From positions 186,001 to 250,000 of the forward strand of contig NZ_CP050307.1 of the NCBI RefSeq assembly GCF_014189535.1: 64,000 bases of DNA, written 5' to 3'. Below, piece by piece: positions 1 through 64,000 of the stretch. How positions within the stretch are numbered: position 1 is the first letter of the stretch; the number at the start of each line of letters is the position of its first letter. The notes under the pieces were generated by a model. The model did not search any database. It saw only the letters and a program-made list of their open reading frames with translations, and had not been told where the DNA came from. The position numbers and the translations under genes were made by a program. The DNA comes from Rhizobium lusitanum. GTDB lineage: Bacteria; Pseudomonadota; Alphaproteobacteria; Rhizobiales; Rhizobiaceae.

Positions 1-2
1 TG

Positions 3-218
3 GGCCTGACCTACCTGTTTGTCTCGCATGATCTCGCCGTGGTCAGGCAGATCTCCGACACTGTCTCTGTCCTCAATGACGGCAAGCTGGTCGAGGGTGG
101 CTCGATTGACGATGTCTTCGACAATCCGCAGAGCGCTTATACGCGCGAGCTGATCGATGCCGTTCCGGGCAAAAGATTTCCGCGGATTCTCGAGCCCACC
201 CCCGGCAACGCAGGATGA
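3..218 (+). CDS. Peptide-type ABC transporter ATP-binding protein, C-terminal end (partial)
   Basis: The gene enters from outside the window; only the last 71 residues are visible. They begin GLTYLFVSHDLAVV, the H-loop (switch histidine) segment of DppF/OppF-type ATPases, and continue through the usual sequence QSAYTRELIDAVPG, typical of the end of the oligopeptide/dipeptide ATPase domain. The stop lies 4 bases before the next start, so the gene is probably the upstream member of the same operon as the luciferase-like monooxygenase. Start, Walker motifs and full length cannot be judged. Confidence 0.88.
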   Translation, partial: GLTYLFVSHDLAVVRQISDTVSVLNDGKLVEGGSIDDVFDNPQSAYTRELIDAVPGKRFPRILEPTPGNAG

Positions 219-222
219 TCCT

Positions 223-1272
223 ATGAACACGCCAGCATCAACGAAAAGATTGGGTTTTTTCAGCCGGGTCCTCGACCACGTGGATGTGGCGACCCGCTAC
301 AGGCTTGTCAGCGAGCAGATCATTCATGCCGAGGCGCAGGGCTTCGACAGCGCCTGGGTGGCGCAACACCATTTCAATGGCGAGGAGGGCGGCTTGCCGT
401 CGCCGCTGGTTTTTCTGGCGGGCCTTGCCTCGCGAACCTCGCGTATCCGTCTCGGAACCGGCGTCATCACTTTGCCGATGGAAGACGCAGTGCGTGTCGC
501 CGAGGATACCGCCGTGCTCGATATTCTGCTTGATGGACGGCTGGAAGTCGGTGTCGGCACTGGCGGCACGCCGCAAGCCTTCCTGCCATTCGGTCTTGAG
601 AGCGCCGATCGCGGGCTGGTCTACGGCAAGCATCTGGCATTGCTTCGCGAAGCATGGGCCGGTCACGAACTTGCCGGTGGCAATCGCCTTTATCCCACGG
701 CACCACATCTGCGCGACCGGGTCTGGCAGGCGACATTCTCCGTCGGTGGGGGCGAGCGCGCCGGCCTTGCGGGTGACGGGCTGATGCTGTCGCGCACGCA
801 ACCGCGACCACCGGAGGCGCCGGGTGCCGAACTCTGGGATCTGCAAAACCCGATCATCGACGCCTACCTCGCCGTCCTGCCGGACGGGCGTGCCCCGCGC
901 ATTCTCGGCTCCCGCAGCCTCTTCGTGGCCGACAGCCGGAAGGAGGCCCTGCATTTCGCCGAAATCGGCTTGAGGCGCAGTGTCGAGCGCTTTACCGCGA
1001 GCGGCTTCACGATCCGGGGAGAGACCACGGCTGACCTGATCAAGGCCTTCGATGTCCATGTCGGCACGCCGGAGGATGTCATCGCATCGCTTCAGGCCGA
1101 CACCGCGCTCGCGCGGGTCACGGACCTCGTCTTCCAGGTGCATTCCGTCGATCCGCCGCACGAGCATATTCTCCGATCCCTGGAGCTTACCGCCGCGCAT
1201 GTGGCGCCTGCCCTTGGCTGGACCCCGCAGACGCCGGCCTTAAGCGAACGCCGTTTCGCGACCAAAGCCTGA
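223..1272 (+). CDS. Luciferase-like FMN-dependent monooxygenase (KPN_01858-like)
   Basis: A 349-residue bacterial-luciferase-superfamily (LLM) TIM-barrel protein. Visible family marks are the early SAWVAQHHFN segment (the WxxxHH pattern near residue 45), TSRIRLGTGVITLP and the LEVGVGTGG strand. Such enzymes use reduced FMN and O2 to oxidise small molecules. The start at 223 is preceded by AGGA with 7-nt spacing; a longer reading from 157 would run into the upstream ABC gene and has no ribosome site. It is followed closely by two carboxymuconolactone-decarboxylase-type proteins, the arrangement I remember for the KPN_01858 / Avi_7170 / Avi_7169 families, which points to that cassette. The substrate is not evident from sequence. 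Confidence 0.88.
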   Translation: MNTPASTKRLGFFSRVLDHVDVATRYRLVSEQIIHAEAQGFDSAWVAQHHFNGEEGGLPSPLVFLAGLASRTSRIRLGTGVITLPMEDAVRVAEDTAVLDILLDGRLEVGVGTGGTPQAFLPFGLESADRGLVYGKHLALLREAWAGHELAGGNRLYPTAPHLRDRVWQATFSVGGGERAGLAGDGLMLSRTQPRPPEAPGAELWDLQNPIIDAYLAVLPDGRAPRILGSRSLFVADSRKEALHFAEIGLRRSVERFTASGFTIRGETTADLIKAFDVHVGTPEDVIASLQADTALARVTDLVFQVHSVDPPHEHILRSLELTAAHVAPALGWTPQTPALSERRFATKA

Positions 1273-1302
1273 AAACCGACACTTGAAGAGAAGGCCTCGA
1301 CC

Positions 1303-1911
1303 ATGACTTCACCGACCACAGACGTCATCGATCTTCTGGTGGGAATTGCCGCCGGATCCCCGCTGGATCGCCTCCGTGCCGAAAGGCCGGAAACGCGCCT
1401 CAACGCGCAGAAGAGCTATCAGGCACTGTTTGAACCGGCCCATCAAGGCGATGTTACGCAAGATGAGCGGCTTGCGGTTGCCGTCTTCGTCGCGGGCCTG
1501 CACGCGACGGCTGATATCAGCGAATTCTATGCCTCCGGGCTGGCGGATAAGACGCTGGCCACAGCCGTTGGAGCTGAAGTGGAAAAAGGCCGCACGCATG
1601 GGCCATACGGTCGCTACCCGGCCGGCCCGCTTTCCGGCGAGGATCGCTCCGGCCTCGTCTACGAGGTGTCCGGCGATAGCCGCAATGCTCTCGGATCGAA
1701 ACTCGCCGCCGCGCTGGAGCACAGCCATCTTCTCGTTTTCCGCCCGCGCGAGTCCAATGTCGGAGCTCTGCAGAAACTGTTGGATGAAGGCTGGACAACG
1801 ACGGGCGTCGTTACCCTCTCGCAGATCGTCGCCTTTCTGGCGTTCCAAATCAGGGTTGTCACGGGATTGAAGGCTTTGGCAGCCGATACCGCGCAGTCCG
1901 CGTCAGCTTAG
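1303..1911 (+). CDS. CMD-domain protein, Avi_7170-like, without cysteines
   Basis: A 202-residue protein whose C-terminal part (GWTTTGVVTLSQIVAFLAFQ) has the helix pattern of carboxymuconolactone-decarboxylase/AhpD proteins. It has no cysteine anywhere, so it cannot carry the CxxC peroxidase pair. It sits 30 bases after the luciferase-like gene and 22 bases before an AhpD-like gene that does have CxxC, suggesting that the two CMD proteins may work as a heteromeric or sequential pair. The start ATG at 1303 is preceded by GAAGAGAAGG. Family recognition (Avi_7170 type) is from memory of the gene neighbourhood; a biochemical role is not known to me. Confidence 0.82.
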   Translation: MTSPTTDVIDLLVGIAAGSPLDRLRAERPETRLNAQKSYQALFEPAHQGDVTQDERLAVAVFVAGLHATADISEFYASGLADKTLATAVGAEVEKGRTHGPYGRYPAGPLSGEDRSGLVYEVSGDSRNALGSKLAAALEHSHLLVFRPRESNVGALQKLLDEGWTTTGVVTLSQIVAFLAFQIRVVTGLKALAADTAQSASA

Positions 1912-1933
1912 CCGAATAAAAGGTATTTCCGAT

Positions 1934-2536
1934 ATGACCGAAACCGTCATTCATCCCGAGATCGAAAACCGTCCGAATGTGTTTACCCAGGCCGAAATCG
2001 GCTGGACGCCTTGGCTGGAGCCGCTCACTGAAGCGGAGCTGACAGAGCGCCATTGGGCGGGGCTGGTCGACGCATCCCGTTCAAAATCGCCCTATTTCAT
2101 GCTGCTCGCACGCGATCCCGAGATCCTGCAGGCACGCACGAAAACGGACAAGGATATTTTCTACAATGTCACGGCTGGCTTGCCGCGCGCCGATCGCGAG
2201 CTTGCCGCAACGGCGGCCTCGCGCACCAATGGCTGCATCTTCTGCGCCTCCGTGCATTCCCGCTTTGCTTCCCATCATTCGAAGCGAACGGAGGACGTCC
2301 AGCGCCTGCTGGATGAGGGAACGCAAGCCGATCTCGGCAGTCGCTGGAATGCGCTTGTCTCCGTTTCGTCGGCCCTGACCGAAACCCCCGTGGAATTCGG
2401 TACACCAGACATCGGCAAACTGCGGGAGGAAGGCTTGAGCGATCTCGAAATCGCCGATCTCATTCACGCGGCCGCCTTCTTTAATTGGGCAAATCGGCTG
2501 ATGCTGTCGCTTGGTGAACCGACGCCTGCGAAGTGA
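1934..2536 (+). CDS. AhpD-like alkylhydroperoxidase-domain protein, Avi_7169-like
   Basis: A 200-residue CMD/AhpD-fold protein. The active-site signature is intact: Glu89, Cys101-x-x-Cys104 and His108 in the segment NGCIFCASVHSRF, the arrangement used by AhpD for thiol-dependent peroxide reduction and proton relay. It is probably cytoplasmic, as no signal peptide is present. It is the third gene of the monooxygenase cassette and may remove peroxides formed by uncoupled flavin monooxygenase turnover, or act on a substrate peroxide; this is inference. The Avi_7169 family assignment is from remembered neighbourhood and length. Confidence 0.87.
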   Translation: MTETVIHPEIENRPNVFTQAEIGWTPWLEPLTEAELTERHWAGLVDASRSKSPYFMLLARDPEILQARTKTDKDIFYNVTAGLPRADRELAATAASRTNGCIFCASVHSRFASHHSKRTEDVQRLLDEGTQADLGSRWNALVSVSSALTETPVEFGTPDIGKLREEGLSDLEIADLIHAAAFFNWANRLMLSLGEPTPAK

Positions 2537-2935
2537 TCGTCCGCCAGGTTTTTCCGCCTGCAACGAGGGTTGGTGCAAGTCTGGCATTCCGGATATAGGC
2601 GAGGCGGCTGGGGAGCCGCCGATCCGGGGCGGTACGCTTAATTGGGCATACTATCCTGACCCGACATCGCTGATTGCCATCAATACGTCGTCCGGCACTG
2701 GGCAGGCGATCGGGCCAAAGATCAGCGAGGGCCTGTTCGATTTCGACTATGATCTCAATCCGATACCTCTGCTGGCGACCGAATGGTCGGTGAGCGGGGC
2801 TGGCCTGCGCTCCTGCCAGATAAGCCGAAAGACATTCTTCGCCACCCGCTCATATTGGAATTTCGTTCCTCGGCAATTTAGACCATTAAACATATAGATT
2901 AAATAGATAATCGAAAATGTTTGATGGCGGATTAG
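2537..2935. other. Gap with a solute-binding-protein gene remnant and an AT-rich leader
   Basis: No intact gene. A perfect 7-bp stem with a GGGG loop lies at 2603-2620. Positions 2628-2792 encode an in-frame relic of a family 5 solute-binding protein (separate entry). From about 2875 the DNA becomes AT-rich, which suggests a promoter region for the luciferase-family gene at 2936, although I cannot assign hexamers with confidence. Confidence 0.6.
2613..2807 (+). pseudogene. N-terminal fragment of a peptide-family ABC solute-binding protein
   Basis: Translation in frame with position 2628 gives GGTLNWAYYPDPTSLIAINT, followed by ISEGLFDFDYDLNPIPLLAT and EWSVS. This is the classical start of the mature SBP family 5 (DppA/OppA) domain: GGTL, the early pseudo-repeat of a buried loop, then the SEGL and P.LA..W.VS blocks. 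Homology stops around 2795 and the frame then runs into unrelated sequence. There is no start codon with ribosome site or signal peptide upstream. It is best read as the remains of an SBP gene lost by deletion, probably a third SBP of this cassette. Confidence 0.6.
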
Positions 2936-3940
2936 ATGGGTTACGCGTTGAGTTTGCTCGACAAAAGTCCGATTGATGGAGCGGAGGAGGCGAGTGCGGC
3001 ATTGGCCAGGACGCTTGTCCTGGCGCAACGGGCCGAACGTTGGGGTTTCCACCGCTTCTGGGTCGCCGAACATCACAACAACGCGCGCCTCGCAAGCTCT
3101 TCCCCGGAAGTGCTGATCGCCTTCCTGCTCGCCCATACATCCCGCATCAGGATAGGCTCCGGCGGTGTGATGTTGCAGCACTACAGTGCCTACAAGGTTG
3201 CCGAGAACTTCAATCTCCTGGCGACGCTGGCGCCTGGCCGTGTCGACCTTGGCGTCGGGAAGGCGCCCGGCGGGCTTCCGCTGTCGACGCGGGCACTGCA
3301 GGGCGCCTACGATCCGGCCCGCAAGCCGACATTCGCCAAGCAATTGGCCGAGCTCGGTTCCTACCTTGGTGACAAGGCGGCCGACAGCGATCCGGAGGCC
3401 GACCTTCGGGCCTATCCGGTGCCGGCCACTCCCGTGAAGCGGTTCCTGCTGGGCGCGAGCATCGAGAGCGCGGAACTGTCTGCCACCCACGGCTGGGGTT
3501 TCGTTTATGCGGGCCATCTCAACGGCGACGAAGCCTTGCTCGACGAAGTGCTTGCGACCTATCGCAACTTGAGCAGCGGGAAGGTTCCCTTGCTAGCCAT
3601 CGGTGTGATCGCTGCGGAGACGGATGCGGCGGCAGAGCGTCTCGCCGGCGACCTCAGGCGTTTCAAGGTGGAGGTGAAGGACGGCCAGAGCGTCACCGTT
3701 GGCAGCCTTGTCCAGGCGGAAGAATATGTCCGTCAGGCCGGCGTCACCGACTACCGGATCGAGGAGAAGATGCCCGGTGTCATCCGCGGCACGGCCGCGC
3801 GTATCCATGGCGAACTCGATCGGCTTCACCAGCGCTACGGAGTCGGTGAATTTATCCTCGATTGTCCTGTCGCCGAGGCGCAAGCGCGTCTCGCCTCCAT
3901 CGATCTTCTGGCGACGGCGCATTTAGCCGTCGCGGCATGA
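2936..3940 (+). CDS. Luciferase-family oxidoreductase, group 1 (MsnO8-like LLM)
   Basis: A 334-residue LLM-class flavin-dependent oxidoreductase. It opens with the group-1 hallmark LSLLDKSPI, then RFWVAEHHN (residues about 40-48), IRIGSGGVMLQHYS and LATLAPGRVDLGVGKAPGG. Compared with the protein at 223-1272 it belongs to a distinct LLM subgroup. No ribosome-binding site is convincing upstream of the ATG, but the protein aligns with the family from the first residues. It stands between the AhpD-like gene and the GNAT gene and is likely part of the same catabolic cassette, perhaps with its own promoter in the AT-rich leader. Confidence 0.88.
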   Translation: MGYALSLLDKSPIDGAEEASAALARTLVLAQRAERWGFHRFWVAEHHNNARLASSSPEVLIAFLLAHTSRIRIGSGGVMLQHYSAYKVAENFNLLATLAPGRVDLGVGKAPGGLPLSTRALQGAYDPARKPTFAKQLAELGSYLGDKAADSDPEADLRAYPVPATPVKRFLLGASIESAELSATHGWGFVYAGHLNGDEALLDEVLATYRNLSSGKVPLLAIGVIAAETDAAAERLAGDLRRFKVEVKDGQSVTVGSLVQAEEYVRQAGVTDYRIEEKMPGVIRGTAARIHGELDRLHQRYGVGEFILDCPVAEAQARLASIDLLATAHLAVAA

Positions 3941-4052
3941 CGTATCTCTTTCAGCAGCAAGTCAAGTTTTGGGGTGGCTATACCAGCTCCACTGGTCGTT
4001 TGACCAAGGATGGTAACGGCGCAATTCACACGGCACAGGAGGCCGTTTAACG

Positions 4053-4613
4053 ATGAGTGACAGCATCCGCATCGCCACGGTCGACGACGCACCGGTCTTG
4101 CATCGCCTGTTGCAGCTGGCCTATCAGCCATTGCGCGAGATGAACATCCAGTTCACCGCCACCACGGCCGACGTCGATCTGGTTCGTGAGAAGATCCGCC
4201 GGCATACGACATTCGTTGTTGAGCGCGATGCGGCGATCATCGCCACGGTCTCCGTCCGCTTTCCCTGGCCGATGGGCGAAACGCATCTGACGAGCTACCC
4301 GTTCATCCACTGGTTTGCCGTCTCTCCGGACTTCAAGCAGCAATCGATCGGCAGCGCTTTGCTCGATCATGTGGAGCTGACCTTCCTACGCGACCAGATC
4401 AAGGCGCCTGCCGTCTATCTTGCGACCGCCACCCGGCATCCATGGCTCGCCGGCATCTATGAGCGCCGGGGCTATGAGGGTTTCTACAAGCACACCAAGA
4501 ACGACGAAGAGATCGTCCTTCTGCGCAAGATCCTCAATCCGGATATCTACGAGACGCTGGAGGTTGCCGAATACAAGCGCTTCGAGCCGCAACTGTTGGC
4601 GCAGGCGCAATAG
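4053..4613 (+). CDS. GNAT-family N-acetyltransferase
   Basis: A 186-residue GNAT protein. The acetyl-CoA binding motif A region reads WFAVSPDFKQQSIGSALLDHVE (about residues 89-110), with the Q/RxxGxG/A-like loop as QQSIGSA, and motif B includes YERRGYEGFYKH near residue 145. It is a soluble enzyme transferring an acetyl group to an amine; the acceptor is unknown. AGGAGG lies about 11 bases upstream of the ATG. Its position between the monooxygenases and the ABC genes suggests modification or detoxification of the imported compound (inference). Confidence 0.85.
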   Translation: MSDSIRIATVDDAPVLHRLLQLAYQPLREMNIQFTATTADVDLVREKIRRHTTFVVERDAAIIATVSVRFPWPMGETHLTSYPFIHWFAVSPDFKQQSIGSALLDHVELTFLRDQIKAPAVYLATATRHPWLAGIYERRGYEGFYKHTKNDEEIVLLRKILNPDIYETLEVAEYKRFEPQLLAQAQ

Positions 4614-4652
4614 CGGCCGAGCGATAGTCAAGGGCATTGAGGGGACTGGGGC

Positions 4653-6287
4653 ATGACAGTAACGAGAAGAGGCTTCATGGGGACGGTGGGCGGTGTCGCT
4701 TTGACGGCTGCCATCGGTCAGCGGGCGGCGTGGGCGGGGAGCAACGTGGTGCCGGTCAAAGGTGGTTCGCTCGTCTACGGCGTCGAAACCGAGCCGAATA
4801 CGCTGAACCCGCATCTCAACGGCCAGGCCAAGGCCAAGCTCGTGCTGCGCAATGCCTATGAATCCCTGCTGGCACGCACCGCCGACGGCGGATATGTCCC
4901 CTGGCTTGCGTCCGGCTACGAGATTTCCGCCGACGGCAAGACCTATACGTTCAAACTGCGCGACGACGTCACCTTCAGCGACGGCGAGACGTTCGATGCC
5001 GCCGCCGTGGTGCTGAATTTCGCCAAGCTGAAGGAGCCGCTCTATTCGGGCAGCATCAGCGCAGGCTACTTGTCCTATGTCGTTGAGGCCAAGGCGGCGG
5101 GTCAGCACACTGTCGTCTTGAAGCTCGATCGGGTCTACGCGCCGTTTCTCGATGGCGTCGCCAGCATCGATATCCTGTCGCCGCGCGCCTTTGCCTCCGC
5201 GCAGATCAAGTCTGGCGGTCCGGAGATCGCCGGCACCGGACCTTTCATCCTCGACCGTTATGTCAGGGGCCAGGAGATCCATTTCGTTCGAAATCCGGAT
5301 TACAAATGGGCGCCGGCAAGTGCTGGGCATCAGGGGCCGGCCTATCTCGACGAGGTGACCTATCGTTTCCTGTCGGAATCCTCGGTTCGCACCGGCGCGC
5401 TCATCTCCGGACAGGTCGATGTCATCGAGGGGATTTCCGGCAATGACGCTGCTCTCTTCAAGGACAATTCCGATTTCACCTACCAGAGCGCGCTCAATCC
5501 CGGCACGCCCTACACGCTCTATCTCAACACCACCTTTGGCCCAACCAAGGATGTGAGGGTGCGCAAGGCGGTGATCGCCGCCGTCGATGTCGGCCAGATT
5601 GTCGACTCCGTCTATCGCCGCGAGCGCACACGCGCCTGGGGCGTCCTGACGCCGGCGGACAAGGATTTCTACGACGCGAGCATCGAGGGCAGCTATGGCT
5701 TCGATCCGAAGCGTGCCAATCAATTGCTGGACAAGGCGGGCTGGACTACGCGCGATGCCGACGGCTTCCGCATCAAGGACGGTGCGCGTCTGTCGATCGA
5801 GATCGTACAGGCGCAGGTGACGCTGCGCGATCAGCGCGATGTACTGTTGCAGGCATTCCAGGCTCAGGTGCGGCAAAGCGCGGGCATCGAACTCATCCTG
5901 AACAATGTCGATTCCGGCATCTATAGCGAGCGGCAGAAGAGCGGAAAATACGGCGCCATCCCCAATTCGACGACCAACCAGGGGAATGCCGTCACCATCT
6001 ATTTCCACTACCTGCCGCCGGACCAGGGCGGCTCGATCAACTATAGCCGGACCGAGGCGCCGGAAGTTCTGGGCTGGCTGAACAAGGCTGCCTCGACGCT
6101 GGATGCCAAGGAGCGCTTCACCATTTACGCCGACCTCCAGCGCTTCGCTATCGTCGAGCAGGCCTATGGCCTGCCACTCTACGTCCCCGAAGACCAGATC
6201 GCCGCATCGACAAGGGTGCGTGGGGTCGGGTTCCGCCCCTTCAAGCAACTGCCCGAAAATGCCTACGACATCTGGCTGGAAGGCTAA
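4653..6287 (+). CDS. ABC solute-binding protein, KPN_01854-like (first of a tandem pair)
   Basis: A 544-residue family 5 extracytoplasmic solute-binding protein. It has a twin-arginine signal (TRRGFMG, then a hydrophobic stretch ending in AWA), so it is exported folded by Tat. Mature blocks are GGSLVYGVETEPNTLNP, YESLLARTADGGYVPWLA and VTFSDGETFDAAAVV. The acidic YGVETEPNTLNP opening is typical of the KPN_01854 group as I remember it. It is followed by a paralogue of exactly the same length in the best start model, and the two are clearly recent duplicates with long identical blocks. A terminator-like hairpin separates them. Confidence 0.9.
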   Translation: MTVTRRGFMGTVGGVALTAAIGQRAAWAGSNVVPVKGGSLVYGVETEPNTLNPHLNGQAKAKLVLRNAYESLLARTADGGYVPWLASGYEISADGKTYTFKLRDDVTFSDGETFDAAAVVLNFAKLKEPLYSGSISAGYLSYVVEAKAAGQHTVVLKLDRVYAPFLDGVASIDILSPRAFASAQIKSGGPEIAGTGPFILDRYVRGQEIHFVRNPDYKWAPASAGHQGPAYLDEVTYRFLSESSVRTGALISGQVDVIEGISGNDAALFKDNSDFTYQSALNPGTPYTLYLNTTFGPTKDVRVRKAVIAAVDVGQIVDSVYRRERTRAWGVLTPADKDFYDASIEGSYGFDPKRANQLLDKAGWTTRDADGFRIKDGARLSIEIVQAQVTLRDQRDVLLQAFQAQVRQSAGIELILNNVDSGIYSERQKSGKYGAIPNSTTNQGNAVTIYFHYLPPDQGGSINYSRTEAPEVLGWLNKAASTLDAKERFTIYADLQRFAIVEQAYGLPLYVPEDQIAASTRVRGVGFRPFKQLPENAYDIWLEG

Positions 6288-6298
6288 CGGGAGACGTG

Positions 6299-6321
6299 AG
6301 CCGCATCCGGCTTTCTTTTTT
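6299..6321 (+). terminator. Terminator-like hairpin between the tandem SBP genes
   Basis: AGCCG (6299-6303), loop CATC, CGGCT (6308-6312), then TTCTTTTTTAT. The 5-bp GC stem followed by a T-run is a short intrinsic-terminator shape on the + strand. It could attenuate read-through from the first SBP into the second. The stem is short, so termination efficiency is uncertain. Confidence 0.5.
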
Positions 6322-6333
6322 ATCATGGAGATA

Positions 6334-7968
6334 ATGTTCAATATGTTTTCCCGACGATCTTTCCTGAACGTTACAGCGGCCACGCTTGCATCAGTTCTGC
6401 TGCCCATCACCGCGCATGCGCAGGACGGCAACCCTGTCAGCGGCGGCAAGCTCGTCTGGGGCGTGGAGACGGATCCAGCAACGCTCAATCCGCAGCTCAA
6501 CGGGCAGGACAAGACCAAGCTCCTACTGCGCAACGTCTATGAGTCCTTGCTGGCCCGCACGGCGGACGGCGGGTACGTCTCCTGGCTTGCCACCGGGTAC
6601 AAGATCTCCGACGACGGGAAGACCTATACGTTCACGCTGCGCGACGGTGTCACCTTCAGCGATGGCGAGAAGCTGGATGCCGCCGCCGTCGTCACCAACT
6701 TCACTAAGCTCAAGGATCTCTCTTATTCCGCCGGCACCTCCAGCGCCGCACAGGCCGCCAGGGTGGTCGATGTCAGGGCCGTGGATGCCCATACCGTGGT
6801 GCTGACGCTGGGCGAGGTCTATGCACCGTTCCTCGATTTTGCTGCCAGCCTCGAGATCCTGTCGCCCAAGGCCTTCGCATCCTCGCAGCTGAAGTCCGGC
6901 GGAACGGAGATTGCCGGCACCGGCCCGTTCATCCTTGAGCGCTACGTCAAGGGCCAGGATATCCACTTCGTCAAGAACAAGGCCTATAACCGGCCGCCTA
7001 AGACCGCGTCCCATCAGGGGCCGGCCTATCTTGACGAGATCACCTACCGCTTCCTACCGGAATCCTCCGTGCGGACAGGTGCGCTGACCTCCGGCCAGGT
7101 TGACGTCATCGAGGGCATTTCCGGCAATGATGCCGGGCTGTTCAAGGACAATCCGGATTTCAGCTATCAGACTGCCTTGAATACCGGCACGCCCTATTCG
7201 CTGTTCCTGAACGTCACCCATGGGCCGACGCAGGATATCAAGGTGCGCAAGGCGCTGGCTGCTGCCATCGATGTCGATGCCGTGCTCAAATCCGTCTATC
7301 GCGGCGAGCGCACCCGGGCCTGGGGCATTACCTCGCCGACCGACACGCAATTCTATGACAAGACCATCGAAGGCGCCTATGGCAGCGATCCGAAACTTGC
7401 CAACAGCCTCCTCGATGAGGCGGGATGGACGGCCCGCGACGCTGACGGCTTCCGCACCAAGGATGGCAAGCGTCTAACGATCGAAGTGGTGCAGGCACAG
7501 GCGACGGTGCGCGACCAGCGCGATGTGCTGCTGCAGGCTCTTCAGGCCCAGGCGCGGCAGAATGCCGGGATCGACCTTCTGATCAACTATGTCGACGCCG
7601 GCACTTATACCGATAGGCGCAAGACCGGCATCTTCGGCTCGATCGCCAATTCCAACACGCCGACGAACGCAATCGATATCGAGTATCACTATCTGCCGCT
7701 CGATAAAGGCGGCTCGATCAACTACAGCCGCGCATCGGCGCCGGAGCTTCTTTCCTGGCTGCAAGCCGCCGCCTCGACGCTCGACGATAAGGAGCGCTTC
7801 GCTCTCTATGCCAAGCTGCAGCGCTTCGCGATCGTCGATCAGGCCTATGCGCTTCCGCTTTACGAACCGGAAGACCAGGTCGCCGCCGCTTCCTACGTGA
7901 AGGGCATCAACTTCCGTCCGTTCAAGCAACTGCCCGAGAGCGCTTACGACATCTGGCGTAGCGAATGA
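6334..7968 (+). CDS. ABC solute-binding protein, KPN_01854-like (second of a tandem pair)
   Basis: Paralogue of the preceding gene, 544 residues from the ATG at 6334; alternative in-frame ATGs are at 6325 and 6343. GGAG sits at 6327-6330, which does not decide sharply among them; 6334 gives the same length as the upstream copy. The signal peptide has an SRRSFLN twin-arginine motif and ends in AHA. Mature blocks GGKLVWGVETDPATLNPQLN and ESLLARTADGGYVSWLA are nearly identical to the first copy. Differences cluster in the binding-domain loops, which would fit two related ligands served by one permease set. The permeases follow after a stem-loop. Confidence 0.9.
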   Translation: MFNMFSRRSFLNVTAATLASVLLPITAHAQDGNPVSGGKLVWGVETDPATLNPQLNGQDKTKLLLRNVYESLLARTADGGYVSWLATGYKISDDGKTYTFTLRDGVTFSDGEKLDAAAVVTNFTKLKDLSYSAGTSSAAQAARVVDVRAVDAHTVVLTLGEVYAPFLDFAASLEILSPKAFASSQLKSGGTEIAGTGPFILERYVKGQDIHFVKNKAYNRPPKTASHQGPAYLDEITYRFLPESSVRTGALTSGQVDVIEGISGNDAGLFKDNPDFSYQTALNTGTPYSLFLNVTHGPTQDIKVRKALAAAIDVDAVLKSVYRGERTRAWGITSPTDTQFYDKTIEGAYGSDPKLANSLLDEAGWTARDADGFRTKDGKRLTIEVVQAQATVRDQRDVLLQALQAQARQNAGIDLLINYVDAGTYTDRRKTGIFGSIANSNTPTNAIDIEYHYLPLDKGGSINYSRASAPELLSWLQAAASTLDDKERFALYAKLQRFAIVDQAYALPLYEPEDQVAAASYVKGINFRPFKQLPESAYDIWRSE

Positions 7969-7985
7969 AGGTCTGAACCCGAGCC

Positions 7986-8009
7986 GCCTTCCGCATTGTT
8001 GCGGAAGGC
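7986..8009 (+). promoter_or_regulatory. Intercistronic stem-loop after the SBP gene
   Basis: GCCTTCCGCA, loop TTGT, TGCGGAAGGC: a perfect 10-bp stem starting 17 bases after the SBP stop and 15 bases before the permease start. No T-run follows, so it is more likely an mRNA 3'-end stabiliser or processing barrier favouring SBP message over the permease message than a full terminator. Confidence 0.7.
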
Positions 8010-8024
8010 CAAGGAGCAAGAGAT

Positions 8025-9026
8025 ATGGACGTTGATAATGTGACAGCCATTCGCCAGGCGCCGGTTTCCCGGGTGTCCCGACGGCTTTTCCCGGTACGCG
8101 GTACGCTGCTATCGCAGATCCTTGGGCGCGTTGGCTCCGGCATTGTTGTGCTTTGGGCGGCTGTGACGCTCAGCTTCGTCAGCCTGCATATCGCGCCCGG
8201 CGATATCGTCGACCTCCTGATCGGCGAGCAGCTTCGCACACCGGCAGTGGAGGCGGCGATCCGTACCGAATGGGGCCTCGATCAACCACTCTATTCGCAA
8301 TATCTGTCCTATCTCGGGCGTATCCTGCATGGCGATTTCGGGCGCTCTTATATTCTCCAGACCGATGTTTCGGCCCTGGTCCTTTCACAGCTGTTGCCGA
8401 CATTGAAATTAACGGCCGCCGCCCTCGTTGTTGCCGTCGTTTTCGCCGTGGTGAGCGCGGTCGCCACAGCCGGGAGGCGCTGGCCCCGGCGCATCGCCGG
8501 CGGTACGGAACTCGTGCTGATTTCGACGCCATCCTTCTGGCTCGGCATTATCCTGCTCTTCGTCTTCTCCTTCACGCTCAAGCTCTTTCCAGTCGCCGGA
8601 GACCGGACATTCTCGGCGCTCGTCCTGCCGGCTCTCGCCTTGGGCCTGTCGCTCGGTGCGGTGATCGGCCAGGTGTTGCGCGAAGGGCTTGAGCGGGCGC
8701 TCGGGGAGCCCTTTGCACTCACGGTGCGCAGTTGGGGAGCAAGTAGTCTGACCCTGCGGTTGCGTCACGGGTTGCGCCATGCTGCCCTGCCGGCAGTGAC
8801 GCTGACGGGCTGGCTCGTTGGCGGCCTTTTGTCCGGCGCCGTCATCACTGAGCAGGTTTTTGGACGCCCCGGTCTCGGTAAGGTCACCGTCGACGCCGTG
8901 CTTGGCAAGGATCTGCCGGTGGTGCTGGCGGTCGCGATCCTGTCCGCCTTCATCTACGTCGTGCTCAGCACGCTGGTCGATGTACTTTACCTGTTTCTCG
9001 ACCCGCGTCTGCGGTCGCGTGCGTGA
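8025..9026 (+). CDS. ABC transporter permease, DppB/OppB type
   Basis: A 333-residue inner-membrane permease of the peptide/nickel family. After a cytoplasmic N-terminus come a first membrane helix (IVVLWAAVTLSFVSLH), the DppB-type external segment with RTEWGLDQPLYSQYLSYLG, and five further helices. The EAA-like cytoplasmic loop is around RSWGASSLTLRLRHGLRHAA. The C-terminus DVLYLFLDPRLR is the usual end of this family. It pairs with the DppC-type permease 10 bases downstream. Confidence 0.92.
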   Translation: MDVDNVTAIRQAPVSRVSRRLFPVRGTLLSQILGRVGSGIVVLWAAVTLSFVSLHIAPGDIVDLLIGEQLRTPAVEAAIRTEWGLDQPLYSQYLSYLGRILHGDFGRSYILQTDVSALVLSQLLPTLKLTAAALVVAVVFAVVSAVATAGRRWPRRIAGGTELVLISTPSFWLGIILLFVFSFTLKLFPVAGDRTFSALVLPALALGLSLGAVIGQVLREGLERALGEPFALTVRSWGASSLTLRLRHGLRHAALPAVTLTGWLVGGLLSGAVITEQVFGRPGLGKVTVDAVLGKDLPVVLAVAILSAFIYVVLSTLVDVLYLFLDPRLRSRA

Positions 9027-9036
9027 GGAATCCGAC

Positions 9037-9909
9037 ATGAGCCTCTCGACAACAATCTCGCCCGCCGCTGGTCCCAATCTCCGGCGCATCCTTGTGGCCG
9101 CTGTTGCCCGACCCGGCCTGCTGGCCGCGGTAGCTTTCCTCCTGCTGGTGGCTGTGGGAGCGACCTGGCCGTATCTCCTGAGCTCCTATAATCCGATTGC
9201 GGCCGATCCGCTGCAGGCGCAATTGCCGCCGGACGGCGCCCACTGGTTCGGCACGGATCAGCTTGGCCGCGATGTTTTTTCCCGCGTCGTTCATGGTGCG
9301 CGCTACTCAATCCTGATCGGCGTTAGCGCCGTGGTCATCGCGGCGACCGTGGGATCGATTCTTGGGCTGGCCGCCGGGCTGACGAGAGGGCTTGTAGACG
9401 AGGTGATTACGCGCTTTCTCGACGTCGTCTCCGCCTTTCCCGATCTGCTGCTGGCGCTGGTCCTGATTTCCTTTACCGGACCCGGTACCTACAACCTCAT
9501 CTTCGCCCTCGGCGTCGCCTCTATCCCACGCTTTGCCAGAGTGGTACGCGCCCAAACCTTCGTCATTGCTGAATCCGGCTATGTCGAGCAGGCGCGGACA
9601 TTCGGCCTTGCCCCGGCTGTGCTCGTCCTGCGGCATGTCCTGCCGCATGCGATCGCTCAGGTGCCTATCCTCGCAACGATTGGCCTCGGCACCGCGATCA
9701 TCAGCGCCGCCGGCCTGAGTTTCCTCGGCATGGGCCCGCAACCGCCGACGCCTGAATGGGGCGCCATGCTGGCGGAGGGGCGCAATTATCTACGCGTCGC
9801 CTGGTGGATCGGTGTTTGGCCGGGCGTCGTCATCACCCTCACGGTGATCTCCGTCAGCGTCCTCGGACGTCAATGGCAGGCGGCCTTCGAAGGCAGGAGG
9901 CGCGCATGA
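9037..9909 (+). CDS. ABC transporter permease, DppC/OppC type
   Basis: A 290-residue peptide-family permease. The start at 9037 follows GAGGAATCCGAC, with GAGG 8 bases ahead. Features are the N-terminal helix, the OppC_N-type segment ending in HWFGTDQLGRDVFSRVVHGAR, and the EAA loop near ESGYVEQARTFGLAPAVLVL. Its stop overlaps the ATPase start as ATGA at 9906-9909, indicating translational coupling with the ATPase. Confidence 0.92.
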   Translation: MSLSTTISPAAGPNLRRILVAAVARPGLLAAVAFLLLVAVGATWPYLLSSYNPIAADPLQAQLPPDGAHWFGTDQLGRDVFSRVVHGARYSILIGVSAVVIAATVGSILGLAAGLTRGLVDEVITRFLDVVSAFPDLLLALVLISFTGPGTYNLIFALGVASIPRFARVVRAQTFVIAESGYVEQARTFGLAPAVLVLRHVLPHAIAQVPILATIGLGTAIISAAGLSFLGMGPQPPTPEWGAMLAEGRNYLRVAWWIGVWPGVVITLTVISVSVLGRQWQAAFEGRRRA

Positions 9910-11588
9910 CCCCGCTCGTTCATGTCCGCAACCTGAGCATCGCCTTCCCGGGGGCAGGGGAGGAGAACGTCGTCGTCCAAGGTCTCGACTTGACCATCCA
10001 TCGCGGGGAATCTGTGGCCCTGGTGGGTGAATCCGGTTCCGGTAAGTCCGTGACCGCCCGCTCGCTGGTCGGATTGAGCGGTCCCGGGGCGACGGTGAGC
10101 GCCGATGTCTTCGATGTAGATGGCGAGAGCGTGCTTGAGTTTCGCGAACGAGACTGGCGGCGGCTGAGAGGTCACAGGGTCGGCTTCGTGCTGCAGGATG
10201 CACTGGTGTCGCTCGATCCGCTGCGCCGTATCTCGCAGCAATTGTCGGACGCCATCGGGAACCGTAGCTTACTGCGCCGCCGCGAACTGCGGGACGACAG
10301 CCTGGCGCTGTTGCGCTCCGTCGGTATTGGCGACCCAGAACGGCGCCTGCCGCAATATCCACATCAGCTTTCCGGCGGGCTGCGTCAGCGCGCCTTGATC
10401 GCGACCGCGATTGCCCGGCAGCCGGCCCTCGTCATCGCCGATGAGCCGACAACGGCGCTTGACGCGACCGTGCAGAAGCAGATCCTCGACCTCCTGGCGG
10501 AGCGCCGGCGTGTCGGCAACACACTGCTGCTGATCAGCCATGACCTGGCCGTGGTCTCCCGGCTGGCGGACCGGGTGCTGGTCATGCGCAATGGCGAAGT
10601 CGTGGAGGAAGGACGCACTCAGGAGATCCTCTCTGCACCGCGCCACCCCTATACGCGCCAGTTGCTCGATGCGATCCCTTCGGCGCACTCTCGTGGCTAC
10701 CGGCTGGCGCCAGTGAGCGACGATACCAGCAAGCCGCAAGCAGAGGGGCAGCCAAAAGTGCCAGCACAGGCAAAGAGTGCCGAGCGGCTGAGAATCCCTC
10801 TGCCGGTGAAACAGATCGATGCCCGGCGAAGCATGCTGGTCGCCGAACACCTGTCGAAACGCTATGGCAGCGGTGCTTCGGCATCCCACGTCGTCAACGA
10901 TGTTTCCTTCCGACTAGCGGCTGGCGAAGCCCTCGGCATCGTCGGCGAATCCGGCTCGGGAAAGACGACCGTCGCGCGGATCATCCTCGGCCTCGTTGCC
11001 GCCGATGCCGGAAGGGTGCTGATCGACGGGCGCCCCTGGAGCGGACTGACCGAGGCACAGCGCCGGGCTCAGCGCGCTGGTATTCAACTGATCGCGCAGG
11101 ACGCCCTAAGTTCTTTTGATCCGCGATATACGGTCGAGAAGATCGTCGGCGAAAGCCTGGATTCCGTCGGCGTTTTCGGTGTCGCGCGCAAGGAGAGGGT
11201 CATCGAGATTCTCGACGCGGTACGGCTGGGAACCAGCTTTCTTAGTCGCTACCCGCGCGAGCTTTCTGGCGGGCAACGGCAGAGGGTAGCGATTGCCCGC
11301 GCCTTCGCTCCGCGCCCGAAATTGCTGGTCGCTGATGAGCCGGTCAGCGCGCTTGATGTTTCCATCCAGGCGCAGATCCTCGATCTGCTCGCCGAGCTTC
11401 AGGCCGCCTCCGGCACCTCGTTGTTGTTCATCTCGCACGATCTCGGCGTCGTCCATCATCTCACCGACCGTGTGGTCGTGATGAAGGAAGGGCGGATTGT
11501 CGAGACAGGCGATGTTGGCACGGTCTTTTCCGCGCCGCGGCATAGCTACACCCAGGCCCTCTTGGAGGCCATTCCCACCCTGGCGTGA
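9906..11588 (+). CDS. Fused double ABC ATPase of the peptide-type importer
   Basis: A 560-residue protein with two complete nucleotide-binding domains, equivalent to DppD plus DppF in one chain. The first has Walker [11 protein letters not shown] (near residue 41), signature LSGGLRQR and Walker [12 protein letters not shown]. The second has Walker [11 protein letters not shown] (near residue 345), signature LSGGQRQR and Walker B LVADEPVSALD. Both H-loops (SHDL) are present. A charged linker of about 60 residues separates the domains. It energises the two permeases just upstream, with which it is translationally coupled. Confidence 0.93.
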   Translation: MTPLVHVRNLSIAFPGAGEENVVVQGLDLTIHRGESVALVGESGSGKSVTARSLVGLSGPGATVSADVFDVDGESVLEFRERDWRRLRGHRVGFVLQDALVSLDPLRRISQQLSDAIGNRSLLRRRELRDDSLALLRSVGIGDPERRLPQYPHQLSGGLRQRALIATAIARQPALVIADEPTTALDATVQKQILDLLAERRRVGNTLLLISHDLAVVSRLADRVLVMRNGEVVEEGRTQEILSAPRHPYTRQLLDAIPSAHSRGYRLAPVSDDTSKPQAEGQPKVPAQAKSAERLRIPLPVKQIDARRSMLVAEHLSKRYGSGASASHVVNDVSFRLAAGEALGIVGESGSGKTTVARIILGLVAADAGRVLIDGRPWSGLTEAQRRAQRAGIQLIAQDALSSFDPRYTVEKIVGESLDSVGVFGVARKERVIEILDAVRLGTSFLSRYPRELSGGQRQRVAIARAFAPRPKLLVADEPVSALDVSIQAQILDLLAELQAASGTSLLFISHDLGVVHHLTDRVVVMKEGRIVETGDVGTVFSAPRHSYTQALLEAIPTLA

Positions 11589-11652
11589 ACTGCCCGGCCG
11601 CAACAGTGCGGCGTGCAGCTTGCGACATTGACGACGATCAAGGAACGTGACG

Positions 11653-13005
11653 ATGAGTGACAAGACGAACAAGCGGCAGATCAGGCTCGGGGCCATCATC
11701 CAGGGCGCGTCCGGCAATATGTCCGCCTGGCGCCACAAGGATGCGATCGCCGATGCCAGCATTAATTTCGACTATTGCAAGGCGCTCGCCAAAAAGGCGG
11801 AAGAGGGCAAGATCGATTTCCTGTTCATCGCCGACGGGCTCTACATCAATCACAAGTCCATTCCGCATTTCCTCAACCGTTTCGAGCCGATCACCCTGTT
11901 GTCGAGCCTCGCCTCGACTACATCGCGCATCGGTCTCGTCGGCACGCTTTCGACCTCCTATAGCGATCCCTTCACGGTCGCGCGTCAATTCTCCAGTCTG
12001 GATCATCTGAGCGCCGGCCGTGCCGGATGGAATGTAGTCACATCACCGCTCGAAGGCTCGGCCAAGAATTTCTCCCGTGCCGAGCATCCGGAGCACGGCA
12101 AGCGCTATCATATAGCGACGGAATTCCTGCAGGTGACCAAGGGTCTGTGGGATTCGTGGGAGGACGATGCCTTCGTGCGCGACAAGGAAACCGGCGTCTT
12201 TTTCGATCCCGACAAGCTCCATACCCTTCATCACAAGGGCGAATATTTCTCGGTCGAAGGCCCTTTGAACGTAGGTCGATCGCGGCAGGGCCGTCCGATC
12301 CTGTTCCAGGCCGGCGCTTCGGAGGACGGCAAGAAGCTGGCCGCCGGCGAGGCCGATGCGATCTATACGCGGCAGGAGACGATCGAGCTGGCCCGCGAGT
12401 TCTATCTGGACGTCAAGCGCCAGCTTGTCGAAAACGGTCGCGGCGAGGACGAGTTGGTGCTCTTCCAGGGCATCAGCATCATCGTCGGCGACAGCGCCGA
12501 GGATGCCGAGCGCAAATATTGGGAAACGGCCGAACTGGTGACGATTGAAAGTGCCCTCGATTATCTCGGGCGCTATTTCGAGCATCACGATTTCTCGCAA
12601 TATCCGCTGGACGCGCCGTTCCCGGATATCGGCGATCTCGGTCAGAACAGTTTCCGCAGCACGACCGACACGATTAAGAGCAATGCGCGCGAACGCGGTC
12701 TCACCTTGCGCCAGGTTGCACTACAGGCAGCAACGCCGCTTCCGAGCTTCATTGGTACCGCTGAGACCGTCGCCGACGGATTACAGCAATGGTTCGAGGC
12801 GGGCGCTACCGATGGCTTCATTGTCAGGGGCGGAACGCCGACCGCCTTCGACGATTTCGTCGATCAGGTGATCCCGATCCTGCAGGCTCGCGGCTTGTTC
12901 CGTCATGATTACGAAGGGGAAACCCTGCGCGACCATCTCGGCTTGCCATTCCCGGTCAATCGTTATGCCGCGACCTCGAAAGAAGAGCTCGCGCGCGCCA
13001 GCTAG
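11653..13005 (+). CDS. NtaA/SnaA/DszA-family FMN-dependent monooxygenase
   Basis: A 450-residue LLM-class enzyme of the nitrilotriacetate-monooxygenase/dibenzothiophene-sulfone-monooxygenase family. Diagnostic blocks: [20 protein letters not shown] at the N-terminus, [41 protein letters not shown], and [13 protein letters not shown] followed by [19 protein letters not shown]. It needs FMNH2 from a separate reductase, which I do not see nearby. ATG at 11653 is preceded by AGGA 8 bases ahead; a GTG two codons earlier is the alternative. It follows the transporter genes by about 60 bases and probably oxidises the imported compound or a breakdown product. Confidence 0.92.
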
Positions 13006-13051
13006 GCGCCGGCGAGACCCGCACTGTTATTGAGAATCCAGGAGTGCCCAC

Positions 13052-14388
13052 ATGACTATCGCCCGTCCCCGCCGCCTGAAGACATTGGTTGGCGCCGGCA
13101 ATTTCGCCTTCGCGTCCAATGATGAGAGCCCGGTGGCCGGTCCGCGCCGGTCTGTTGAGCTTGCGCGCAAGGCCGAAGCGGGGAAGATAACCGGACTGTT
13201 TACGGCCGATCTTCTCCATGCCGATCCGGATGGTCTTTCCGGTACCACGGGAACACAGGAGCCGATCGTCGCGTTGGCCGCACTCAGCCAGGTGACATCG
13301 CATATCGGCCTGATCGCAACGGTGTCGACCACCTATCATCACCCCTACAATCTCGCCCGCCTGATCGGAACGCTGGATCACGCAAGCGGCGGCCGCGCGG
13401 CATGGAACGCGGTGACATCTTCCGTCGGCGAGGAGAACTTCGGAGGCGATACTTTGCCGGATCCGGCAAAGCGCTACGCGCGCGCCACCGAATTCATCGA
13501 AGTCGTCAATGCGCTTTTCGATGCCAACGATCCCGGCGCAACGCGGCGCGACGTCAGCGGTTCCATTAACGTCGACCCTGGCAAGCTGCATCGCATCGAC
13601 TATCGCGGCGAGCATTTTCAGGTGCAGGGTCCGCTGAACGTTCCGCCTCCGCCGCAAGGCCGGCCCGTACTGTTTCAAGCGGGCCAGTCCGCCGAAGGCG
13701 TGACGCTGGGCGCCCGCTATGCCGAGGTGGTCTATACCTCGCAGCCGACGCTTGAGGTCGCCACCGCTTTCGTCGCGGAACTAAGACGACAGGCGCGGGG
13801 CTTTGGTCGCGGCGGCGATCTGCCGTTGGTCATGAACTCGTTCCACTCCGTCATCGGCGACAGCGAGGCCGACGTCGCGCGCCGGCTTCGGGAGAAGCAC
13901 GAAAAGATCGACTATCAAAAAGGTCGCCTGAAGCTGGCCGACATGCTGGGGGAGAGATCGACCTGTCGGACCTGCCGCTCGATCAGCCGTTGCCCCAAAA
14001 CCTGCTGCCGGAGATCGACAGCGTCAACCGCAGGCGCGGCCGGGTCGAGATTTTCCTGCGTTATGTGCAACAGGGGCTCAGCCTTCGCGAGCTGATTATC
14101 CAGGCCCAGGAAACGGGTCATTGGTCGGTTGCCGGCACGCCGGAGCAGCTTGCCGACGCCCTCGAAGAGCGTTTTCGGGCAGGCGTGCTCGACGTCATTT
14201 CGCTGCACGGGCTCGGCAACCCGGATCAGGAGGATCTGCTGCTGAACGGTCTCCTTCCGGAACTGCGCAAGCGCTCGCTGCTGGACACCGATTATCTTGG
14301 CGGCGATTTCCGCGCCAATCTTGAGTTGCCGAAACCGTGGGCCACTCATCGCGGGGAGGCGATCGCTCGCCAGGTAAGCGGGCGATAA
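13052..14388 (+). pseudogene. NtaA/DszA-family monooxygenase, interrupted by a one-base frameshift
   Basis: A second NtaA/DszA-type monooxygenase (about 445 residues if repaired). The first frame encodes LVGAGNFAFASNDESPVAG..., HIGLIATVSTTYHHPYNLAR, GGRAAWNAVTSS and GRPVLFQAGQSAEGVTLGA, up to KLADMLG near 13950. The following sense is lost in that frame, but continues perfectly one frame over as EIDLSDLPLDQPLPQNLLPE through to KPWATHRGEAIARQVSGR, stop at 14386-14388. Restoring one base in the G run at 13948-13952 joins them. Both halves retain family character, so the mutation is recent or is a sequencing artefact. AGGAG 7 bases before the ATG supports the start. Confidence 0.85.
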
Positions 14389-14418
14389 GCCGTTTCGACG
14401 CTGCGAAATCGACTTCGA

Positions 14419-15366
14419 TCAATAGGTCAGTGTCACGACCACCGTGTCTGTATAGGTTCCAGGCGTTGGAGTGGTCTGCGGAGGCACGCGACCGTAGACA
14501 GTCAAGACCTGGCCGGTGCCGGTTCCTGTGCCGGCCACCGTGCTGCCTGCCGTGGTCGCGTCGCCCCAGGGCTGCGATCGGTTCGTATCCTTATAGAGCC
14601 CATAGGTCACGGTTTCCGCTCCCTTCGCCATCTTGCGCGCCGTCGGTGCGGCGTTCGCGACGCCGCCGCTCAAGGAAATCGCATAGGTCGTTCCGGCCGT
14701 GCAGGTCGCTGTTACCGAGCCTGTGGCGTCGACATTGGCGCTCAGAACGCCCCTGGTGCCGAAGTCGACATTCGCCACGCTGACCAGACAATTGGCGGCA
14801 ACGTTGGCGTTAACGGCGAAGGACACGCCGGCCAACGTTCCCGAGGGCGTGGCGCAACTGGTATCGCTGCTGTAGCGATAAATGAAATAGGTGTCGGCAG
14901 TGGTGAAATTCGAGACAAAAGATCCGGGCGCTGCCGCACCTTGACCGCCGAACACCGAGCCGTAGAGGGTGGTGGAGGTATTGACGAACCCAAGTATGTT
15001 CAGGTTTGTGGCGAAAACCGGCGGCAGTGCAGGGTAGGGCCAGTTATTCGAACCCCAGATCAAGCTGTGACCGGAATCGGCATAGAGTTGGTAGTTCAGG
15101 GAGTTGGTTCCATTCTTCATCTGACGCGCCGCCGCCGAAGACGCGCCGCCGCTGCCAGCGCCAATGCCTGGGCAAATCAGGATGCGTGGCGACGTGAGAA
15201 GAGCTCCGGTGCAGTTGATGCTTATTGTTGCCGTGGAACTAACCGGACTGCCGCCCAGAGTATCGACCGCACCAAAACTCATATTCGTGGCGGTGAAGCT
15301 GCAGCTTTGCGCTAGGCAGAGTGAAGGCAGCAGCGAGAAAAGCAGGAAACCGATTGCGCGTAGCAT
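14419..15366 (-). CDS. Spore-coat-protein-U-type tip adhesin of a chaperone-usher pilus
   Basis: A 315-residue secreted protein. The signal peptide ends LPSLCLAQ. Two spore-coat-U (SCPU) domains follow: residues about 20-165, opening SCSFTATNMSFGAVDTLGG, and about 175-315, opening CLVSVANVDFGTRG and ending with the donor-strand-type TPTPGTYTDTVVVTLTY. The two-domain build at the end of an archaic chaperone-usher operon matches CsuE-type tip adhesins. It is the last gene of a four-gene minus-strand operon, 15 bases after the usher stop. Confidence 0.87.
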   Translation of the reverse strand: MLRAIGFLLFSLLPSLCLAQSCSFTATNMSFGAVDTLGGSPVSSTATISINCTGALLTSPRILICPGIGAGSGGASSAAARQMKNGTNSLNYQLYADSGHSLIWGSNNWPYPALPPVFATNLNILGFVNTSTTLYGSVFGGQGAAAPGSFVSNFTTADTYFIYRYSSDTSCATPSGTLAGVSFAVNANVAANCLVSVANVDFGTRGVLSANVDATGSVTATCTAGTTYAISLSGGVANAAPTARKMAKGAETVTYGLYKDTNRSQPWGDATTAGSTVAGTGTGTGQVLTVYGRVPPQTTPTPGTYTDTVVVTLTY

Positions 15367-15381
15367 TCCTTGATCCTTGGC

Positions 15382-17796
15382 TCACAAACATTTCACGTCA
15401 CTGATGACGACTTGTTTGCCCGGTTGAGGCTTGTAGGGAAATTCGGCGTGACATGTGCTGCCGTCCTGGAGCGAGATGTCGATTGCATTTTGTGCGCCCA
15501 GGCCGAGGAGATAGACTTGGCCGTCATAGCCGATGACGAACTCTTCGCTCGTCCCTTGCAATTTGCCGTTGAGACCGGCTTGAAGCGGTGTTCCGTTTTT
15601 GTCGGTGATGGTGATCAGCGCAGCTTTCGGAGTTTCCGAGACGCCGAATTTCACGACGACGCCGCTGCGGTCGGCGGGGACAACGACCTCCTTTGTCGCC
15701 GGCACATCGGCATCGACGGGAAGGTTTTTCGGATCGATGGACACGGTATTCGGTTCATAGGAATTGAGGTTCGGCACGAGGATGCGGCCGTTGCTGTTGG
15801 TTTTGCCGACCGGCCGATTTTGTTGCTGGACCTCGACCCCGGGTGTGCCGACATCGACAACGGCAAAAGCGTCATCGATACGGTTCGAGGCAAAGATGTC
15901 ACCGCCGGCGACAGCAATGGCGCCGTCCATCTGGCCTGTGGCGCGGACATTCTTGTCATACTGCTGAACGCCGGCCTCGAAGCGCGCGAAAGGCGCGCGG
16001 TAACTGATCGCCGCTTGTCGGTTCGCGTCGTTTCCTTCGGAGGTCCGCGCGCGCCAGCCAATACTACCGTCTTGCGGCTGCTCCGACTTGGAAACGTCGG
16101 CAACGACATTGAAACCGTTCGGGCCACTTTCGATGCCTGTGCTGGCGGAGATATTGTTTCCGAACGGTATCGAAAGGCCGGCGAAAATCCCGAAACTCTT
16201 GTGGTCGTCGAGATCGGCAAAGGCAGTGGCGTAAAAACTCGCCCGTTTGAAGGTCTGGCTATAGGAGAGGCCGGCGATCTGGCTCTTCCGGCCATCGGCA
16301 TTTTCAAATCTTGTGTAAGAAAGGTTGAGGCTGGATAGATCCAGCGGCGCGGGAACACTTAAAGTGACTTGGTCGATAGCCCGGGGCACGCCGGCGCTGA
16401 ACACGGTAAACTGCCCGGAGCCGTTGTACGTCGGCTCGGCCGTAACGGATGCTATATCGTCGTAATTGCCGAAGGTGCGCTGCATTCGGGTGTAGATCGA
16501 CCAGTCGTTGTAGCTCATTTCCAGCGTGCCGTTGAATAATGCGCCTGAGCGGCTGCCGCTCGAACTCCCGGCCGTGGCGACGGATGCGACACCCCAGGCA
16601 CCGATGGGAAAGGCGGCGCCGATGCCGCCATTGAGCAGGTTGGCACCGCCCTCGAAGTGGCTTTCCAGGGTCAGCCAATCGGTCAATCCGTAGCGCGCCG
16701 TGGCGACACCCATGATGCGGCCATCGTAGTCGCTGGATTCAATCCCGAAATTGCGGCGCGGAGAGCCGATCTCGGCCGAGAAATCGTACAAGCCTTGGCG
16801 CAAGAGCCGGTTTGACGAATAGAACGGCAGCGTCGCGGTCGTCTCGCGCCCGAGACTGTCGCGCAGGACGACGCGAGCCTCTCCGGCGCCGGAAAATACC
16901 GGCAGATTGGTGACCTGGTATGGGCCGGCCGGAACGTCGCCGGAATAGGACCTGACGTTCTGGGTGTAAATCTCGAGCGTGGAGGGAACGGCCGCCGTTC
17001 CCTCGAATGCGGGCAGGGGTTCGGTGACCAGGTCGGACCGCAGCGCGAAGTTGCGTTGCGCCTGGATGCCGCCGAAATAGACCGGGCGGGTCCAAGAAAG
17101 ACCGCCGGTGGTGAAGTCGCCCGCCCGATAGGTTATTAGGTTCTTGGGGTCGGAGTAGCTCCAGGTGGTGTTGAGCCGGGTTATGCCGTCGAGGCTGCCA
17201 TCGGAATAGCCGGCTATGAACGACTGGCTCAGTGTGCCATGGGGGCTGAAGATCCGGGCATCGAATGAGCCGGAAATGCCCTGAAACATGCCGACATCCC
17301 TGTCGGTCAAGCTGTTGGAGCTGGCAAAAAGGGAATAGTTGAGCACACCGCCATAGCCGGACTGCACGTCCGGGATATCAGCTTTTTGTTTTCTCCCGAC
17401 ATTGATGACGCGCGCCGCGCGGCCGTTATTCGTCGTTGTCACGTAGATCTGCTGGCTTTGCGTATCGATGCGGTAGGACAGGCCAGGCAGATCGCCGAGC
17501 TCAATCAATTCGTCGTCGGCAGCCCCCGCTGGCGGCTTTATGCCGACTTCGCGAAGCTCTCCGGCGCTTGCCTTGAGCGAGCCGTCAGGTTGCTGCTTGA
17601 AATTGCCAATCATCTTCATCGAAGCATCGTTGATGAACACTTCAAGAAAAAGCTCCTGCGTATCGGCAGGCATGTCACCGGTATTGGCCGTCGCCGGCTC
17701 GTTAGGCACTTCTTGCGCGTGCAGCGCGGAAACGCAGAAAATGGAGCATGCAATGGCGATCCAGAGGCTAGCGCTTCGTGATTGCGATATTGGCAT
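15382..17796 (-). CDS. Outer-membrane usher of an archaic (Csu-type) chaperone-usher pilus
   Basis: An 804-residue usher (FimD/CsuD type): signal peptide ending VSALHA, an N-terminal chaperone-binding domain opening ELFLEVFINDASMKMIGNF, a large 24-strand barrel region with FASSNSLTDRD and YRAGDFTTGGLSWTRPVYF, a plug region near YSGDVPAGPYQVTNLPVFSG, and C-terminal domains with LVPNLNSYEPNTVSIDPKNLP. It assembles and secretes the SCPU subunits. ATG at 17796 is preferred for signal-peptide length; a GTG at 17814 with AAGG 5 bases ahead is also possible. Either way it overlaps the chaperone gene, indicating coupling. Confidence 0.9.
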   Translation of the reverse strand: MPISQSRSASLWIAIACSIFCVSALHAQEVPNEPATANTGDMPADTQELFLEVFINDASMKMIGNFKQQPDGSLKASAGELREVGIKPPAGAADDELIELGDLPGLSYRIDTQSQQIYVTTTNNGRAARVINVGRKQKADIPDVQSGYGGVLNYSLFASSNSLTDRDVGMFQGISGSFDARIFSPHGTLSQSFIAGYSDGSLDGITRLNTTWSYSDPKNLITYRAGDFTTGGLSWTRPVYFGGIQAQRNFALRSDLVTEPLPAFEGTAAVPSTLEIYTQNVRSYSGDVPAGPYQVTNLPVFSGAGEARVVLRDSLGRETTATLPFYSSNRLLRQGLYDFSAEIGSPRRNFGIESSDYDGRIMGVATARYGLTDWLTLESHFEGGANLLNGGIGAAFPIGAWGVASVATAGSSSGSRSGALFNGTLEMSYNDWSIYTRMQRTFGNYDDIASVTAEPTYNGSGQFTVFSAGVPRAIDQVTLSVPAPLDLSSLNLSYTRFENADGRKSQIAGLSYSQTFKRASFYATAFADLDDHKSFGIFAGLSIPFGNNISASTGIESGPNGFNVVADVSKSEQPQDGSIGWRARTSEGNDANRQAAISYRAPFARFEAGVQQYDKNVRATGQMDGAIAVAGGDIFASNRIDDAFAVVDVGTPGVEVQQQNRPVGKTNSNGRILVPNLNSYEPNTVSIDPKNLPVDADVPATKEVVVPADRSGVVVKFGVSETPKAALITITDKNGTPLQAGLNGKLQGTSEEFVIGYDGQVYLLGLGAQNAIDISLQDGSTCHAEFPYKPQPGKQVVISDVKCL

Positions 17797-18487
17797 TGAA
17801 CGGCCCAAGATCACTCTGGCCTTGCAAGGTTACCGAGCCGCCGGAAAGGGATTTTGCGCTCCCGATCGGCCATTGCATTGTTGTGCCGCCAAGGACGTAC
17901 CCGACGAGGCCGTTGCGACCGCCGATTTTCGTGGCTCCTTGCTTGAGGACGACGTTCGACAGACGAAAACGACTGCCGCCGTTGTTCTTGCCGGTCAGGA
18001 AAAGGCTGTCGCCCTGCCGGCTCAGATTCCAGGAGACATCGGCCGCCTTGGCGTCGGCATTCCTGAAAAAGACGGGGATGGAGTGGCGCACGATCAGGGT
18101 CACGGTGCCGGCTTTCGCGCGGGAAGGATCCGGTAGCTCATCGACGATGACGCGATAGGTCTCCTCGGTCCGCACCGGTGCCTTGGTCGTTCTGATCACC
18201 CTGACCGTATAGCCCGCGTTCGGCGCCATCTTGGTCGCCGGCGGGCTGGCCACGACGTTTGTCGTCGGTTCCAGCTTTTCGACGCCGCCTGTCTGGCTCC
18301 ACTTGAAGACACGCACCTGCACATTGATGGGATGGTCGCCGTCATTGGTCAGGTTGAGCACACCGGTGCTGTCAGGCGCGATGAGTTCGAGATTAGTGGG
18401 CGCCGCGCGCAAGGAGGCGGCGTTCGCAAGGCAAGCATTCAAGAGAACAAGCGCCGTCGTGGCAAGGCATGTAAACATGCGTTGCAT
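17768..18487 (-). CDS. Periplasmic pilus chaperone (PapD/CsuC type)
   Basis: A 239-residue periplasmic chaperone. Signal peptide ending ACLANA; the first immunoglobulin-like domain begins LRAAPTNLELIAPDSTGVLNL. The G1-strand zone YRVIVDELPDPSRAK carries the conserved YR(V/L).(V/L)DELP motif of SCPU-system chaperones, and VRHSIPVFF follows. It donates strand G1 to pilus subunits during transit to the usher. A strong AGGAGG sits 6 bases upstream of the ATG. Second gene of the pilus operon. Confidence 0.9.
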   Translation of the reverse strand: MQRMFTCLATTALVLLNACLANAASLRAAPTNLELIAPDSTGVLNLTNDGDHPINVQVRVFKWSQTGGVEKLEPTTNVVASPPATKMAPNAGYTVRVIRTTKAPVRTEETYRVIVDELPDPSRAKAGTVTLIVRHSIPVFFRNADAKAADVSWNLSRQGDSLFLTGKNNGGSRFRLSNVVLKQGATKIGGRNGLVGYVLGGTTMQWPIGSAKSLSGGSVTLQGQSDLGPFNANIAITKR

Positions 18488-18508
18488 AGCAGCCTCCTAG
18501 CAATAAAT

Positions 18509-19006
18509 TCAGTAGGTGACGGTGATCGCCACTGTGTCGGTGTAGGTGCCGGCAGCCGGTGTCGTTTGCGCCGGAACTCGGCCATAGACCGGGATGTTCT
18601 GCACGTTGCCATTACCCGTGCCTGCTACCGTATCCGTCGGGACCGTCACGCCCCAAAGCAGCGTGCGCCCGCTGTCACGGTAGATGGAGTAATTGACCGT
18701 CGCCGCCCCGGGGCCGGTCATTTGGCGAACGGAGGTTGTCGCGGCTGCGCCCGCACCGGCACTCAAGCCGACATTGTAGGTCTGTCCCGTCGTGCATTGA
18801 ACACCGATGGAACTGGCTTGATCGGTCACGGCATCGAGAACGCCCTTGGTGCCGAAATCGAGATCGCTGGCACTTTGGACCTTGCATTCTGCCTGGATGA
18901 CAATGCGGACCGTCATATTACCGGTCGCCGTGGCAGCCATGACGGGTGCCTCTGTGATGAAGATTGCAGCACCGACGAGTAAGGCACCGCGTAGCGCTTT
19001 CAACAT
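18509..19006 (-). CDS. Spore-coat-protein-U-domain major pilin subunit
   Basis: A 165-residue secreted SCPU subunit. The signal peptide ends APVMAA; the mature protein has VIQAECKVQSASDLDFGTKG, IGVQCTTGQTYNVGLSAG, the NYSIYRDSGRTLLWG block and the C-terminal AAGTYTDTVAITVTY donor-strand-like segment, all diagnostic. It is the first gene of the operon and, by analogy with CsuA/B, the likely shaft pilin. Only one subunit gene is present, whereas Csu operons usually have several. GGAGGGG precedes the ATG by about 8 bases. Confidence 0.88.
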   Translation of the reverse strand: MLKALRGALLVGAAIFITEAPVMAATATGNMTVRIVIQAECKVQSASDLDFGTKGVLDAVTDQASSIGVQCTTGQTYNVGLSAGAGAAATTSVRQMTGPGAATVNYSIYRDSGRTLLWGVTVPTDTVAGTGNGNVQNIPVYGRVPAQTTPAAGTYTDTVAITVTY

Positions 19007-19479
19007 GTTGTATTCCCCTCCGCAGCTTCCTCACGAACCTGCTAATATCCTAAATTAATCATATATGGATCATGATGGCAACAAGGCAAAAAGATATTGA
19101 GTTCTTTTCTTTGAATATCGGCGCTTCTCTGTAGTAAAATAATACTTACCGTAGAATTACCGGAATATATGGGCGCCGTTCGAGCCAAAAAATTAACAGA
19201 ATATAAACTATATTAGCGACGGCAGGTCAGAGCGGTTCTTCCTTGGCCAATCGCGGATCTGCTTCTTCGTTTGGCACCCTGATTCGTATCGGTCGAAATT
19301 GATTCCCGTGTTTGGATCGTTTGCCACAGCTCGATGCATATTTCTGAGCTTGAAAATCTTTTGCCGCCATATACCCGTGGGCTGGTCGTGATGCATTTTG
19401 ATAATGTCGCAGAAAAGCACCGATGACGTCGCCGCTCGCGCTAAGGTCTCGGCAAATCCAAAGTTCGGAGTCGCAAGCA
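19007..19479. promoter_or_regulatory. Divergent intergenic region, AT-rich
   Basis: About 470 bases between the pilin gene (-) and the flavoprotein gene (+). Positions 19040-19215 are strikingly AT-rich relative to surroundings, as for a regulated or H-NS/MucR-like-controlled promoter of a pilus operon. I find no open frame with family character and cannot place hexamers with certainty. Confidence 0.45.
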
Positions 19480-22041
19480 ATGGCAGAGTTTCCCCAGAAG
19501 GCTAAGGTCGTCATCATTGGCCTGGGCGGTATCGTTGGCGCGTCGATCGCGCATCATCTGATCGAGCGCGGTTGGGAAGATATTGTCGGTATCGACAAAT
19601 CCGGTATCCCGACCGATATCGGCTCGACGGCGCATGCTTCCGATTTCTGTTACACCACCAGCCACGATTATCTCTCGGTCTGGACCACGCAATATTCGAT
19701 CGATTTTTTCGAGAAGATGGGACACTACGCCCGCATTGGCGGCCTTGAGGTTGCCCGCACGGGTGACGACACCTGGATGGAAGAGATCCGGCGCAAGGCT
19801 TCCTCAGGCAAGGCCTTCGGTACCAATGTTCGTCTCGTCACCCCCTCCGAGATCAAGGAAATGTTCCCGCTGATCGAGGAAGATCAGGTGCAGGGTGGTA
19901 TGTTCGATCCGGATGCCGGTCTCGTCGTCCCACGCTCGCAGACGGTTGCCGGCAAGCTGGTGGATGCGGCTGAGAAATCTGGCAAGCTGAAGGTATTCGG
20001 CAATACGCCCGCACAGTCGTTGATCGTCGAGGGTGGCCGCATCAAGGGTGTGGTCACGCATCGCGGCACGATCATGGCTGACCATGTCATCGTCTGCGCC
20101 GGCATTTGGGGTCGCCTGATTGCCGAGATGGTCGGCGAGGACCTGCCAGTCATGCCGGTCGATCATCCGCTCACCTTCTTCGGGCCCTATAATGAGTTCG
20201 AAGGTACGGGCAAGGATATCGGCTTTCCGCTGCTCAGAGACCAGGGCAATTCCGCCTATATGCGCGACACCGGCGATCCGAAGACGACGGAAGGCGGCCA
20301 GATCGAGTGGGGCTATTACGAGACCACCAATCCTCGCCTCTGCCACCCGCGCGACATCCTTGAAAAGCACGAGGCCCGCCTGTCGCCTTCGCAACGCGAC
20401 CTCGAAATGGAACAGATCATCGAGCCGCTCGAGCGCGCCATGGAACTGACGCCAATCCTCGGCGAGCTCGGCTACAATGAGAGCCACTCCTTCAACGGCC
20501 TGCTGCAGGTTTCCGCTGCCGGTGGTCCGTCCTGCGGCGAAAGCCAAAAGGTGCGCGGCCTCTGGTACTGCGTCGCCATCTGGGTGAAGGACGGTCCGGG
20601 CTACGGCAAGCTCATCGCCGATTGGATGACCGACGGTCGTACCGAGATCGACCACAACAGCATCGACTATGCGCGCTTCTATCCGCACCAGCTGACGGAA
20701 GAGTTCATCGAGAGCCGCAGCTATGAAGCCGCGCAGAAGATCTACTTCCCGGCCGTGCATACGCGCGAACCCTACGCCTCGAGTCGTAACGTCAAGCGTT
20801 CGCCTTTCTACGAGCGTGAAAAGGAGCTGGGCGCTCACTTCATGGAGCTCGGGGGCTGGGAGCGTGCGCATGGTTATGCCGCAAACGAGCATCTGCTGGA
20901 GAAGTATGGCGATCGCGTGCCGGTGCGTCAGAATGAGTGGGACAGCCGCCACTTCTGGCGCGTCTCCAATGCCGAGCATCTCGCGATGAGCGAGGATTGT
21001 GGTATCGTCAATCTCTCGCATTTCCACATGGTCGACATCGAGGGGCCTGACCATGTCGAGCTACTCGAGTGGCTGTGCGCCGCAAAGATCGGCGGCGACG
21101 GAAATATCGGCAAGGGTATCTACACGCACTTCCTCGACGACGAGGGCATGGTGCGCGCCGACTTTACCGTCATCCGCATGACCGACCGTTGCCGGCTGAT
21201 CAACGGTGCCGATGCCGGCCCGCGCGACTTCCACTATATGCGCCGCGTCGCCGAGGATCGGGGCCTCGACGTCACGATCACCGACGTGACCGAGAAGTTT
21301 ATCACCATCGGCATCTGGGGCCCGAACGCCCGTGAGACGCTGAAGAAGGTTGTTGCCGATCCGGCCGGGCTTGATGCGGAAAACTTCCCCTTCGCCGCGA
21401 TCAAGCAGATCCAGATTGGCGGCAAGCCTGTTACCGCCTTCCGCATCTCCTACGTCGGTGAGCAGGGCTGGGAACTGCACATGAAATACGAGGACGGCCT
21501 TGCCGTCTGGGATGCACTGCGCTCCACCGGCGTGATGGCCTTCGGCGTCGAGACCTATGCGAACTCACGTCGTATGGAAAAGAGCCTGCGCCTGCAGAAT
21601 GCGGACCTTCTGACCCAGTACAATCTGATCGAGGCAGATCTTGCCCGTCCGAAAGTCAAGGAAGCCGACTTCCGTGGCAAGGCAAAGCATCTGGAGTACA
21701 AAGCCCGCGAACATCAGCCGGCCATGCTTTGCACGCTGATCATGACGGATAACACCGACAGACAAGGTATCAAGCGCTACCCGCTCGGCAATCTGCCGGT
21801 CATGGACCCGGAAACCGGCAAGGTGCTGATTGATGAGCTCGGCCGCCGTTCCTACACGACCTCCATCGCCTTCGGTCCGACAATCGGCAAGAACATCGCG
21901 CTTGCCTATCTGCCCTGGGCCTATTGCCAGGAAGGCCGCAAGCTGAATGTCGAATATTTCGCCGAGACCTATCCGGTCGAGGTTGTCAGCATCGGCTACA
22001 AGCCGCTGTATGACCCTGAAAATCTGAAGCCGAGAAGCTAA
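19480..22041 (+). CDS. Dimethylglycine/sarcosine dehydrogenase-like FAD-GcvT fusion protein
   Basis: An 853-residue two-part enzyme. The N-terminal half is a DAO-type FAD domain: dinucleotide fold VVIIGLGGIVGASIAHHLIE (residues 9-28) and GSTAHASDF, in which the His may be the covalent flavin site as in the HAAG segment of dimethylglycine dehydrogenase. The C-terminal half (from about residue 430) is a GcvT aminomethyltransferase fold with VNLSHFHMVDIEGPDHVELL, ADFTVIRMTDRCRLING and ITIGIWGPNARETLKKV, plus the GCV_T_C barrel ending SIGYKPLYDPENLKPRS. It would demethylate an N-methyl amine and pass formaldehyde to tetrahydrofolate. CGGAG lies about 10 bases before the ATG; it is monocistronic with a strong terminator downstream. 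Confidence 0.88.
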   Translation: MAEFPQKAKVVIIGLGGIVGASIAHHLIERGWEDIVGIDKSGIPTDIGSTAHASDFCYTTSHDYLSVWTTQYSIDFFEKMGHYARIGGLEVARTGDDTWMEEIRRKASSGKAFGTNVRLVTPSEIKEMFPLIEEDQVQGGMFDPDAGLVVPRSQTVAGKLVDAAEKSGKLKVFGNTPAQSLIVEGGRIKGVVTHRGTIMADHVIVCAGIWGRLIAEMVGEDLPVMPVDHPLTFFGPYNEFEGTGKDIGFPLLRDQGNSAYMRDTGDPKTTEGGQIEWGYYETTNPRLCHPRDILEKHEARLSPSQRDLEMEQIIEPLERAMELTPILGELGYNESHSFNGLLQVSAAGGPSCGESQKVRGLWYCVAIWVKDGPGYGKLIADWMTDGRTEIDHNSIDYARFYPHQLTEEFIESRSYEAAQKIYFPAVHTREPYASSRNVKRSPFYEREKELGAHFMELGGWERAHGYAANEHLLEKYGDRVPVRQNEWDSRHFWRVSNAEHLAMSEDCGIVNLSHFHMVDIEGPDHVELLEWLCAAKIGGDGNIGKGIYTHFLDDEGMVRADFTVIRMTDRCRLINGADAGPRDFHYMRRVAEDRGLDVTITDVTEKFITIGIWGPNARETLKKVVADPAGLDAENFPFAAIKQIQIGGKPVTAFRISYVGEQGWELHMKYEDGLAVWDALRSTGVMAFGVETYANSRRMEKSLRLQNADLLTQYNLIEADLARPKVKEADFRGKAKHLEYKAREHQPAMLCTLIMTDNTDRQGIKRYPLGNLPVMDPETGKVLIDELGRRSYTTSIAFGPTIGKNIALAYLPWAYCQEGRKLNVEYFAETYPVEVVSIGYKPLYDPENLKPRS

Positions 22042-22065
22042 GCTGAGCTCAAGGCCGATGCATAA

Positions 22066-22111
22066 ATCAACGCCGCCTGGATGAGGTGATCTCCAGGCGG
22101 CGTTGATTTTT
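22066..22111 (+). terminator. Intrinsic terminator between convergent genes
   Basis: ATCAACGCCGCCTGGA (22066-22081) pairs perfectly with TCCAGGCGGCGTTGAT (22092-22107) around a 10-nt loop and runs into TTTTT. It terminates the flavoprotein gene on the + strand and, with weaker U-richness on the other side, possibly the GNAT-ending ABC operon on the - strand. Confidence 0.9.
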
Positions 22112-22132
22112 CCAGTCGTGGCGGCATCGATG

Positions 22133-22633
22133 TCAGTCGGACTCCGACACTTCGCTCGGATTTGCAAGCGGCAGCATGCCGCGATAGATGCCGGGGACGG
22201 AACCTTCGATCGGGATCGCACCGACGCTCCGGCGATAGAACTCCATCGGCCCGGCTCCGCCGATCACGCCGTAAGCGTAACCCTGGGCATACATGTCCAG
22301 AAGCGTCGTCAGCAGCAGGGCCTGTCCGACACCCTTGCCGCGCATCGACGGATCGACGCCGGTCGGCCCGAAGAAGCCCTTCGCGGTTGCCTCATGGCAG
22401 GCAAAGCCAACCAGCACGTCATCCTTGACCGCGATAAAGCAGGTCGGCGGCTGGCGCATGGTGGCGGCCGTCGCCTCCGCCGCCCAGCCCGCGCCGAACA
22501 GCGGCTGGATCCAGGAGGTCAGCGCGCTGAGTTCGGGCGCCAGCACTCGGCGAATGACGATCCCCTCGCTGTCCATGCGCTTCTCCAACGCCGGGTCCGG
22601 CTTCAATTCGTAGAGCTTAACAAGCATGTCCAT
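22133..22633 (-). CDS. GNAT-family N-acetyltransferase at the end of a sugar ABC operon
   Basis: A 166-residue GNAT protein. Acetyl-CoA loop: GVDPSMRGKGVGQALLLTTL (Q/RxxGxG/A as RGKGVG, residues about 97-102). The late segment GPMEFYRRSVGAIPIEGS is a conserved end of this subfamily. It starts 18 bases after the permease stop and so belongs to the sugar ABC operon. An acetyltransferase co-transcribed with a carbohydrate importer suggests acetylation of an imported amino sugar or a detoxification role (inference). ATG at 22633, with a second ATG two codons later. Confidence 0.86.
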   Translation of the reverse strand: MDMLVKLYELKPDPALEKRMDSEGIVIRRVLAPELSALTSWIQPLFGAGWAAEATAATMRQPPTCFIAVKDDVLVGFACHEATAKGFFGPTGVDPSMRGKGVGQALLLTTLLDMYAQGYAYGVIGGAGPMEFYRRSVGAIPIEGSVPGIYRGMLPLANPSEVSESD

Positions 22634-22651
22634 CGGTCTATCCTTTGCCGC

Positions 22652-23545
22652 TCAGCCTTTCACCGCGCCTGCCGTCAAGCCGGCGACGATCCGCCTCTGG
22701 AAGAGAAGGACCACGATGATGAGGGGTAGCGTCACGGTGACGGAGGCTGCCATGATCTGCCCGAAAGGATATTCGAAGCGGCTGGTGCCGGCAATCAGGC
22801 CGATGGCGACCGGCACGGTGCGGTTCTCGTCGGTGAGGGTGAAAGTGAGCGCGAAGAGGAACTCGTTCCAGGCGAGGATGAAGGCAAGAATGCCCGTGCT
22901 TGCAAGCGACGGCCCCATCAGGGGCAGGAGGATCTTCATGAGAATCCGGAAATGCGAACAGCCGTCGATGATCGCCGCCTCTTCGAGTTCGCGCGGGAAC
23001 TCGCGGATGAAGGTCGTCAGGATCCAGGTGGTGAACGGCACCGTCGAGAGCAGATAGGTCAGCACCAGCGCGCTTGGGCGGTTGAAGAGCCCCAGCCAGT
23101 TGATCAGCTCGAACATGCCCGACAGCACCACCACCTGTGGGAAGATCGAGACCATCAGCACGATCATCAGCATCGCGCGACGCTGCGGAAAGTCGATGCG
23201 GCCGAGCGCATAGGCGGCGCTTAGCCCGATGATAAGCGACAGAAAGGTCGTTGTCGTCGCGACATAGACGGAGTTCAAAAGGGACCGCATGAACACCGGA
23301 TTGTCGATCAGCTGCCGATAGTAGGTAAAATCGAAGGCCGGCAGAAGCGCCGAATGGTAAAGCGCCCCACCCTGCTTGGTCGAGGAGACGAAAGCCCAGT
23401 AGTAGGGAAAGAGCGTGTAGAAGAGCACGAACAGGAGTGCCACGATCTGCAGGCCCCTGACGCACCGCCGCCTCATGCGATAATAGGAGGAAGACTTGCG
23501 CTGGGGTCTCTGGATGCCGGATCCTTGCATGGTTGCGTCTGTCAT
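22652..23545 (-). CDS. Carbohydrate ABC permease, MalG type (CUT1)
   Basis: A 297-residue inner-membrane permease with six predicted helices. The EAA motif reads EEAAIIDGCSHFRILMKILLP (residues about 205-225) with the canonical EAA...G...I.LP spacing. It ends in RRIVAGLTAGAVKG, the usual MalG-type C-terminus. It starts 5 bases after the MalF-type gene stop. It forms the translocation pore with the MalF-type partner for a mono- or oligosaccharide. Confidence 0.93.
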   Translation of the reverse strand: MTDATMQGSGIQRPQRKSSSYYRMRRRCVRGLQIVALLFVLFYTLFPYYWAFVSSTKQGGALYHSALLPAFDFTYYRQLIDNPVFMRSLLNSVYVATTTTFLSLIIGLSAAYALGRIDFPQRRAMLMIVLMVSIFPQVVVLSGMFELINWLGLFNRPSALVLTYLLSTVPFTTWILTTFIREFPRELEEAAIIDGCSHFRILMKILLPLMGPSLASTGILAFILAWNEFLFALTFTLTDENRTVPVAIGLIAGTSRFEYPFGQIMAASVTVTLPLIIVVLLFQRRIVAGLTAGAVKG

Positions 23546-23550
23546 CTGCG

Positions 23551-24441
23551 TCAGTGCCCCGCTGCCCGGTCGAGGCGAAGCACCCCGATGATGATGATTG
23601 CGACAAGTGCGACGAGCAGAAAAACCCAGGTCGATGCGGCCGAGCCGACGCCGAGTTCCTGAAAGCTGATCAGCCTGTCGCGGGCGTAGATCGACACAGT
23701 CATGACATTCTCGTTGCTGGCGGCCATGACATAGGCAAGGTCGAACATTCTGAGCGCGTCCAGCACGCGGAATAGTACCGCCACGCCGATGGCCGGCCGC
23801 AGCATGGGCAGGGTGATCGACCAGAAGCGTTTCCAGGCGGGGATACCATCCACTTCCGCTGCCTCGAAGATCTCCGGCGAGATCAGCTGCAGGCCGGCGA
23901 GGATGAGCAGCACCATGAAGGGCGTGGTCATCCACACGTCGACGAAGATGACGGTGCCCATGATGAGCGAGCTGTTGGCCGTCCAGGCAATGCCATGGTC
24001 GACGAGGCCGAGTTCGATGAGGAGTTTGTTGATCACGCCGAACTGGTCGTTGAGCATCCATTCCCATATCTTGGTAGAAACAACGACGGGTATCGCCCAA
24101 GGAACGAGAATGGCCGCGCGAGCAAGCCCGCGGCCGGGGATCGCCTCATTGACGAGAAGTGCTATGGCGATCCCGAGAACTGTTTCGATGGCGACGGAGA
24201 TCACGGTGAAGACGAGGGTATTCTTAACGGCGACCCACCAGTTATGATCCTGAATGACCTCGATGAAATTATCGAAGCCGATCATGGAATAGGCTGAGGG
24301 ATTGTCGAGATAGGCGTCGGTGAAGGCGAAGAAGAAGGTGCGAGCTAACGGCCAAAGGGCGACGAGCAGCATCACCAAGATGATGGGAACGAGAAACAGC
24401 CATGCGGCCCGGTGATCCCGGCGGGCGAGTCGAGCGCTCAT
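23551..24441 (-). CDS. Carbohydrate ABC permease, MalF type (CUT1)
   Basis: A 296-residue permease: first helix AWLFLVPIILVMLLVALWPL, then FTDAYLDNPSAYSMIGFDNF typical of MalF-like subunits, and an EAA loop EAAEVDGIPAWKRFWSITLP. The start overlaps the ATPase stop by four bases (ATGA). The whole operon looks most like the ThuEFGK trehalose/maltose type in rhizobia, but the thuAB catabolic genes are not present here, so the substrate is open. Confidence 0.92.
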   Translation of the reverse strand: MSARLARRDHRAAWLFLVPIILVMLLVALWPLARTFFFAFTDAYLDNPSAYSMIGFDNFIEVIQDHNWWVAVKNTLVFTVISVAIETVLGIAIALLVNEAIPGRGLARAAILVPWAIPVVVSTKIWEWMLNDQFGVINKLLIELGLVDHGIAWTANSSLIMGTVIFVDVWMTTPFMVLLILAGLQLISPEIFEAAEVDGIPAWKRFWSITLPMLRPAIGVAVLFRVLDALRMFDLAYVMAASNENVMTVSIYARDRLISFQELGVGSAASTWVFLLVALVAIIIIGVLRLDRAAGH

Positions 24442-25553
24442 CGATCGGTTGCCTCCCCCGCGTCCTGGGTGGGGTCATCAAGTATCAGGCGCTTGCCGCC
24501 GGCATCGAAGACAAACATCGCCCCGTCGGCAAAATCCAACCCGACTGGCTTGCCGATGAGATGCTGTCCGGGCGCTGTCGCAAGGCGGATCACCCAGATG
24601 GTGTCATCTGCGATGCGGCAATAGCCGAAATGCTCGTGCCCCAGATCCTCGACGCGCTCCAGCGTACCGACGATGCGGCCCTCGAGCGCGTCGACGAGGC
24701 GCAGCGCCTCCGGCCTGATGCCGATTGCGGCGGCGGGTTCGGCTGATGCTTGCACCGCCGCGCCGATGGAAAGGCCACCAGCGCCTTCGATCCGGCTGGC
24801 GCCGGCCGCTTGTCGCATCGCAACGGGCAGGAAATTCATGCGCGGACTGCCGATAAAACCCGCCACGAAGCGATTGTCGGGCGCATGATAGAGCTCTTGC
24901 GGCGTTCCGATCTGCTCGATGCGGCCATGGTTGAGAACGACGATCCTGTCGGCGAGCGTCATGGCTTCCGATTGATCGTGCGTAACATAGATCATCGTCG
25001 TCTTGAGATCGTCATGAAGCTTGGCGATCTCCATGCGCATTTCCATCCGCAAGTCGGAATCGAGGTTGGAAAGCGGTTCGTCGAAAAGGAATATTTCTGG
25101 CTGGCGCACCAGTGCCCGGCCGATCGCCACGCGCTGGCGCTGCCCGCCGGACAATTCCCGCGGCCGGCGCTCGAGCAGATGATCGACCTTGAGCATGCGG
25201 GCAACCGAGGAGACCTTCTGCCGGACTGCCTCGCGACCCATGCCCAGCGTTTCCAGGGCAAACCCGATGTTGCGCGCGACGCTCATATGCGGATAGAGCG
25301 CGTAGGACTGAAAGACGAAGGCTACGCCGCGCTTGGATGCGGGCACGTCGCTGACATCGTCGCCCCCGATACTGACCACGCCTTTCGATGCGGAAATGAG
25401 CCCGGCGACGATGCGCAGAAGCGTTGACTTGCCGCAGCCAGAAGGGCCGACGAAGACGACGAACTCACCGTCGTTGATCTGGAGGTTGACGTCTTGAATG
25501 ACGCTATGCGTACCAAAGTTCTTTGAAACGGATTCAAGCGAAACCGATGCCAT
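24438..25553 (-). CDS. Carbohydrate ABC ATPase, MalK/UgpC type
   Basis: A 371-residue ATPase. Walker A GPSGCGKST (residues about 37-45), Q-loop VFQSYALYPHM, signature LSGGQRQRVAIGRAL, Walker B IFLFDEPLSNLD and H-loop YVTHDQSEA, followed by a C-terminal TOBE/MalK regulatory domain (from about residue 235). The start ATG at 25553 gives the standard MASVSLESVSKNFG opening; an ATG eight codons upstream is less likely. It follows the SBP gene after a stem-loop and overlaps the MalF-type gene. Confidence 0.93.
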   Translation of the reverse strand: MASVSLESVSKNFGTHSVIQDVNLQINDGEFVVFVGPSGCGKSTLLRIVAGLISASKGVVSIGGDDVSDVPASKRGVAFVFQSYALYPHMSVARNIGFALETLGMGREAVRQKVSSVARMLKVDHLLERRPRELSGGQRQRVAIGRALVRQPEIFLFDEPLSNLDSDLRMEMRMEIAKLHDDLKTTMIYVTHDQSEAMTLADRIVVLNHGRIEQIGTPQELYHAPDNRFVAGFIGSPRMNFLPVAMRQAAGASRIEGAGGLSIGAAVQASAEPAAAIGIRPEALRLVDALEGRIVGTLERVEDLGHEHFGYCRIADDTIWVIRLATAPGQHLIGKPVGLDFADGAMFVFDAGGKRLILDDPTQDAGEATDR

Positions 25554-25625
25554 TTTACACCCGGGCCTTGAGATCATGAAGGCTCGCCACCACTAGGCGG
25601 CGGCGAGACAGCGGCGCGTTTGGCG

Positions 25626-25650
25626 GGCGGGAAGACAGGTTCTCCCCGCC
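25626..25650 (-). promoter_or_regulatory. Intercistronic stem-loop after the SBP gene
   Basis: Reading the minus strand, GGCGGGGAGA pairs with TCTTCCCGCC (one G-U) around a 5-nt loop, 17 bases after the SBP stop. The lack of a T-run favours an mRNA-stabilising or processing element that lifts SBP expression above that of ATPase and permeases. Confidence 0.65.
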
Positions 25651-25666
25651 GATGCCCAAGTTGGCG

Positions 25667-26923
25667 TCAGCGGCTTTCCTTGAGTTTCTCAAGCCGGCCT
25701 GCAAGCGACGTCAGGCCCGATTTGACGTCGGTGCCCCCGGACAGCATGTCGTGGACCGTACGATAGAAGGCCTGCGACACCCGGTTGTAGCTGGTGCCGG
25801 TATAGCCGGATGGGCGAACGGCGCTGTCGGCAAAGGCCTGCTGGTTGTCCTTGAGGAAGGGGATCTTGGCCAGGATTTCGGGATCGCTATAGAGCGCCGG
25901 GATGGACGGATTGACCGCGTCCTTGAGCGCACGCACTTTCTGCATGTCAGGGCCGGTGATGAAGTTGACGAAGTCGGCTGCGATGTTCGGCTTGGCCGAG
26001 TATTTCGACACGCCGTAATACATCGGCCCAAGGCAACCGCTGGACTTTTGCCCCTCTTTACCGACCGGAAGCGGCATCACGCCGACCTTGTCGATGATGG
26101 AGCTTCCTGCCTGGTGCGACGTCCCCCAAACATAGGGCCAGTTGCGGTGGAAGACCGCGTTGCCGGATTCGAAGATTGCGCGCGATGCTTCCTCGTCATA
26201 GTTCAGCACGCCCTCGGGGCTGATCGAGCCGATCCAGCCTTTGGCCTTGCCGATTGCCTCTGCGGCTTGCGGGTTGTCGATCGTCACCTTGCCGTCGTCG
26301 GATATGATCGTGCCGCCGCCGTTCGACGCGATGAGTTCGATGGCATCGCAGGTCAGCCCTTCATAGCTCTTTGCCTGCCAGGCATATCCCCACATGTCGG
26401 GGTGGCCGGCGGCACGTTCCTTGTCCTGGATTTCCTTGGCGGTCGTCGCCAGTTCATCCCAGGTCTTGGGTGGTTGCTTGCCGTATTTCTCCAGAAGATC
26501 CTTGCGGTAGAACATCAGCCCGACATCCATGTAGGCGGGCATGGCGACAAGATTGCCACTCAGTTTTGCGGCATTGAGCGTCGAGGCAAAATGCTTGTCC
26601 TGATCGGCCTGCGGGATCAGCGTCTTCAGGTCGAGCAGGTTGCTCTTGAACATGCCGAGCCAGATGACGTCGAGAAACAGGACATCGACATCGGTTGATT
26701 TTGCCGCAAGCAGCTGCTGATAGAGCGGGATCGCATCATCCAGCAGCGCGGGCATCTTGTTGATCTTTGCCTCATTGCCTGTCTTCTCCTTCCAGGCATT
26801 GGCGACGGTCGTGCACAACTCAAATTCTGTCGGCGCGCAGAAGACGGAGATTGTTTCGGCATGGGCCGAGACCGTCCAGAGGCCAGCGCAGAGAGAGAGG
26901 GCAGCAAGGCTTTTCCTAAACAT
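25667..26923 (-). CDS. Sugar ABC solute-binding protein (family 1, ThuE-like)
   Basis: A 418-residue periplasmic binding protein: signal peptide MFRKSLAALSLCAGLWTVSA ending AHA, then ETISVFCAPTEFELC. Family-1 marks are DVDVLFLDVIWLGMF, LVAMPAYMDVGLMFYRKDLL (the typical MFYRKDLLEKYG block) and GNAVFHRNWPYVW. The number and spacing of blocks fit trehalose/maltose-type ThuE proteins. It is the first gene of the operon and is preceded by a promoter with an embedded palindrome (26993-27010). Confidence 0.92.
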   Translation of the reverse strand: MFRKSLAALSLCAGLWTVSAHAETISVFCAPTEFELCTTVANAWKEKTGNEAKINKMPALLDDAIPLYQQLLAAKSTDVDVLFLDVIWLGMFKSNLLDLKTLIPQADQDKHFASTLNAAKLSGNLVAMPAYMDVGLMFYRKDLLEKYGKQPPKTWDELATTAKEIQDKERAAGHPDMWGYAWQAKSYEGLTCDAIELIASNGGGTIISDDGKVTIDNPQAAEAIGKAKGWIGSISPEGVLNYDEEASRAIFESGNAVFHRNWPYVWGTSHQAGSSIIDKVGVMPLPVGKEGQKSSGCLGPMYYGVSKYSAKPNIAADFVNFITGPDMQKVRALKDAVNPSIPALYSDPEILAKIPFLKDNQQAFADSAVRPSGYTGTSYNRVSQAFYRTVHDMLSGGTDVKSGLTSLAGRLEKLKESR

Positions 26924-26988
26924 GAACTGTTCCCTTGATTGTGATAACGCTTTGGCATCGTGCGGAACTCTACGGCTCCTTGACGTTA

Positions 26989-27017
26989 ATAGGACTGGTT
27001 ATGACCAGTCATGTCAA
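26989..27017 (-). promoter_or_regulatory. Predicted promoter of the sugar ABC operon
   Basis: On the minus strand TTGACA (27017-27012), 17-nt spacer, TCCTAT (26994-26989), with TATTAA immediately after. The -35 box is perfect, the -10 box weak. The spacer is almost entirely the GntR-type palindrome, a classic repression layout. Confidence 0.6.
26993..27010. promoter_or_regulatory. Putative GntR/HutC-family operator palindrome
   Basis: GACTGGTTATGACCAGTC is an inverted repeat matching in 16 of 18 positions; the core GGTTATGACC has the GT-N-AT-N-AC form close to the HutC-subfamily consensus GT-N-TA-N-AC. It lies between the divergent SBP and GntR genes and inside the SBP promoter spacer, so the neighbouring regulator is the likely ligand-responsive repressor. 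Confidence 0.7.
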
Positions 27018-27130
27018 TATGGACTTTCAAGAGATTTGCGTCAAAGATGGCGAAGGCCTGAATGAGGTCGCGAGGGAAACGGCATTTGAATACGCGCCAG
27101 AACAAGGGAACGTTGATTGAAACACAAGAC

Positions 27131-27883
27131 ATGGTTGACCGAGGCGATCCACGCCCGCTGCACAAGCAAGTCTATGAAGCGTTGCTGGCGTCCATCCGCG
27201 ACGGCAAGCTTCCCTTGCGTGGCAAGCTGCCGTCCGAGCGCGAACTCGTCGATCTCTACAATGTCAGCCGCATTACGGTCCGCCATGCTATCCGCGAGTT
27301 AACCCAGCAGGGCGTGGTCCAAAGCCAGCCCGGCAAGGGGCTCTACGTCACCGAGCATGGCGGCGGATTCGAGCTGCAGGTTTTGAAGAGTTTCACCAGC
27401 ACTGCACTGGCCAACGGTCGCAATCCCGGCCATCGCCTGATCGAAGCCAGCATCGTCCGCGCGCCGCTCGACATAAGCCGACCGCTGTTCCTCGCGCCCG
27501 GCGCGGAGGTGGTCGTGCTGACCAGATTGCGTCTGATCGACAATATACCGGCGGTCATCCAGACCGACTGGATTCCCGCCGGCCGCGTCGCCGGCCTTCT
27601 GGATCTCGACTGGGGCGTTGCCAACCGTTCTCTCTATGCGGAATTGCGCGAACGCTACCGGATTTATCCGAAGCGTGGACAGACGACCTTGAGTGCGCGC
27701 ATCGCCACCGATGAAGAAACGGCCATATTGGAGCTTACGCCGCCGGCTGCCGTTCTGACGGTCGACCAGATTGCCTTCGACGATCGCAACCGGCCGGTGA
27801 ACATGACGGCGCTTGTGCATCATCCAGCCCGCTATCCGTTGACGCTGCTACAGTCGGAAACCGGTGATTTCACGCAATATTGA
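27131..27883 (+). CDS. GntR-family regulator, HutC subfamily (UTRA domain)
   Basis: A 250-residue repressor. The N-terminal winged helix-turn-helix (residues about 8-75) has the GntR signature LPSERELVDLYNVSRITVRH; the C-terminal UTRA effector domain (about 95-240) includes RLIDNIPAVIQTDWIP and ILELTPPAAVLTVDQIAFD. It is transcribed divergently from the sugar ABC operon. ATG at 27131 has no strong ribosome site; a TTG at 27113 with AGGGA just ahead is an alternative that would add six residues. It probably senses the transported sugar or a phosphorylated product. Confidence 0.9.
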   Translation: MVDRGDPRPLHKQVYEALLASIRDGKLPLRGKLPSERELVDLYNVSRITVRHAIRELTQQGVVQSQPGKGLYVTEHGGGFELQVLKSFTSTALANGRNPGHRLIEASIVRAPLDISRPLFLAPGAEVVVLTRLRLIDNIPAVIQTDWIPAGRVAGLLDLDWGVANRSLYAELRERYRIYPKRGQTTLSARIATDEETAILELTPPAAVLTVDQIAFDDRNRPVNMTALVHHPARYPLTLLQSETGDFTQY

Positions 27884-27930
27884 AGTGGTTGGCTCGACTG
27901 TAGTCCGTCGCTACCGGACGCTTTCCAGGC

Positions 27931-28965
27931 TCAGTTCGTCGCCACCCATTTGTGCCATTCGTCCTCGCTGCCATGGAAGGCATTGAGGTCGATCCGACCT
28001 TCGACGCCATGCGACAGACCGGAACCCGAATATTGCCAGAACAGCCACTTGCGGCCCGGATAGACTTTTGATGGATGCTCAGCCACCGCACGCAGCCAGA
28101 AGGGGTGTTCGAGGAACGCGCCCCTCAGATTATCGCGATAGAAATCCGGTGCGGTGTAGATGATCGGACGCTGGCCGTAATACCGCTCCAGCTTGTCCAT
28201 GAAGGTCTGCATTTTTTCGAGGACCCGCTCGCGAGAGACGCGCTGCTTGCAGCTCGATTCGCCGTTCCACTCGACATCGATCACCGGCGGTAGGGCCCCT
28301 GCTTCCTTCGGAACGTTGCGAATGAACCAGTCGGCCTGTTCGGCGCCCGTCCGGCACCAGTAGAAGAAGTGATAGGCGCCGCGCTTCAGCCCGGCTTCCT
28401 TGGCCTTGCGCCAGTTCTGCTTGAACATCGGGTCGAGGTGATCGCCGCCATCGGTCGCTTTGATGTAGACGAAGTTTGCGCCGCCCTGCGTTTGCAGCGT
28501 CTGCCAGTCGATGTCGCCCTGCCAGCGCGAAACGTCGACACCGTGCACGGCAAGCTTTCTCGGCGAGGATAGGCCGAAATTGATCGGCTTGGCGTCGCGA
28601 AAACGGCGGGCGTAGATCGGTGAGCGCGACTGCGGCGCTATGCTGCTAATCCTGGGGTTGGCCGGCATCAGCATCGCAACGGGCCTTTCCGATGGAAGCG
28701 GCGTGCCCTCCGTCTTGGTGACCGACAGAAATGCCTGTGGGCGCGGGCCGGGCGCTGGCGAAGCGTATAGGCCCTGCTGCCGTTCCGACTGTGCAATCAC
28801 CTCGCCGACACTGACCGAAGGGACAGGACCGCTTGTCTGAGTGATGGAATTTGTCGTTTCGGGCGATGGAAGCCCGGCCGCGAGGTCGCCCGCACCGGAA
28901 CTGGTGGAGCAACCTGACAATACCAGGGAGGCAAGAAGGATTGCTGATATAGCCGTTAGACGCAT
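27931..28965 (-). CDS. GH25-family lysozyme, lipoprotein
   Basis: A 344-residue envelope lipoprotein. The lipobox is LVLSGC (lipid on Cys18), then a low-complexity linker, then a glycoside hydrolase 25 muramidase domain from about residue 145: VHGVDVSRWQGDIDWQTLQ, FVYIKATDGGDHLDP, GAYHFFYWCRTGAEQADWF, LPPVIDVEWNGES and PIIYTAPDFYRDNL. The catalytic DXE set is visible (D in DVSRWQG; D and E in IDVEW). It would cleave peptidoglycan. ATG at 28965 gives the proper lipoprotein signal; an upstream extension has none. Convergent with the GntR gene. Confidence 0.92.
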   Translation of the reverse strand: MRLTAISAILLASLVLSGCSTSSGAGDLAAGLPSPETTNSITQTSGPVPSVSVGEVIAQSERQQGLYASPAPGPRPQAFLSVTKTEGTPLPSERPVAMLMPANPRISSIAPQSRSPIYARRFRDAKPINFGLSSPRKLAVHGVDVSRWQGDIDWQTLQTQGGANFVYIKATDGGDHLDPMFKQNWRKAKEAGLKRGAYHFFYWCRTGAEQADWFIRNVPKEAGALPPVIDVEWNGESSCKQRVSRERVLEKMQTFMDKLERYYGQRPIIYTAPDFYRDNLRGAFLEHPFWLRAVAEHPSKVYPGRKWLFWQYSGSGLSHGVEGRIDLNAFHGSEDEWHKWVATN

Positions 28966-29098
28966 AGGAGCCCGCACGCAAAACAAGGATCGACAGCACA
29001 ATCGATGCCGTCGGGAGTTCACCAGCACGTATTGCTAACGGACAATTACCAAAAAAGACTGAATCCAATCTTTACAGGCTCACGGTAATCGCGAGCCG

Positions 29099-29136
29099 GG
29101 TCGGCATGACGGCCATTGAAGCGGCATGCCGACCCA
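29099..29136 (-). terminator. Terminator-like hairpin at the end of the dehydratase operon
   Basis: GGGTCGGCATG (29099-29109) pairs perfectly with CATGCCGACCC (29126-29136) around a 16-nt loop, 10 bases after the dehydratase stop. No T-run follows, so it may be a Rho-assisted or 3'-protecting structure. Confidence 0.6.
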
Positions 29137-29145
29137 GTGGGTCAC

Positions 29146-30333
29146 TCAGGCGAAGGCATAGGAACCGTCGGGGCGTTTCGGAACGCGGCGCTGCCAATGG
29201 ATGTAGCCTTCTTCGACCATCGCTTTTTCGTCCATCTCGACGCCCCAGCCGGGCCTGTCGGGCCTGAGCTCCAGATAACCATCCTTCGGCAGGTAGGGGT
29301 CGACGACATAACGTGTCTCGCCCTGCCGCTTTTCGATATCCTTGCCGCCATAAACATAGGCCTGGCCCTTGGGCAGCCGATATTCGAGGATGCGGAAGTT
29401 CTGGGTGGCGGCCGAGAAGTGAACGTTGACGGCGGTCGCCAGCGGACCCATCGGATTGTGAGGCGCCACGCCGACGAAATAGGCTTCGGCAAGCGTCGCG
29501 ATGCGCCGCATTTCGCTGATGCCGCCGACGACGCAGATGTCGGGCTGGATCAGGTCGGCGCCCTTGACCTGAAGCAAGCGCAGGAATTCATTGCGATTGT
29601 AGAGCGACTCCCCGGTCGCCAGCACGCAATTCAGCCCCTGCTTGAGGTCGCCCCACATGTCGATGTTTTCCGGACGCAGCGGCTCCTCGTAAAATAGCGG
29701 ATCGTAGGGTGCCAGCGCGTTGCCGAGCTGCCTTGCCGCGATCGGCTCGAAAATCTGCGCATGCGCATCGAAGGCGATCTCATAATCGTCGCGCACGGTT
29801 TCGCGCAATGAGCGGAAGTAATCCGCCGACGCCTTGACGACATTGCCCCAGCGATGGGCGTGGATGTCGACGCGCCAGGGGCTGAGCTTGAAGGCGGTGA
29901 AGCCCCATTCGGCGTTCAGGCGATCGAATTCGTCGCGGGCGGCGGGCGCATCCGGCGCGGTGTAAACGCCGGCATAGACCTTGACGCGATCGCGCACGGC
30001 ACCACCGAGCAGCTTGTAGACCGGAACATTCGCGGCCTTGGCCGAGAGATCCCACAGGCAATGATCGAGCGCCGAGATGGCAGAAAGCCCGAGCGCACCC
30101 GGCGGAAAGCGGCTTTGCTGGATCAGCAGGTTCACCAGATAGTCGATGCGCGTCGGGTCCTGGCCGGACAGAAATCCGTAGAGATAATCGAGAATGGGTG
30201 GGAGCGCCTTGTCGGGACCGTGATTGTAGCATTCGCCCCAGCCCGTCAGGCCGTCATCCGTGTCGAGTGCGACGATAACGCGGGGGCGGTCCTTGTCCCG
30301 GGTCATGAAAACCCGCATGCGGTCGATCTTCAT
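29146..30333 (-). CDS. Enolase-superfamily sugar-acid dehydratase (MR/MLE family)
   Basis: A 395-residue mandelate-racemase/muconate-lactonizing-enzyme-family protein. Metal and catalytic residues can be placed: Lys149 in FKLSPW, Asp189 and His191 in FDAHAQ, Glu216 in FYEEP, Glu242 in ATGES and His292 in PHNPMGP. The Asp-x-His at the second-strand end is the galactonate-dehydratase-like arrangement, so a 2-keto-3-deoxy sugar acid is the expected product. It is the last gene of an operon with a peptide-family ABC transporter, and a DapA-superfamily lyase lies on the other side of the shared FadR regulator: together a dehydratase-lyase pathway (inference). Confidence 0.9.
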   Translation of the reverse strand: MKIDRMRVFMTRDKDRPRVIVALDTDDGLTGWGECYNHGPDKALPPILDYLYGFLSGQDPTRIDYLVNLLIQQSRFPPGALGLSAISALDHCLWDLSAKAANVPVYKLLGGAVRDRVKVYAGVYTAPDAPAARDEFDRLNAEWGFTAFKLSPWRVDIHAHRWGNVVKASADYFRSLRETVRDDYEIAFDAHAQIFEPIAARQLGNALAPYDPLFYEEPLRPENIDMWGDLKQGLNCVLATGESLYNRNEFLRLLQVKGADLIQPDICVVGGISEMRRIATLAEAYFVGVAPHNPMGPLATAVNVHFSAATQNFRILEYRLPKGQAYVYGGKDIEKRQGETRYVVDPYLPKDGYLELRPDRPGWGVEMDEKAMVEEGYIHWQRRVPKRPDGSYAFA

Positions 30334-30413
30334 CTATCTGTCCTTCTATCGATTGCAATAGTCATGGTGCGGAAGGGAGCTCCGCACATGAGGGGGTATC
30401 GGCACGATCGTCA

Positions 30414-32135
30414 TCACGCGGCGTTGCCGTTTTTCAGCGCATCCGGCTCGACGTAGCGGAAACGGCGCGAGTGGTCCCGATCACGCGGATCTGGGCGGGG
30501 AATGGCGGAGATGAGCGCTTGCGTATAGGCGTGCTCGGGTGTGTTGCAGACCTTGTCCGCATCGCCGACTTCGACAAGCCGGCCTTTGTACATCACGCCG
30601 ACACGGTCGCACATGTAACGGATGACGCCGATATCGTGGCTGATGAAGATATAGGCGAGGCCGAGCTTGTCCTGCAGCCGCATCAACAGGTCGAGCACCT
30701 GAGAGCGGACGGATACGTCGAGCGCCGAGGTTGCCTCGTCGGCGACGATGATGCGCGGGTTGAGGGTGATGGCGCGGGCAATGCCGATGCGTTGGCGCTG
30801 GCCTCCGGAAAAAGCGTGCGGATATCGTTCGCGCGTCTTCGGGTCGAGGCCCACCTGTTCCATCAGGTCGCAAACGCGCTCGTCCAGCGCCCGGCCCCTG
30901 GCGATACCATTGACGAGCAGCGGCTCGCCGATGATCTGGGAGACAGTCATGCGGGGATTGAGGGAACCGAAAGGATCCTGGAAGACCATGCGCAATTCGC
31001 GCCGTGCGGCCGCGAGACTCTCTCCCTTCGCGGTCGCCAGATCGATGACGCCACCATCAGCGCGGCGATAGAGGATCTCGCCGGCGCTCGGATCGAGGAG
31101 ACGCATGATCGAGCGGCCCATGGTGGTCTTGCCCGAGCCGCTTTCGCCAACGATGCCGAGCGTTTCACCCGGAAGCAGCGATATCGAGATGTCATCGAGC
31201 GCTCTCACTTCACCGAAGGTCATCGACACGTTGCGCAGTTCGAGAATGGGCGCCGCCGTCCTGTCGAGTGGCGGCCGTGCCAGCCTGATCTCGGCCTTCT
31301 CCTCAAGCTTCAGGACGGAGCCGATCAGCATCCGCGTATAGTCGTCCTTCGGTGCGTGAAAGATCTGTTCAACCGGCGCATATTCCTTGGCGACGCCATT
31401 GTGCATGACCAGCACATCATCGGCGATCTGCGCCACGACGCCCATGTCATGGGTGATGAACAGCACTGCCATGCCATAGGCTTTTTGCAGCCGGGCGATC
31501 AGGTCGAGGATTTCGGCCTGCGTGGTCACATCGAGCGCCGTGGTCGGCTCGTCGGCGATCAGAAGCTGCGGCTTGCAGGCGAGCGCCATGGCGATCATGG
31601 CGCGCTGGCGCATGCCGCCGGAATATTGAAATGTGTATCGGTCCACCGCTTTGTCCGGAGAAGGAATCTCCACTTGTTTGAGCAGTGATATGGCTTCAGT
31701 GCGGGCTTCCGCCTTGCTCATCCTGGTGTGAAGGCGCAGCGCCTCCATGATCTGGTCGCCGACCGTGTGCACCGGCGAGAGCGAGGCCATCGGCTCCTGG
31801 AAGATCATGGCGATGTCACGCCCGCGGATGGCGCGGATCTGGCGTCCGCGCGGATTGAGGTTGACGATGTCGATGGAGCTTCCGTCTGAACCGTTCAGGA
31901 TGATGGAGCCGCTAGCGATGCGGCCGGGCGCATCGACGATCTGCAGGATCGAGCGTGCCGTCACCGACTTGCCGGATCCGCTCTCGCCGACGACGCAGAG
32001 CGTTTTTCCCGGCTCGATCGAAAAGGAGAGGTTGTCGACCGCGCGGAAATTGCCGGTACGCAATGGAAAGTCGACGCTCAGGTTCTTCACCTGCAGCAGC
32101 GGCCGCCCGCCCGTCATGGAAACGATATCGGTCAT
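30414..32135 (-). CDS. Fused double ABC ATPase, peptide-type importer
   Basis: A 573-residue protein with two NBDs. First: Walker [11 protein letters not shown] (near residue 45), signature [11 protein letters not shown], Walker [12 protein letters not shown]. Second: Walker [11 protein letters not shown] (near residue 350), signature [14 protein letters not shown], Walker [12 protein letters not shown] (note EA instead of EP). The start ATG at 32135 is preceded by GAGG in AATGAGGCCGGC and begins 7 bases after the permease stop. Longer upstream readings overlap the permease and lack family character. Confidence 0.93.
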
Positions 32136-32142
32136 GCCGGCC

Positions 32143-33264
32143 TCATTTGTTATAGGGATCGGCCGCATCGCGCAGGCCGTCGCCGAGAAGATTGAGCGCC
32201 ATGACGGCGATGACGACAGCAAGGCCCGGCATGAAGAGCCATGGCGCCGTGGCGATCGAGCGGATGTTCTGCGCCTCGCGCAGCAGCACGCCCCAGGAGA
32301 TGGTGGGCGGTTGCAGGCCAAGCCCCAGGAAGGAGAGCGACGTCTCCGCAAGGATCATCGCCGGCACGGCAAGCGTGATCGAAGCGATGATATGGCTGGC
32401 GAAGCTTGGCAGCATGTGACGAAAGATGATCCGGCTCTCGCGGGCGCCGTCGAGCCTTGCGGCGGCCACGAATTCTTCCGTGCGCAGAGACAGGAAGCGG
32501 CCCCGGACGACACGGGCGAGCTGCGCCCAGCCGGTCAATGACAGGATGATGGTGATCATCATGTATTGCAGGGCGGCCGGCCAGCCCTGCGGCAGCGCCG
32601 CGGCCATGGCGAGCCAGATCGGGATCGTCGGCAGCGACAGCACGAAATCGATCAATCGCTGGATGAAGAAATCGAGACGGCCGCCGTAATAGCCGGAGAT
32701 ACCGCCGAGCACGATGCCGAGCAGCAGCGAGAAGAAGACGCCGACAAGACCGATCGATAGCGAAATCTGCGCGCCCTGCACCGTCCGGCTGAACACATCG
32801 CGACCAAGCCGGTCCGCTCCGAAGAGGAGGAGGGGAGTAGTCTTGTCGGAGGAGGCGAGCAGATGGATGTTGGAGTTGAAAAGACCCAGCACCGAATATT
32901 CGTAGCCACGGCCGAACAGGCTGATGTCGACCCGCTTCGTCCTGTCCTCCTTGAAGATGGCCGCCAGCGTTTCCGGGTCGCGGCTAAGCTTCAACGGATA
33001 ATAGTGCAGGCCCAAGGAAAGACCGTTGTCGGTATCGATGAAATGCACGCTCTGCGGCGGATGAAACGTCGCCCGTGCATTCTGCAGGTAGGGGTCGTTG
33101 ATGGCGAAGAAGCCCGGAACGATGGCGACGATATACATCGCCACGGTGACGAAGAGGGCCACCATGGCAAGCTTGTGCCGGCGGAAGGCCCACCAGATCA
33201 GCTGCCATTGCGAGGCGACGGCGGCACGATCCGGCTGAATGTTTGTGACGGCGATGTCGGCCAT
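32143..33264 (-). CDS. ABC permease, OppC/DppC type
   Basis: A 373-residue permease, longer than usual because of a roughly 100-residue periplasmic segment after the first helix (residues about 55-150, including FHPPQSVHFIDTDNGLSLG), which is typical of the YejE-like subgroup. It then has LLFGADRLGRDVFSRTVQGAQ, the EAA loop EFVAAARLDGARESRIIFRHMLP and the end DAADPYNK. It works with the DppB-type partner upstream. Confidence 0.92.
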   Translation of the reverse strand: MADIAVTNIQPDRAAVASQWQLIWWAFRRHKLAMVALFVTVAMYIVAIVPGFFAINDPYLQNARATFHPPQSVHFIDTDNGLSLGLHYYPLKLSRDPETLAAIFKEDRTKRVDISLFGRGYEYSVLGLFNSNIHLLASSDKTTPLLLFGADRLGRDVFSRTVQGAQISLSIGLVGVFFSLLLGIVLGGISGYYGGRLDFFIQRLIDFVLSLPTIPIWLAMAAALPQGWPAALQYMMITIILSLTGWAQLARVVRGRFLSLRTEEFVAAARLDGARESRIIFRHMLPSFASHIIASITLAVPAMILAETSLSFLGLGLQPPTISWGVLLREAQNIRSIATAPWLFMPGLAVVIAVMALNLLGDGLRDAADPYNK

Positions 33265-33273
33265 GGGCGGCTC

Positions 33274-34260
33274 CTATTCCAACCGAATGCGGGGATCGAC
33301 CAGCGCGAGCAGGATGTCGCTGATCAACGAGCCGATCAGCGTCAGTGCGCAGATCAAAAGTACGAAGGCGCCGGCGAGATACATGTCCTGCGCCATCAGC
33401 GATTGCAGCAGGAGCGGTCCCGCCGTCGGCAGATTGAGGACGATCGCCACCACGACGGAACCGGAAATAAGGTTTGGCAGCAGCCAGGCGATCGTCGAGA
33501 TGAAGGGATTGAGGGCGATCCGCAAAGGATATTTCACCAAGAGCCTGAATTCGGAGAGACCCTTAGCCCGCGCGGTCGTCACATAGGGCTTGGGCAGTTC
33601 ATCGAGCATGTTGGCGCGCATCACGCGGATGAGGCTCGCGGTCGAAGATACGGCAAGGATGATGACCGGCAGCCATATATGCTTGAGAAGGTCGAGCATC
33701 TTGGCGATGCTCCAGTAGGCTGTCTCGTACTCGGACGAAAACAGGCCGCCGACATCCTGGCCGAACTCGACGGCCGCGACATACATCAGCACCAGCGCCA
33801 GCAGGAAGGATGGAATGGCAAGCCCCAGGAACGTGAAGGCGGTGAAGAGATAGTCGCCGATCGAGTATTTCTTGACGGCGGAGTAGACGCCGATCGGCAG
33901 TGCGATCGCCCAGGTGGCGATCAGTGTCGCCAGCGCAAGAACCAGCGTCAGCGCCATCCGTTCCCAGATGAGGCCGGAGACCGGCTGCTGCCATTCGAAG
34001 GAGATGCCGAAATCGCCGCGGGACAGAATGCCCCATATCCATTTGAGATATTGCACGATCATCGGCTGATCGAGGCCGAAGCGCTCGCGCAATTGCGCCG
34101 CCGTATTCTGATCGACGATTTCATTCGAGGAGGCGAGTGTGGCGATATAGGTCGTCACATAATCGCCCGGCGGCAACTGGATCAGCACGAAGGCGAGGAA
34201 GCTGATCGCAAAAAGCGAGGGGATCATCCATAAAAGGCGTTTGGTGATGAAGACCAGCAT
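33274..34260 (-). CDS. ABC permease, OppB/DppB type
   Basis: A 328-residue permease: N-terminal helix WMIPSLFAISFLAFVLIQLP, the family segment ERFGLDQPMIVQYLKWIWG, the EAA loop YVTTARAKGLSEFRLLVKYPL and the closing LALVDPRIRLE. It follows the SBP gene after a stem-loop and precedes the OppC-type gene by 9 bases. Confidence 0.93.
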   Translation of the reverse strand: MLVFITKRLLWMIPSLFAISFLAFVLIQLPPGDYVTTYIATLASSNEIVDQNTAAQLRERFGLDQPMIVQYLKWIWGILSRGDFGISFEWQQPVSGLIWERMALTLVLALATLIATWAIALPIGVYSAVKKYSIGDYLFTAFTFLGLAIPSFLLALVLMYVAAVEFGQDVGGLFSSEYETAYWSIAKMLDLLKHIWLPVIILAVSSTASLIRVMRANMLDELPKPYVTTARAKGLSEFRLLVKYPLRIALNPFISTIAWLLPNLISGSVVVAIVLNLPTAGPLLLQSLMAQDMYLAGAFVLLICALTLIGSLISDILLALVDPRIRLE

Positions 34261-34353
34261 GAAGCGTCCCTAACCCTGCATTAAACGCCGCTCTTCGAAA
34301 CTGGCAGGCCCAGGAAGGCCCATCATTCGCGTCGAGCGGCGCGCTTGAAAATA

Positions 34354-34375
34354 GCGCCGCCCGCCGGGGCGGCGC
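34354..34375 (-). promoter_or_regulatory. Intercistronic stem-loop after the SBP gene
   Basis: GCGCCGCC (34354-34361) pairs with GGCGGCGC (34368-34375) around a 6-nt loop, 13 bases after the SBP stop and 93 bases before the permease start. On the minus strand it is followed by TATTTTC, so partial termination is possible as well as protection of the SBP message. Confidence 0.65.
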
Positions 34376-34388
34376 CGGGTCTGCAAAA

Positions 34389-36329
34389 TCAGCTTGTGAA
34401 CGTAAACTGCTGCGGCAGTGCCGGGCCTGGATTGGGCCAGGACCAGCTGTCGGGCTGCTTTTCCGGTACATTGCGCAGATTGTTGCGGATGATGCCGAAA
34501 CCGCCGACGGCAAGGCAGAGACCGACGGTCTCGAATTCGTCGGCGGCGATATCGAAGATCTGCTTCATCGCCGCGCCGCGCTTGTCGAGATCGGCGGTCG
34601 AACGTGCTTCGTCGAAGAGTTTCATGCGCTTTTTCTGGCTCTCCGGCGGCTCCTCGCCCTTCTTGCCGTTCGAGGTGTACCAGACCGACCATGGAATGGC
34701 GTAACGCGAGCCTTGTGGGTGGAACGCAAAGAAATCGCGCGGGTCGAGCATGGGATCGAGGCCGCCAGGTCCCGGCCAGACCTGCGCATCATGGGCGTTG
34801 TCGTCGCCGCGCGTATAGTAGAGCGCCCGCTCGATCGTGTTGACCTTCATGTCGATGCCGATCTGCGCCCAGTGCGCCTTGACCAGTTCCAACGCATCGA
34901 CGAGATCCGGATAGAGCGTCGGGATGACGTCGATGGCAAAGAAGACCTTCTCGCCGTCCGGCCTTAGACGGAAGCCGTTACCGTCCTTCTTGTCGTAGCC
35001 TGCCTTGTCCAGCATCGCGCCCGCCTTGTCGGCATCGTATTCGGTGAACTGGCGCGCGAGTTTTTCGTGATACCACGGATGCTCCGGGCGTGGTCCGGCC
35101 TGATAGCCTTCGCTCTGACCGAAATAGACGATGTCGATCACCTCCGGCCGGTTGATGCCAAGTGACAACGCCTGCCGGAACGACTTGTCCGCAAACATCT
35201 TGCGCATGGCCGGATCTTTGTGGGTGATGTTGAAGTAGATCTGGCATTGCTGTGAGGTGGAGGGCACGAGCGTCAGAAGGCGATAATCGCCCTTCTTCAT
35301 GTTCTGCGAGAGCGTCGGCTTGTTGGCGAGCACGCTGATATGGCGCTCCTGGATGTCGATCTTTCCGGAGATGACGTTCAGCATCAGGGATTCGACGTCC
35401 TGCGAAATGCCGAAGTTGATTTCGTCGATATAGGGAAGCTGGTTACCCTCGGTGTCGACCTGCCAGAAATAGGGGTTGCGGGTCATGACGACGCGCGTGG
35501 CGCCACCGGTATAAGGCTCTTTCACGACCCAGGGATCGAGTGTCGGCTTGTCGACATTGCCCCAGCGCGATGGGATCTCGATATCGCCGCAGCGCGCCCG
35601 GAAAAGCTCGGGCCAACTGCTGACGCCCGCCTTCTTGGCGTCCTCGGCGACGTTCGCATTGTACTTCGGCAGGAACTGGCTGCAGTAATGTTTCGGAAAC
35701 AGCGTCGGATGCTGGCCGAGCGGCGTTGCGAGATTTTCCAAATAGAGCGCATTCGGTGCCGCGAAGGTGAATTTCACCGTGAAGTCGTCGATCTTCTCGA
35801 CATTGACCACCTTGCCCGCGACCGACAACTGCGCAGGTGCCGCGCTATAAAGGTCGGTATTCTTCACGCAGTCTTCGATCGCGAAGACGACGTCGTCGGC
35901 GGTAAAGGGATGGCCGTCCGACCAGCGCGCGCCTTCGATCAGATGGAATGTGAATTGCGACGCGTCGTCATTGACTTCCCAGCGCTCGGCAAGATTGGGC
36001 AGAACCTTGGTGAATTCCATGTTCCAGCGCACGAGACTCTGATTGCCCACCATGCGCAGGATGCCGTTATGGTCCGACGAGCCTCTCAGACCGCGACGAA
36101 GGGTTCCGCCATAGGTGCCGATCTTCTCGAAAGGCGGCACGACCATCGGCTTTTTCGGCAGCCGGTCGGCGAGTGGCGGCAGCTTTCCGCCCTTGACGAG
36201 TTCAGCCAATGCGGGGGCTTCGCCGCCCGCGGCAGCGGCACGACCGGCAAGGGACAAGGCCGCAACGCCCGCCATGCCCCCGAGAACGGCGCGACGAGTC
36301 ACGCCGCGAGACTGTATTTTATCGCGCAT
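34389..36329 (-). CDS. ABC solute-binding protein, family 5, Tat-exported
   Basis: A 646-residue peptide-family binding protein. Twin-arginine signal VTRRAVLGGMAG with hydrophobic core ending AAAAGG. Mature region: GTYGGTLRRGLRGSSDHNG, LAERWEVNDDASQFTFHLI, GARWSDGHPFTADDVVFAIE, and a late YPDLVDALELVKAHWAQIGI block. The length exceeds typical DppA (about 535) and matches the longer YejA-like group that is paired with YejE-type permeases. First gene of the dehydratase operon; divergent from the FadR-type regulator. Confidence 0.92.
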   Translation of the reverse strand: MRDKIQSRGVTRRAVLGGMAGVAALSLAGRAAAAGGEAPALAELVKGGKLPPLADRLPKKPMVVPPFEKIGTYGGTLRRGLRGSSDHNGILRMVGNQSLVRWNMEFTKVLPNLAERWEVNDDASQFTFHLIEGARWSDGHPFTADDVVFAIEDCVKNTDLYSAAPAQLSVAGKVVNVEKIDDFTVKFTFAAPNALYLENLATPLGQHPTLFPKHYCSQFLPKYNANVAEDAKKAGVSSWPELFRARCGDIEIPSRWGNVDKPTLDPWVVKEPYTGGATRVVMTRNPYFWQVDTEGNQLPYIDEINFGISQDVESLMLNVISGKIDIQERHISVLANKPTLSQNMKKGDYRLLTLVPSTSQQCQIYFNITHKDPAMRKMFADKSFRQALSLGINRPEVIDIVYFGQSEGYQAGPRPEHPWYHEKLARQFTEYDADKAGAMLDKAGYDKKDGNGFRLRPDGEKVFFAIDVIPTLYPDLVDALELVKAHWAQIGIDMKVNTIERALYYTRGDDNAHDAQVWPGPGGLDPMLDPRDFFAFHPQGSRYAIPWSVWYTSNGKKGEEPPESQKKRMKLFDEARSTADLDKRGAAMKQIFDIAADEFETVGLCLAVGGFGIIRNNLRNVPEKQPDSWSWPNPGPALPQQFTFTS

Positions 36330-36425
36330 CCATATCCCTCCCGTTTGACGCCGGCATGACTTTGTCTGAACCGGCGCGACAAGCTCCCAACTCGTCGCAA
36401 GGCGTCCTCTTGGCGCCGCGAGCAG

Positions 36426-36454
36426 ACGATAGATACGTTCGCAAATAATTACAA
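36426..36454 (-). promoter_or_regulatory. Possible promoter of the SBP-dehydratase operon
   Basis: Minus strand TTGTAA (36454-36449), 17-nt spacer, TATCGT (36431-36426). The flanking AT-rich patch 36440-36480 also holds a direct repeat ACAGAT-ATTA-ACAGAT on the + strand and a TTGACA at 36458-36463, so a second, divergent promoter and the FadR-type operator may lie here. Confidence 0.4.
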
Positions 36455-36541
36455 GAGTTGACAGATATTAACAGATTTAGTAGCCCTGCCGCCCAGGAAT
36501 AGGCTGAAACTCGTCGCTTGGCGGCAAAACAAAGGATGATG

Positions 36542-37255
36542 ATGACATTGTCGACCGTCGTTCAATCGGACGGAGGCGCAACGCGCTTCGGCGACATCAT
36601 CTACGAGAAGATCGTGGGCATGATCGCGGACGGAAACTTCCCGGTGAATGAAAGATTGCCGTCGGAGGAAAAGCTTGCCGTCATGTTCGGGGCATCGAGG
36701 CCGGTCATTCGCGAAGCGCTGGAGCACCTGAGAGGCGATGGCCTGATTGTCTCGCGCAAGGGGTCGGGCTCCTATGTGCGACAACGACCGGATTCGTCCG
36801 TGCTGAAGATGGTGCCGGTTGGCTCCCTTGCCGATGTGCAGCGTTTTTTCGAATTTCGCGCCGGCCTCGAGGCGGAAGCGGCCGAACTTGCCGCGCGCAA
36901 CTGGCAGCAGGCGGACAAGGAGCGGATCACCGCCGCCCTTCTCAATATCGAGCAATGTCTAAGCGACGGCAAGCTCGGCGCCGAGGAGGATCAGGTGCTG
37001 CACGACGCGATCGCCATGGCAACCGGAAACCAGTTTCACATCACGATCCGTGAATGGTTCAGGCCGCATTTCGCCATCGGGCATTCCGTCACCCGAAGCC
37101 TGAGCCTCAAGCGGACGGCCGAGCAGATACGTAGCGTCCAGGACGAGCATGCGGTGATCGTAAAGGCGATCTTCGCGCGACAGGAGACCGAGGCACATGA
37201 CGCGATGAAGCGGCACATACTGAACGCCCGCGCCCGCATGTTCCAGGGTGTCTGA
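36542..37255 (+). CDS. FadR/GntR-family regulator (FCD domain)
   Basis: A 237-residue regulator. Winged HTH at residues about 15-80 with LPSEEKLAVMFGASRPVIRE; the all-helical FCD effector domain follows with EFRAGLEAEAAELAARN, the metal-site pattern residues in DQVLHDAIAMATGN (D...H) and DEHAVIVKAIFARQETEAHDAM. Three consecutive ATG codons (36536, 36539, 36542) exist; AAGGA at 36532-36536 best serves the third. It sits between two divergent ABC/enzyme operons and probably represses both, responding to a sugar acid. Confidence 0.9.
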   Translation: MTLSTVVQSDGGATRFGDIIYEKIVGMIADGNFPVNERLPSEEKLAVMFGASRPVIREALEHLRGDGLIVSRKGSGSYVRQRPDSSVLKMVPVGSLADVQRFFEFRAGLEAEAAELAARNWQQADKERITAALLNIEQCLSDGKLGAEEDQVLHDAIAMATGNQFHITIREWFRPHFAIGHSVTRSLSLKRTAEQIRSVQDEHAVIVKAIFARQETEAHDAMKRHILNARARMFQGV

Positions 37256-37353
37256 GCGGCAATGGGTGGAAGGGACGATGCAACGACCGGCTTTGACTGG
37301 TGCTGCCACCCTTCCGTTTCGATCATCGGTGGAGAGTTAACGGGGGTAAGAAG

Positions 37354-38253
37354 ATGAGCATCGCAACCATACGCCAGGCGCTGAAAGGCGTGTCAGGTGT
37401 TCCCGTGACGGCTTATGACGATAGGGGCGAGGTCGAGCCCCGGATCACGGCAAAGGTCTATCATCGGGTCGCCGCTGCCGGCATCCACAATATCGTCGCG
37501 GCTGGAAATACCGGTGAGTTCTATGCCCTGACGCCCGAGGAGATCCGCCATGTCCACGAGGCGGCGGTTGCGGGCGTCGACGGCAAGGCGCCGGTGACGG
37601 CGGCGATCGGCAGATCTTTGCGCGAGGCGATCCGCATGGCAAAAGATGCCGCTGCGATCGGCGCGTCTGCGGTCATGTCGCATCAACCCGTCGATCCCTT
37701 TGCTGCACCCGCAGCGCAGATCGACTATTTCTGCAATCTTGCTGAGGCGTCGCCTTTGCCACTGGTGGCTTATGTGCGCGCCGACGGCTTCAGCGTCGAC
37801 GACATGGTTCGCCTTGCCGGCCACGCCAACATTGCCGGTATCAAGTTCGCGACGACGGATCTGATGCTGCTCTCCAGGGCCATCGCAGCCTCGGACCCGG
37901 CCGGTGCGCTCTTCGTCTGCGGTCTCGCCGAGAGCTGGGCGCCGACCTTCACCGCTGCCGGCGCGCGGGGTTTTACCTCCGGCCTGGTCAATGTCGCGCC
38001 GCAATTGTCGCTCGCCGTTCTCGACGCACTGGACAGGGGCGATTTCGCCGCGGCGCGCGCGATCGTCAACAAGCTCGAGCCGTTCGAACGCATGCGCACG
38101 AAGTTCCGAAACGGTGCCAACGTCACGGTGGTGAAGGAGGCGGTGACCTATTCCGGCCTCGATGTCGGTCCGGTGCGCGTGCCGGGATTGCCGCAGCTCG
38201 ATCAGAAAGACCGGGAGGAATTGCATCGTCTGCTGAAGGACTGGGAGGGGTAG
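37354..38253 (+). CDS. DapA/NAL-superfamily lyase (dihydrodipicolinate-synthase family)
   Basis: A 299-residue TIM-barrel aldolase. The substrate loop is GNTGEFYALTPEE (residues 51-63), catalytic Tyr140 in LVAYVRADG and Schiff-base Lys164 in IAGIKFATTD, so the active site is complete. Family members split or dehydrate 2-keto-3-deoxy sugar acids or make dihydrodipicolinate; the GNTGEF form and context point to a keto-deoxy sugar acid. The ATG at 37354 follows GGGGTAAGAAG. It lies about 100 bases after the regulator, and an ABC operon follows 78 bases downstream. Confidence 0.9.
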   Translation: MSIATIRQALKGVSGVPVTAYDDRGEVEPRITAKVYHRVAAAGIHNIVAAGNTGEFYALTPEEIRHVHEAAVAGVDGKAPVTAAIGRSLREAIRMAKDAAAIGASAVMSHQPVDPFAAPAAQIDYFCNLAEASPLPLVAYVRADGFSVDDMVRLAGHANIAGIKFATTDLMLLSRAIAASDPAGALFVCGLAESWAPTFTAAGARGFTSGLVNVAPQLSLAVLDALDRGDFAAARAIVNKLEPFERMRTKFRNGANVTVVKEAVTYSGLDVGPVRVPGLPQLDQKDREELHRLLKDWEG

Positions 38254-38331
38254 GCGCACTGAGCCTGTCCATTGCTGCAGACTGCAAAAGACGTTGGCAC
38301 TGCCCGCGTGAAAAGATTGGGAGGTCTTGAA

Positions 38332-39918
38332 ATGTTGAAGAACTTGCTGACATCCGTCGCAATCGCCGCTGCCTTGATTGCCGCACAGCCGTCTTGGGCG
38401 GCCTCGCCGCCGAACATGCTGGTGATCGGCACCAATCTGACCGGTATCCGCACACTCGACCCGGCGCAGAACAATGCGCGCACGGTGTCCGAGCTGATTT
38501 CCAACCTCTACGACAATCTGGTGCAGCTCTCTCCCGACGATCTCCAGACGCTGAAGCCGATGCTGGCGACAAAGTGGAGTGTTTCGCCCGATGGCAAGAT
38601 TGTCACGCTCACCCTGCGCGACGATGCCGTCTTCCAGAGCGGCAATCCGGTCACGGCGGAAGACGCCGCATGGTCCATTCAGCGCGTCATCAAGATGGGG
38701 CAGGTCGGCTCGACCGATATCGCGCCCTGGGGCTTCACGGCCGAGAACGTCGACAAGCTGATCCGCGCCAAGGACGCCCACACGCTGGAGATCGAGCTGC
38801 CGCAGGTCGTCAATACCGATCTCGTGCTCTATTCCCTCGCCGGCTCGTCGATCGGTATCATCGACAAGAAGACGGCTCTGTCGCACGAGGCCAATGGCGA
38901 CTTCGGCGGCACATGGCTTTCGGCCAATTCTGCCGGCAGCGGGCCGTTCGCGTTGGCGCAGTGGCGGCCGAACGATGTCGCGATCTTCAATGCGCGCAAG
39001 AATTATTGGGGTGGCGCGCCGGCCATGACGCGCGTTGTTGCCCGCCATATCCCGGAATCGGGCAATCTGCGACTGCAGCTGGAGGCCGGTGACGTCGATA
39101 TCGGGCAATATGTTTCAAGCGGCGATCTCGATGCGCTGGCCACCAACAAGGCCATGGTGATCGACAATGTTCCGGGCCTCGGTTTCTACTATATCGCGCT
39201 CAACCAGAAGGATCCGGATCTCCAAAAGCCCAAGGTTCGCGAGGCGTTTCAGCATGCCTTCGACTGGAAGGCTATTTCCGGCAACATCATGCGCTACACC
39301 GGCTTTCCCTGGCAGTCGATGATCCCACGCGGGATGATCGGCGCGCCGGAGAACCCGACATCGCGCTATGATTACGATCCGGCCAAGGCCAAGCAATTGC
39401 TGGCCGAGGCAGGCTATCCGAATGGTCTGAAGAAGGTGCTCAATCCCTCGGGTGCGGCGGCCTTGCCCTTCACCGAGGCACTGCAGGCCAGCGCCCGTGT
39501 CGCCGGTATCGATCTCGATCTGGTGCCGGGCGAATTCATTCCCGCGTTTCGCGAGCGCAAATACCAGGTCCTGTTCGGCAATTCCGGTGCCCGGCTTCCG
39601 GATCCTTTCGCCGTTGCCACGCAATATGCCTACAATCCCGACAACAGCGATGAGGCGCGTCTCGGCAGCTACTATCTCTGGCGGGCCGGCATGAAGGTGG
39701 ATGATCTCAACACGCTCGTCGATCAGTCGATGAAAGAACGCGACACGGCCAAGCGCACCGACATCTTCAAGAAGATGGACGGCATCTATAGCGGCATGGA
39801 TTCCCCGTTGATCATCTTTTTCCAGCGCACTGATCCCTATGTCATGCGCGCCAATGTCAAGGGCTACCATGGGCATACGACCTGGTCGACGCGCTGGCAC
39901 GACGTGACGAAGGAGTAA
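38332..39918 (+). CDS. ABC solute-binding protein, family 5
   Basis: A 528-residue periplasmic binding protein with a Sec signal (KNLLTSVAIAAALIAAQPSWA). Mature blocks are LVIGTNLTGIRTLDPAQNN, LYDNLVQLSPDDLQTLKPML and FQSGNPVTAEDAAWSIQRVI. The start is fixed by GGGAGG 8 bases upstream. Unlike the other SBP genes here it has no stem-loop after it: the permease start follows by 6 bases. It is part of the DapA-family operon. Confidence 0.92.
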   Translation: MLKNLLTSVAIAAALIAAQPSWAASPPNMLVIGTNLTGIRTLDPAQNNARTVSELISNLYDNLVQLSPDDLQTLKPMLATKWSVSPDGKIVTLTLRDDAVFQSGNPVTAEDAAWSIQRVIKMGQVGSTDIAPWGFTAENVDKLIRAKDAHTLEIELPQVVNTDLVLYSLAGSSIGIIDKKTALSHEANGDFGGTWLSANSAGSGPFALAQWRPNDVAIFNARKNYWGGAPAMTRVVARHIPESGNLRLQLEAGDVDIGQYVSSGDLDALATNKAMVIDNVPGLGFYYIALNQKDPDLQKPKVREAFQHAFDWKAISGNIMRYTGFPWQSMIPRGMIGAPENPTSRYDYDPAKAKQLLAEAGYPNGLKKVLNPSGAAALPFTEALQASARVAGIDLDLVPGEFIPAFRERKYQVLFGNSGARLPDPFAVATQYAYNPDNSDEARLGSYYLWRAGMKVDDLNTLVDQSMKERDTAKRTDIFKKMDGIYSGMDSPLIIFFQRTDPYVMRANVKGYHGHTTWSTRWHDVTKE

Positions 39919-39924
39919 TTGCCC

Positions 39925-41022
39925 GTGACGAGTGTCGAGCTGACATCGAAACGCGATTCCCGCGGCAGCATGGATCGGGATGCGTTCGCGGATACGCCGC
40001 CGCATCCGCTGATCGCCCTCCTGCGGCGATTGGCGGGCCGCGCCGTGGCGATCGTCACCACGCTGCTCGGCCTGCTGTTCCTTACCTTTTCGATGGGACG
40101 CTTGCTTCCCGCCGACCCGGTGCTTGCCATCACTGGCTCGGAGGTCAGCAAGGCGGTCTATGATCGCGTCTATAACGAGCTGGGGCTCGGCCAGCCGATC
40201 TGGATGCAATTTCTGTCCTATGTGGGGAAGATCGGGACCGGCGATCTCGGCACCTCGGCCACGACCGGCCAGCCCATCCTGACCGATCTCATGAGCATTT
40301 TCCCGGCGACCATCGAGCTTGCCATCATCGCGATGATCATCGGCATTGTTGTCGGCGTCCCGCTTGGCATTACCGCAGCCGTCAGGCGCGGCACGGTCAT
40401 CGACCACATCGCGCGCATCGTCGCCCTTGCCGGCCATTCCATTCCGATCTTCTGGATGGGGCTGATGGCGCTGTTTATCTTCTACGCAAAGCTCCAGCTC
40501 GTTGGTGCGTCGGGCCGGGTCGACGTCCTGTATGAAGGGCTTGTGACGCCCGTCACCGGCTTTCTGCTGATCGATTCCGCCATGGAAGGCCAGTGGGACG
40601 TGTTTCAAAGCGCGCTCAATCACATCATCCTGCCGGGGACGATCCTCGGCTATTATTCCGTGGCCTCTATCTGCCGCATGTCGCGCAGCTTCATGCTGGA
40701 ACAGCTCGGCCAGGAATATATCGTCACGGCAAGGGCAAAGGGGCTTGGACGGCGCAAGGTCGTCTGGCGCCATGCCTTCCGCAATATTCGGGTGCAATTG
40801 CTGACGATCATGGCGCTGACCTTCGGTGGCCTGCTGGAGGGCGCGGTGCTGATCGAGACGGTTTTCGGCTGGCCCGGCCTCGGCCAGTACCTCACCCGCG
40901 GGCTACAGATGAACGACATGAACGTCGTTATGGGCGCTGTGCTGACGATTGGCGCTGTCTTCCTGACCATCAACATCATTTCGGATGTGCTTTATCGCAT
41001 TCTTGATCCAAGGACACGGTGA
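39925..41022 (+). CDS. ABC permease, DppB type
   Basis: A 365-residue permease. The GTG start at 39925 has AAGGAG 9 bases ahead; a TTG at 39919 is too close to it. A hydrophilic N-terminus of about 35 residues precedes the first helix, followed by ELGLGQPIWMQFLSYVG, a periplasmic insert, the EAA loop YIVTARAKGLGRRKVVWRHAF and the end VLYRILDPRTR. Its stop overlaps the next start (GTGA). Confidence 0.92.
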   Translation: MTSVELTSKRDSRGSMDRDAFADTPPHPLIALLRRLAGRAVAIVTTLLGLLFLTFSMGRLLPADPVLAITGSEVSKAVYDRVYNELGLGQPIWMQFLSYVGKIGTGDLGTSATTGQPILTDLMSIFPATIELAIIAMIIGIVVGVPLGITAAVRRGTVIDHIARIVALAGHSIPIFWMGLMALFIFYAKLQLVGASGRVDVLYEGLVTPVTGFLLIDSAMEGQWDVFQSALNHIILPGTILGYYSVASICRMSRSFMLEQLGQEYIVTARAKGLGRRKVVWRHAFRNIRVQLLTIMALTFGGLLEGAVLIETVFGWPGLGQYLTRGLQMNDMNVVMGAVLTIGAVFLTINIISDVLYRILDPRTR

Positions 41023-41963
41023 CGCCGATGACGATCTCCGCCGAACACACAGATCGCGCCAGCGGCAACGGCTTTCGCAAATGGCTGCTCGCGCCCGAGC
41101 CCCAGGGCTGGTTCCAGTCGTCCGCGCAGCAATTCCATCAGGGCTGGTTGAAGTTCCGCCTGCATCCGCTCGGTCTTGTCGGGCTTGCCATCATCGTCCT
41201 ACTGATTCTCGTCGCCATCGCTGCGCCCTTGCTGACGCGGTACGATCCGATCGTGCAGGACATGGCGGGACGGCTCGCGCCGCCATCGGTGGAGCATTGG
41301 CTCGGCACCGACAATTTCGGCCGCGATGTCTTTGCCCGCATTGTCTATGGCGGGCGCACGACGCTCTATATCATCATGCTCGTCTCGGTCATCGTAGCGC
41401 CCTTGGGTCTGCTGATCGGCACCTGTTCCGGCTATTTCGGCGGCATTGTCGATGAAGTCCTGATGCGGATCACCGACATCTTTCTGTCCTTTCCCGGGCT
41501 GGTGCTGGCGCTGGGGTTTGCGGCGGCGCTCGGCCCCGGCATCACCAATGCGATCATCGCGATTTCGCTGACGGCCTGGCCCCCGATTGCCCGGCTTGCG
41601 CGCGCCGAAACGCTCAGCCTGCGCAAGGCGGATTTCATTGCCGCCGTGCGTCTGCAGGGCGCGTCGTCGCTTGCGATCATCACCCGCCAAATCCTGCCGA
41701 TGTGCATCCCCTCGGTCATCGTGCGCGTGACCCTCAACATGGCCGGTATCATCATCACCGCCGCCGGCCTTGGCTTTCTCGGCCTCGGCGCGCAGCCGCC
41801 CTGGCCGGAATGGGGGTCGATGGCAGCCACCGGTCGCGAATTCATGCTCGACAGTCCCTGGGTCATTGCCGCACCCGGCATCGCCATTGCGCTGGTGAGC
41901 CTTGCCTTCAACCTCGTCGGCGATGCGCTGCGAGATGTCCTTGATCCGAGAGGCGCGGAATGA
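41019..41963 (+). CDS. ABC permease, DppC type
   Basis: A 314-residue permease beginning at a GTG that overlaps the DppB stop by four bases; AAGGA lies just ahead, and an ATG three codons later is the alternative. It has LGTDNFGRDVFARIVYGGR, the EAA loop DFIAAVRLQGASSLAIITRQILP and the terminal DALRDVLDPRG. Its stop overlaps the ATPase start (41960), continuing the coupled operon. Confidence 0.92.
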   Translation: MTPMTISAEHTDRASGNGFRKWLLAPEPQGWFQSSAQQFHQGWLKFRLHPLGLVGLAIIVLLILVAIAAPLLTRYDPIVQDMAGRLAPPSVEHWLGTDNFGRDVFARIVYGGRTTLYIIMLVSVIVAPLGLLIGTCSGYFGGIVDEVLMRITDIFLSFPGLVLALGFAAALGPGITNAIIAISLTAWPPIARLARAETLSLRKADFIAAVRLQGASSLAIITRQILPMCIPSVIVRVTLNMAGIIITAAGLGFLGLGAQPPWPEWGSMAATGREFMLDSPWVIAAPGIAIALVSLAFNLVGDALRDVLDPRGAE

Positions 41964-42817
41964 GCTCTTCCCTCATCGACATCAACAATCTCGAAATTGC
42001 TTTTGGTGGCGGCTCCGTGCGGGCCGTGTGCGGCGTCAGTTTTTCGCTGGGGCAGGAAAAGCTCGGGATTGTCGGTGAATCCGGCTCCGGTAAATCGACG
42101 GTCGGTCGTGCCATCATGCGGCTGCTGCCGCCGACGGCAATGGTCAGTGCCGAGCGGATGAGTTTTCGGGACGTGGATCTGCTGAAAGTGGACGAGCGCA
42201 AGATGATGACGATCCGCGGGCGGCGGATCGGGCTCATCCTGCAGGACCCGAAGTATTCGCTCAATCCGGTCATGCGCGTTGGAGAGCAGATCGCCGAGAC
42301 CTATCGCCTGCACTATCCCAAGGCGAGCGCGAAGCAGGCCTATCGACAAACGCTCGAGATGCTCGACGCGGTCAAAATCCGTGACGTTGAAAGCGTGGCC
42401 CGGCTCTATCCGCACGAGATATCGGGCGGCATGGGCCAGCGCGTGATGATCGCCATGATGCTGATTGCCGAGCCCGAGGTTCTGATCGCCGACGAGCCGA
42501 CGTCCGCGCTCGATGTCACGGTGCGGCTGGAAATTCTTGCCTTGCTGGATGAGCTCGTCGCTCGTCGCAATCTCGGCCTGATCTTCATCAGCCACGACCT
42601 GAACCTCGTGCGCAACTTCTGCGACCGCGTGCTGATCATGTATGCCGGACGGGTCGTCGAGGTTCTTGAAGCGCGAGACCTCGACAAGGCGAGGCATCCC
42701 TATACGCAGGGCCTGCTTGCTTCGCTGCCGTCGATCGACGATCCGCCAGCCCGGCTGCCGATCTTGAAGCGCGATCCGTCCTGGCTCGATAGCAAAGTTT
42801 TGGAGACGTCGCGGTGA
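41960..42817 (+). CDS. ABC ATPase, DppD type
   Basis: A 285-residue ATPase: Walker [10 protein letters not shown] (residues about 39-47), Q-loop LILQDPKYSLNPVM, signature ISGGMGQRVMIAMML, Walker B LIADEPTSALD, H-loop FISHDLNLV and the C-terminal HPYTQGLLASLPS oligopeptide-transporter segment. It lacks the long C-terminal cysteine-containing tail of E. coli DppD. Starts and stops overlap neighbours by four bases on both sides. Confidence 0.93.
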   Translation: MSSSLIDINNLEIAFGGGSVRAVCGVSFSLGQEKLGIVGESGSGKSTVGRAIMRLLPPTAMVSAERMSFRDVDLLKVDERKMMTIRGRRIGLILQDPKYSLNPVMRVGEQIAETYRLHYPKASAKQAYRQTLEMLDAVKIRDVESVARLYPHEISGGMGQRVMIAMMLIAEPEVLIADEPTSALDVTVRLEILALLDELVARRNLGLIFISHDLNLVRNFCDRVLIMYAGRVVEVLEARDLDKARHPYTQGLLASLPSIDDPPARLPILKRDPSWLDSKVLETSR

Positions 42818-43572
42818 TCGAAATCGACAATCTCACCATCCGCTTCGCCGCCGGCCAGAGGCCGGTCGTGAGGAATGTCAGCTTCGGTGTCGAGAAGGGC
42901 ATGGCCTTCGGTCTGGTCGGTGAATCCGGTTGCGGAAAATCCACGGTGCTGCGCGCCATCTCCGGTCTCAATCCGAATTACCAAGGCAGCATCGAGCTGG
43001 ACGGCGACATTCTGGACCGGCGGCGCGACCGGCCCTTCTTCCGCCGGGTGCAGATGGTGTTTCAGGACCCTTACGGGTCGCTCCATCCCCGCAAGACCAT
43101 CCGCTCTCAGCTTAAAGAGCCGCTTCGCAACCAGGGGATCGCGACCGGTTCGTTGGACGTCGATGCCCTGCTGCGTTCCGTCGGGCTCGATCCAGCGCTC
43201 AGTTTCCGGTTCCCACATCAGCTTTCCGGCGGACAACGCCAGCGCGTCGCCATCGCCCGCGCCCTGGTTCTCAACCCGGCCGTCCTGCTGCTCGACGAGC
43301 CGACATCCGCGCTCGATGTCTCTGTCCAGGCCGAAATCCTCAACCTGTTGGACGACCTGCGCCGGGAACGCGGCCTGACCTATCTGCTCGTCAGCCACGA
43401 CCTCGCCGTCGTCTCCCACATGTGCAGCCGCGTCGCCATCATGGAAGCGGGGGAGATCGTCGAACAGGTGGATATCGAAAGGCTGCGAAAGGGAGAGGTG
43501 GAGCACCCCTATTCGCAGCGCCTGCTGCGGGCGAGCAGGATGTATGGTAGGCAGCATGAGGTTATTGCTTAA
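42814..43572 (+). CDS. ABC ATPase, DppF type
   Basis: A 252-residue ATPase starting with GTG at 42814, overlapping the DppD-type stop. Walker A GESGCGKST, Q-loop MVFQDPYGSLHPRKTI (typical of DppF), signature LSGGQRQRVAIARAL, Walker B LLLDEPTSALD, H-loop VSHDLAVV. It ends the FadR-DapA-ABC operon. No clear terminator follows before the toxin-antitoxin promoter. Confidence 0.93.
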   Translation: MIEIDNLTIRFAAGQRPVVRNVSFGVEKGMAFGLVGESGCGKSTVLRAISGLNPNYQGSIELDGDILDRRRDRPFFRRVQMVFQDPYGSLHPRKTIRSQLKEPLRNQGIATGSLDVDALLRSVGLDPALSFRFPHQLSGGQRQRVAIARALVLNPAVLLLDEPTSALDVSVQAEILNLLDDLRRERGLTYLLVSHDLAVVSHMCSRVAIMEAGEIVEQVDIERLRKGEVEHPYSQRLLRASRMYGRQHEVIA

Positions 43573-43589
43573 GAGGCAAGACGTTGTTC

Positions 43590-43618
43590 TTGCCAATTTT
43601 TGCCAAGCTCGCTATTGT
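43590..43618 (+). promoter_or_regulatory. Promoter of the parDE-like operon (leaderless)
   Basis: TTGCCA (43590-43595), 17-nt spacer, TATTGT (43613-43618). The expected transcription start falls on the A of the antitoxin ATG at 43625, and there is no Shine-Dalgarno sequence, so the mRNA looks leaderless. The direct repeat TTGCCAA at 43590-43596 and 43600-43606 overlaps the -35 box and is a candidate autoregulatory site. Confidence 0.6.
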
Positions 43619-43624
43619 ATTGAT

Positions 43625-43864
43625 ATGAGCACGATGAATATTTCCCTGCCAGAAAGCCTCAAGAGTTTCGTCGACGAACAGGTCTCGGGGCGCGGGTACG
43701 GCACGAGCAGTGAATATGTCCGGGAATTGATCCGCAAGGATCAAGATCGTCTAAGCCTACGCAAACTGCTGTTGGACGGAGCGTCATCTGCGGCGGCAGA
43801 ACCGGTCGACGCGAATTATTTTGACAGCTTGCGTGATCGAGCGCGTGGCCTGCGAAGCAAGTGA
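43625..43864 (+). CDS. parD: ParD-like type II antitoxin
   Basis: A 79-residue antitoxin. Residues 1-45 (NISLPESLKSFVDEQVSGRG followed by YGTSSEYVRELIRKD) form the ribbon-helix-helix DNA-binding domain of the ParD/CopG class; the C-terminal half, rich in acidic and Ala residues, would bind the toxin. It overlaps the toxin start as GTGA. It most likely represses its own promoter, which lies directly ahead. Confidence 0.9.
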   Translation: MSTMNISLPESLKSFVDEQVSGRGYGTSSEYVRELIRKDQDRLSLRKLLLDGASSAAAEPVDANYFDSLRDRARGLRSK

Positions 43865-44190
43865 GCAGCAAGGCAATTATCCCACGGGAATTGGCTCGCC
43901 GCGATGTTGAGGCAGCCGTAGACTATTATTCACGCGAAGCCGGAACAGAGGTCGCGCTGGGCTTCGTCGATGCTCTACAGGCGGTTTATGATCAAATCGC
44001 CGATCATGCCGGTTCCGGATCTCTACGATATGCTTATGAACTAGGGATAGCCGACCTCCGGAGCATTCCGCTGCAACGATATCCATACCTGGTTTTCTAT
44101 CGCGACCAGTCAACGCATATCGACGTTTGGCGCGTGCTTCACGCCAAACGCGACATTCCACAATGGATGCAGGAACAGCACCATTCCTAG
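43861..44190 (+). CDS. parE: ParE/RelE-family type II toxin
   Basis: A 109-residue toxin starting with GTG. Family blocks are ARRDVEAAVDYYSREAGTEV near the N-terminus, FVDALQAVYDQIADHAGSGS, LRSIPLQRYPYLVFYRD and the closing VWRVLHAKRDIPQWM, the usual ParE C-terminal arginine block. ParE toxins poison gyrase. The stop TAG at 44188-44190 overlaps the stop of the convergent phosphatase gene in a shared CTAG. Confidence 0.9.
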   Translation: MSSKAIIPRELARRDVEAAVDYYSREAGTEVALGFVDALQAVYDQIADHAGSGSLRYAYELGIADLRSIPLQRYPYLVFYRDQSTHIDVWRVLHAKRDIPQWMQEQHHS

Positions 44191-44978
44191 TCGTTCGGAT
44201 AGTCCATCGTGATCTCCAGCCAGAGCGGCTCAGTCGCCGCCAGCAAGGCCGGTGTCCCGGCCGCGATCCAGGGTATGCGGCTTGCGGGGTCTTCACCGAT
44301 CCGCACCTCAAGCCCGGCCTCGCGGGCAAGTACGGCGCCGCCGGCTATGTCCCACATCGTCGTCACCTTTTGCAGGTGTCCGTCGAAAATGCCGCGTGCG
44401 GCAAAAACGAGGGAGATGGATGTCGAATGGAAGGCTTCGACGACCCAGCCGGCGCGTCTTAGTCCGGTTTGAAACCTGGCGGCATCGTCCAGATCGTCGG
44501 CGGGGTTGTCGCCAAGCGACATGACGCGGACGTCCTCCAACGGGGTGGTGCGGGCAAGCGGCTTGCCGTTCATCAGCAGACCAGTGCCATCGGCGGCCGC
44601 ATATATTTCACCCATAACCGGCATGGCAACAATGCCGAGTTCAGGGCGGCCACTACGCACGAAGCCGAGCGAAATTCCCCAAAGCGGCGAGCCCCGGAGA
44701 AAGTTCGATGTGCCGTCGATCGGGTCGATAATCCAATACGAGCCTTCGGATTGCCCGCCGAATTCCTCACCGACGATCGCTTCGCCGGGAAAGGTGGTAG
44801 CAAGCCGTTCGCGGATGAAGTTTTCGACGGTCGTGTCGGCTTCGGAGACGAAATCCTGCACACCCTTGGCATGGGTGGGGACAGACTGGTGCGCTGCAAA
44901 GAAATGCAGCGCCTTGTCAGCGGCTTCCTCGATGATCGCGCTCGCCTGCGACAGGCGCTGGTTGGCGATGGGCATCAT
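44187..44978 (-). CDS. Inositol-monophosphatase-family phosphatase
   Basis: A 263-residue Mg-dependent phosphatase. Metal ligands are in place: Glu71/Glu72 in VGEEFGG, Asp85-Pro-Ile-Asp88-Gly-Thr in WIIDPIDGTSNF, and the late Asp in TTMWDIAGGAVLAREAG. Such enzymes dephosphorylate inositol, histidinol or sugar phosphates. The start overlaps the phosphodiesterase stop by four bases (ATGA), so the two are translationally coupled, arguing that it acts on the product of that enzyme. Last gene of the operon. Confidence 0.92.
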   Translation of the reverse strand: MMPIANQRLSQASAIIEEAADKALHFFAAHQSVPTHAKGVQDFVSEADTTVENFIRERLATTFPGEAIVGEEFGGQSEGSYWIIDPIDGTSNFLRGSPLWGISLGFVRSGRPELGIVAMPVMGEIYAAADGTGLLMNGKPLARTTPLEDVRVMSLGDNPADDLDDAARFQTGLRRAGWVVEAFHSTSISLVFAARGIFDGHLQKVTTMWDIAGGAVLAREAGLEVRIGEDPASRIPWIAAGTPALLAATEPLWLEITMDYPND

Positions 44979-45853
44979 GAATTCCTCTTCTCATGGCCGG
45001 CGAGCCATTGCTTGAATGGCGCAATCGTATCCGTCTGGACGGCGCCGGTGCCTACCTCGGCCAAGGTGCCCCAGACGCCCTGGGGGTCCACGAGCGCCCG
45101 GCTGTCGTTGAAATCGAGGTTATGGGAGACATCGAGCGTGTTGATCCACAGACGGATGTTCTGGCGTTCCAGTTCCGCGCGCCCGGCGGCGAGGTCGGCT
45201 ATATCGGAAAACTTGACCTCCACCATCGGTGCGCGCAATGGCTCGATCAGCTTCAGGTCTTCCGCGAACTGTCCGGGCCTGACGCGAAACATCGGCATAT
45301 GCGGGATGGAGCCGAACCAGTCGGCGTCGATCACCGGAAAATGGCCGGATGCCGGCTCGATATCGGTCTTGATGATGATCTGATCCTGCATCTCTAGGCG
45401 CTTGATCGTGGCGATCACCAGCGGCAAGTCACGCGGATATTTCGTGTCGATGTTCACGAAGATCCGTCCGCGGGCCTCTTCCAGCGCTTCTTCCAGCGTC
45501 GGAATACGCTCGTCGGTCACTGCCGCCGTCTGTCCGCCACCACCGGCGCGAAGGCGAGCGTTGCGGACCGTGGCGAGATCGCAGGCGCTGACGACGCCTG
45601 TGCCGGTCGATGTCCGGTCAAGCGTTGCGTCGTGAATGACGACAAGCTTTCCATCGGCCGTTGCCTGCGTGTCGATCTCGACGATTTCCACATTGAGCGC
45701 TGCCGCGTCGCGGATCGATGTCAGCGAGTTTTCCGGCGCTGCCGTCCACAGGCCGCGATGCGCGATAGTGAGAATATCCGGGTTGCTGCGTGACATGAGG
45801 GAGAAGACGTCAGCGAAACGTGCGGAGCGGGAGGCAGCAGTCTGGTCGGGCAT
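44975..45853 (-). CDS. Glycerophosphodiester-phosphodiesterase-family enzyme
   Basis: A 292-residue GDPD-type TIM barrel. Catalytic and metal residues: His32-Arg33 in IAHRGLW, Glu41 in PENSL, Glu59 and Asp61 in VEIDTQATADGK, and His74-Asp75 in VVIHDATLDR. No signal peptide, so it acts in the cytoplasm on an imported diester. It follows two permeases in the same operon and is coupled to an IMPase-family phosphatase. Agrocinopine phosphodiesterase AccF belongs to the same superfamily; the true substrate here is unknown. Confidence 0.92.
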   Translation of the reverse strand: MPDQTAASRSARFADVFSLMSRSNPDILTIAHRGLWTAAPENSLTSIRDAAALNVEIVEIDTQATADGKLVVIHDATLDRTSTGTGVVSACDLATVRNARLRAGGGGQTAAVTDERIPTLEEALEEARGRIFVNIDTKYPRDLPLVIATIKRLEMQDQIIIKTDIEPASGHFPVIDADWFGSIPHMPMFRVRPGQFAEDLKLIEPLRAPMVEVKFSDIADLAAGRAELERQNIRLWINTLDVSHNLDFNDSRALVDPQGVWGTLAEVGTGAVQTDTIAPFKQWLAGHEKRNS

Positions 45854-45891
45854 GGGGAGAACTTTCGGGTGGTTGGGGTTTGGGAGGAGGA

Positions 45892-46755
45892 TCAGATCTT
45901 GCCCATTCCGGCCGCCATCAGGTCGTCGCGCAGGATACGTCCGGCAAGAACGAAGATGATCAGGGCAGGAAGGAGCAGGATGAAGGCGATGATCGATGCC
46001 AATGGCAATTGCATCGAATAGGGGTCGAGGAACATGTAGAGCTTGATCGGCAATGTCTGAATGACAGGCGAGCCAACGATGAAGGACTTGTCGAACTCTT
46101 CGAAGCTGCCGATGAAGGAAAGCAGCCCGCCGGCGAGCAATCCGGGTACGGCGAGCGGCAGGATGACATGCGTCAGAACGCCGATACTTCCCGCGCCAAG
46201 CGACCGCGCGGCGTGAATGAGGTCGTCCGGAATGGTTTCGAGCGATGCGGTCATCAGCCGGATCATCAACGGCAGTGTGCCGACGATCTGGACGAGGATG
46301 ACGCCGGCCATCGAATAGGAGAGACCAAGTAGCAGGAAGATCTGGCCGATGCCGACGGCAACGACGAGGCCGGGAATGATGATGGGTGCGAGGATGAAGA
46401 TTTCCACGACGCGTTTCAGCCGGAACGGAAAGCGCGCCATGGCCCAGGCCGTCGGCAGGGCGATGATTGCGGTCGCCAGGGTCACGACGATGGCGATGAC
46501 GAGGCTGTTCAGCGTGGCGCTCAACAGATTGGCATCGGCGAGAACATCCAGCCAGCGGCTGATCGTGTAGTTTTGCGGCACGATATGTGGCGGGGCCCAG
46601 CCGTCGGCGACACTCCAGAGGAACATCAGCGCCAACGGCAAGGCGATGACCAGCGCCAGCATGAGGTATAGCCCCGCCGAGACGATGATGCGATCGTCCT
46701 CGGTGAAGGTGCGGCGTCGGGGCAGGGCGGGGGAGGTATCGGCAAGCGTGCTCAT
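45892..46755 (-). CDS. ABC permease, PotC/FbpB-like (second subunit)
   Basis: A 287-residue permease of the spermidine/iron/phosphonate type: six helices, starting with LYLMLALVIALPLALMFLWS, and an EAA loop DDLIHAARSLGAGSIGVLTH. Its ATG shares one base with the stop of the preceding permease gene (TGATG at 46757-46753). Forms a heterodimer with that partner. Confidence 0.9.
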   Translation of the reverse strand: MSTLADTSPALPRRRTFTEDDRIIVSAGLYLMLALVIALPLALMFLWSVADGWAPPHIVPQNYTISRWLDVLADANLLSATLNSLVIAIVVTLATAIIALPTAWAMARFPFRLKRVVEIFILAPIIIPGLVVAVGIGQIFLLLGLSYSMAGVILVQIVGTLPLMIRLMTASLETIPDDLIHAARSLGAGSIGVLTHVILPLAVPGLLAGGLLSFIGSFEEFDKSFIVGSPVIQTLPIKLYMFLDPYSMQLPLASIIAFILLLPALIIFVLAGRILRDDLMAAGMGKI

Positions 46756-47609
46756 CAGGTGTCTTTCTTCGCGGAGCCGAGGCCGATCCTGGCGGTCAGC
46801 GTGTAGTAGGCAATCAGCACGGCAATGGCGAAGAGGCTGAGAACCATCCCCATCGCATAGACCTGCGGAAACCTGCCCTGGCTGAATTCGGCGACCATCA
46901 GCACAGACAGCGGTCGTGCGACCGGCGGGCCGACGATGTCGGGAATGGCGTAGGAGCCCATCGAACCGATGAAGGTCAACAGGATCGCTGCGGTGATGCC
47001 CGGCATGGCGAGCGGCACCTCGACGAAGAGGAATGTGTTCAGCCGTGAGGCGCCGAGCGAGCGTGCCGCCAGGCGGATATCTTCCGGAACGGCGGCAAAG
47101 GCGCTGGTGATGATCAGCGTCATGAAGGGGATCTGTTTCCACACCGTCGAAAGGATGACGCCGACGCCCCAATCGTCACGCACGAGCTTCGGCAGGCCGA
47201 GACCCAAGGGCGCGAGCAGCCGGTCGAGAAAACCGCCGCGTTCGGCGACGATGATCACCATCAGTGCGACGATGATGCTGGGGACGGCCATCGGCAGCTT
47301 ATAGAGCCCGTTGAACAGCTTACGTCCGAGGAAGCTCCGGCGAAGCAGCAGCGCCAGCGGAATAGAGGCCAGGAGCGAGACGACCACCGGGGCGACGCCG
47401 TAATAGATCGAAACCGACAGTCCGCGCAGCATCGATGGCCGGGTGAAGATGCGCGTATACCATTGCAGCGTGAAGGAGCCGTCATCAAGGTGAAAGCTGC
47501 CGATCAGCGCTGAGAGCAGCGGCCAGCCGAAGAAGAGGAGAAGGTAGCCGACACCGGGTGCCAGCAGCAGAAGAAGCCTTGCGCGGTCGCTACCGAGGAC
47601 AGGGCGCAT
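46755..47609 (-). CDS. ABC permease, PotB-like (first subunit)
   Basis: A 284-residue permease: LLLLLAPGVGYLLLFFGWPL as first helix, then the EAA loop EDIRLAARSLGASRLNTFLF. The start shares a base with the ATPase stop at 47609. The PotB/PotC pairing and order (SBP, ATPase, permease, permease) match the PhnSTUV/PotABCD/Fbp class of importers, which carry polyamines, phosphonates and Fe3+ among others. Confidence 0.9.
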   Translation of the reverse strand: MRPVLGSDRARLLLLLAPGVGYLLLFFGWPLLSALIGSFHLDDGSFTLQWYTRIFTRPSMLRGLSVSIYYGVAPVVVSLLASIPLALLLRRSFLGRKLFNGLYKLPMAVPSIIVALMVIIVAERGGFLDRLLAPLGLGLPKLVRDDWGVGVILSTVWKQIPFMTLIITSAFAAVPEDIRLAARSLGASRLNTFLFVEVPLAMPGITAAILLTFIGSMGSYAIPDIVGPPVARPLSVLMVAEFSQGRFPQVYAMGMVLSLFAIAVLIAYYTLTARIGLGSAKKDT

Positions 47610-48652
47610 CAGGCAGCTCCCGCGAATTCCCGCTCGTCGAGCAGATGTGCAGCACCTTGGAAACCGATCGCGACATGGGTGCCGGGGGCGAGCAGTGCAT
47701 CGCCACCCGCCTGGGCGACCTTGAGCGTCACGTCACCAACGGCGACCTTATAGAGAACATTGGCGCCCATGAAGGAGACCGAAGTGACGACGCCGGAACC
47801 GAGGTTGTTCGGCGAAACCGACATGGCTTCCGGGCGGACGGAAACGCGGGCAGGCCCGGTGGCAGTTGCGTCGAGCGCGATAGTCTCGCCCCAGGGCAGG
47901 CGTGCTCTGACGCCTTCGGCGGTAACGGACAAAAGGTTTGTCTGGCCGAGGAAGCTTGCGGTGAAGGCTTTTTTCGGAGCGCGGTAGAGTTGCTGTGGCG
48001 TGCCGGTCTCGACGACGCGGCCCGCATTCATGACGACGATGCGGTCGGACATCGCCATGGCTTCCGACTGGTCGTGTGTCACATAGATGCTGGTCGCGCC
48101 GATACGGCGATGCAGCTCGACGAGTTCGTGGCGCAGCGTATCGCGGAGTTTGGCGTCGAGATTGGAGAGCGGCTCGTCGAAGAGCAGTAGGGACGGCTGC
48201 ATGACGATCGCACGGGCAAGCGCCACGCGCTGCTGCTGTCCGCCCGACAATTGCCGCGGCATGCGCTCGGTAAGGCCCGTCAGATTGCAGATGTCGATCG
48301 CGTGTTCGATACGCTGTGCCCGCTCAGGCTTGGCAACGCGTTTCATCCGCAGGCCGAAGGCAAGGTTCTTGCCGACCGACATATGCGGGAAGAGCGCATA
48401 GGACTGGAAGACCATCGCAATGTCGCGAGCCTCCGGAGGCAGGGCATCGATCCTTTGTCCGGCTAGATGGATTTCGCCGGCGCTTGGCCGGCTGATCCCC
48501 ATCAGGATACGCAGAAGCGTGGACTTGCCGCAGCCGGATGGGCCGAGGATGGTGACGAACTCGCCGCGCTCGACATCGATCGACACGGGATGGAGCGCGC
48601 GGCTTGTGGCGTAGTCCTTGGTAATATCTCTGATTTCAAGCGCGGTCATCAT
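47609..48652 (-). CDS. ABC ATPase, PotA/FbpC type
   Basis: A 347-residue ATPase: Walker A GPSGCGKST (residues about 35-43), Q-loop MVFQSYALFPHM, signature LSGGQQQRVALARAI, Walker B LLLFDEPLSNLD, H-loop YVTHDQSEA, and a TOBE_2 domain near residues 270-340. It follows the SBP gene after a perfect stem-loop. Confidence 0.92.
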   Translation of the reverse strand: MMTALEIRDITKDYATSRALHPVSIDVERGEFVTILGPSGCGKSTLLRILMGISRPSAGEIHLAGQRIDALPPEARDIAMVFQSYALFPHMSVGKNLAFGLRMKRVAKPERAQRIEHAIDICNLTGLTERMPRQLSGGQQQRVALARAIVMQPSLLLFDEPLSNLDAKLRDTLRHELVELHRRIGATSIYVTHDQSEAMAMSDRIVVMNAGRVVETGTPQQLYRAPKKAFTASFLGQTNLLSVTAEGVRARLPWGETIALDATATGPARVSVRPEAMSVSPNNLGSGVVTSVSFMGANVLYKVAVGDVTLKVAQAGGDALLAPGTHVAIGFQGAAHLLDEREFAGAA

Positions 48653-48680
48653 GGCGTTCCGTCATTCTGGGAAGAGGGGT

Positions 48681-48705
48681 GGACCGGACGCCCCACGTCC
48701 GGTCC
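48681..48705 (-). promoter_or_regulatory. Intercistronic stem-loop after the SBP gene
   Basis: GGACCGGACG (48681-48690), 5-nt loop, CGTCCGGTCC (48696-48705): a perfect 10-bp GC-rich stem 20 bases after the SBP stop and about 30 bases before the ATPase start. No T-run. Confidence 0.7.
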
Positions 48706-48724
48706 GGCAGCGGTCCGGCTTCCG

Positions 48725-49954
48725 CTACTGATTGAGCACTTTTTCATTGAGTGCTTCGGAAAGCGCCGTCGCCATATCCCAGAAGGCGGTCACCGACAGT
48801 CGCGGATAGACGCTGTCCGGCAGGACATGGGCCCGGGTCTCAGCCGAAATCAGATTGTCGCTGATATCCGTGCGCGGCGAGCGGGAGGCCTTGTGCTCGA
48901 GTTTCCAGGTCTGGAAATCCTTGCTGAAGGCCATGTCGATCAAAAGCAGGGCGGCGGCGACATGCTTGGCATTGGCGGGCACGAAGATCGCGTCGCCCGA
49001 TCCGACCTGGCCGCCCTTGAGCAGCGTCAGGCGGAAGCTGTCGGGAAGCTGCTTGTTGCCGAGGAACGTCATGACCTGATCTTCCCAGACCGTGCCCATG
49101 TAGAGCTGCTGATTGTTGATGAGGTTCAGCGTGTCGGCATTGCCGTTTGTCAGTTCCGATACCTTGAGAAGCTTGCGGTAGTAATCCCAGACCGGCTCGA
49201 GGCACTCCGACGTCATCGCCCAGTCCTCGGCCTGCTCGAGGCTTTGCGAATAGTCCGTCAGCTTGGCGCGGCAATCACCCTTGAGATAGTTGAGCGCGAC
49301 CGAGTAGATGAAGCCGCTGCCCGAGCCGCCCTTGGACGGCAAGGTTACGCCCAGCCGTTTCGGGTTCTTCTCGGCCCAGGCCAGCAGATCGTCGAAATTC
49401 CTTGGCAGATCGGCCTCCTTGACGAAGGCGGAATCGTAGCCGATCGCCGTCTGGTTCATGTGGACCAGCGGAAAGGCGCCGCCATGCGGCTTGCCGAAGA
49501 CGGTCTCGGCCAGAACGGGATCGTAGTGATCCATATTCGGCAGGATCTTCGTCAGTGCGATCTTACCGACGACGCCGGTGGACGACAGCAGCGGATAACC
49601 GCCGCCGCCGGCGAAATAGACATCGACCGGGGCATCCTGACCTGCCTTCTGCACGGCAATCAGCTGTTGGTTTGCCTGATCGCCGACAACGTCGGTGTAG
49701 TTGACCTTGATGCCGTATTTCGCCTCGAAACGAGTGGTCAGCTCTTTCCATGTATCGCTGAAACTGCCGGCGAAATTGTACATGGTGACGGTGCCCTCGG
49801 CTTTGGCGAGGGGAACGACGACGTCATAGAAATTGTCACGGCTGACCTTGGAGAGATCGAAATCCAGGTTCTTCAAGTTCGTGTCGGCCGCATGCGCCGG
49901 CAGCGTGGCGGTCGCCAGGATCAGCGCACCGATGGCGAGACATTTCATGATCAT
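48725..49954 (-). CDS. ABC solute-binding protein, PotD/Fbp-like
   Basis: A 409-residue periplasmic binding protein, signal peptide MIMKCLAIGALILATATLPA ending AHA. Mature blocks include TVTMYNFAGSFSDTWKELTT, FEAKYGIKVNYTDVVGDQAN and DVYFAGGGGYPLLSS, typical of family 6/8-like polyvalent anion and polyamine binders. The ATG at 49954 is chosen because GGAG lies 6 bases ahead. First gene of the phosphodiester operon, divergent from the ROK regulator across a palindrome. Confidence 0.9.
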   Translation of the reverse strand: MIMKCLAIGALILATATLPAHAADTNLKNLDFDLSKVSRDNFYDVVVPLAKAEGTVTMYNFAGSFSDTWKELTTRFEAKYGIKVNYTDVVGDQANQQLIAVQKAGQDAPVDVYFAGGGGYPLLSSTGVVGKIALTKILPNMDHYDPVLAETVFGKPHGGAFPLVHMNQTAIGYDSAFVKEADLPRNFDDLLAWAEKNPKRLGVTLPSKGGSGSGFIYSVALNYLKGDCRAKLTDYSQSLEQAEDWAMTSECLEPVWDYYRKLLKVSELTNGNADTLNLINNQQLYMGTVWEDQVMTFLGNKQLPDSFRLTLLKGGQVGSGDAIFVPANAKHVAAALLLIDMAFSKDFQTWKLEHKASRSPRTDISDNLISAETRAHVLPDSVYPRLSVTAFWDMATALSEALNEKVLNQ

Positions 49955-49987
49955 CGAGATCTCCAACGAGAGGGAATGTTGCTCTCG

Positions 49988-50016
49988 TTGCTATTAATAC
50001 ACTTTAAGTGTAATAT
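49988..50016 (+). promoter_or_regulatory. Predicted promoter of the ROK gene with embedded operator
   Basis: TTGCTA (49988-49993), 17-nt spacer, TAATAT (50011-50016). The perfect inverted repeat TACACTT-T-AAGTGTA occupies 49998-50012, bridging spacer and -10 box. On the minus strand a TTGTCA upstream and TATTAA downstream of the same palindrome could serve the SBP operon, so one operator would control both directions. Confidence 0.6.
49998..50012. promoter_or_regulatory. Putative ROK-regulator operator
   Basis: TACACTTTAAGTGTA: two perfect 7-bp arms around one T, in the short region between the divergent SBP and ROK genes. Its position over the promoter suggests autoregulation and repression of the phosphodiester operon. 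Confidence 0.65.
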
Positions 50017-50098
50017 TTGTGACAAGTCCAGCAAAAAAGCTCCTCTGGGCAAGGTGTGGTGGATTGCGAGCCTTCGTCCGAGCGGCTAAGCCAGAGGC

Positions 50099-51247
50099 AT
50101 GACCACGCAAACTGCTTCCCCGCCCAGGTTCGACATGTCGCCACTGGCCAGCGACAATGAACGGATGATCCTCGATATCGTGCGCCGTCACGAGCCGATC
50201 GCGCGCTCCACGATCACGGCGCATACCAATCTGACCCAGCAGTCCGTGCACCGCCTTGTGGAAACGCTCATGGAGCGCGGTCTTCTTCGCACAGGCGCGC
50301 CGCTCAAGGGGACGCGCGGCCAGCCAAGCCCGACGATCGAGCTGGTGAAAGAGGCCGTCTATTCCCTCGGCATCTCGATCAATACCGATTCAGCCATCCT
50401 GTATCTGGCTGATTTCGGCTGCAATGTGGTTGCGGAAGAAACCCTGCGGATGGTGCCGAGCGATCGGCAGGCAACCATCGCCACGCTTTTGGACGTTCTT
50501 CAAACTATCCTGAAGAAGCACGGCATATCGCGTGACCGCCTTCTGGGGCTTGGCTTTTCGGTGTCCGGCTTCTTTGTCACGGACAATCGCGAATTCAACG
50601 CGCCCGAGCCGTTGCGGGACTGGTCGCTCATCGATCTGCGCACGGATCTTGAGAGCGCCTTCGAGCTTCCCGTGTGGCTGGAGAATAACGCGACGACGGG
50701 TGCCATCGGCGAGAGCCTGCGTGGCGCCGGTCTCTGGTGTTCCACCTTCGCCTATCTTTCCTTCAACTACGGTTTCGGCGGCGGCCTCATCCTGGACGGC
50801 AAGCCCTTTTACGGCTTTCACGGCAATGCCGGCGAATTCAGCGGCATCTACAATTCGGATGAATCGCCAAAGCGGCCTGCCTTGCAATATCTGATCCAGA
50901 CGTTGCAGGAGAATGGTATCGACATTCGTTCGATCGATGAATTGCGCCAGCGCTTCGATCCATCCTGGCCCGGCGTGGAGGAATGGCTGGAGCAGACGAT
51001 GCCGATGCTGGACCGGTTGATCGTGACTCTGATCGCCGTGCTTGATCCGCAGGCGATCGTGTTCGGAGGGCAATTGCCGCAGGAGCTCGGACGCATGATG
51101 ATCGCGCGGGCGCATATGTCGTTCACGCGCGTTCACCGATATGGTGTCGGACCGCGGGAAGCCAAACTCGTGCTCAGCGAGACGCGAGGGGATGCCGGCG
51201 CGATCGGCGCTGCCCTGCTGCCGTTGAAACTCCGGTATTTCCTGTAG
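50099..51247 (+). CDS. ROK-family transcriptional regulator
   Basis: A 382-residue NagC/Mlc-type protein. N-terminal winged HTH (residues about 20-70) with PIARSTITAHTNLTQQSVHRLVET; then the ROK sugar-kinase-like fold with LGLGFSVSGFFV, PVWLENNATTGAIGESL (the ENDA-type active-site block) and GFGGGLILDGKPFYGFHGNAGE. The zinc motif CxCGxxGC found in most ROK proteins is absent, so it is probably a sensor without kinase activity. Divergent from the phosphodiester operon; likely its regulator. Confidence 0.9.
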   Translation: MTTQTASPPRFDMSPLASDNERMILDIVRRHEPIARSTITAHTNLTQQSVHRLVETLMERGLLRTGAPLKGTRGQPSPTIELVKEAVYSLGISINTDSAILYLADFGCNVVAEETLRMVPSDRQATIATLLDVLQTILKKHGISRDRLLGLGFSVSGFFVTDNREFNAPEPLRDWSLIDLRTDLESAFELPVWLENNATTGAIGESLRGAGLWCSTFAYLSFNYGFGGGLILDGKPFYGFHGNAGEFSGIYNSDESPKRPALQYLIQTLQENGIDIRSIDELRQRFDPSWPGVEEWLEQTMPMLDRLIVTLIAVLDPQAIVFGGQLPQELGRMMIARAHMSFTRVHRYGVGPREAKLVLSETRGDAGAIGAALLPLKLRYFL

Positions 51248-51277
51248 CGGCTCAGCCGCACGCGTCGTCGACTTGTT

Positions 51278-53365
51278 TCAAGCGATCGAGCGGCGGCTGA
51301 TGCGGACAAGCGGGATGCGGCCGGAAAACGATACCGGAAACTCAGCGTCGATGCTTTCTTCAGGCAGAAATATCTGCCCGACGGGCTTGGGCCGTCCGAG
51401 GAAAAAGCCCTGGGCTTCGTCGCAGCCTTCGACCCGCAGAATTTCGAGCTGGTGGTTCGTTTCGACACCTTCGGCAAGAACCGGGATTTCCAGGCTCCGG
51501 CCAAGCGTCAGGACTGCCCGCACGATGGCTTTCGCCTGGATGCTGCCCTCCACCTCGCTCATGAAGGAACGATCGAGCTTGATCTTGTCGAAGGGGAACG
51601 AGCGCAGCGTATCGAGCGACGAATAGCCCGTTCCGAAATCGTCTATGGCAATGGTCACGCCCAGCGCCTTGATCTGGCGCAGCACATGGAGTGTGCGGGT
51701 CTTGTCGGCGATGATGGTGGACTCGGTGATTTCGAGCTCCAGCCGGCTTGGCGACAAGCCCGTTTCGAGCAGGACTTCGTGGACAAGGCGAGCCAGATCG
51801 GCGTGGGCGAACTGGACAGGCGAGAGATTGACGGCGATCTTGTAGCGCTTGTCCCAGGAGGCAGCCTGCTTGCAAGCCGTGCGCAGCACCCATTCGCCGA
51901 TTGCGAGGATAATGCCGCTTTCCTCCGCGATCGGAATGAATTCCGCCGGCGGCACCTTGCCGCGTTCGGGATGGTTCCAGCGCGCCAGCACCTCATATCC
52001 GCAGACCTCGCCCGTGCGAACCGAAGTCTGTACCTGATAATGCAGCTCGAGCTGGTCCAGTTCGACGGCGCGGCGCAGATCCTGGGCGAGGGTGTGACGT
52101 TCGCGGGCGGCTTCATCCATCTTGGATTCGTAGAAGCAGACGACGCGCCCGATATCCGCCTTGGCGCGGTACATCGCCAGGTCGGCATTGCTGACAAGAC
52201 GCTCCTGATCGCGTCCGTCATCCGGATAGACAGCGACGCCGATACTGGCGCCGGTCACCGTCTCGAAATCGTCGATCCGTATCGGTTCGAACATGGTCTT
52301 CTCCAGCCGCGCCACGAAGTCCAGAAGTTCGTTTTGCCCGTTGAACCGCTTGACGGCCGCGAATTCGTCGCCGCCGACGCGGGCGACGAATTCGCCGTCC
52401 TTCACCAGACGCGCGAGCCGGCGTCCGATCGCCTTCAGGGCCTGGTCGCCGGCCTTGTGTCCACGAAGATCGTTGATTTCCTTGAAGCGGTCGAGGTCGA
52501 GGCCGATGACGGCAAGCTTTGCGTTCTCCCGTTCCGCCTGTTCCATCTCATGGTTGAGATGGTCGGCAAAACTGCCGCGGTTGGGGAGACCCGTCAGCAA
52601 GTCGTTGAGCGCCATGTGCTGGAGCTTCTGAATGGATTCTTGTGTAGCACGCTCGTCGATCATGTAGCTGGCGACGCCTGTGCCGACGATGAGCAGGCCG
52701 ACGCCCGCGACCGCAATCGCTATGGCCTGTAATACGTGGGGGTCGGTACCCGTGGCACCTGTCGCCAGTGGGGTGAGCGATACGGCGGCCATTGCGGTGA
52801 AATGGAGCACCACGACGGCCAGGACAAAGAGAGCGAGCGCGAGGAGAGGCGAATGGCGCCAGGGCCGACGGATGGCCTGGCTGAAGGCAAATGCCGCGAT
52901 GACCATGGACAGCATGATCGAGCTGATCACGTAATCGACGTTCCACTCGATAATGCCATCGACGTGATAGGCCATCATACCGGTGTAGTGCATGGCCGAG
53001 ATCGCCAGACCGATGACCACGCCACCTACTTCTGGTGCGATTTTGAAACCACGCAGCGAGGCGGTCGTAAAGCCGAAGGCGCAGCCCGCCACGGCCACCA
53101 GCAACGACACCATGGTCAGGATCGGATCGAAGGTGATCGCCGCTTTGGCCTCATAGGCGAGCATAGCGATAAAATGGGTGCACCAGACCGAGGAGCCGGC
53201 CGCCATGGACGTCAGGAACAACCATCCGCCACGCTGAAGTCCCTGTGTCGTCTCCGACCGCCGCAGCAGGTTAAGAGCTATCCACCCGCCGCTGATACAG
53301 ACAAACGCCGCGAGAAGAACGAGCCACAGATTATGCTCTGTGGCGATACATGAAATGACGCGCAC
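51278..53365 (-). CDS. MHYT-GGDEF-EAL c-di-GMP signalling protein
   Basis: A 695-residue membrane sensor. MHYT integral domain at residues 1-240 (about seven helices) with three motif copies: CTHFIAM (62-68), AMHYTGM (124-130) and VLHFTAM (186-192), proposed in the family to bind metal or gas ligands. GGDEF 331-335 is intact (VGGDEFA); the c-di-GMP inhibitory RxxD site is not seen. The EAL domain from about 430 has the variant GYEVLARW plus LELEITES, IDDFGTGYSSL, DKIKLDRSF and LAEGVET, which keep the metal and catalytic residues. Both synthesis and hydrolysis of c-di-GMP look possible. Start is GTG at 53365. Confidence 0.93.
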   Translation of the reverse strand: MRVISCIATEHNLWLVLLAAFVCISGGWIALNLLRRSETTQGLQRGGWLFLTSMAAGSSVWCTHFIAMLAYEAKAAITFDPILTMVSLLVAVAGCAFGFTTASLRGFKIAPEVGGVVIGLAISAMHYTGMMAYHVDGIIEWNVDYVISSIMLSMVIAAFAFSQAIRRPWRHSPLLALALFVLAVVVLHFTAMAAVSLTPLATGATGTDPHVLQAIAIAVAGVGLLIVGTGVASYMIDERATQESIQKLQHMALNDLLTGLPNRGSFADHLNHEMEQAERENAKLAVIGLDLDRFKEINDLRGHKAGDQALKAIGRRLARLVKDGEFVARVGGDEFAAVKRFNGQNELLDFVARLEKTMFEPIRIDDFETVTGASIGVAVYPDDGRDQERLVSNADLAMYRAKADIGRVVCFYESKMDEAARERHTLAQDLRRAVELDQLELHYQVQTSVRTGEVCGYEVLARWNHPERGKVPPAEFIPIAEESGIILAIGEWVLRTACKQAASWDKRYKIAVNLSPVQFAHADLARLVHEVLLETGLSPSRLELEITESTIIADKTRTLHVLRQIKALGVTIAIDDFGTGYSSLDTLRSFPFDKIKLDRSFMSEVEGSIQAKAIVRAVLTLGRSLEIPVLAEGVETNHQLEILRVEGCDEAQGFFLGRPKPVGQIFLPEESIDAEFPVSFSGRIPLVRISRRSIA

Positions 53366-53719
53366 TCGAAAATCCCAAGCCTATGAATGGCAGCAAGCGC
53401 CTTCTTGATAGTCGCTCGCCACGCCGATAACCGACGGGCCAAATCTTTCGACGGCAAACGATAAAGATCGGGTAAAGATGGCCTGTCCGGCCTGGGGAAA
53501 AGGGCGAGTTTACGCGTAAATTCATCGTTTCGTCACAGAGCGGGTCTTCCATCAAGCACATCGAGAGACCTGGCTGTGAGAACCCGCAGAATGCCTGTTG
53601 AAAAATATAATGGCACCCAGCGGATCATCCTTGATAAACGCCGCTCCCATGGCGCGGCAAAGCGCGAAACCATGCCATCTTCGGTCGTTGATGAAACAAC
53701 GTGATATCCCCATGCGGCG
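53366..53719. other. Intergenic region, no gene recognised
   Basis: About 350 bases between the c-di-GMP gene and the end of the sugar ABC operon, both on the minus strand. It holds the perfect 12-bp palindrome TTTACGCGTAAA at 53509-53520, about 145 bases upstream of the c-di-GMP gene start. No open frame with family character and no T-run terminator seen. Confidence 0.5.
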
Positions 53720-54742
53720 TCAACGCGTTTCGAGCATCCGCATCAACCGGCCCCGATAGCTGTCGAGAATAACGGCCAGCACGATTACGGCGCCGATTAC
53801 GATCGGCTTGATGTTGTCATCGGCGCCCAAAAGCTGCAGACCCGTAGACAGCACCTGTAGAATGCAGGCGCCAACGAGTGTTCCGACAATCGAGCCCTTG
53901 CCACCTGAGAGGCTGGTTCCCCCGATAATGACAGCGGCTATGGCGTTCAATTCATAACCGATGCCAGCGACTGGGCTGCCGACATTCAGCCGGAGCAGAT
54001 ACACCATGGCCGCGATGCCCGCCGTCAGCCCGGAAATCGTGAAGACCGCAACCTTGTATCTTTTCGGCTCATGCCCGGACAGCCGGACTGCTTCCTCGTT
54101 GGTGCCGATTGCGAACACGAAGCGCCCGAAAACCGTATAGCGCAGAACGAACCAGCCGATGAGGACGACGACAATCGCGATCAAAAAGATCGAAGGAAAT
54201 ACGCCCCAGAAGATCAGATTACCAAAATCGACGAAGGGTTGCGGCAGTCCGGTGATGGTGGAATTGTCACTGACAACGCGCGCTAGGCCGCTTGCGACAT
54301 TGAGCATGCCGAGCGTGACGATGAAGGAAGGAAGTTTCCACTTTTCGCATACCCAGCCGTTGACCGCGCCAAGGATGGCGCCTGTTCCCATCGATGCGAG
54401 CGATGCCAGAACAATCGCCTGCCATGGAGAAAGGCGTGGGTCGACCATGATGGTCGCACCGATGACTGTGCAAAGGGCAAGCAGCGAACCGACGGAAAGA
54501 TCAATCCCACCGACGAGGATGACGAAGGTCATGCCGGACGCCAGCACCGTGTTGATGGCGATCTGGACGAAGATCTTGAGGAAGTTCTCCGGCGTCGCGA
54601 AATAGGGTGCGGCCGCCGAGAAAAACGCAAGGATCAGAATGAGGGCGATGGCAACGCCCGCTTCCTTCATCGAGATCCGGATAAGCTTGTCCCAGAAGCG
54701 GCTCTCTTTCGGCTCGGTCTTGTTTTCAACGTTCCCGGACAC
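53720..54742 (-). CDS. Sugar ABC permease, RbsC type (CUT2)
   Basis: A 340-residue permease with about ten hydrophobic helices. Diagnostic: VLVGGIDLSVGSLLALC in the ribose/xylose permease motif, GTNEEAVRLSGHEPKRYKV (the conserved cytoplasmic loop) and IGGTSLSGGKGSIVGTLVGA. The GTG at 54742 is preceded by AAGGAG 7 bases ahead and overlaps the ATPase end by 17 bases, so a longer upstream reading is unlikely. Last gene of the rbs-like operon. Confidence 0.92.
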   Translation of the reverse strand: MSGNVENKTEPKESRFWDKLIRISMKEAGVAIALILILAFFSAAAPYFATPENFLKIFVQIAINTVLASGMTFVILVGGIDLSVGSLLALCTVIGATIMVDPRLSPWQAIVLASLASMGTGAILGAVNGWVCEKWKLPSFIVTLGMLNVASGLARVVSDNSTITGLPQPFVDFGNLIFWGVFPSIFLIAIVVVLIGWFVLRYTVFGRFVFAIGTNEEAVRLSGHEPKRYKVAVFTISGLTAGIAAMVYLLRLNVGSPVAGIGYELNAIAAVIIGGTSLSGGKGSIVGTLVGACILQVLSTGLQLLGADDNIKPIVIGAVIVLAVILDSYRGRLMRMLETR

Positions 54743-56252
54743 GACTGTACTCCTTGTAAGCAAGTGAGAGGATCTTGCTCTCTTCAAATTGTTCCCGCGA
54801 TATTTCGCCGGCTATCTTGCCGTCCGATAAAACGATGATGCGATGGCAAATGGCGATGAGCTCAGGCAGATCGGACGACACGACCAGAACGCCTTTGCCT
54901 TCAGCGGCAAACGTCGACAAAAGCTCGTAGATTTCGGCCTTCGCACCGACATCGATCCCACGGGTCGGTTCATCGAAAATCAGCACCTTGGGGCCACGGA
55001 ATAGCCACTTGGCAATCACCACTTTTTGCTGATTGCCACCGGAGAAGGTTCTAACCACCTGACGGATCGAAGGGGTCTTGATACGGAGCTCGCGCACAAG
55101 GCGCTCCGAATGAGCGTCCTCCGCCTTTCGGATGATCAAGCCGTTGCGCGAGACTTTGCGAAGGTCCGTTATGGTGGTGTTTTGCGCGCAGCTCATGTCG
55201 AGCATCAAGCCCTGCATCTTGCGGTCTTCGGTTGCCAGGCATAGGCCCGCGGCAACCGCGTCTTTGGGCGACTTGATCTCTACCGGCTCGCCATTTATGC
55301 GAATTTCGCCGGCCGCCTTGACGTCGGCGCCGAATATCGCGCGAACGGCTTCCGTCCGACCGCTCCCCACAAGACCGGCGATGCCGACGATTTCTCCCTT
55401 GGAGACGGAAAAAGACAATTCTGGGCTATTGCGTGTCACCTTCAAGCCGGAAACGCCAAGTGCCTCGCCATGCACCGCGCTATCACTGCGAAAAACACCA
55501 TGATCCGAGAGTTTCCTCCCGACCATGAGTTTGACGATTTCCGGGATGCCCAATCCTGTAAGCGGACGAGTGATCACATGTTGGCCGTCGCGCAGGATCG
55601 TCACATCGTCGCCGACCTCAAAGATCTCCTCTAGTCTATGCGATATGTAAAGGGTCGTAACGCCGCGGCCCTTCAGTCGCTTCAGAATTTCAAACAGTCG
55701 GTCGACTTCCTTGGACGTCAAGGTTGCTGTCGGTTCGTCCAGAACCAACAGCTTGCTTTCGTAGCAAAGTGCCTTGGCGATCTCGAGCAGCTGGAGCTGC
55801 GCGACACTGAGCCGGCTGGCGAGTGTCGTCGGAGCAACATCGAGGCCAACCTCAGCCAGGAGTTCGGCCGCCCTGTGATTCAATTCCTTGTAGTTCACGA
55901 GGCCATATCGGCGAGGAAGATGCTCAAAGAGCAGGTTTTCGGCAACCGAGAGGTTGGAAAGAGGGTGCAGTTCCTGGTGAATGACACGGATGCCTGCCTT
56001 GAAGGCCTCCAGCGGGGAGGTTGGATCGTAGCGCTTGCCGTCGAACACGATGTGACCATCATCCGGCCTGAACAAGCCCCCGAGCAGATTGATCAGGGTG
56101 GATTTGCCAGCGCCGTTTTCGCCAAGCAGGATGTGACCCTTGCCCCGGCCAATCTTTATGGAGACATCCCTGAGGGCAACGACGCCGGGGAAGCGCTTGC
56201 CTATTCCTTCCAGCGTCAAGATGACGTCATCTGGTGTGCCTGACACGTCCAC
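54726..56252 (-). CDS. Sugar ABC ATPase, RbsA/MglA type (double NBD)
   Basis: A 508-residue protein with two NBDs. The first is complete: GENGAGKSTL, LSVAQLQLLEIAKAL as its signature region, Walker B LLVLDEPTATL. The second has the RbsA-type degenerate P-loop GLVGSGRTEAV, signature FSGGNQQKVVIAKWL and Walker B LIFDEPTRGIDVG. This asymmetry is normal in the CUT2 family. GTG at 56252 is the first start, and GTG at 56246, with GAGG 5 bases ahead, is equally possible. Confidence 0.93.
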   Translation of the reverse strand: MDVSGTPDDVILTLEGIGKRFPGVVALRDVSIKIGRGKGHILLGENGAGKSTLINLLGGLFRPDDGHIVFDGKRYDPTSPLEAFKAGIRVIHQELHPLSNLSVAENLLFEHLPRRYGLVNYKELNHRAAELLAEVGLDVAPTTLASRLSVAQLQLLEIAKALCYESKLLVLDEPTATLTSKEVDRLFEILKRLKGRGVTTLYISHRLEEIFEVGDDVTILRDGQHVITRPLTGLGIPEIVKLMVGRKLSDHGVFRSDSAVHGEALGVSGLKVTRNSPELSFSVSKGEIVGIAGLVGSGRTEAVRAIFGADVKAAGEIRINGEPVEIKSPKDAVAAGLCLATEDRKMQGLMLDMSCAQNTTITDLRKVSRNGLIIRKAEDAHSERLVRELRIKTPSIRQVVRTFSGGNQQKVVIAKWLFRGPKVLIFDEPTRGIDVGAKAEIYELLSTFAAEGKGVLVVSSDLPELIAICHRIIVLSDGKIAGEISREQFEESKILSLAYKEYSRVRER

Positions 56253-56365
56253 CTCATGCCTGTTTCAGTTCGAATTGGAGACGGCAACCCGTCCGCGCAG
56301 CAGGCGCCGGCTCGGATGCGGTCTCATGCGAAGCGATCGACGAGAAAATCGGTTGTAAAGCGGAC

Positions 56366-56388
56366 AGCGCCGGTCAGTAGCCGGCGCT
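56366..56388 (-). promoter_or_regulatory. Intercistronic stem-loop after the SBP gene
   Basis: AGCGCCGG (56366-56373), 7-nt loop, CCGGCGCT (56381-56388): a perfect 8-bp stem 29 bases after the SBP stop, within the roughly 165-base gap before the ATPase gene. No long T-run, though the minus strand continues through a moderately AT-rich stretch. Confidence 0.65.
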
Positions 56389-56417
56389 TCCCTTGGCCTT
56401 GCAGTCGGTAATCTCGA

Positions 56418-57404
56418 CTACTTGAGGTCCTTGGCGGTGACGAGCGTGACGTCCGTCTTGACCCAGCCAGTGAACTTTTCGCCGGCCAACTCACGCAGGC
56501 CATACTTGATGCCCAGGGCCGCCATTTCCGCGCCATACTGTTCGACGGTGGCAAGCATCTTGCCATCCTTGATCAACGGTTTGACGGACGGAATATTATC
56601 GAAGCCGACGACCTTGATCTTGCCGCTCTGGCCGGAGGCATCGAGAGCCTTGACGACGCCGAGGGCCATGGAATCGTTGGCGACCATAACGCCTTGAATA
56701 TCCTTATATTTGGTCAGGAAATTCGTCATGACGGTATTGGCTTCTTCCGTCTCCCAATGCGCCGTCTTGCTGTCTAGAAGATCGAGCTTACCGCTCTTGA
56801 TGGAGTCCATGAAGCCTACCTTGCGTTCCTTGGCGTTGTCGGCCTCAGGATTGCCTTCCAGGATCACGACCTTTCCGCCCGGCCCCAGATCCTTTGCAAG
56901 CGCATCGCCGGCAAGCTTGGCGCCCTCAGTGTTGTCAGGTCCGAAGAAAGCGAGATCGATACCGGCTGCCTTCTTCGCATCGGCATCGAGCGGCACGTCG
57001 ATATTGATGACCTTGACGCCGGCCTTCACTGCCTTTGCAAGAGGAGTGGCCATGGCTTTTGAATCAGCCGGTGCGACAACGATGATGTCATATTTCTGCG
57101 TCACGAAGTTTTCGACTGCATCGACCTGCGAGGCGAAGTCACGCTCGTCCTTCATGCCGACGGCCTTGAAGTCGAACTTGTCCTTGTTCTCCGCTGCGTA
57201 TTTGTCAGCACCTGCCTTCATCTGCTTGAAGAACTCATTGGACAGAGACTTCATGATCAGGCCGACTTTGGGCTTGCTGGCCGCGAAGGCGGGCGAAGCG
57301 ACACAGGACAGTGCAAGCATCAACGTGCCCGCGAGTCCGATCTTCAGCGCCGCGCGTCGCGGCACATTGTTCAAGACAGAATTACGCTCTTTGGAATTGG
57401 ACAT
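56418..57404 (-). CDS. Sugar ABC solute-binding protein, RbsB type
   Basis: A 328-residue periplasmic binding protein (LacI-like fold). Signal peptide with PRRAALKIGLAG and a core ending SPAFAA. The mature part starts KPKVGLIMKSLSNEFFKQMK, then IIVVAPADSKAMATPLAKAV, KVINIDVPLDADA and GVMVANDSMALGVVKALDAS, all characteristic of ribose/galactose-type SBPs. The ATG at 57404 follows AGGGAGAGAGAA. First gene of the operon; divergent from the LacI-type regulator. Confidence 0.93.
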   Translation of the reverse strand: MSNSKERNSVLNNVPRRAALKIGLAGTLMLALSCVASPAFAASKPKVGLIMKSLSNEFFKQMKAGADKYAAENKDKFDFKAVGMKDERDFASQVDAVENFVTQKYDIIVVAPADSKAMATPLAKAVKAGVKVINIDVPLDADAKKAAGIDLAFFGPDNTEGAKLAGDALAKDLGPGGKVVILEGNPEADNAKERKVGFMDSIKSGKLDLLDSKTAHWETEEANTVMTNFLTKYKDIQGVMVANDSMALGVVKALDASGQSGKIKVVGFDNIPSVKPLIKDGKMLATVEQYGAEMAALGIKYGLRELAGEKFTGWVKTDVTLVTAKDLK

Positions 57405-57457
57405 TTCTCTCTCCCTATGACGGCTCAAGCTCAGCTCCACCTGAGTTGTCAGCGACA

Positions 57458-57471
57458 ATGAACCGTTTCCA
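57458..57471 (-). promoter_or_regulatory. LacI-family operator, copy 1
   Basis: ATGAACCGTTTCCA, with core GAACCGTTTC. It lies about 55 bases upstream of the rbsB-like start and just downstream of the minus-strand TTGACA, where bound repressor would block initiation or escape. Confidence 0.65.
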
Positions 57472-57573
57472 CGGCTATTGGGTATCAACGCCCCAAAAAA
57501 TTGTCAAGTCGCGTTTGGATGCCAAAATAGCAACCGGGATTGCTGCTTTGCAGCATGGCCATCCCTTTCGGTG

Positions 57574-57587
57574 ATGAACCGTTTCCA
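57574..57587 (+). promoter_or_regulatory. LacI-family operator, copy 2
   Basis: Identical 14-mer ATGAACCGTTTCCA, 150 bases before the lacI-type gene. It probably acts with copy 1 in repression loop formation or in autoregulation of the regulator gene. Confidence 0.65.
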
Positions 57588-57739
57588 TTGAAAACTCCAC
57601 TGCTTTCAGGCTATGAAGCATCAGCGATCACATTTGAGTGCGCCCCTTTGACTAAGGCGATAGAGACAGTTAGCTGAAATCGGATCAGTGCCTTTGGTTT
57701 GTCGGGGAAGGCGGAAATGAAGGGACATAAGTTTTCGTT

Positions 57740-58750
57740 ATGCCAAAGGTCGGAATTCGAGACGTTGCCAAGCTCGCAGACGTTTCCACCGGGACCGTCT
57801 CAAGGGTTCTGAATGACCATCCCTCGGTAACGACGGAATTGAGGGAGCGAGTCCGAGGGATCATAAAGGAACTCGGCTATACACCGGACCCGTCTGCAAG
57901 AAGCATGCGCAGCAAGGTCAGCCGCCTCATAGGCATCGTCATTCCGGATCTGACCAATCCCTTCTTCGCGGAACTCGTCCAGTCCGCCGAGCAGGCGGCA
58001 GCAAATCACGGGTACAACATCATCGTTATGACCTCCTTTGATCATGCGGCAAAGGAGGTGAACCGGATTGGGCAGCTGACGAGCCGAAAGGTGGATGGCA
58101 TTATTCTCGTTCCCAGCAACGATTTTCATACGATAACGCCACCAAAGGGAGTGCCGATCGTCGTTGTCGACCGTCTCATGCCAGGATATTCCGGGATCGC
58201 GGCCGACCACCGCAATGGTGCCAGGGTTGGTGTCGAATATCTTTTGAAGCTCGGGCATCGTCGCATCGGCTTCATCTCAGGCCCCAAGCAGTCGGTTCCC
58301 GCCAATGATCGCCTCAGGGGCTACCTGGATGCGATGGAGCATGTTGGCGGCAACCAACAAATTGTAGGATCGCCGCTGATTGCCGAGGCGGCTTTCGACT
58401 ATGAGAGCGGTCGATCCGCAGGAAACTATCTTCTGGCGCGTGCACGCAATGAGCGGCCTACCGCCATTTTTACCAGCTCGGATCAGCAAGCGATCGGCTG
58501 CATGAGAGCAGCGCATGATCTCGGAATCCCGATACCCGCAGCCCTTTCCATTGTGGGCTTTGACGGTATCCCGCTTTCAAGCATGACGACACCGCGCCTC
58601 ACGACGGTGAAGCAGCCGATTCAAAAGATCGCCGCGGCGGCGGTGGCGGCTTTGCTAAATAGACAGCCCACACCTGGCGCTGACAGCCCGGTCTTGTTCG
58701 ATTGCGAACTTTCGGAGGGCGAAACAACCTCTCCCCCCCAACCCGACTAG
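57740..58750 (+). CDS. LacI-family transcriptional regulator
   Basis: A 336-residue repressor. HTH and hinge at residues 4-60 (IRDVAKLADVSTGTVSRVLN and PDPSARSMRSK) followed by the periplasmic-binding-protein-like effector domain with LIGIVIPDLTNPFFAELVQS, HRRIGFISGPKQSVPANDRL and FTSSDQQAIGCMRAAHDLGI. It should sense the sugar carried by the adjacent rbs-like importer or its phosphate. Divergent from that operon; operators described separately. Confidence 0.93.
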   Translation: MPKVGIRDVAKLADVSTGTVSRVLNDHPSVTTELRERVRGIIKELGYTPDPSARSMRSKVSRLIGIVIPDLTNPFFAELVQSAEQAAANHGYNIIVMTSFDHAAKEVNRIGQLTSRKVDGIILVPSNDFHTITPPKGVPIVVVDRLMPGYSGIAADHRNGARVGVEYLLKLGHRRIGFISGPKQSVPANDRLRGYLDAMEHVGGNQQIVGSPLIAEAAFDYESGRSAGNYLLARARNERPTAIFTSSDQQAIGCMRAAHDLGIPIPAALSIVGFDGIPLSSMTTPRLTTVKQPIQKIAAAAVAALLNRQPTPGADSPVLFDCELSEGETTSPPQPD

Positions 58751-58896
58751 GGCGGTCCTAAGCTACAAGTTTGGCAAGACTATAGTTCCTCGAATGCTCG
58801 CTATGAATCCTGAAAGAAATTCAGGGGTCTAATGTCCTAATCCGTTCAAGAGCAACTATCTCAGAACGAGTGCGGCCGGGAGATTTTGGAACCGAG

Positions 58897-58952
58897 GCGA
58901 CGGCAGGCTTGGGGGCTTAGGCCCCAACACCTCTTGCCCAAGCCGCCGTCGC
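58897..58952. terminator. Large hairpin between convergent genes
   Basis: GCGACGGC-A-GGCTTGGG (58897-58913) pairs with CCCAAGCCGCCGTCGC (58937-58952): 16 bp with one bulged A, closing a loop that itself contains GGGGC-TTAG-GCCCC. It sits between the LacI gene (+) and the EF-hand gene (-), 40 bases from the latter's stop, and can serve as a bidirectional terminator. A small CCTGAA-AGAAA-TTCAGG stem lies upstream at 58809-58825. Confidence 0.65.
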
Positions 58953-58992
58953 TTTCACGTGGTCAGAAACGAAGGATTGCTGCCGCCAACCA

Positions 58993-59799
58993 TCAGAGGG
59001 CGAGCAATTCGCTTGTCGTATCGGCCTGCTCGCTCGAGGCATATAGGCTGCCGAAATCTGACAGCGGGGGTGGTTGTTGCGCCTTCATGGCTGTCTCGAA
59101 CTGACTTTGCGTCAGCGACCCGGAACTGGACGTATCGAGGCTCTCGAACAGCGACGTTGCCTGATCTTCGCTTACGTCAGACGGGCGTGCGGCGACGAAT
59201 TCCGCTTCGCTGATGCTACCGTCGCCATCCGTATCCATGTCGGAGAACATGCTGGACAGCTGGTCGTCGCTCGGCGGTCCGCCAGCCGGAGGTGGTGGTG
59301 GCTGCTGGCCGGACTGCATGGCGCTTGCCAGCTGCGATTCCGTGAGCGATCCGGTGTTCTCGCTATCGAAGCTTGCGAACAGATTCGTTGCCTGTTCCTC
59401 GCTCACGTCGGATGGACGAGCCGCGACAAACTCCGCTTCGCTGATGCTGCCATCGCCATTCGTATCCATCGCCTTGATCATATTGGTCTGATCGCTGGTG
59501 CTGGAGGCAGCTTGTGTGCTCGATGTGCTGCTGCTGGTGGATGCGCTATCTGAGCTTGAGTTTGAATCATCATCGTCGCTGCTGCCGGACTGCAGATTGA
59601 GCATCATCGACATCAGCTGCGCGGCCAACTGCTGTGCCGTCGTCGCCAGAGACTGATCGTCGGATGAGGAAGACGAGTTCTTGCTGGACGATCCGCCATC
59701 CAGGAGAGAAGAAAGGGCATCGTCCGTTGACGATGATGCCGAGCGGGATCGCAAAGATTGATAATAACCATTTGAACTAATGGACGTAATGCTCGTCAT
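58993..59799 (-). CDS. Calsymin-like repeated EF-hand protein
   Basis: A 268-residue protein. After a Ser/Asp-rich low-complexity region (residues about 20-115) it has two tandem units, each with one canonical EF-hand (DTNGDGSISEAEF and DTDGDGSISEAEF) followed by AARPSDVSE and a degenerate second loop (DSENTGSLTESQL; DTSSSGSLTQSQF). A Pro-rich linker (QQPPPPPAGGPP) separates the units. No signal peptide. GGAGG 5 bases before ATG 59799 fixes the start; the longer upstream reading is not supported. The layout recalls rhizobial calsymin (CasA), a Ca-binding protein exported without a cleaved N-terminal signal; whether this one is exported is unknown. Confidence 0.85.
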   Translation of the reverse strand: MTSITSISSNGYYQSLRSRSASSSTDDALSSLLDGGSSSKNSSSSSDDQSLATTAQQLAAQLMSMMLNLQSGSSDDDDSNSSSDSASTSSSTSSTQAASSTSDQTNMIKAMDTNGDGSISEAEFVAARPSDVSEEQATNLFASFDSENTGSLTESQLASAMQSGQQPPPPPAGGPPSDDQLSSMFSDMDTDGDGSISEAEFVAARPSDVSEDQATSLFESLDTSSSGSLTQSQFETAMKAQQPPPLSDFGSLYASSEQADTTSELLAL

Positions 59800-60281
59800 G
59801 GGGGCCTCCGGATGCGAGCGTTGAAATGACTCCAGTTTCTTACGCGTACTCGTTATAAACATATTGCCAGCGCACCGGATCGCATGATCTTTGATGCCGA
59901 TATGAGCGGATGGACTTGCCGAATGCTGTAAACCCAGCATTCTTCGCGCTCTTGCCTTGATGCTCACGCGTGCCCCCGCAACGCATGAGTTCAAGATTGA
60001 ACGCAACAGACTAACGCCATCATGGCGCTATCGGCTTCCGCACATTCTCGATCTGGCAATTCCCAACGAGTGACTGATGCACAAGCAAACTTGTGCGTAG
60101 CTTATAGAGGTCGGGCGGGCGGTCTCGGGTGCAATTTCTTCTGTGGATCTTTTCATCGGCTCCAAGCTATTGGGAGGCGACAACAGCCGGCGCGGGATTC
60201 CGCAGCTCTGGCAGGTATCGATATGTCTATCGATGGCAGTTTAAAGGGGCGCTGATTACCTTCGGCGCATCATATCAGCTC
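59800..60281. other. Intergenic region with a possible outer-membrane-protein relic
   Basis: About 480 bases upstream of the EF-hand gene. Positions 60129-60347 on the + strand encode an uninterrupted frame with segments YRYVYRWQFKGALITFGASY and QLGG, whose alternating aromatic/Gly pattern resembles the last strands of an outer-membrane barrel. It runs across the hairpin and into the next gene, has no ribosome site, and is more likely a relic or chance than a gene. Confidence 0.35.
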
Positions 60282-60303
60282 GGCGGGCGACAGGTCGCCC
60301 GCC
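60282..60303 (-). terminator. Terminator-like hairpin after the siderophore-binding gene
   Basis: GGCGGGCGAC (60282-60291) pairs perfectly with GTCGCCCGCC (60294-60303) with a 2-nt turn, 13 bases after the stop of the minus-strand SBP gene. Only weak U-richness follows on that strand. Confidence 0.6.
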
Positions 60304-60316
60304 GAGGTTTGTCGGA

Positions 60317-61456
60317 TCAAAGACTTGCGTTCAGCGATACGAAGTAGCCGGGGCGATATTCGACCGGCAGGAAGCGCTCATGCATTTCCCTGAAGGTCGC
60401 TTCCGGATCAAGATCCTTGAACAGGTCCGGATGCAGCCACTTGGCGATCTGCTGGATGGCGACGAACTGGTAGGGATTGTTGTAGAACTGATGCCAGATA
60501 GCGTGGACGTTGCCGGTCTTGACCGCCGCAATGTCGGTAAAGGCTGGGCGATGCATCAGCTTTTCCAGCTTCGACGTGGCCAGGGCCTTGTCCGCGCCGG
60601 GACCGACGCCGACCCAGTCGCCGCCGGGAACGTAAAGTTCCCAGTTCGCACCGGTAACGATCACCTGGTCCGGATTGGACGCAATGATCTGCTCCGGATT
60701 GACCGTGCCGAACGTGCCGGGAATGATATCCTTGGCAAGATTGATGCCGCCGGCAATTTCGACCATCCGGCCGAAATTCTCGTTGCCGAAGGACATGCAG
60801 CAATCGTCGCTGTAACCGCCGGCGCGCTCGATGAAGACCATCGGCTTCTTGACGTCGCCGGCCTTGGCAAGCACGTCGGTGACGCGAGCGAGTTGCTCGT
60901 CACGGAATTTCACGAATTCCTCGGCACGCTTCTCCTTGCCGAACAACTTGCCGATCAGCAGCATGGACGGCGTGGTGTTCTCCATCGCCTTTTCGCGGAA
61001 GTCGACATAGACGAGCGGAATGCCAACCTTGGCGAGCTTCTCGATATAGCCGCTTTCTTCTGTTGCCGACTTGGCGTCGATGTTCATGATGATGACGTCG
61101 GGCTTCAGCGTTACCGCTTGTTCGATGTCGAAGGTGCCGTCCTTCATGCCGCCGAAGGTCGGGATCTTTTCCATCTCCGGATATTTTTCCAGATAAGCGT
61201 TGTAGCCGTCGAGATCGGCCTTCTTGAAGTCGTCCCGCCAGCCGATGATACGCTTGAACGGTGCCTCGGTATCGAGGGCTGCGGTGAAGTAGATCTGACG
61301 GCCTTCGCCAAGAATGACGCGCTCCACCGGAACGCTGACCTGGACGTCGCGGCCGGTAATATCCTTGACCGTGACCTTTTCACCGGCGATAGCCATGCCG
61401 GAAAAAAGGGCAAGTACGAGCGTGGTGACCGAAGCCACCTTTTTGAAGTTGAACAC
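60317..61456 (-). CDS. Fe3+-siderophore-type ABC solute-binding protein (orphan)
   Basis: A 379-residue FecB/BtuF-fold binding protein: signal peptide ending GMAIA, then VTVKDITGRDVQVSVPVERVIL, the common opening of this class. Later blocks are IEQAVTLKPDVIIMNIDA, PMVFIERAGGYSDDCCMSFG and ANWELYVPGGDWVGVGPGA. The Cys-Cys pair in DDCCMS is unusual for the fold. No permease or ATPase is adjacent; it should hand its ligand to a transporter encoded elsewhere. An iron box lies in the promoter, so iron-repressed expression is expected. Confidence 0.9.
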   Translation of the reverse strand: MFNFKKVASVTTLVLALFSGMAIAGEKVTVKDITGRDVQVSVPVERVILGEGRQIYFTAALDTEAPFKRIIGWRDDFKKADLDGYNAYLEKYPEMEKIPTFGGMKDGTFDIEQAVTLKPDVIIMNIDAKSATEESGYIEKLAKVGIPLVYVDFREKAMENTTPSMLLIGKLFGKEKRAEEFVKFRDEQLARVTDVLAKAGDVKKPMVFIERAGGYSDDCCMSFGNENFGRMVEIAGGINLAKDIIPGTFGTVNPEQIIASNPDQVIVTGANWELYVPGGDWVGVGPGADKALATSKLEKLMHRPAFTDIAAVKTGNVHAIWHQFYNNPYQFVAIQQIAKWLHPDLFKDLDPEATFREMHERFLPVEYRPGYFVSLNASL

Positions 61457-61487
61457 TAGCCTCTCCTGAGCGATAAATTCGGACGCG

Positions 61488-61516
61488 ATTTATGTTTTTA
61501 TGACTTTTACAGTCAA
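61488..61516 (-). promoter_or_regulatory. Predicted promoter of the siderophore-binding gene
   Basis: Minus strand TTGACT (61516-61511), 17-nt spacer, ATAAAT (61493-61488). The iron box covers the -35 side, so RirA binding would block RNA polymerase. Confidence 0.6.
61501..61515. promoter_or_regulatory. Iron-responsive operator (IRO/RirA-type box)
   Basis: TGACTTTTACAGTCA fits TGA-N9-TCA, the IRO motif described for RirA-regulated genes in Rhizobiaceae. It is placed between the divergent siderophore-binding gene (45 bases away) and the methyltransferase gene (58 bases away), overlapping the -35 box of the former. Confidence 0.7.
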
Positions 61517-61572
61517 GAATTATCTTTTAGAAGCTTTCTACGCTTGGTTGTCCTCATGGAAAGAAACAGGAA

Positions 61573-62376
61573 ATGCAGACGCTTAACCTGCGCTCCAATC
61601 ACGATTTGCGCGATGAGATAAAGGCCTATTGGTCGATCCGGGCCGAGACTTTCGACAGCCAGCCGGGTCATGAGATCTTTTCGGAAGACGAGCGGGCGGC
61701 ATGGCATGCGCTACTGCGGCGCCACCTTGACGAGGGCGCGGGTCACGCAGCCCTTGATCTTGCCTGCGGCACGGCCGTCGTATCCCACCTACTCGACGAC
61801 CTCGGCTACAGGGTGACGGGCATGGACTGGGCGGAACCGATGCTGGAGCGGGCGCGCGCCAAGGCGAAGGCCCGTGGCCGGTCGATCCGTTTCCTGATGG
61901 GAGATGCCGAAAACACCATGGAGCCGGATGGGGCCTATGATGTCATCATCAACCGCCATCTGGTCTGGACCCTTGTCGATCCGCTGGCCGCCTTTAAGGA
62001 ATGGCATCGCCTGCTGAAGCCGGGCGGTAAGCTGCTGGTCATAGACGGCGACTTCGTCAATCCGACTCTCGTTGCGAAGATCGCCAGCAAGATTTCGGCG
62101 CTTCTCGCGCGCGTCGGCGGTCGAAATGCCCGGCCGCAGAACGGGCCAGGCGCAGCACTCGCCGAAACCCATCGCAGCATTCTTTCCCGTGTCTATTTTT
62201 CGGATGGCGCCCGCGCCGAAGCGGTGGCCGATCTCCTGAAGGCCGCAGGCTTCTCATCCGTTGTTATCGACACCGACATGAGCACCATACACCGGACGCA
62301 ACGCAAAAATTTCGATTTCCTGAAAGGGCTGGAGCGCGCAGCGCAGCACCGCTACGCCATTTGTGCCAGCAAATAG
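61573..62376 (+). CDS. Class I SAM-dependent methyltransferase
   Basis: A 267-residue Rossmann-fold methyltransferase. Motif I is ALDLACGTAVVSHLLDDLGY (residues about 57-76), followed by VTGMDWAEPMLERARAKAK and a motif IV-like DVIINRHLVWTLVDP, then LLKPGGKLLVIDGD. Cytoplasmic. AGGA is close to the ATG. It shares the iron-box intergenic region with the siderophore-binding protein, which suggests a role in iron or siderophore (possibly metallophore) modification; this is inference. Confidence 0.88.
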   Translation: MQTLNLRSNHDLRDEIKAYWSIRAETFDSQPGHEIFSEDERAAWHALLRRHLDEGAGHAALDLACGTAVVSHLLDDLGYRVTGMDWAEPMLERARAKAKARGRSIRFLMGDAENTMEPDGAYDVIINRHLVWTLVDPLAAFKEWHRLLKPGGKLLVIDGDFVNPTLVAKIASKISALLARVGGRNARPQNGPGAALAETHRSILSRVYFSDGARAEAVADLLKAAGFSSVVIDTDMSTIHRTQRKNFDFLKGLERAAQHRYAICASK

Positions 62377-62454
62377 CACCGGCTCGAGCCGAGATAGAGG
62401 TTCGGAACTCGGCCGCCCGAATGCTGGGTCGTTTTTATACCGTCGATCGATATC

Positions 62455-62862
62455 TCAGTTGGCGGATGGGACCGGGCAGCTCATGTCGCCTTCGGTGCAC
62501 TTCAGATACCCTTTGAGATCTTCGATGCGGGTTTTCGTCATGCCATCGAGGCAGGTGCTGGAGATGAATGGATAGACAGTACCGCCAGTAACCGTGGAGC
62601 TTGAGAAATTGCATTCGGCGTCGCGGTAGCCGATCCATGCTTTCTGTGCGGATACCAGCAGCTTCTTGGTATCGGCATCATCTTTCAACCGCGCCTCAAT
62701 CTGTTTGTAGAGGACATTCAGTTCGGCGTCCGATTTTGCATAGGCTTTACCGGCACAAATATTCATGTCGGTTTGGTTTGTCAGGTCGCCGCAATTTTGC
62801 TCGGCAAGAACAAAATTGGGCATTGCCAAAATCAGCGCGGTAGCAAAGGCTGTAACTCTCAT
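62455..62862 (-). CDS. LprI-family (DUF1311) periplasmic protein
   Basis: A 135-residue secreted protein: signal peptide MRVTAFATALILAMPNFVLA, then NCGDLTNQTDMNICAGKAYA with the N..M..C pattern of the family, ELNVLYKQIEARL, LVSAQKAWIGYRDAECNF, and a C-terminal EDLKGYLKCTEGDMSCPV. Family members include lysozyme-inhibitor LprI. Five or more Cys residues probably form disulfides in the periplasm. It may protect the envelope from lysozyme; a GH25 lysozyme gene occurs elsewhere in the window but is not linked. A CGGCTCGAGCCG palindrome lies in the short gap on the other side. Confidence 0.88.
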   Translation of the reverse strand: MRVTAFATALILAMPNFVLAEQNCGDLTNQTDMNICAGKAYAKSDAELNVLYKQIEARLKDDADTKKLLVSAQKAWIGYRDAECNFSSSTVTGGTVYPFISSTCLDGMTKTRIEDLKGYLKCTEGDMSCPVPSAN

Positions 62863-62986
62863 TCGTACTCTCCCCCAATTAGGCCGATAGCAAACGATAT
62901 TTTACACGCGCCGAATATATGGCACCATCTTGCGGTAGCAAGGCTTATTGCCTCTTTCGCCTATAGGGTTGAACCCAAGGCCGGCG

Positions 62987-63021
62987 CATCCGCCGCGACA
63001 GAGGGAATGCCGCGGCGGATG
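62987..63021 (-). terminator. Terminator-like hairpin after the small Cys-rich gene
   Basis: CATCCGCCGCG (62987-62997) pairs perfectly with CGCGGCGGATG (63011-63021) around a 13-nt loop, starting 4 bases after the stop on the minus strand. No U-tract follows, so termination may be Rho-assisted. Confidence 0.55.
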
Positions 63022-63025
63022 TTGT

Positions 63026-63187
63026 TCAATTTTTACCGTTTGCGGTAGCCGTCATCGCCGCTTCCGCTTCGTTGAGCGCCTGAGCGCATTCCTCGCAGCA
63101 GACCTCGACGGTCTTGCCGCCGAGCTTGACCTTGATCGCTTCGGCATCGAGTTCGCAGTCGCAGGCAGCACAGGTACGTTGAGACAT
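63026..63187 (-). CDS. Small Cys-rich, probably metal-binding protein (53 residues)
   Basis: A 53-residue protein with Cys pattern C-x2-C-x-C (positions 6, 9, 11) and C-C-x2-C (30, 31, 34), ending in a hydrophilic tail. Six thiols in two clusters fit a zinc-ribbon/TRASH-like metal site of the form found in copper-, silver- or mercury-sensing small proteins. GGAGG precedes the ATG by 7 bases, and the frame is short but strongly supported by that site and the motif. Between it and the AraC gene is an 88-base gap. Function not known; metal binding is inferred from the Cys pattern. Confidence 0.8.
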   Translation of the reverse strand: MSQRTCAACDCELDAEAIKVKLGGKTVEVCCEECAQALNEAEAAMTATANGKN

Positions 63188-63275
63188 GTCAGTTCCTCCG
63201 TTTGATGTCCCCGGTTTGGGGATGCTGTGAGGAAACCATTTTGCCGGCGCTGCCGCTGTCGGATTCTTTAGCGAT

Positions 63276-64000
63276 CTATCTCGCCCGCAAATGGGCAAGC
63301 CGCTGGAATTCGGCGGGGGTGCGGTCATAGGCCTGCTTGAAAGCGGCGCTGAAATGGCTGTGGCTCGAAAAGCCCAGATCCAGGCCAAGGGCGGTCAGAT
63401 CGTCATATTCGCCGAGCAGGTCGAGCGCCCGCGCCAGCCTCAGACGCAGCTGGTAGCGATAGAGCGGAATGCCTTCGACTTGCTGGAAGACCTGGGTGAG
63501 ATAAACCGGGGAGACGCCGACGTCATTGGCGACGTCAGCAAGCGTCCATCGGCGGGCGAGGTCGGAAGACAGCACGAGTTTCGCACGATCGACCAGCTTT
63601 TGCCGACCTATCGTTGCGCCGGCGGCATGTGAGGTGCGCTCGCCGAGCGAGCGTCGCACCAAGGTCAAAGCGAGCGTTTCCGCCTCGAGTGTTTCGGCAG
63701 CTCCGCGCTTGAGGCTGTGCCGCAAAAGGGCGACCAGGGCCTGCGCGCGCGGATCGATCCGTCGACGCTGGCGGCGGAAGATCAGCGCCTCCGCAGTCTG
63801 TGCCTGATCTTTCGGTGCCAGTTCGTCGAGTAATGTCTCGTCAATGGCGACATCAATACAGGCATCGCCACCCTCGATCGGATGGCTGATCCTGTATTCC
63901 TGCTCCCGGTTGAAAAACAGAACCTGGTTCGCCTCGGCTACGACATCCTTGCGCCCGACATGGCGCATAAAGACGCCTCGATAGGGATAAACGAGACTGG
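63276..64000 (-). CDS. AraC-family transcriptional regulator (start beyond window)
   Basis: The C-terminal part is complete: two HTHs of the AraC/XylS domain at the C-terminus, with RRWTLADVANDVGVSPVYLT, FQQVEGIPLYRYQLRLRLAR and FSSHSHFSAAFKQAYDRTPA. Upstream, the frame stays open to the window edge (SLVYPYRGVFMRHVGRKDVV), so the N-terminus lies outside and the ATG at 63968 is probably internal. The sensing domain is cupin-like in such proteins. Adjacent to the Cys-rich gene on the same strand; a link is possible but not shown. Confidence 0.9.
   Translation of the reverse strand, partial: SLVYPYRGVFMRHVGRKDVVAEANQVLFFNREQEYRISHPIEGGDACIDVAIDETLLDELAPKDQAQTAEALIFRRQRRRIDPRAQALVALLRHSLKRGAAETLEAETLALTLVRRSLGERTSHAAGATIGRQKLVDRAKLVLSSDLARRWTLADVANDVGVSPVYLTQVFQQVEGIPLYRYQLRLRLARALDLLGEYDDLTALGLDLGFSSHSHFSAAFKQAYDRTPAEFQRLAHLRAR

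Follow-up and report, generated by a model that had tools for sequence, protein, structure and literature searches.

A conserved ROK-linked operon of Rhizobium lusitanum predicted to import and cleave a phosphodiester

To our knowledge, few cases of sugar phosphodiesters serving as bacterial nutrients have been documented, namely the agrocinopines, which are handled by the Acc system, and, since 2025, xanthosan. The locus described here, which lies in a window of 64,000 nucleotides from Rhizobium lusitanum (contig NZ_CP050307.1, the whole stretch that was analysed), raises the question of whether a further route of this kind exists. Six genes on the minus strand encode a periplasmic solute-binding protein (SBP), an ATPase, two permeases, a GDPD and an IMPase, and a ROK gene diverges from them on the plus strand. 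What does such a set take up, and how is it related to Acc? The features are as follows:

50099..51247, plus strand: divergent ROK-family transcriptional regulator (Pfam ROK, E 4.5e-24; MarR_2/IclR-type HTH)
49998..50013, minus strand: palindromic operator TTACACTTAAAGTGTA, its core conserved in ROK upstream regions
48725..49954, minus strand: periplasmic SBP, Pot/Fbp/YnjB-like, 409 aa (Pfam SBP_bac_8/SBP_bac_1)
47609..48652, minus strand: ABC transporter ATPase (Pfam ABC_tran and TOBE_2)
46755..47609, minus strand: ABC permease 1 (Pfam BPD_transp_1)
45892..46755, minus strand: ABC permease 2 (Pfam BPD_transp_1; top NCBIfam model PotC, under cut-off)
44975..45853, minus strand: GDPD-family phosphodiesterase with C-terminal DUF4996 (Pfam GDPD 3.9e-22, DUF4996 5.7e-24)
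44187..44978, minus strand: IMPase-family phosphatase (Pfam Inositol_P 1.6e-41)

The one-strand set with its divergent ROK gene and palindromic operator had been proposed in a sequence-only reading of this DNA, and coordinates, Pfam matches and an operator search confirm it. The overlapping stops and starts described in that reading are present at three of the five junctions (ATPase/permease, permease/permease and GDPD/IMPase) and absent from the other two, where gaps of 72 bp and 38 bp separate SBP from ATPase and permease from GDPD. The SBP start codon is the ATG at 49954, preceded by GGAG, and a scan for promoters and terminators found no signal exceeding shuffles. The span drawn earlier, 44187..50016, takes in the operator at its 50016 end and leaves the ROK gene outside.

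The grouping of this SBP with these enzymes is not a chance cluster. Among 394 Rhizobiaceae genomes, every SBP orthologue of at least 74% identity lies upstream of the same diesterase (14/14, own genome included). A phosphodiesterase gene belongs to the operon in 21 of the 22 plasmid records where the search at 1e-20 hit a relative of the SBP (six GDPD-DUF4996 genes of the window type, 12 other GDPD genes and three DUF1868 genes), the 22nd being a fragment beside an IS66 element; the one gene scanned of those 12, from L200, matches GDPD without DUF4996. Across 148 genomes of the genus, all 62 ROK relatives of at least 42% identity are linked to a phosphodiesterase gene: 60 to GDPD-DUF4996, one to GDPD plus DUF1868 and one to DUF1868. 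It had been considered that the enzymes might stand in this neighbourhood by accident in related genomes, and that explanation fails because the linkage is conserved. The gene order of the operon also recurs in other genomes and plasmids, and the arrangement is not peculiar to the present genome. More distant SBP homologues (42-44%) in two chromosomal genomes, L190 and L191, sit in the order LacI-IMPase-SBP-ATPase-permeases-AccF-like GDPD. An SBP profile at 1e-60, run over 398 genomes of the phylum with at most four candidates scored per genome, found the own genome only; a DUF4996 search across the class found two of 385 genomes, the own genome among them, and the matches listed for the GDPD include 120 homologues.

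Around this conserved linkage, the parts are exchanged. We fetched 80 loci, of which 60 were drawn from 96 places and 20 were further regions, mostly best-scoring, and typed them by our own reading of gene-order strings; 28 of them carry the diesterase with no transporter between it and the ROK gene, and in L001 and L002 the importer has been cleanly deleted. At other loci its position between ROK and GDPD is taken by a CUT1-type transporter, and in L224 a DUF1868 gene stands in place of GDPD under a related ROK and a CUT1 importer. In the window an importer and a phosphodiesterase gene share an operon, unlike in the importer-less relatives. The CUT1-type or Type B loci (L009, L013-L015, L110-L127 and others) share with the window a divergent ROK 41-49% identical, in most cases the same operator, a GDPD-DUF4996 and usually an IMPase-family gene; they differ in their CUT1/UgpC-type importer, in IMPases of another clade and, at times, in having two GDPDs and no IMPase.

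The operator ties these variants together, being common to Pot-type, CUT1-type and transporter-less loci. Aligned by type, leaving out rows with more than one mismatch or too close to an end, the block in Type A loci reads GTCAYAAATAT-TACAC-N5-GTGTA-nTAAT. Of 79 ROK upstream regions, 64 carry its core, TACAC-N5-GTGTA, unaltered and 73 match it with at most one mismatch; these regions are not independent, some having been fetched twice and some coming from related species. The corresponding rates in 7,900 mononucleotide shuffles are 0.013% and 0.8%, and the recurrence exceeds chance. In the own genome TTACACNNNNNGTGTA occurs at two loci only. The second TTACAC-N5-GTGTA site lies in front of a ROK paralogue that is 38% identical, with no diesterase among the genes scanned there, and was dropped as a further member of the regulon. 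At the identity of at least 42% that we use to delimit a proposed group of ROK-linked phosphodiester operons, the window ROK falls within the group.

A link to a known nutrient comes from Ti and other Agrobacterium plasmids, where L200, L202, L203, L204 and L206 carry a ROK/Pot operon resembling that of the window: the importer is Pot-type with an SBP 28-29% identical, the ROK is 48-50% and the IMPase 44% identical, and a GDPD-family diesterase is present. The order is instead ATPase-permease-permease-SBP-GDPD-IMPase, the GDPD (in L200) lacks DUF4996, the exact TACAC-N5-GTGTA operator is absent, and a Na/Pi cotransporter, sucrose phosphorylase and traR, all missing from the window operon, are added. 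In L202, a plasmid of A. vitis, the operon and these three extra genes adjoin an annotated agrocinopine synthase, and the ROK, IMPase and SBP of the window are kin to its products, and in the trees the L202 ROK and IMPase lie on the same side as those of the window. Ti-type ROKs group with the window ROK, split at 99/99 from most CUT1-type ROKs. The very long row L005, 31726 was placed among the Ti rows in that tree, and the DUF1868-linked ROKs L201 and L205 (24-26% identical) among CUT1-type rows; we read both placements as artefacts. The analogy to Acc is thus stronger than was known when it was first drawn. The Ti-type operon may already be known and is not claimed here as new, since pTiAg57 has its own published description (Hooykaas et al. 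2022, as cited in PMC10745273).

In the Acc system itself, according to PMC4526662, AccF cleaves the imported diester, giving arabinose-2-phosphate, and AccG is a putative phosphatase. Acc (L010) and the window have in common an SBP-dependent ABC importer, a GDPD-family diesterase, an IMPase-family phosphatase and a dedicated regulator. As had been stated in the sequence-only reading, the transporters differ: Acc has two peptide-type ATPases, one annotated oligopeptide/dipeptide, whereas the Pot/Fbp-type system of the window has one TOBE_2 ATPase. The Acc regulator is the DeoR-type AccR (DeoR/GlpR in L010) and that of the window a ROK. The two enzymes, which had been called the same pair as AccF and AccG, each fall in a clade separate from that of the Acc counterpart. 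In the GDPD tree, where long branches are flagged, GDPD-DUF4996 proteins separate at 100/99 with AccF, which has no DUF4996 match, on the opposite side, so that the phylogeny puts the window GDPD outside the AccF clade. The IMPases of the window and of the Ti-type operons form one clade (100/98), and AccG, of the same Pfam family and 32% identical, lies outside it with L156. Judged from its sequence, the operon would work like Acc yet is not Acc: transporter, regulator and diesterase clade all differ.

Both enzymes carry catalytic motifs. The GDPD aligns with PDB 3i10 (4.7e-36 over 22-280), sharing the HRG..W...APEN, EID and HD motifs, and inspection by eye saw no signal peptide; the IMPase aligned with 2pcr matches in DPIDGT and the WDI region. 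The coupling of a Pot/Fbp-like transporter to a diesterase and a phosphatase, another element of the sequence-only reading, is borne out by Pfam and by the conserved linkage. The SBP matches the NCBIfam YnjB model under cut-off, the top models for the ATPase (PhnT2, UgpC and PotA, among the best 25 of 189 matches) are likewise each under cut-off, and related Pot-like transporters are currently annotated just 'extracellular solute-binding protein' or 'YnjBCD'. The final 405 residues of the SBP were modelled with AlphaFold2 (pLDDT 93.5), and the Foldseek neighbours of the model include PotD, MctA, FbpA and AfuA, the last being the SBP of the hexose-phosphate importer AfuABC, and the VIA rows of the structure comparison include UgpB-GPC and AfuA; together these comparisons did not tell ligand classes apart.

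We infer that the operon, presumably repressed by ROK, probably imports, cleaves and dephosphorylates a small, probably carbohydrate-type, phosphodiester. The SBP would bind the intact diester in the periplasm and the ABC importer would carry it into the cell, where a cytoplasmic GDPD-DUF4996 would cut it into an alcohol (or sugar) and a phosphomonoester, and the IMPase-family enzyme would then free inorganic phosphate from the latter, leaving another sugar or polyol. Either the diester or the monoester product probably binds ROK, releasing it from the TTACAC-N5-GTGTA operator, by analogy with arabinose-2-phosphate acting on AccR, the Acc repressor, which is unrelated to ROK.

Could the ligand be something else? 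UgpBAEC with UgpQ takes up glycerophosphodiesters, coupling an ABC importer to a GDPD as the window does, and the operon might scavenge deacylated phospholipid head groups (glycerophosphoinositol, bis(glycerophospho)glycerol), which GDPD would cut and IMPase would dephosphorylate as inositol-phosphate or glycerol-phosphate. We regard this as unlikely, though it is the most serious alternative. The window proteins stay under the cut-offs of the curated UgpC, UgpA and UgpE models and of the NCBIfam glycerophosphodiester phosphodiesterase model, and control is by a ROK, whose NCBIfam hits are to models of sugar regulators or sugar kinases, every one under cut-off. In the relatives whose surroundings tell most, genes for agrocinopine synthase, sucrose phosphorylase or aldose epimerase are present, and glycerol or inositol catabolic genes were not noticed in passing among the annotated gene tables consulted. 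A carbohydrate-type, agrocinopine-like phosphodiester is the most likely substrate. That the ligand is an ordinary one for Pot/Fbp systems (polyamine, ferric iron or phosphonate) and the enzymes accidental neighbours is highly improbable. The SBP and ATPase families are indeed common to such systems, and matches to the curated PotA, PotB and PotC models under their cut-offs leave room for polyamine binding; Fbp ferric importers feature a tyrosine pair as ferric ligand. The three linkage counts speak against this explanation and, more weakly, so do polyamine, iron and phosphonate models under cut-offs (among the best 25 of 189 and 25 of 34 matches).

The diester might also be made inside the cell, with ROK and GDPD as the core unit and the importer separable. 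Many Rhizobium loci keep a ROK and an intact-looking diesterase without the importer, the clean deletions in L001 and L002 fit the same pattern, and in 24 of 24 such diesterases the catalytic motifs are retained with no stop. Against this, two importer types fill the same slot between ROK and GDPD, SBP relatives accompany phosphodiesterases also at loci lacking GDPD-DUF4996, and another importer could supply the substrate in the importer-less genomes, so that we think an intracellular source improbable and prefer uptake of the intact diester.

A partial parallel exists in Xanthomonas, where the xanR-xanT-xanP cluster for the import and hydrolysis of the sugar phosphodiester xanthosan contains a ROK gene, and XanP, the hydrolase, is a 2H-phosphoesterase (PMC12807533), as are, by Pfam (2H-phosphodiest), the DUF1868 genes in relatives of the window operon. 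In that system a TonB-dependent transporter of the outer membrane replaces the ABC importer and a 2H enzyme the GDPD, and the word 'phosphatase' is absent from the main text of the paper (PMC12807533). Literature searches found no paper on DUF4996 and none on agrocinopine together with the ROK family; those combining GDPD, IMPase, ABC transporter, ROK and Rhizobium gave only unrelated papers, YnjBCD gave an unrelated paper only, and glycerophosphoinositol with bacterial ABC transporters gave nothing useful among the best 15 of 21 matches.

More tentatively, these loci could form a modular, hitherto unrecognised Rhizobiaceae family of ROK-controlled carbohydrate-phosphodiester systems, where the regulator is conserved and different importers (Pot-type or CUT1) and diesterases (GDPD-DUF4996, AccF-like GDPD or DUF1868/2H) can take each other's place next to it. 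One member might have been captured by Ti plasmids to serve, alongside Acc, as another opine route of agrocinopine type, coupled to traR, while members elsewhere might live on a sugar phosphodiester from plants or microbes that is yet to be discovered. The proposal gives GDPD-DUF4996 proteins and a group of Pot-like transporters a testable function, and the kindred operon that adjoins an agrocinopine synthase gene in L202 hints at an under-explored feeding route for plant-associated bacteria. If it is true, the use of sugar phosphodiesters would be a wider trait of the Rhizobiaceae and a possible source of opine systems.

The operon belongs to the 2.4-Mb contig C4 of a 6.94-Mb genome in five contigs, and the six transporter and enzyme genes read from the sequence alone are all present in the listed order on the minus strand, with a divergent ROK gene:

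50099-51247, divergent from the SBP gene, ROK gene
48725-49954, minus strand, SBP, first gene of the operon
47609-48652, minus strand, ATPase
46755-47609, minus strand, permease 1
45892-46755, minus strand, permease 2
44975-45853, minus strand, GDPD
44187-44978, minus strand, IMPase, last gene of the operon

The overlapping stops and starts described in the sequence-only reading hold at three of the five junctions, and the other two have short gaps. DUF4996 is the second domain of the GDPD (residues 185-284), whose closest named relatives are from Rhizobium rhizogenes NBRC 13257, OV677 and Rhizobium sp. ICMP 5592 (91-92%). PDB 3i10, a putative GDPD, aligns with most of the window GDPD, with the HRG/APEN, EID and HD motifs kept; DPIDGT and WDI are kept in the IMPase. 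An MHYT-GGDEF-EAL signalling protein (51278-53365, minus strand) adjoins the ROK gene. Convergent with the IMPase gene is a ParD/ParE-type toxin-antitoxin pair (43628-44190, plus strand); in the homologous loci L001 and L002 the match to ParE covers just some 25 residues, and neither gene was detected in L003. A peptide-type ABC transporter of two permease and two ATPase genes (39919-43572, plus strand) also adjoins the operon, genes of similar kind lie beside it in L001-L004, and relatives that lack the operon's importer might use such a transporter instead.

Importer and regulator are tied to phosphodiesterase genes. The SBP is matched at 1e-40 in 16 of 394 Rhizobiaceae genomes, and all 14 matches of at least 74% identity (own genome counted) are followed on their own strand, after the ATPase and permease genes, by a GDPD-DUF4996 gene some 3 kb downstream. 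In L190 and L191 (SBP 43-44%), LacI and IMPase genes are upstream and an AccF-like GDPD downstream. Among 22 plasmid records with an SBP relative at 1e-20, several of them near-identical and A. vitis F2/5 present twice, the operon includes a phosphodiesterase gene in 21 (18 operons were read with annotation, H105 and H108 were judged from match coordinates, and H102 is the same region as L108); the remaining record is a fragment adjoining an IS66 element. In 148 genus genomes there are 62 ROK genes of at least 42% identity. For 60 of them the contig also carries GDPD-DUF4996, no farther than 7 kb away in 59 cases and 10.2 kb away in one; the other two are L223, with GDPD and DUF1868, and L224, with DUF1868 alone. 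A chance neighbourhood of importer and enzymes in related genomes is contradicted by these counts (14/14, 21/22 and 62/62). The ordered gene set, a search for which had been proposed, is conserved in Rhizobiaceae and is also found on plasmids of A. larrymoorei, R. tumorigenes and R. rhododendri, the latter two without IMPase. In R. tumorigenes 1078 and 932 these plasmids (CP117258, CP117264) differ from the Ti plasmids named in the available part of PMC10410297 (CP117257, CP117263).

The operon is modular. Of 80 loci picked by GDPD or DUF4996 match, with types assigned by reading gene strings, 13 are window-like (Type A), 26 have a CUT1-type importer (Type B, including L110, in which no SBP was detected), two are variants (L154, L156), nine are lone GDPD genes, two have other arrangements (L147, L152), and 28 have no importer between ROK and GDPD (24 GDPD only, four GDPD-IMPase). 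Of the 24 GDPD-only loci, 19 have ROK no more than 8.5 kb away and one has it at a distance of 10.2 kb; none was found for the remaining four. The DNA of L001 and L002 follows the window from 50212 to 49972 and then resumes at 45912, so the importer has been deleted and the diesterase now stands behind the operator; separate pieces of the SBP gene remain in L004. IMPase was not detected in L007, L008 and L107-L109, where a NUDIX gene follows that shares 52-56% identity with its Acc-locus counterpart. DUF1868, the Pfam 2H-phosphodiest model, joins or replaces GDPD in L015, L198, L201, L205, L223 and L224. L198 (5256-11359, Deinococcus gobiensis plasmid) has LacI, SBP (48%), ATPase, permeases and DUF1868, pairing this kind of importer with a different diesterase, and L223 (6014-15981, a genus genome) is a relative of the Ti-type operons with GDPD and DUF1868, then a Na/Pi cotransporter and NUDIX. 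L146 and L153 carry a second, diverged Pot-type SBP (25%) across ROK from the first. Apparently decayed copies occur in L016 (Devosia; ROK, permease, ATPase and GDPD in split pieces) and L221 (pTiLBA1191; genes split or unannotated).

The palindromic operator proposed for the window was borne out. TTACAC-N5-GTGTA occurs at two loci in the own genome, the operon and the start of a ROK paralogue. Of 79 ROK upstream regions, 64 have its core without a mismatch and 73 with one mismatch at most, counts that measure conservation and not 79 independent events because the rows are related and some are duplicate fetches (L001/L079, L002/L080, L003/L081, L004/L082, L012/L087, L007/L107). Most rows shown also carry a GTCA element, whose start is 11 bases upstream for Types A and C and 13 bases upstream for Type B; the exact core is absent from the Ti-type operons, L223 and L224. 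A 9-bp inverted repeat (CAACGAGAG/CTCTCGTTG, 49964-49990) directly precedes the SBP ribosome-binding site and is not conserved in the L003 row of the alignment. The block CTTGTCACAAATATTACAC (50008-50026) overlaps the operator, resembles a -35 element and a Pho box, and might point to phosphate control. In the paralogue (38%, G000:C4:1514919-1516086) the similar palindrome lies where the gene itself starts, with AraC-type regulators and a GMC oxidoreductase nearby; matches at 37-39% in the 148 genus genomes are a separate paralogue, and near the own-genome copy, the one examined, no diesterase was seen.

In the proposed mechanism a diester would be imported intact and cut by the GDPD, the IMPase-family enzyme would dephosphorylate the product, and the diester or its product would lift ROK. 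We found no known substrate for the GDPD-DUF4996 family, and a glycerophosphodiester is a fair rival. Also against this reading speak the many importer-less relatives that retain the diesterase, the distant DUF4996 proteins that stand alone in L192 and L193, and a phosphatase that is optional. The operon works like Acc in overall logic, with a different transporter as had been claimed, but the claim of the same enzyme pair did not stand: the transporter and ROK regulator are not of the Acc system, the IMPase falls outside the Acc phosphatase clade, and the suggested phylogeny against AccF (midpoint-rooted) places GDPD-DUF4996 proteins in their own clade (100/99), with AccF and the Ti-type GDPDs outside. 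According to the part of PMC4526662 available, the Acc repressor responds to the product arabinose-2-phosphate and not the diester. In Xanthomonas, as far as the accessible text of PMC12807533 goes, a ROK gene is clustered with a transporter and a 2H-phosphoesterase hydrolysing the sugar phosphodiester xanthosan. The DUF1868 of window-operon relatives is, by its Pfam model, of 2H-phosphodiesterase type.

Kinship extends to opine plasmids. SBP relatives at 28-30% occur on pTi_CFBP2407, pTiAg57, pTiLBA1190, pTiLBA1191, pAvCG412, pAtAg67 and two A. vitis F2/5 plasmids, in the order ROK, ATPase, permease, permease, SBP, GDPD, IMPase, with one permease unannotated in L204, L219 and L221. Relative to the window, ROKs are 48-50% and IMPases 44% identical at four Ti-type loci (L200, L202, L203, L204); in midpoint-rooted trees the Ti-type ROKs group with the window ROK (99/99 split), and the window IMPase shares a single clade (100/98) with the Ti-type ones. 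Ten Ti-type stretches, two pairs of which are the same plasmids sequenced twice and some of which end early, have an annotated Na/Pi cotransporter in nine, traR in nine and sucrose phosphorylase in seven. Among these is the operon of pAvCG412 (L202, 1229-14810), which has all three nearby and adjoins a gene labelled agrocinopine synthase in the database record itself, with a RolB-family gene further out. This operon may use agrocinopine and is a candidate second, non-Acc agrocinopine-type route. The window operon is a real, conserved, regulated operon with phosphodiester utilisation as its predicted function.
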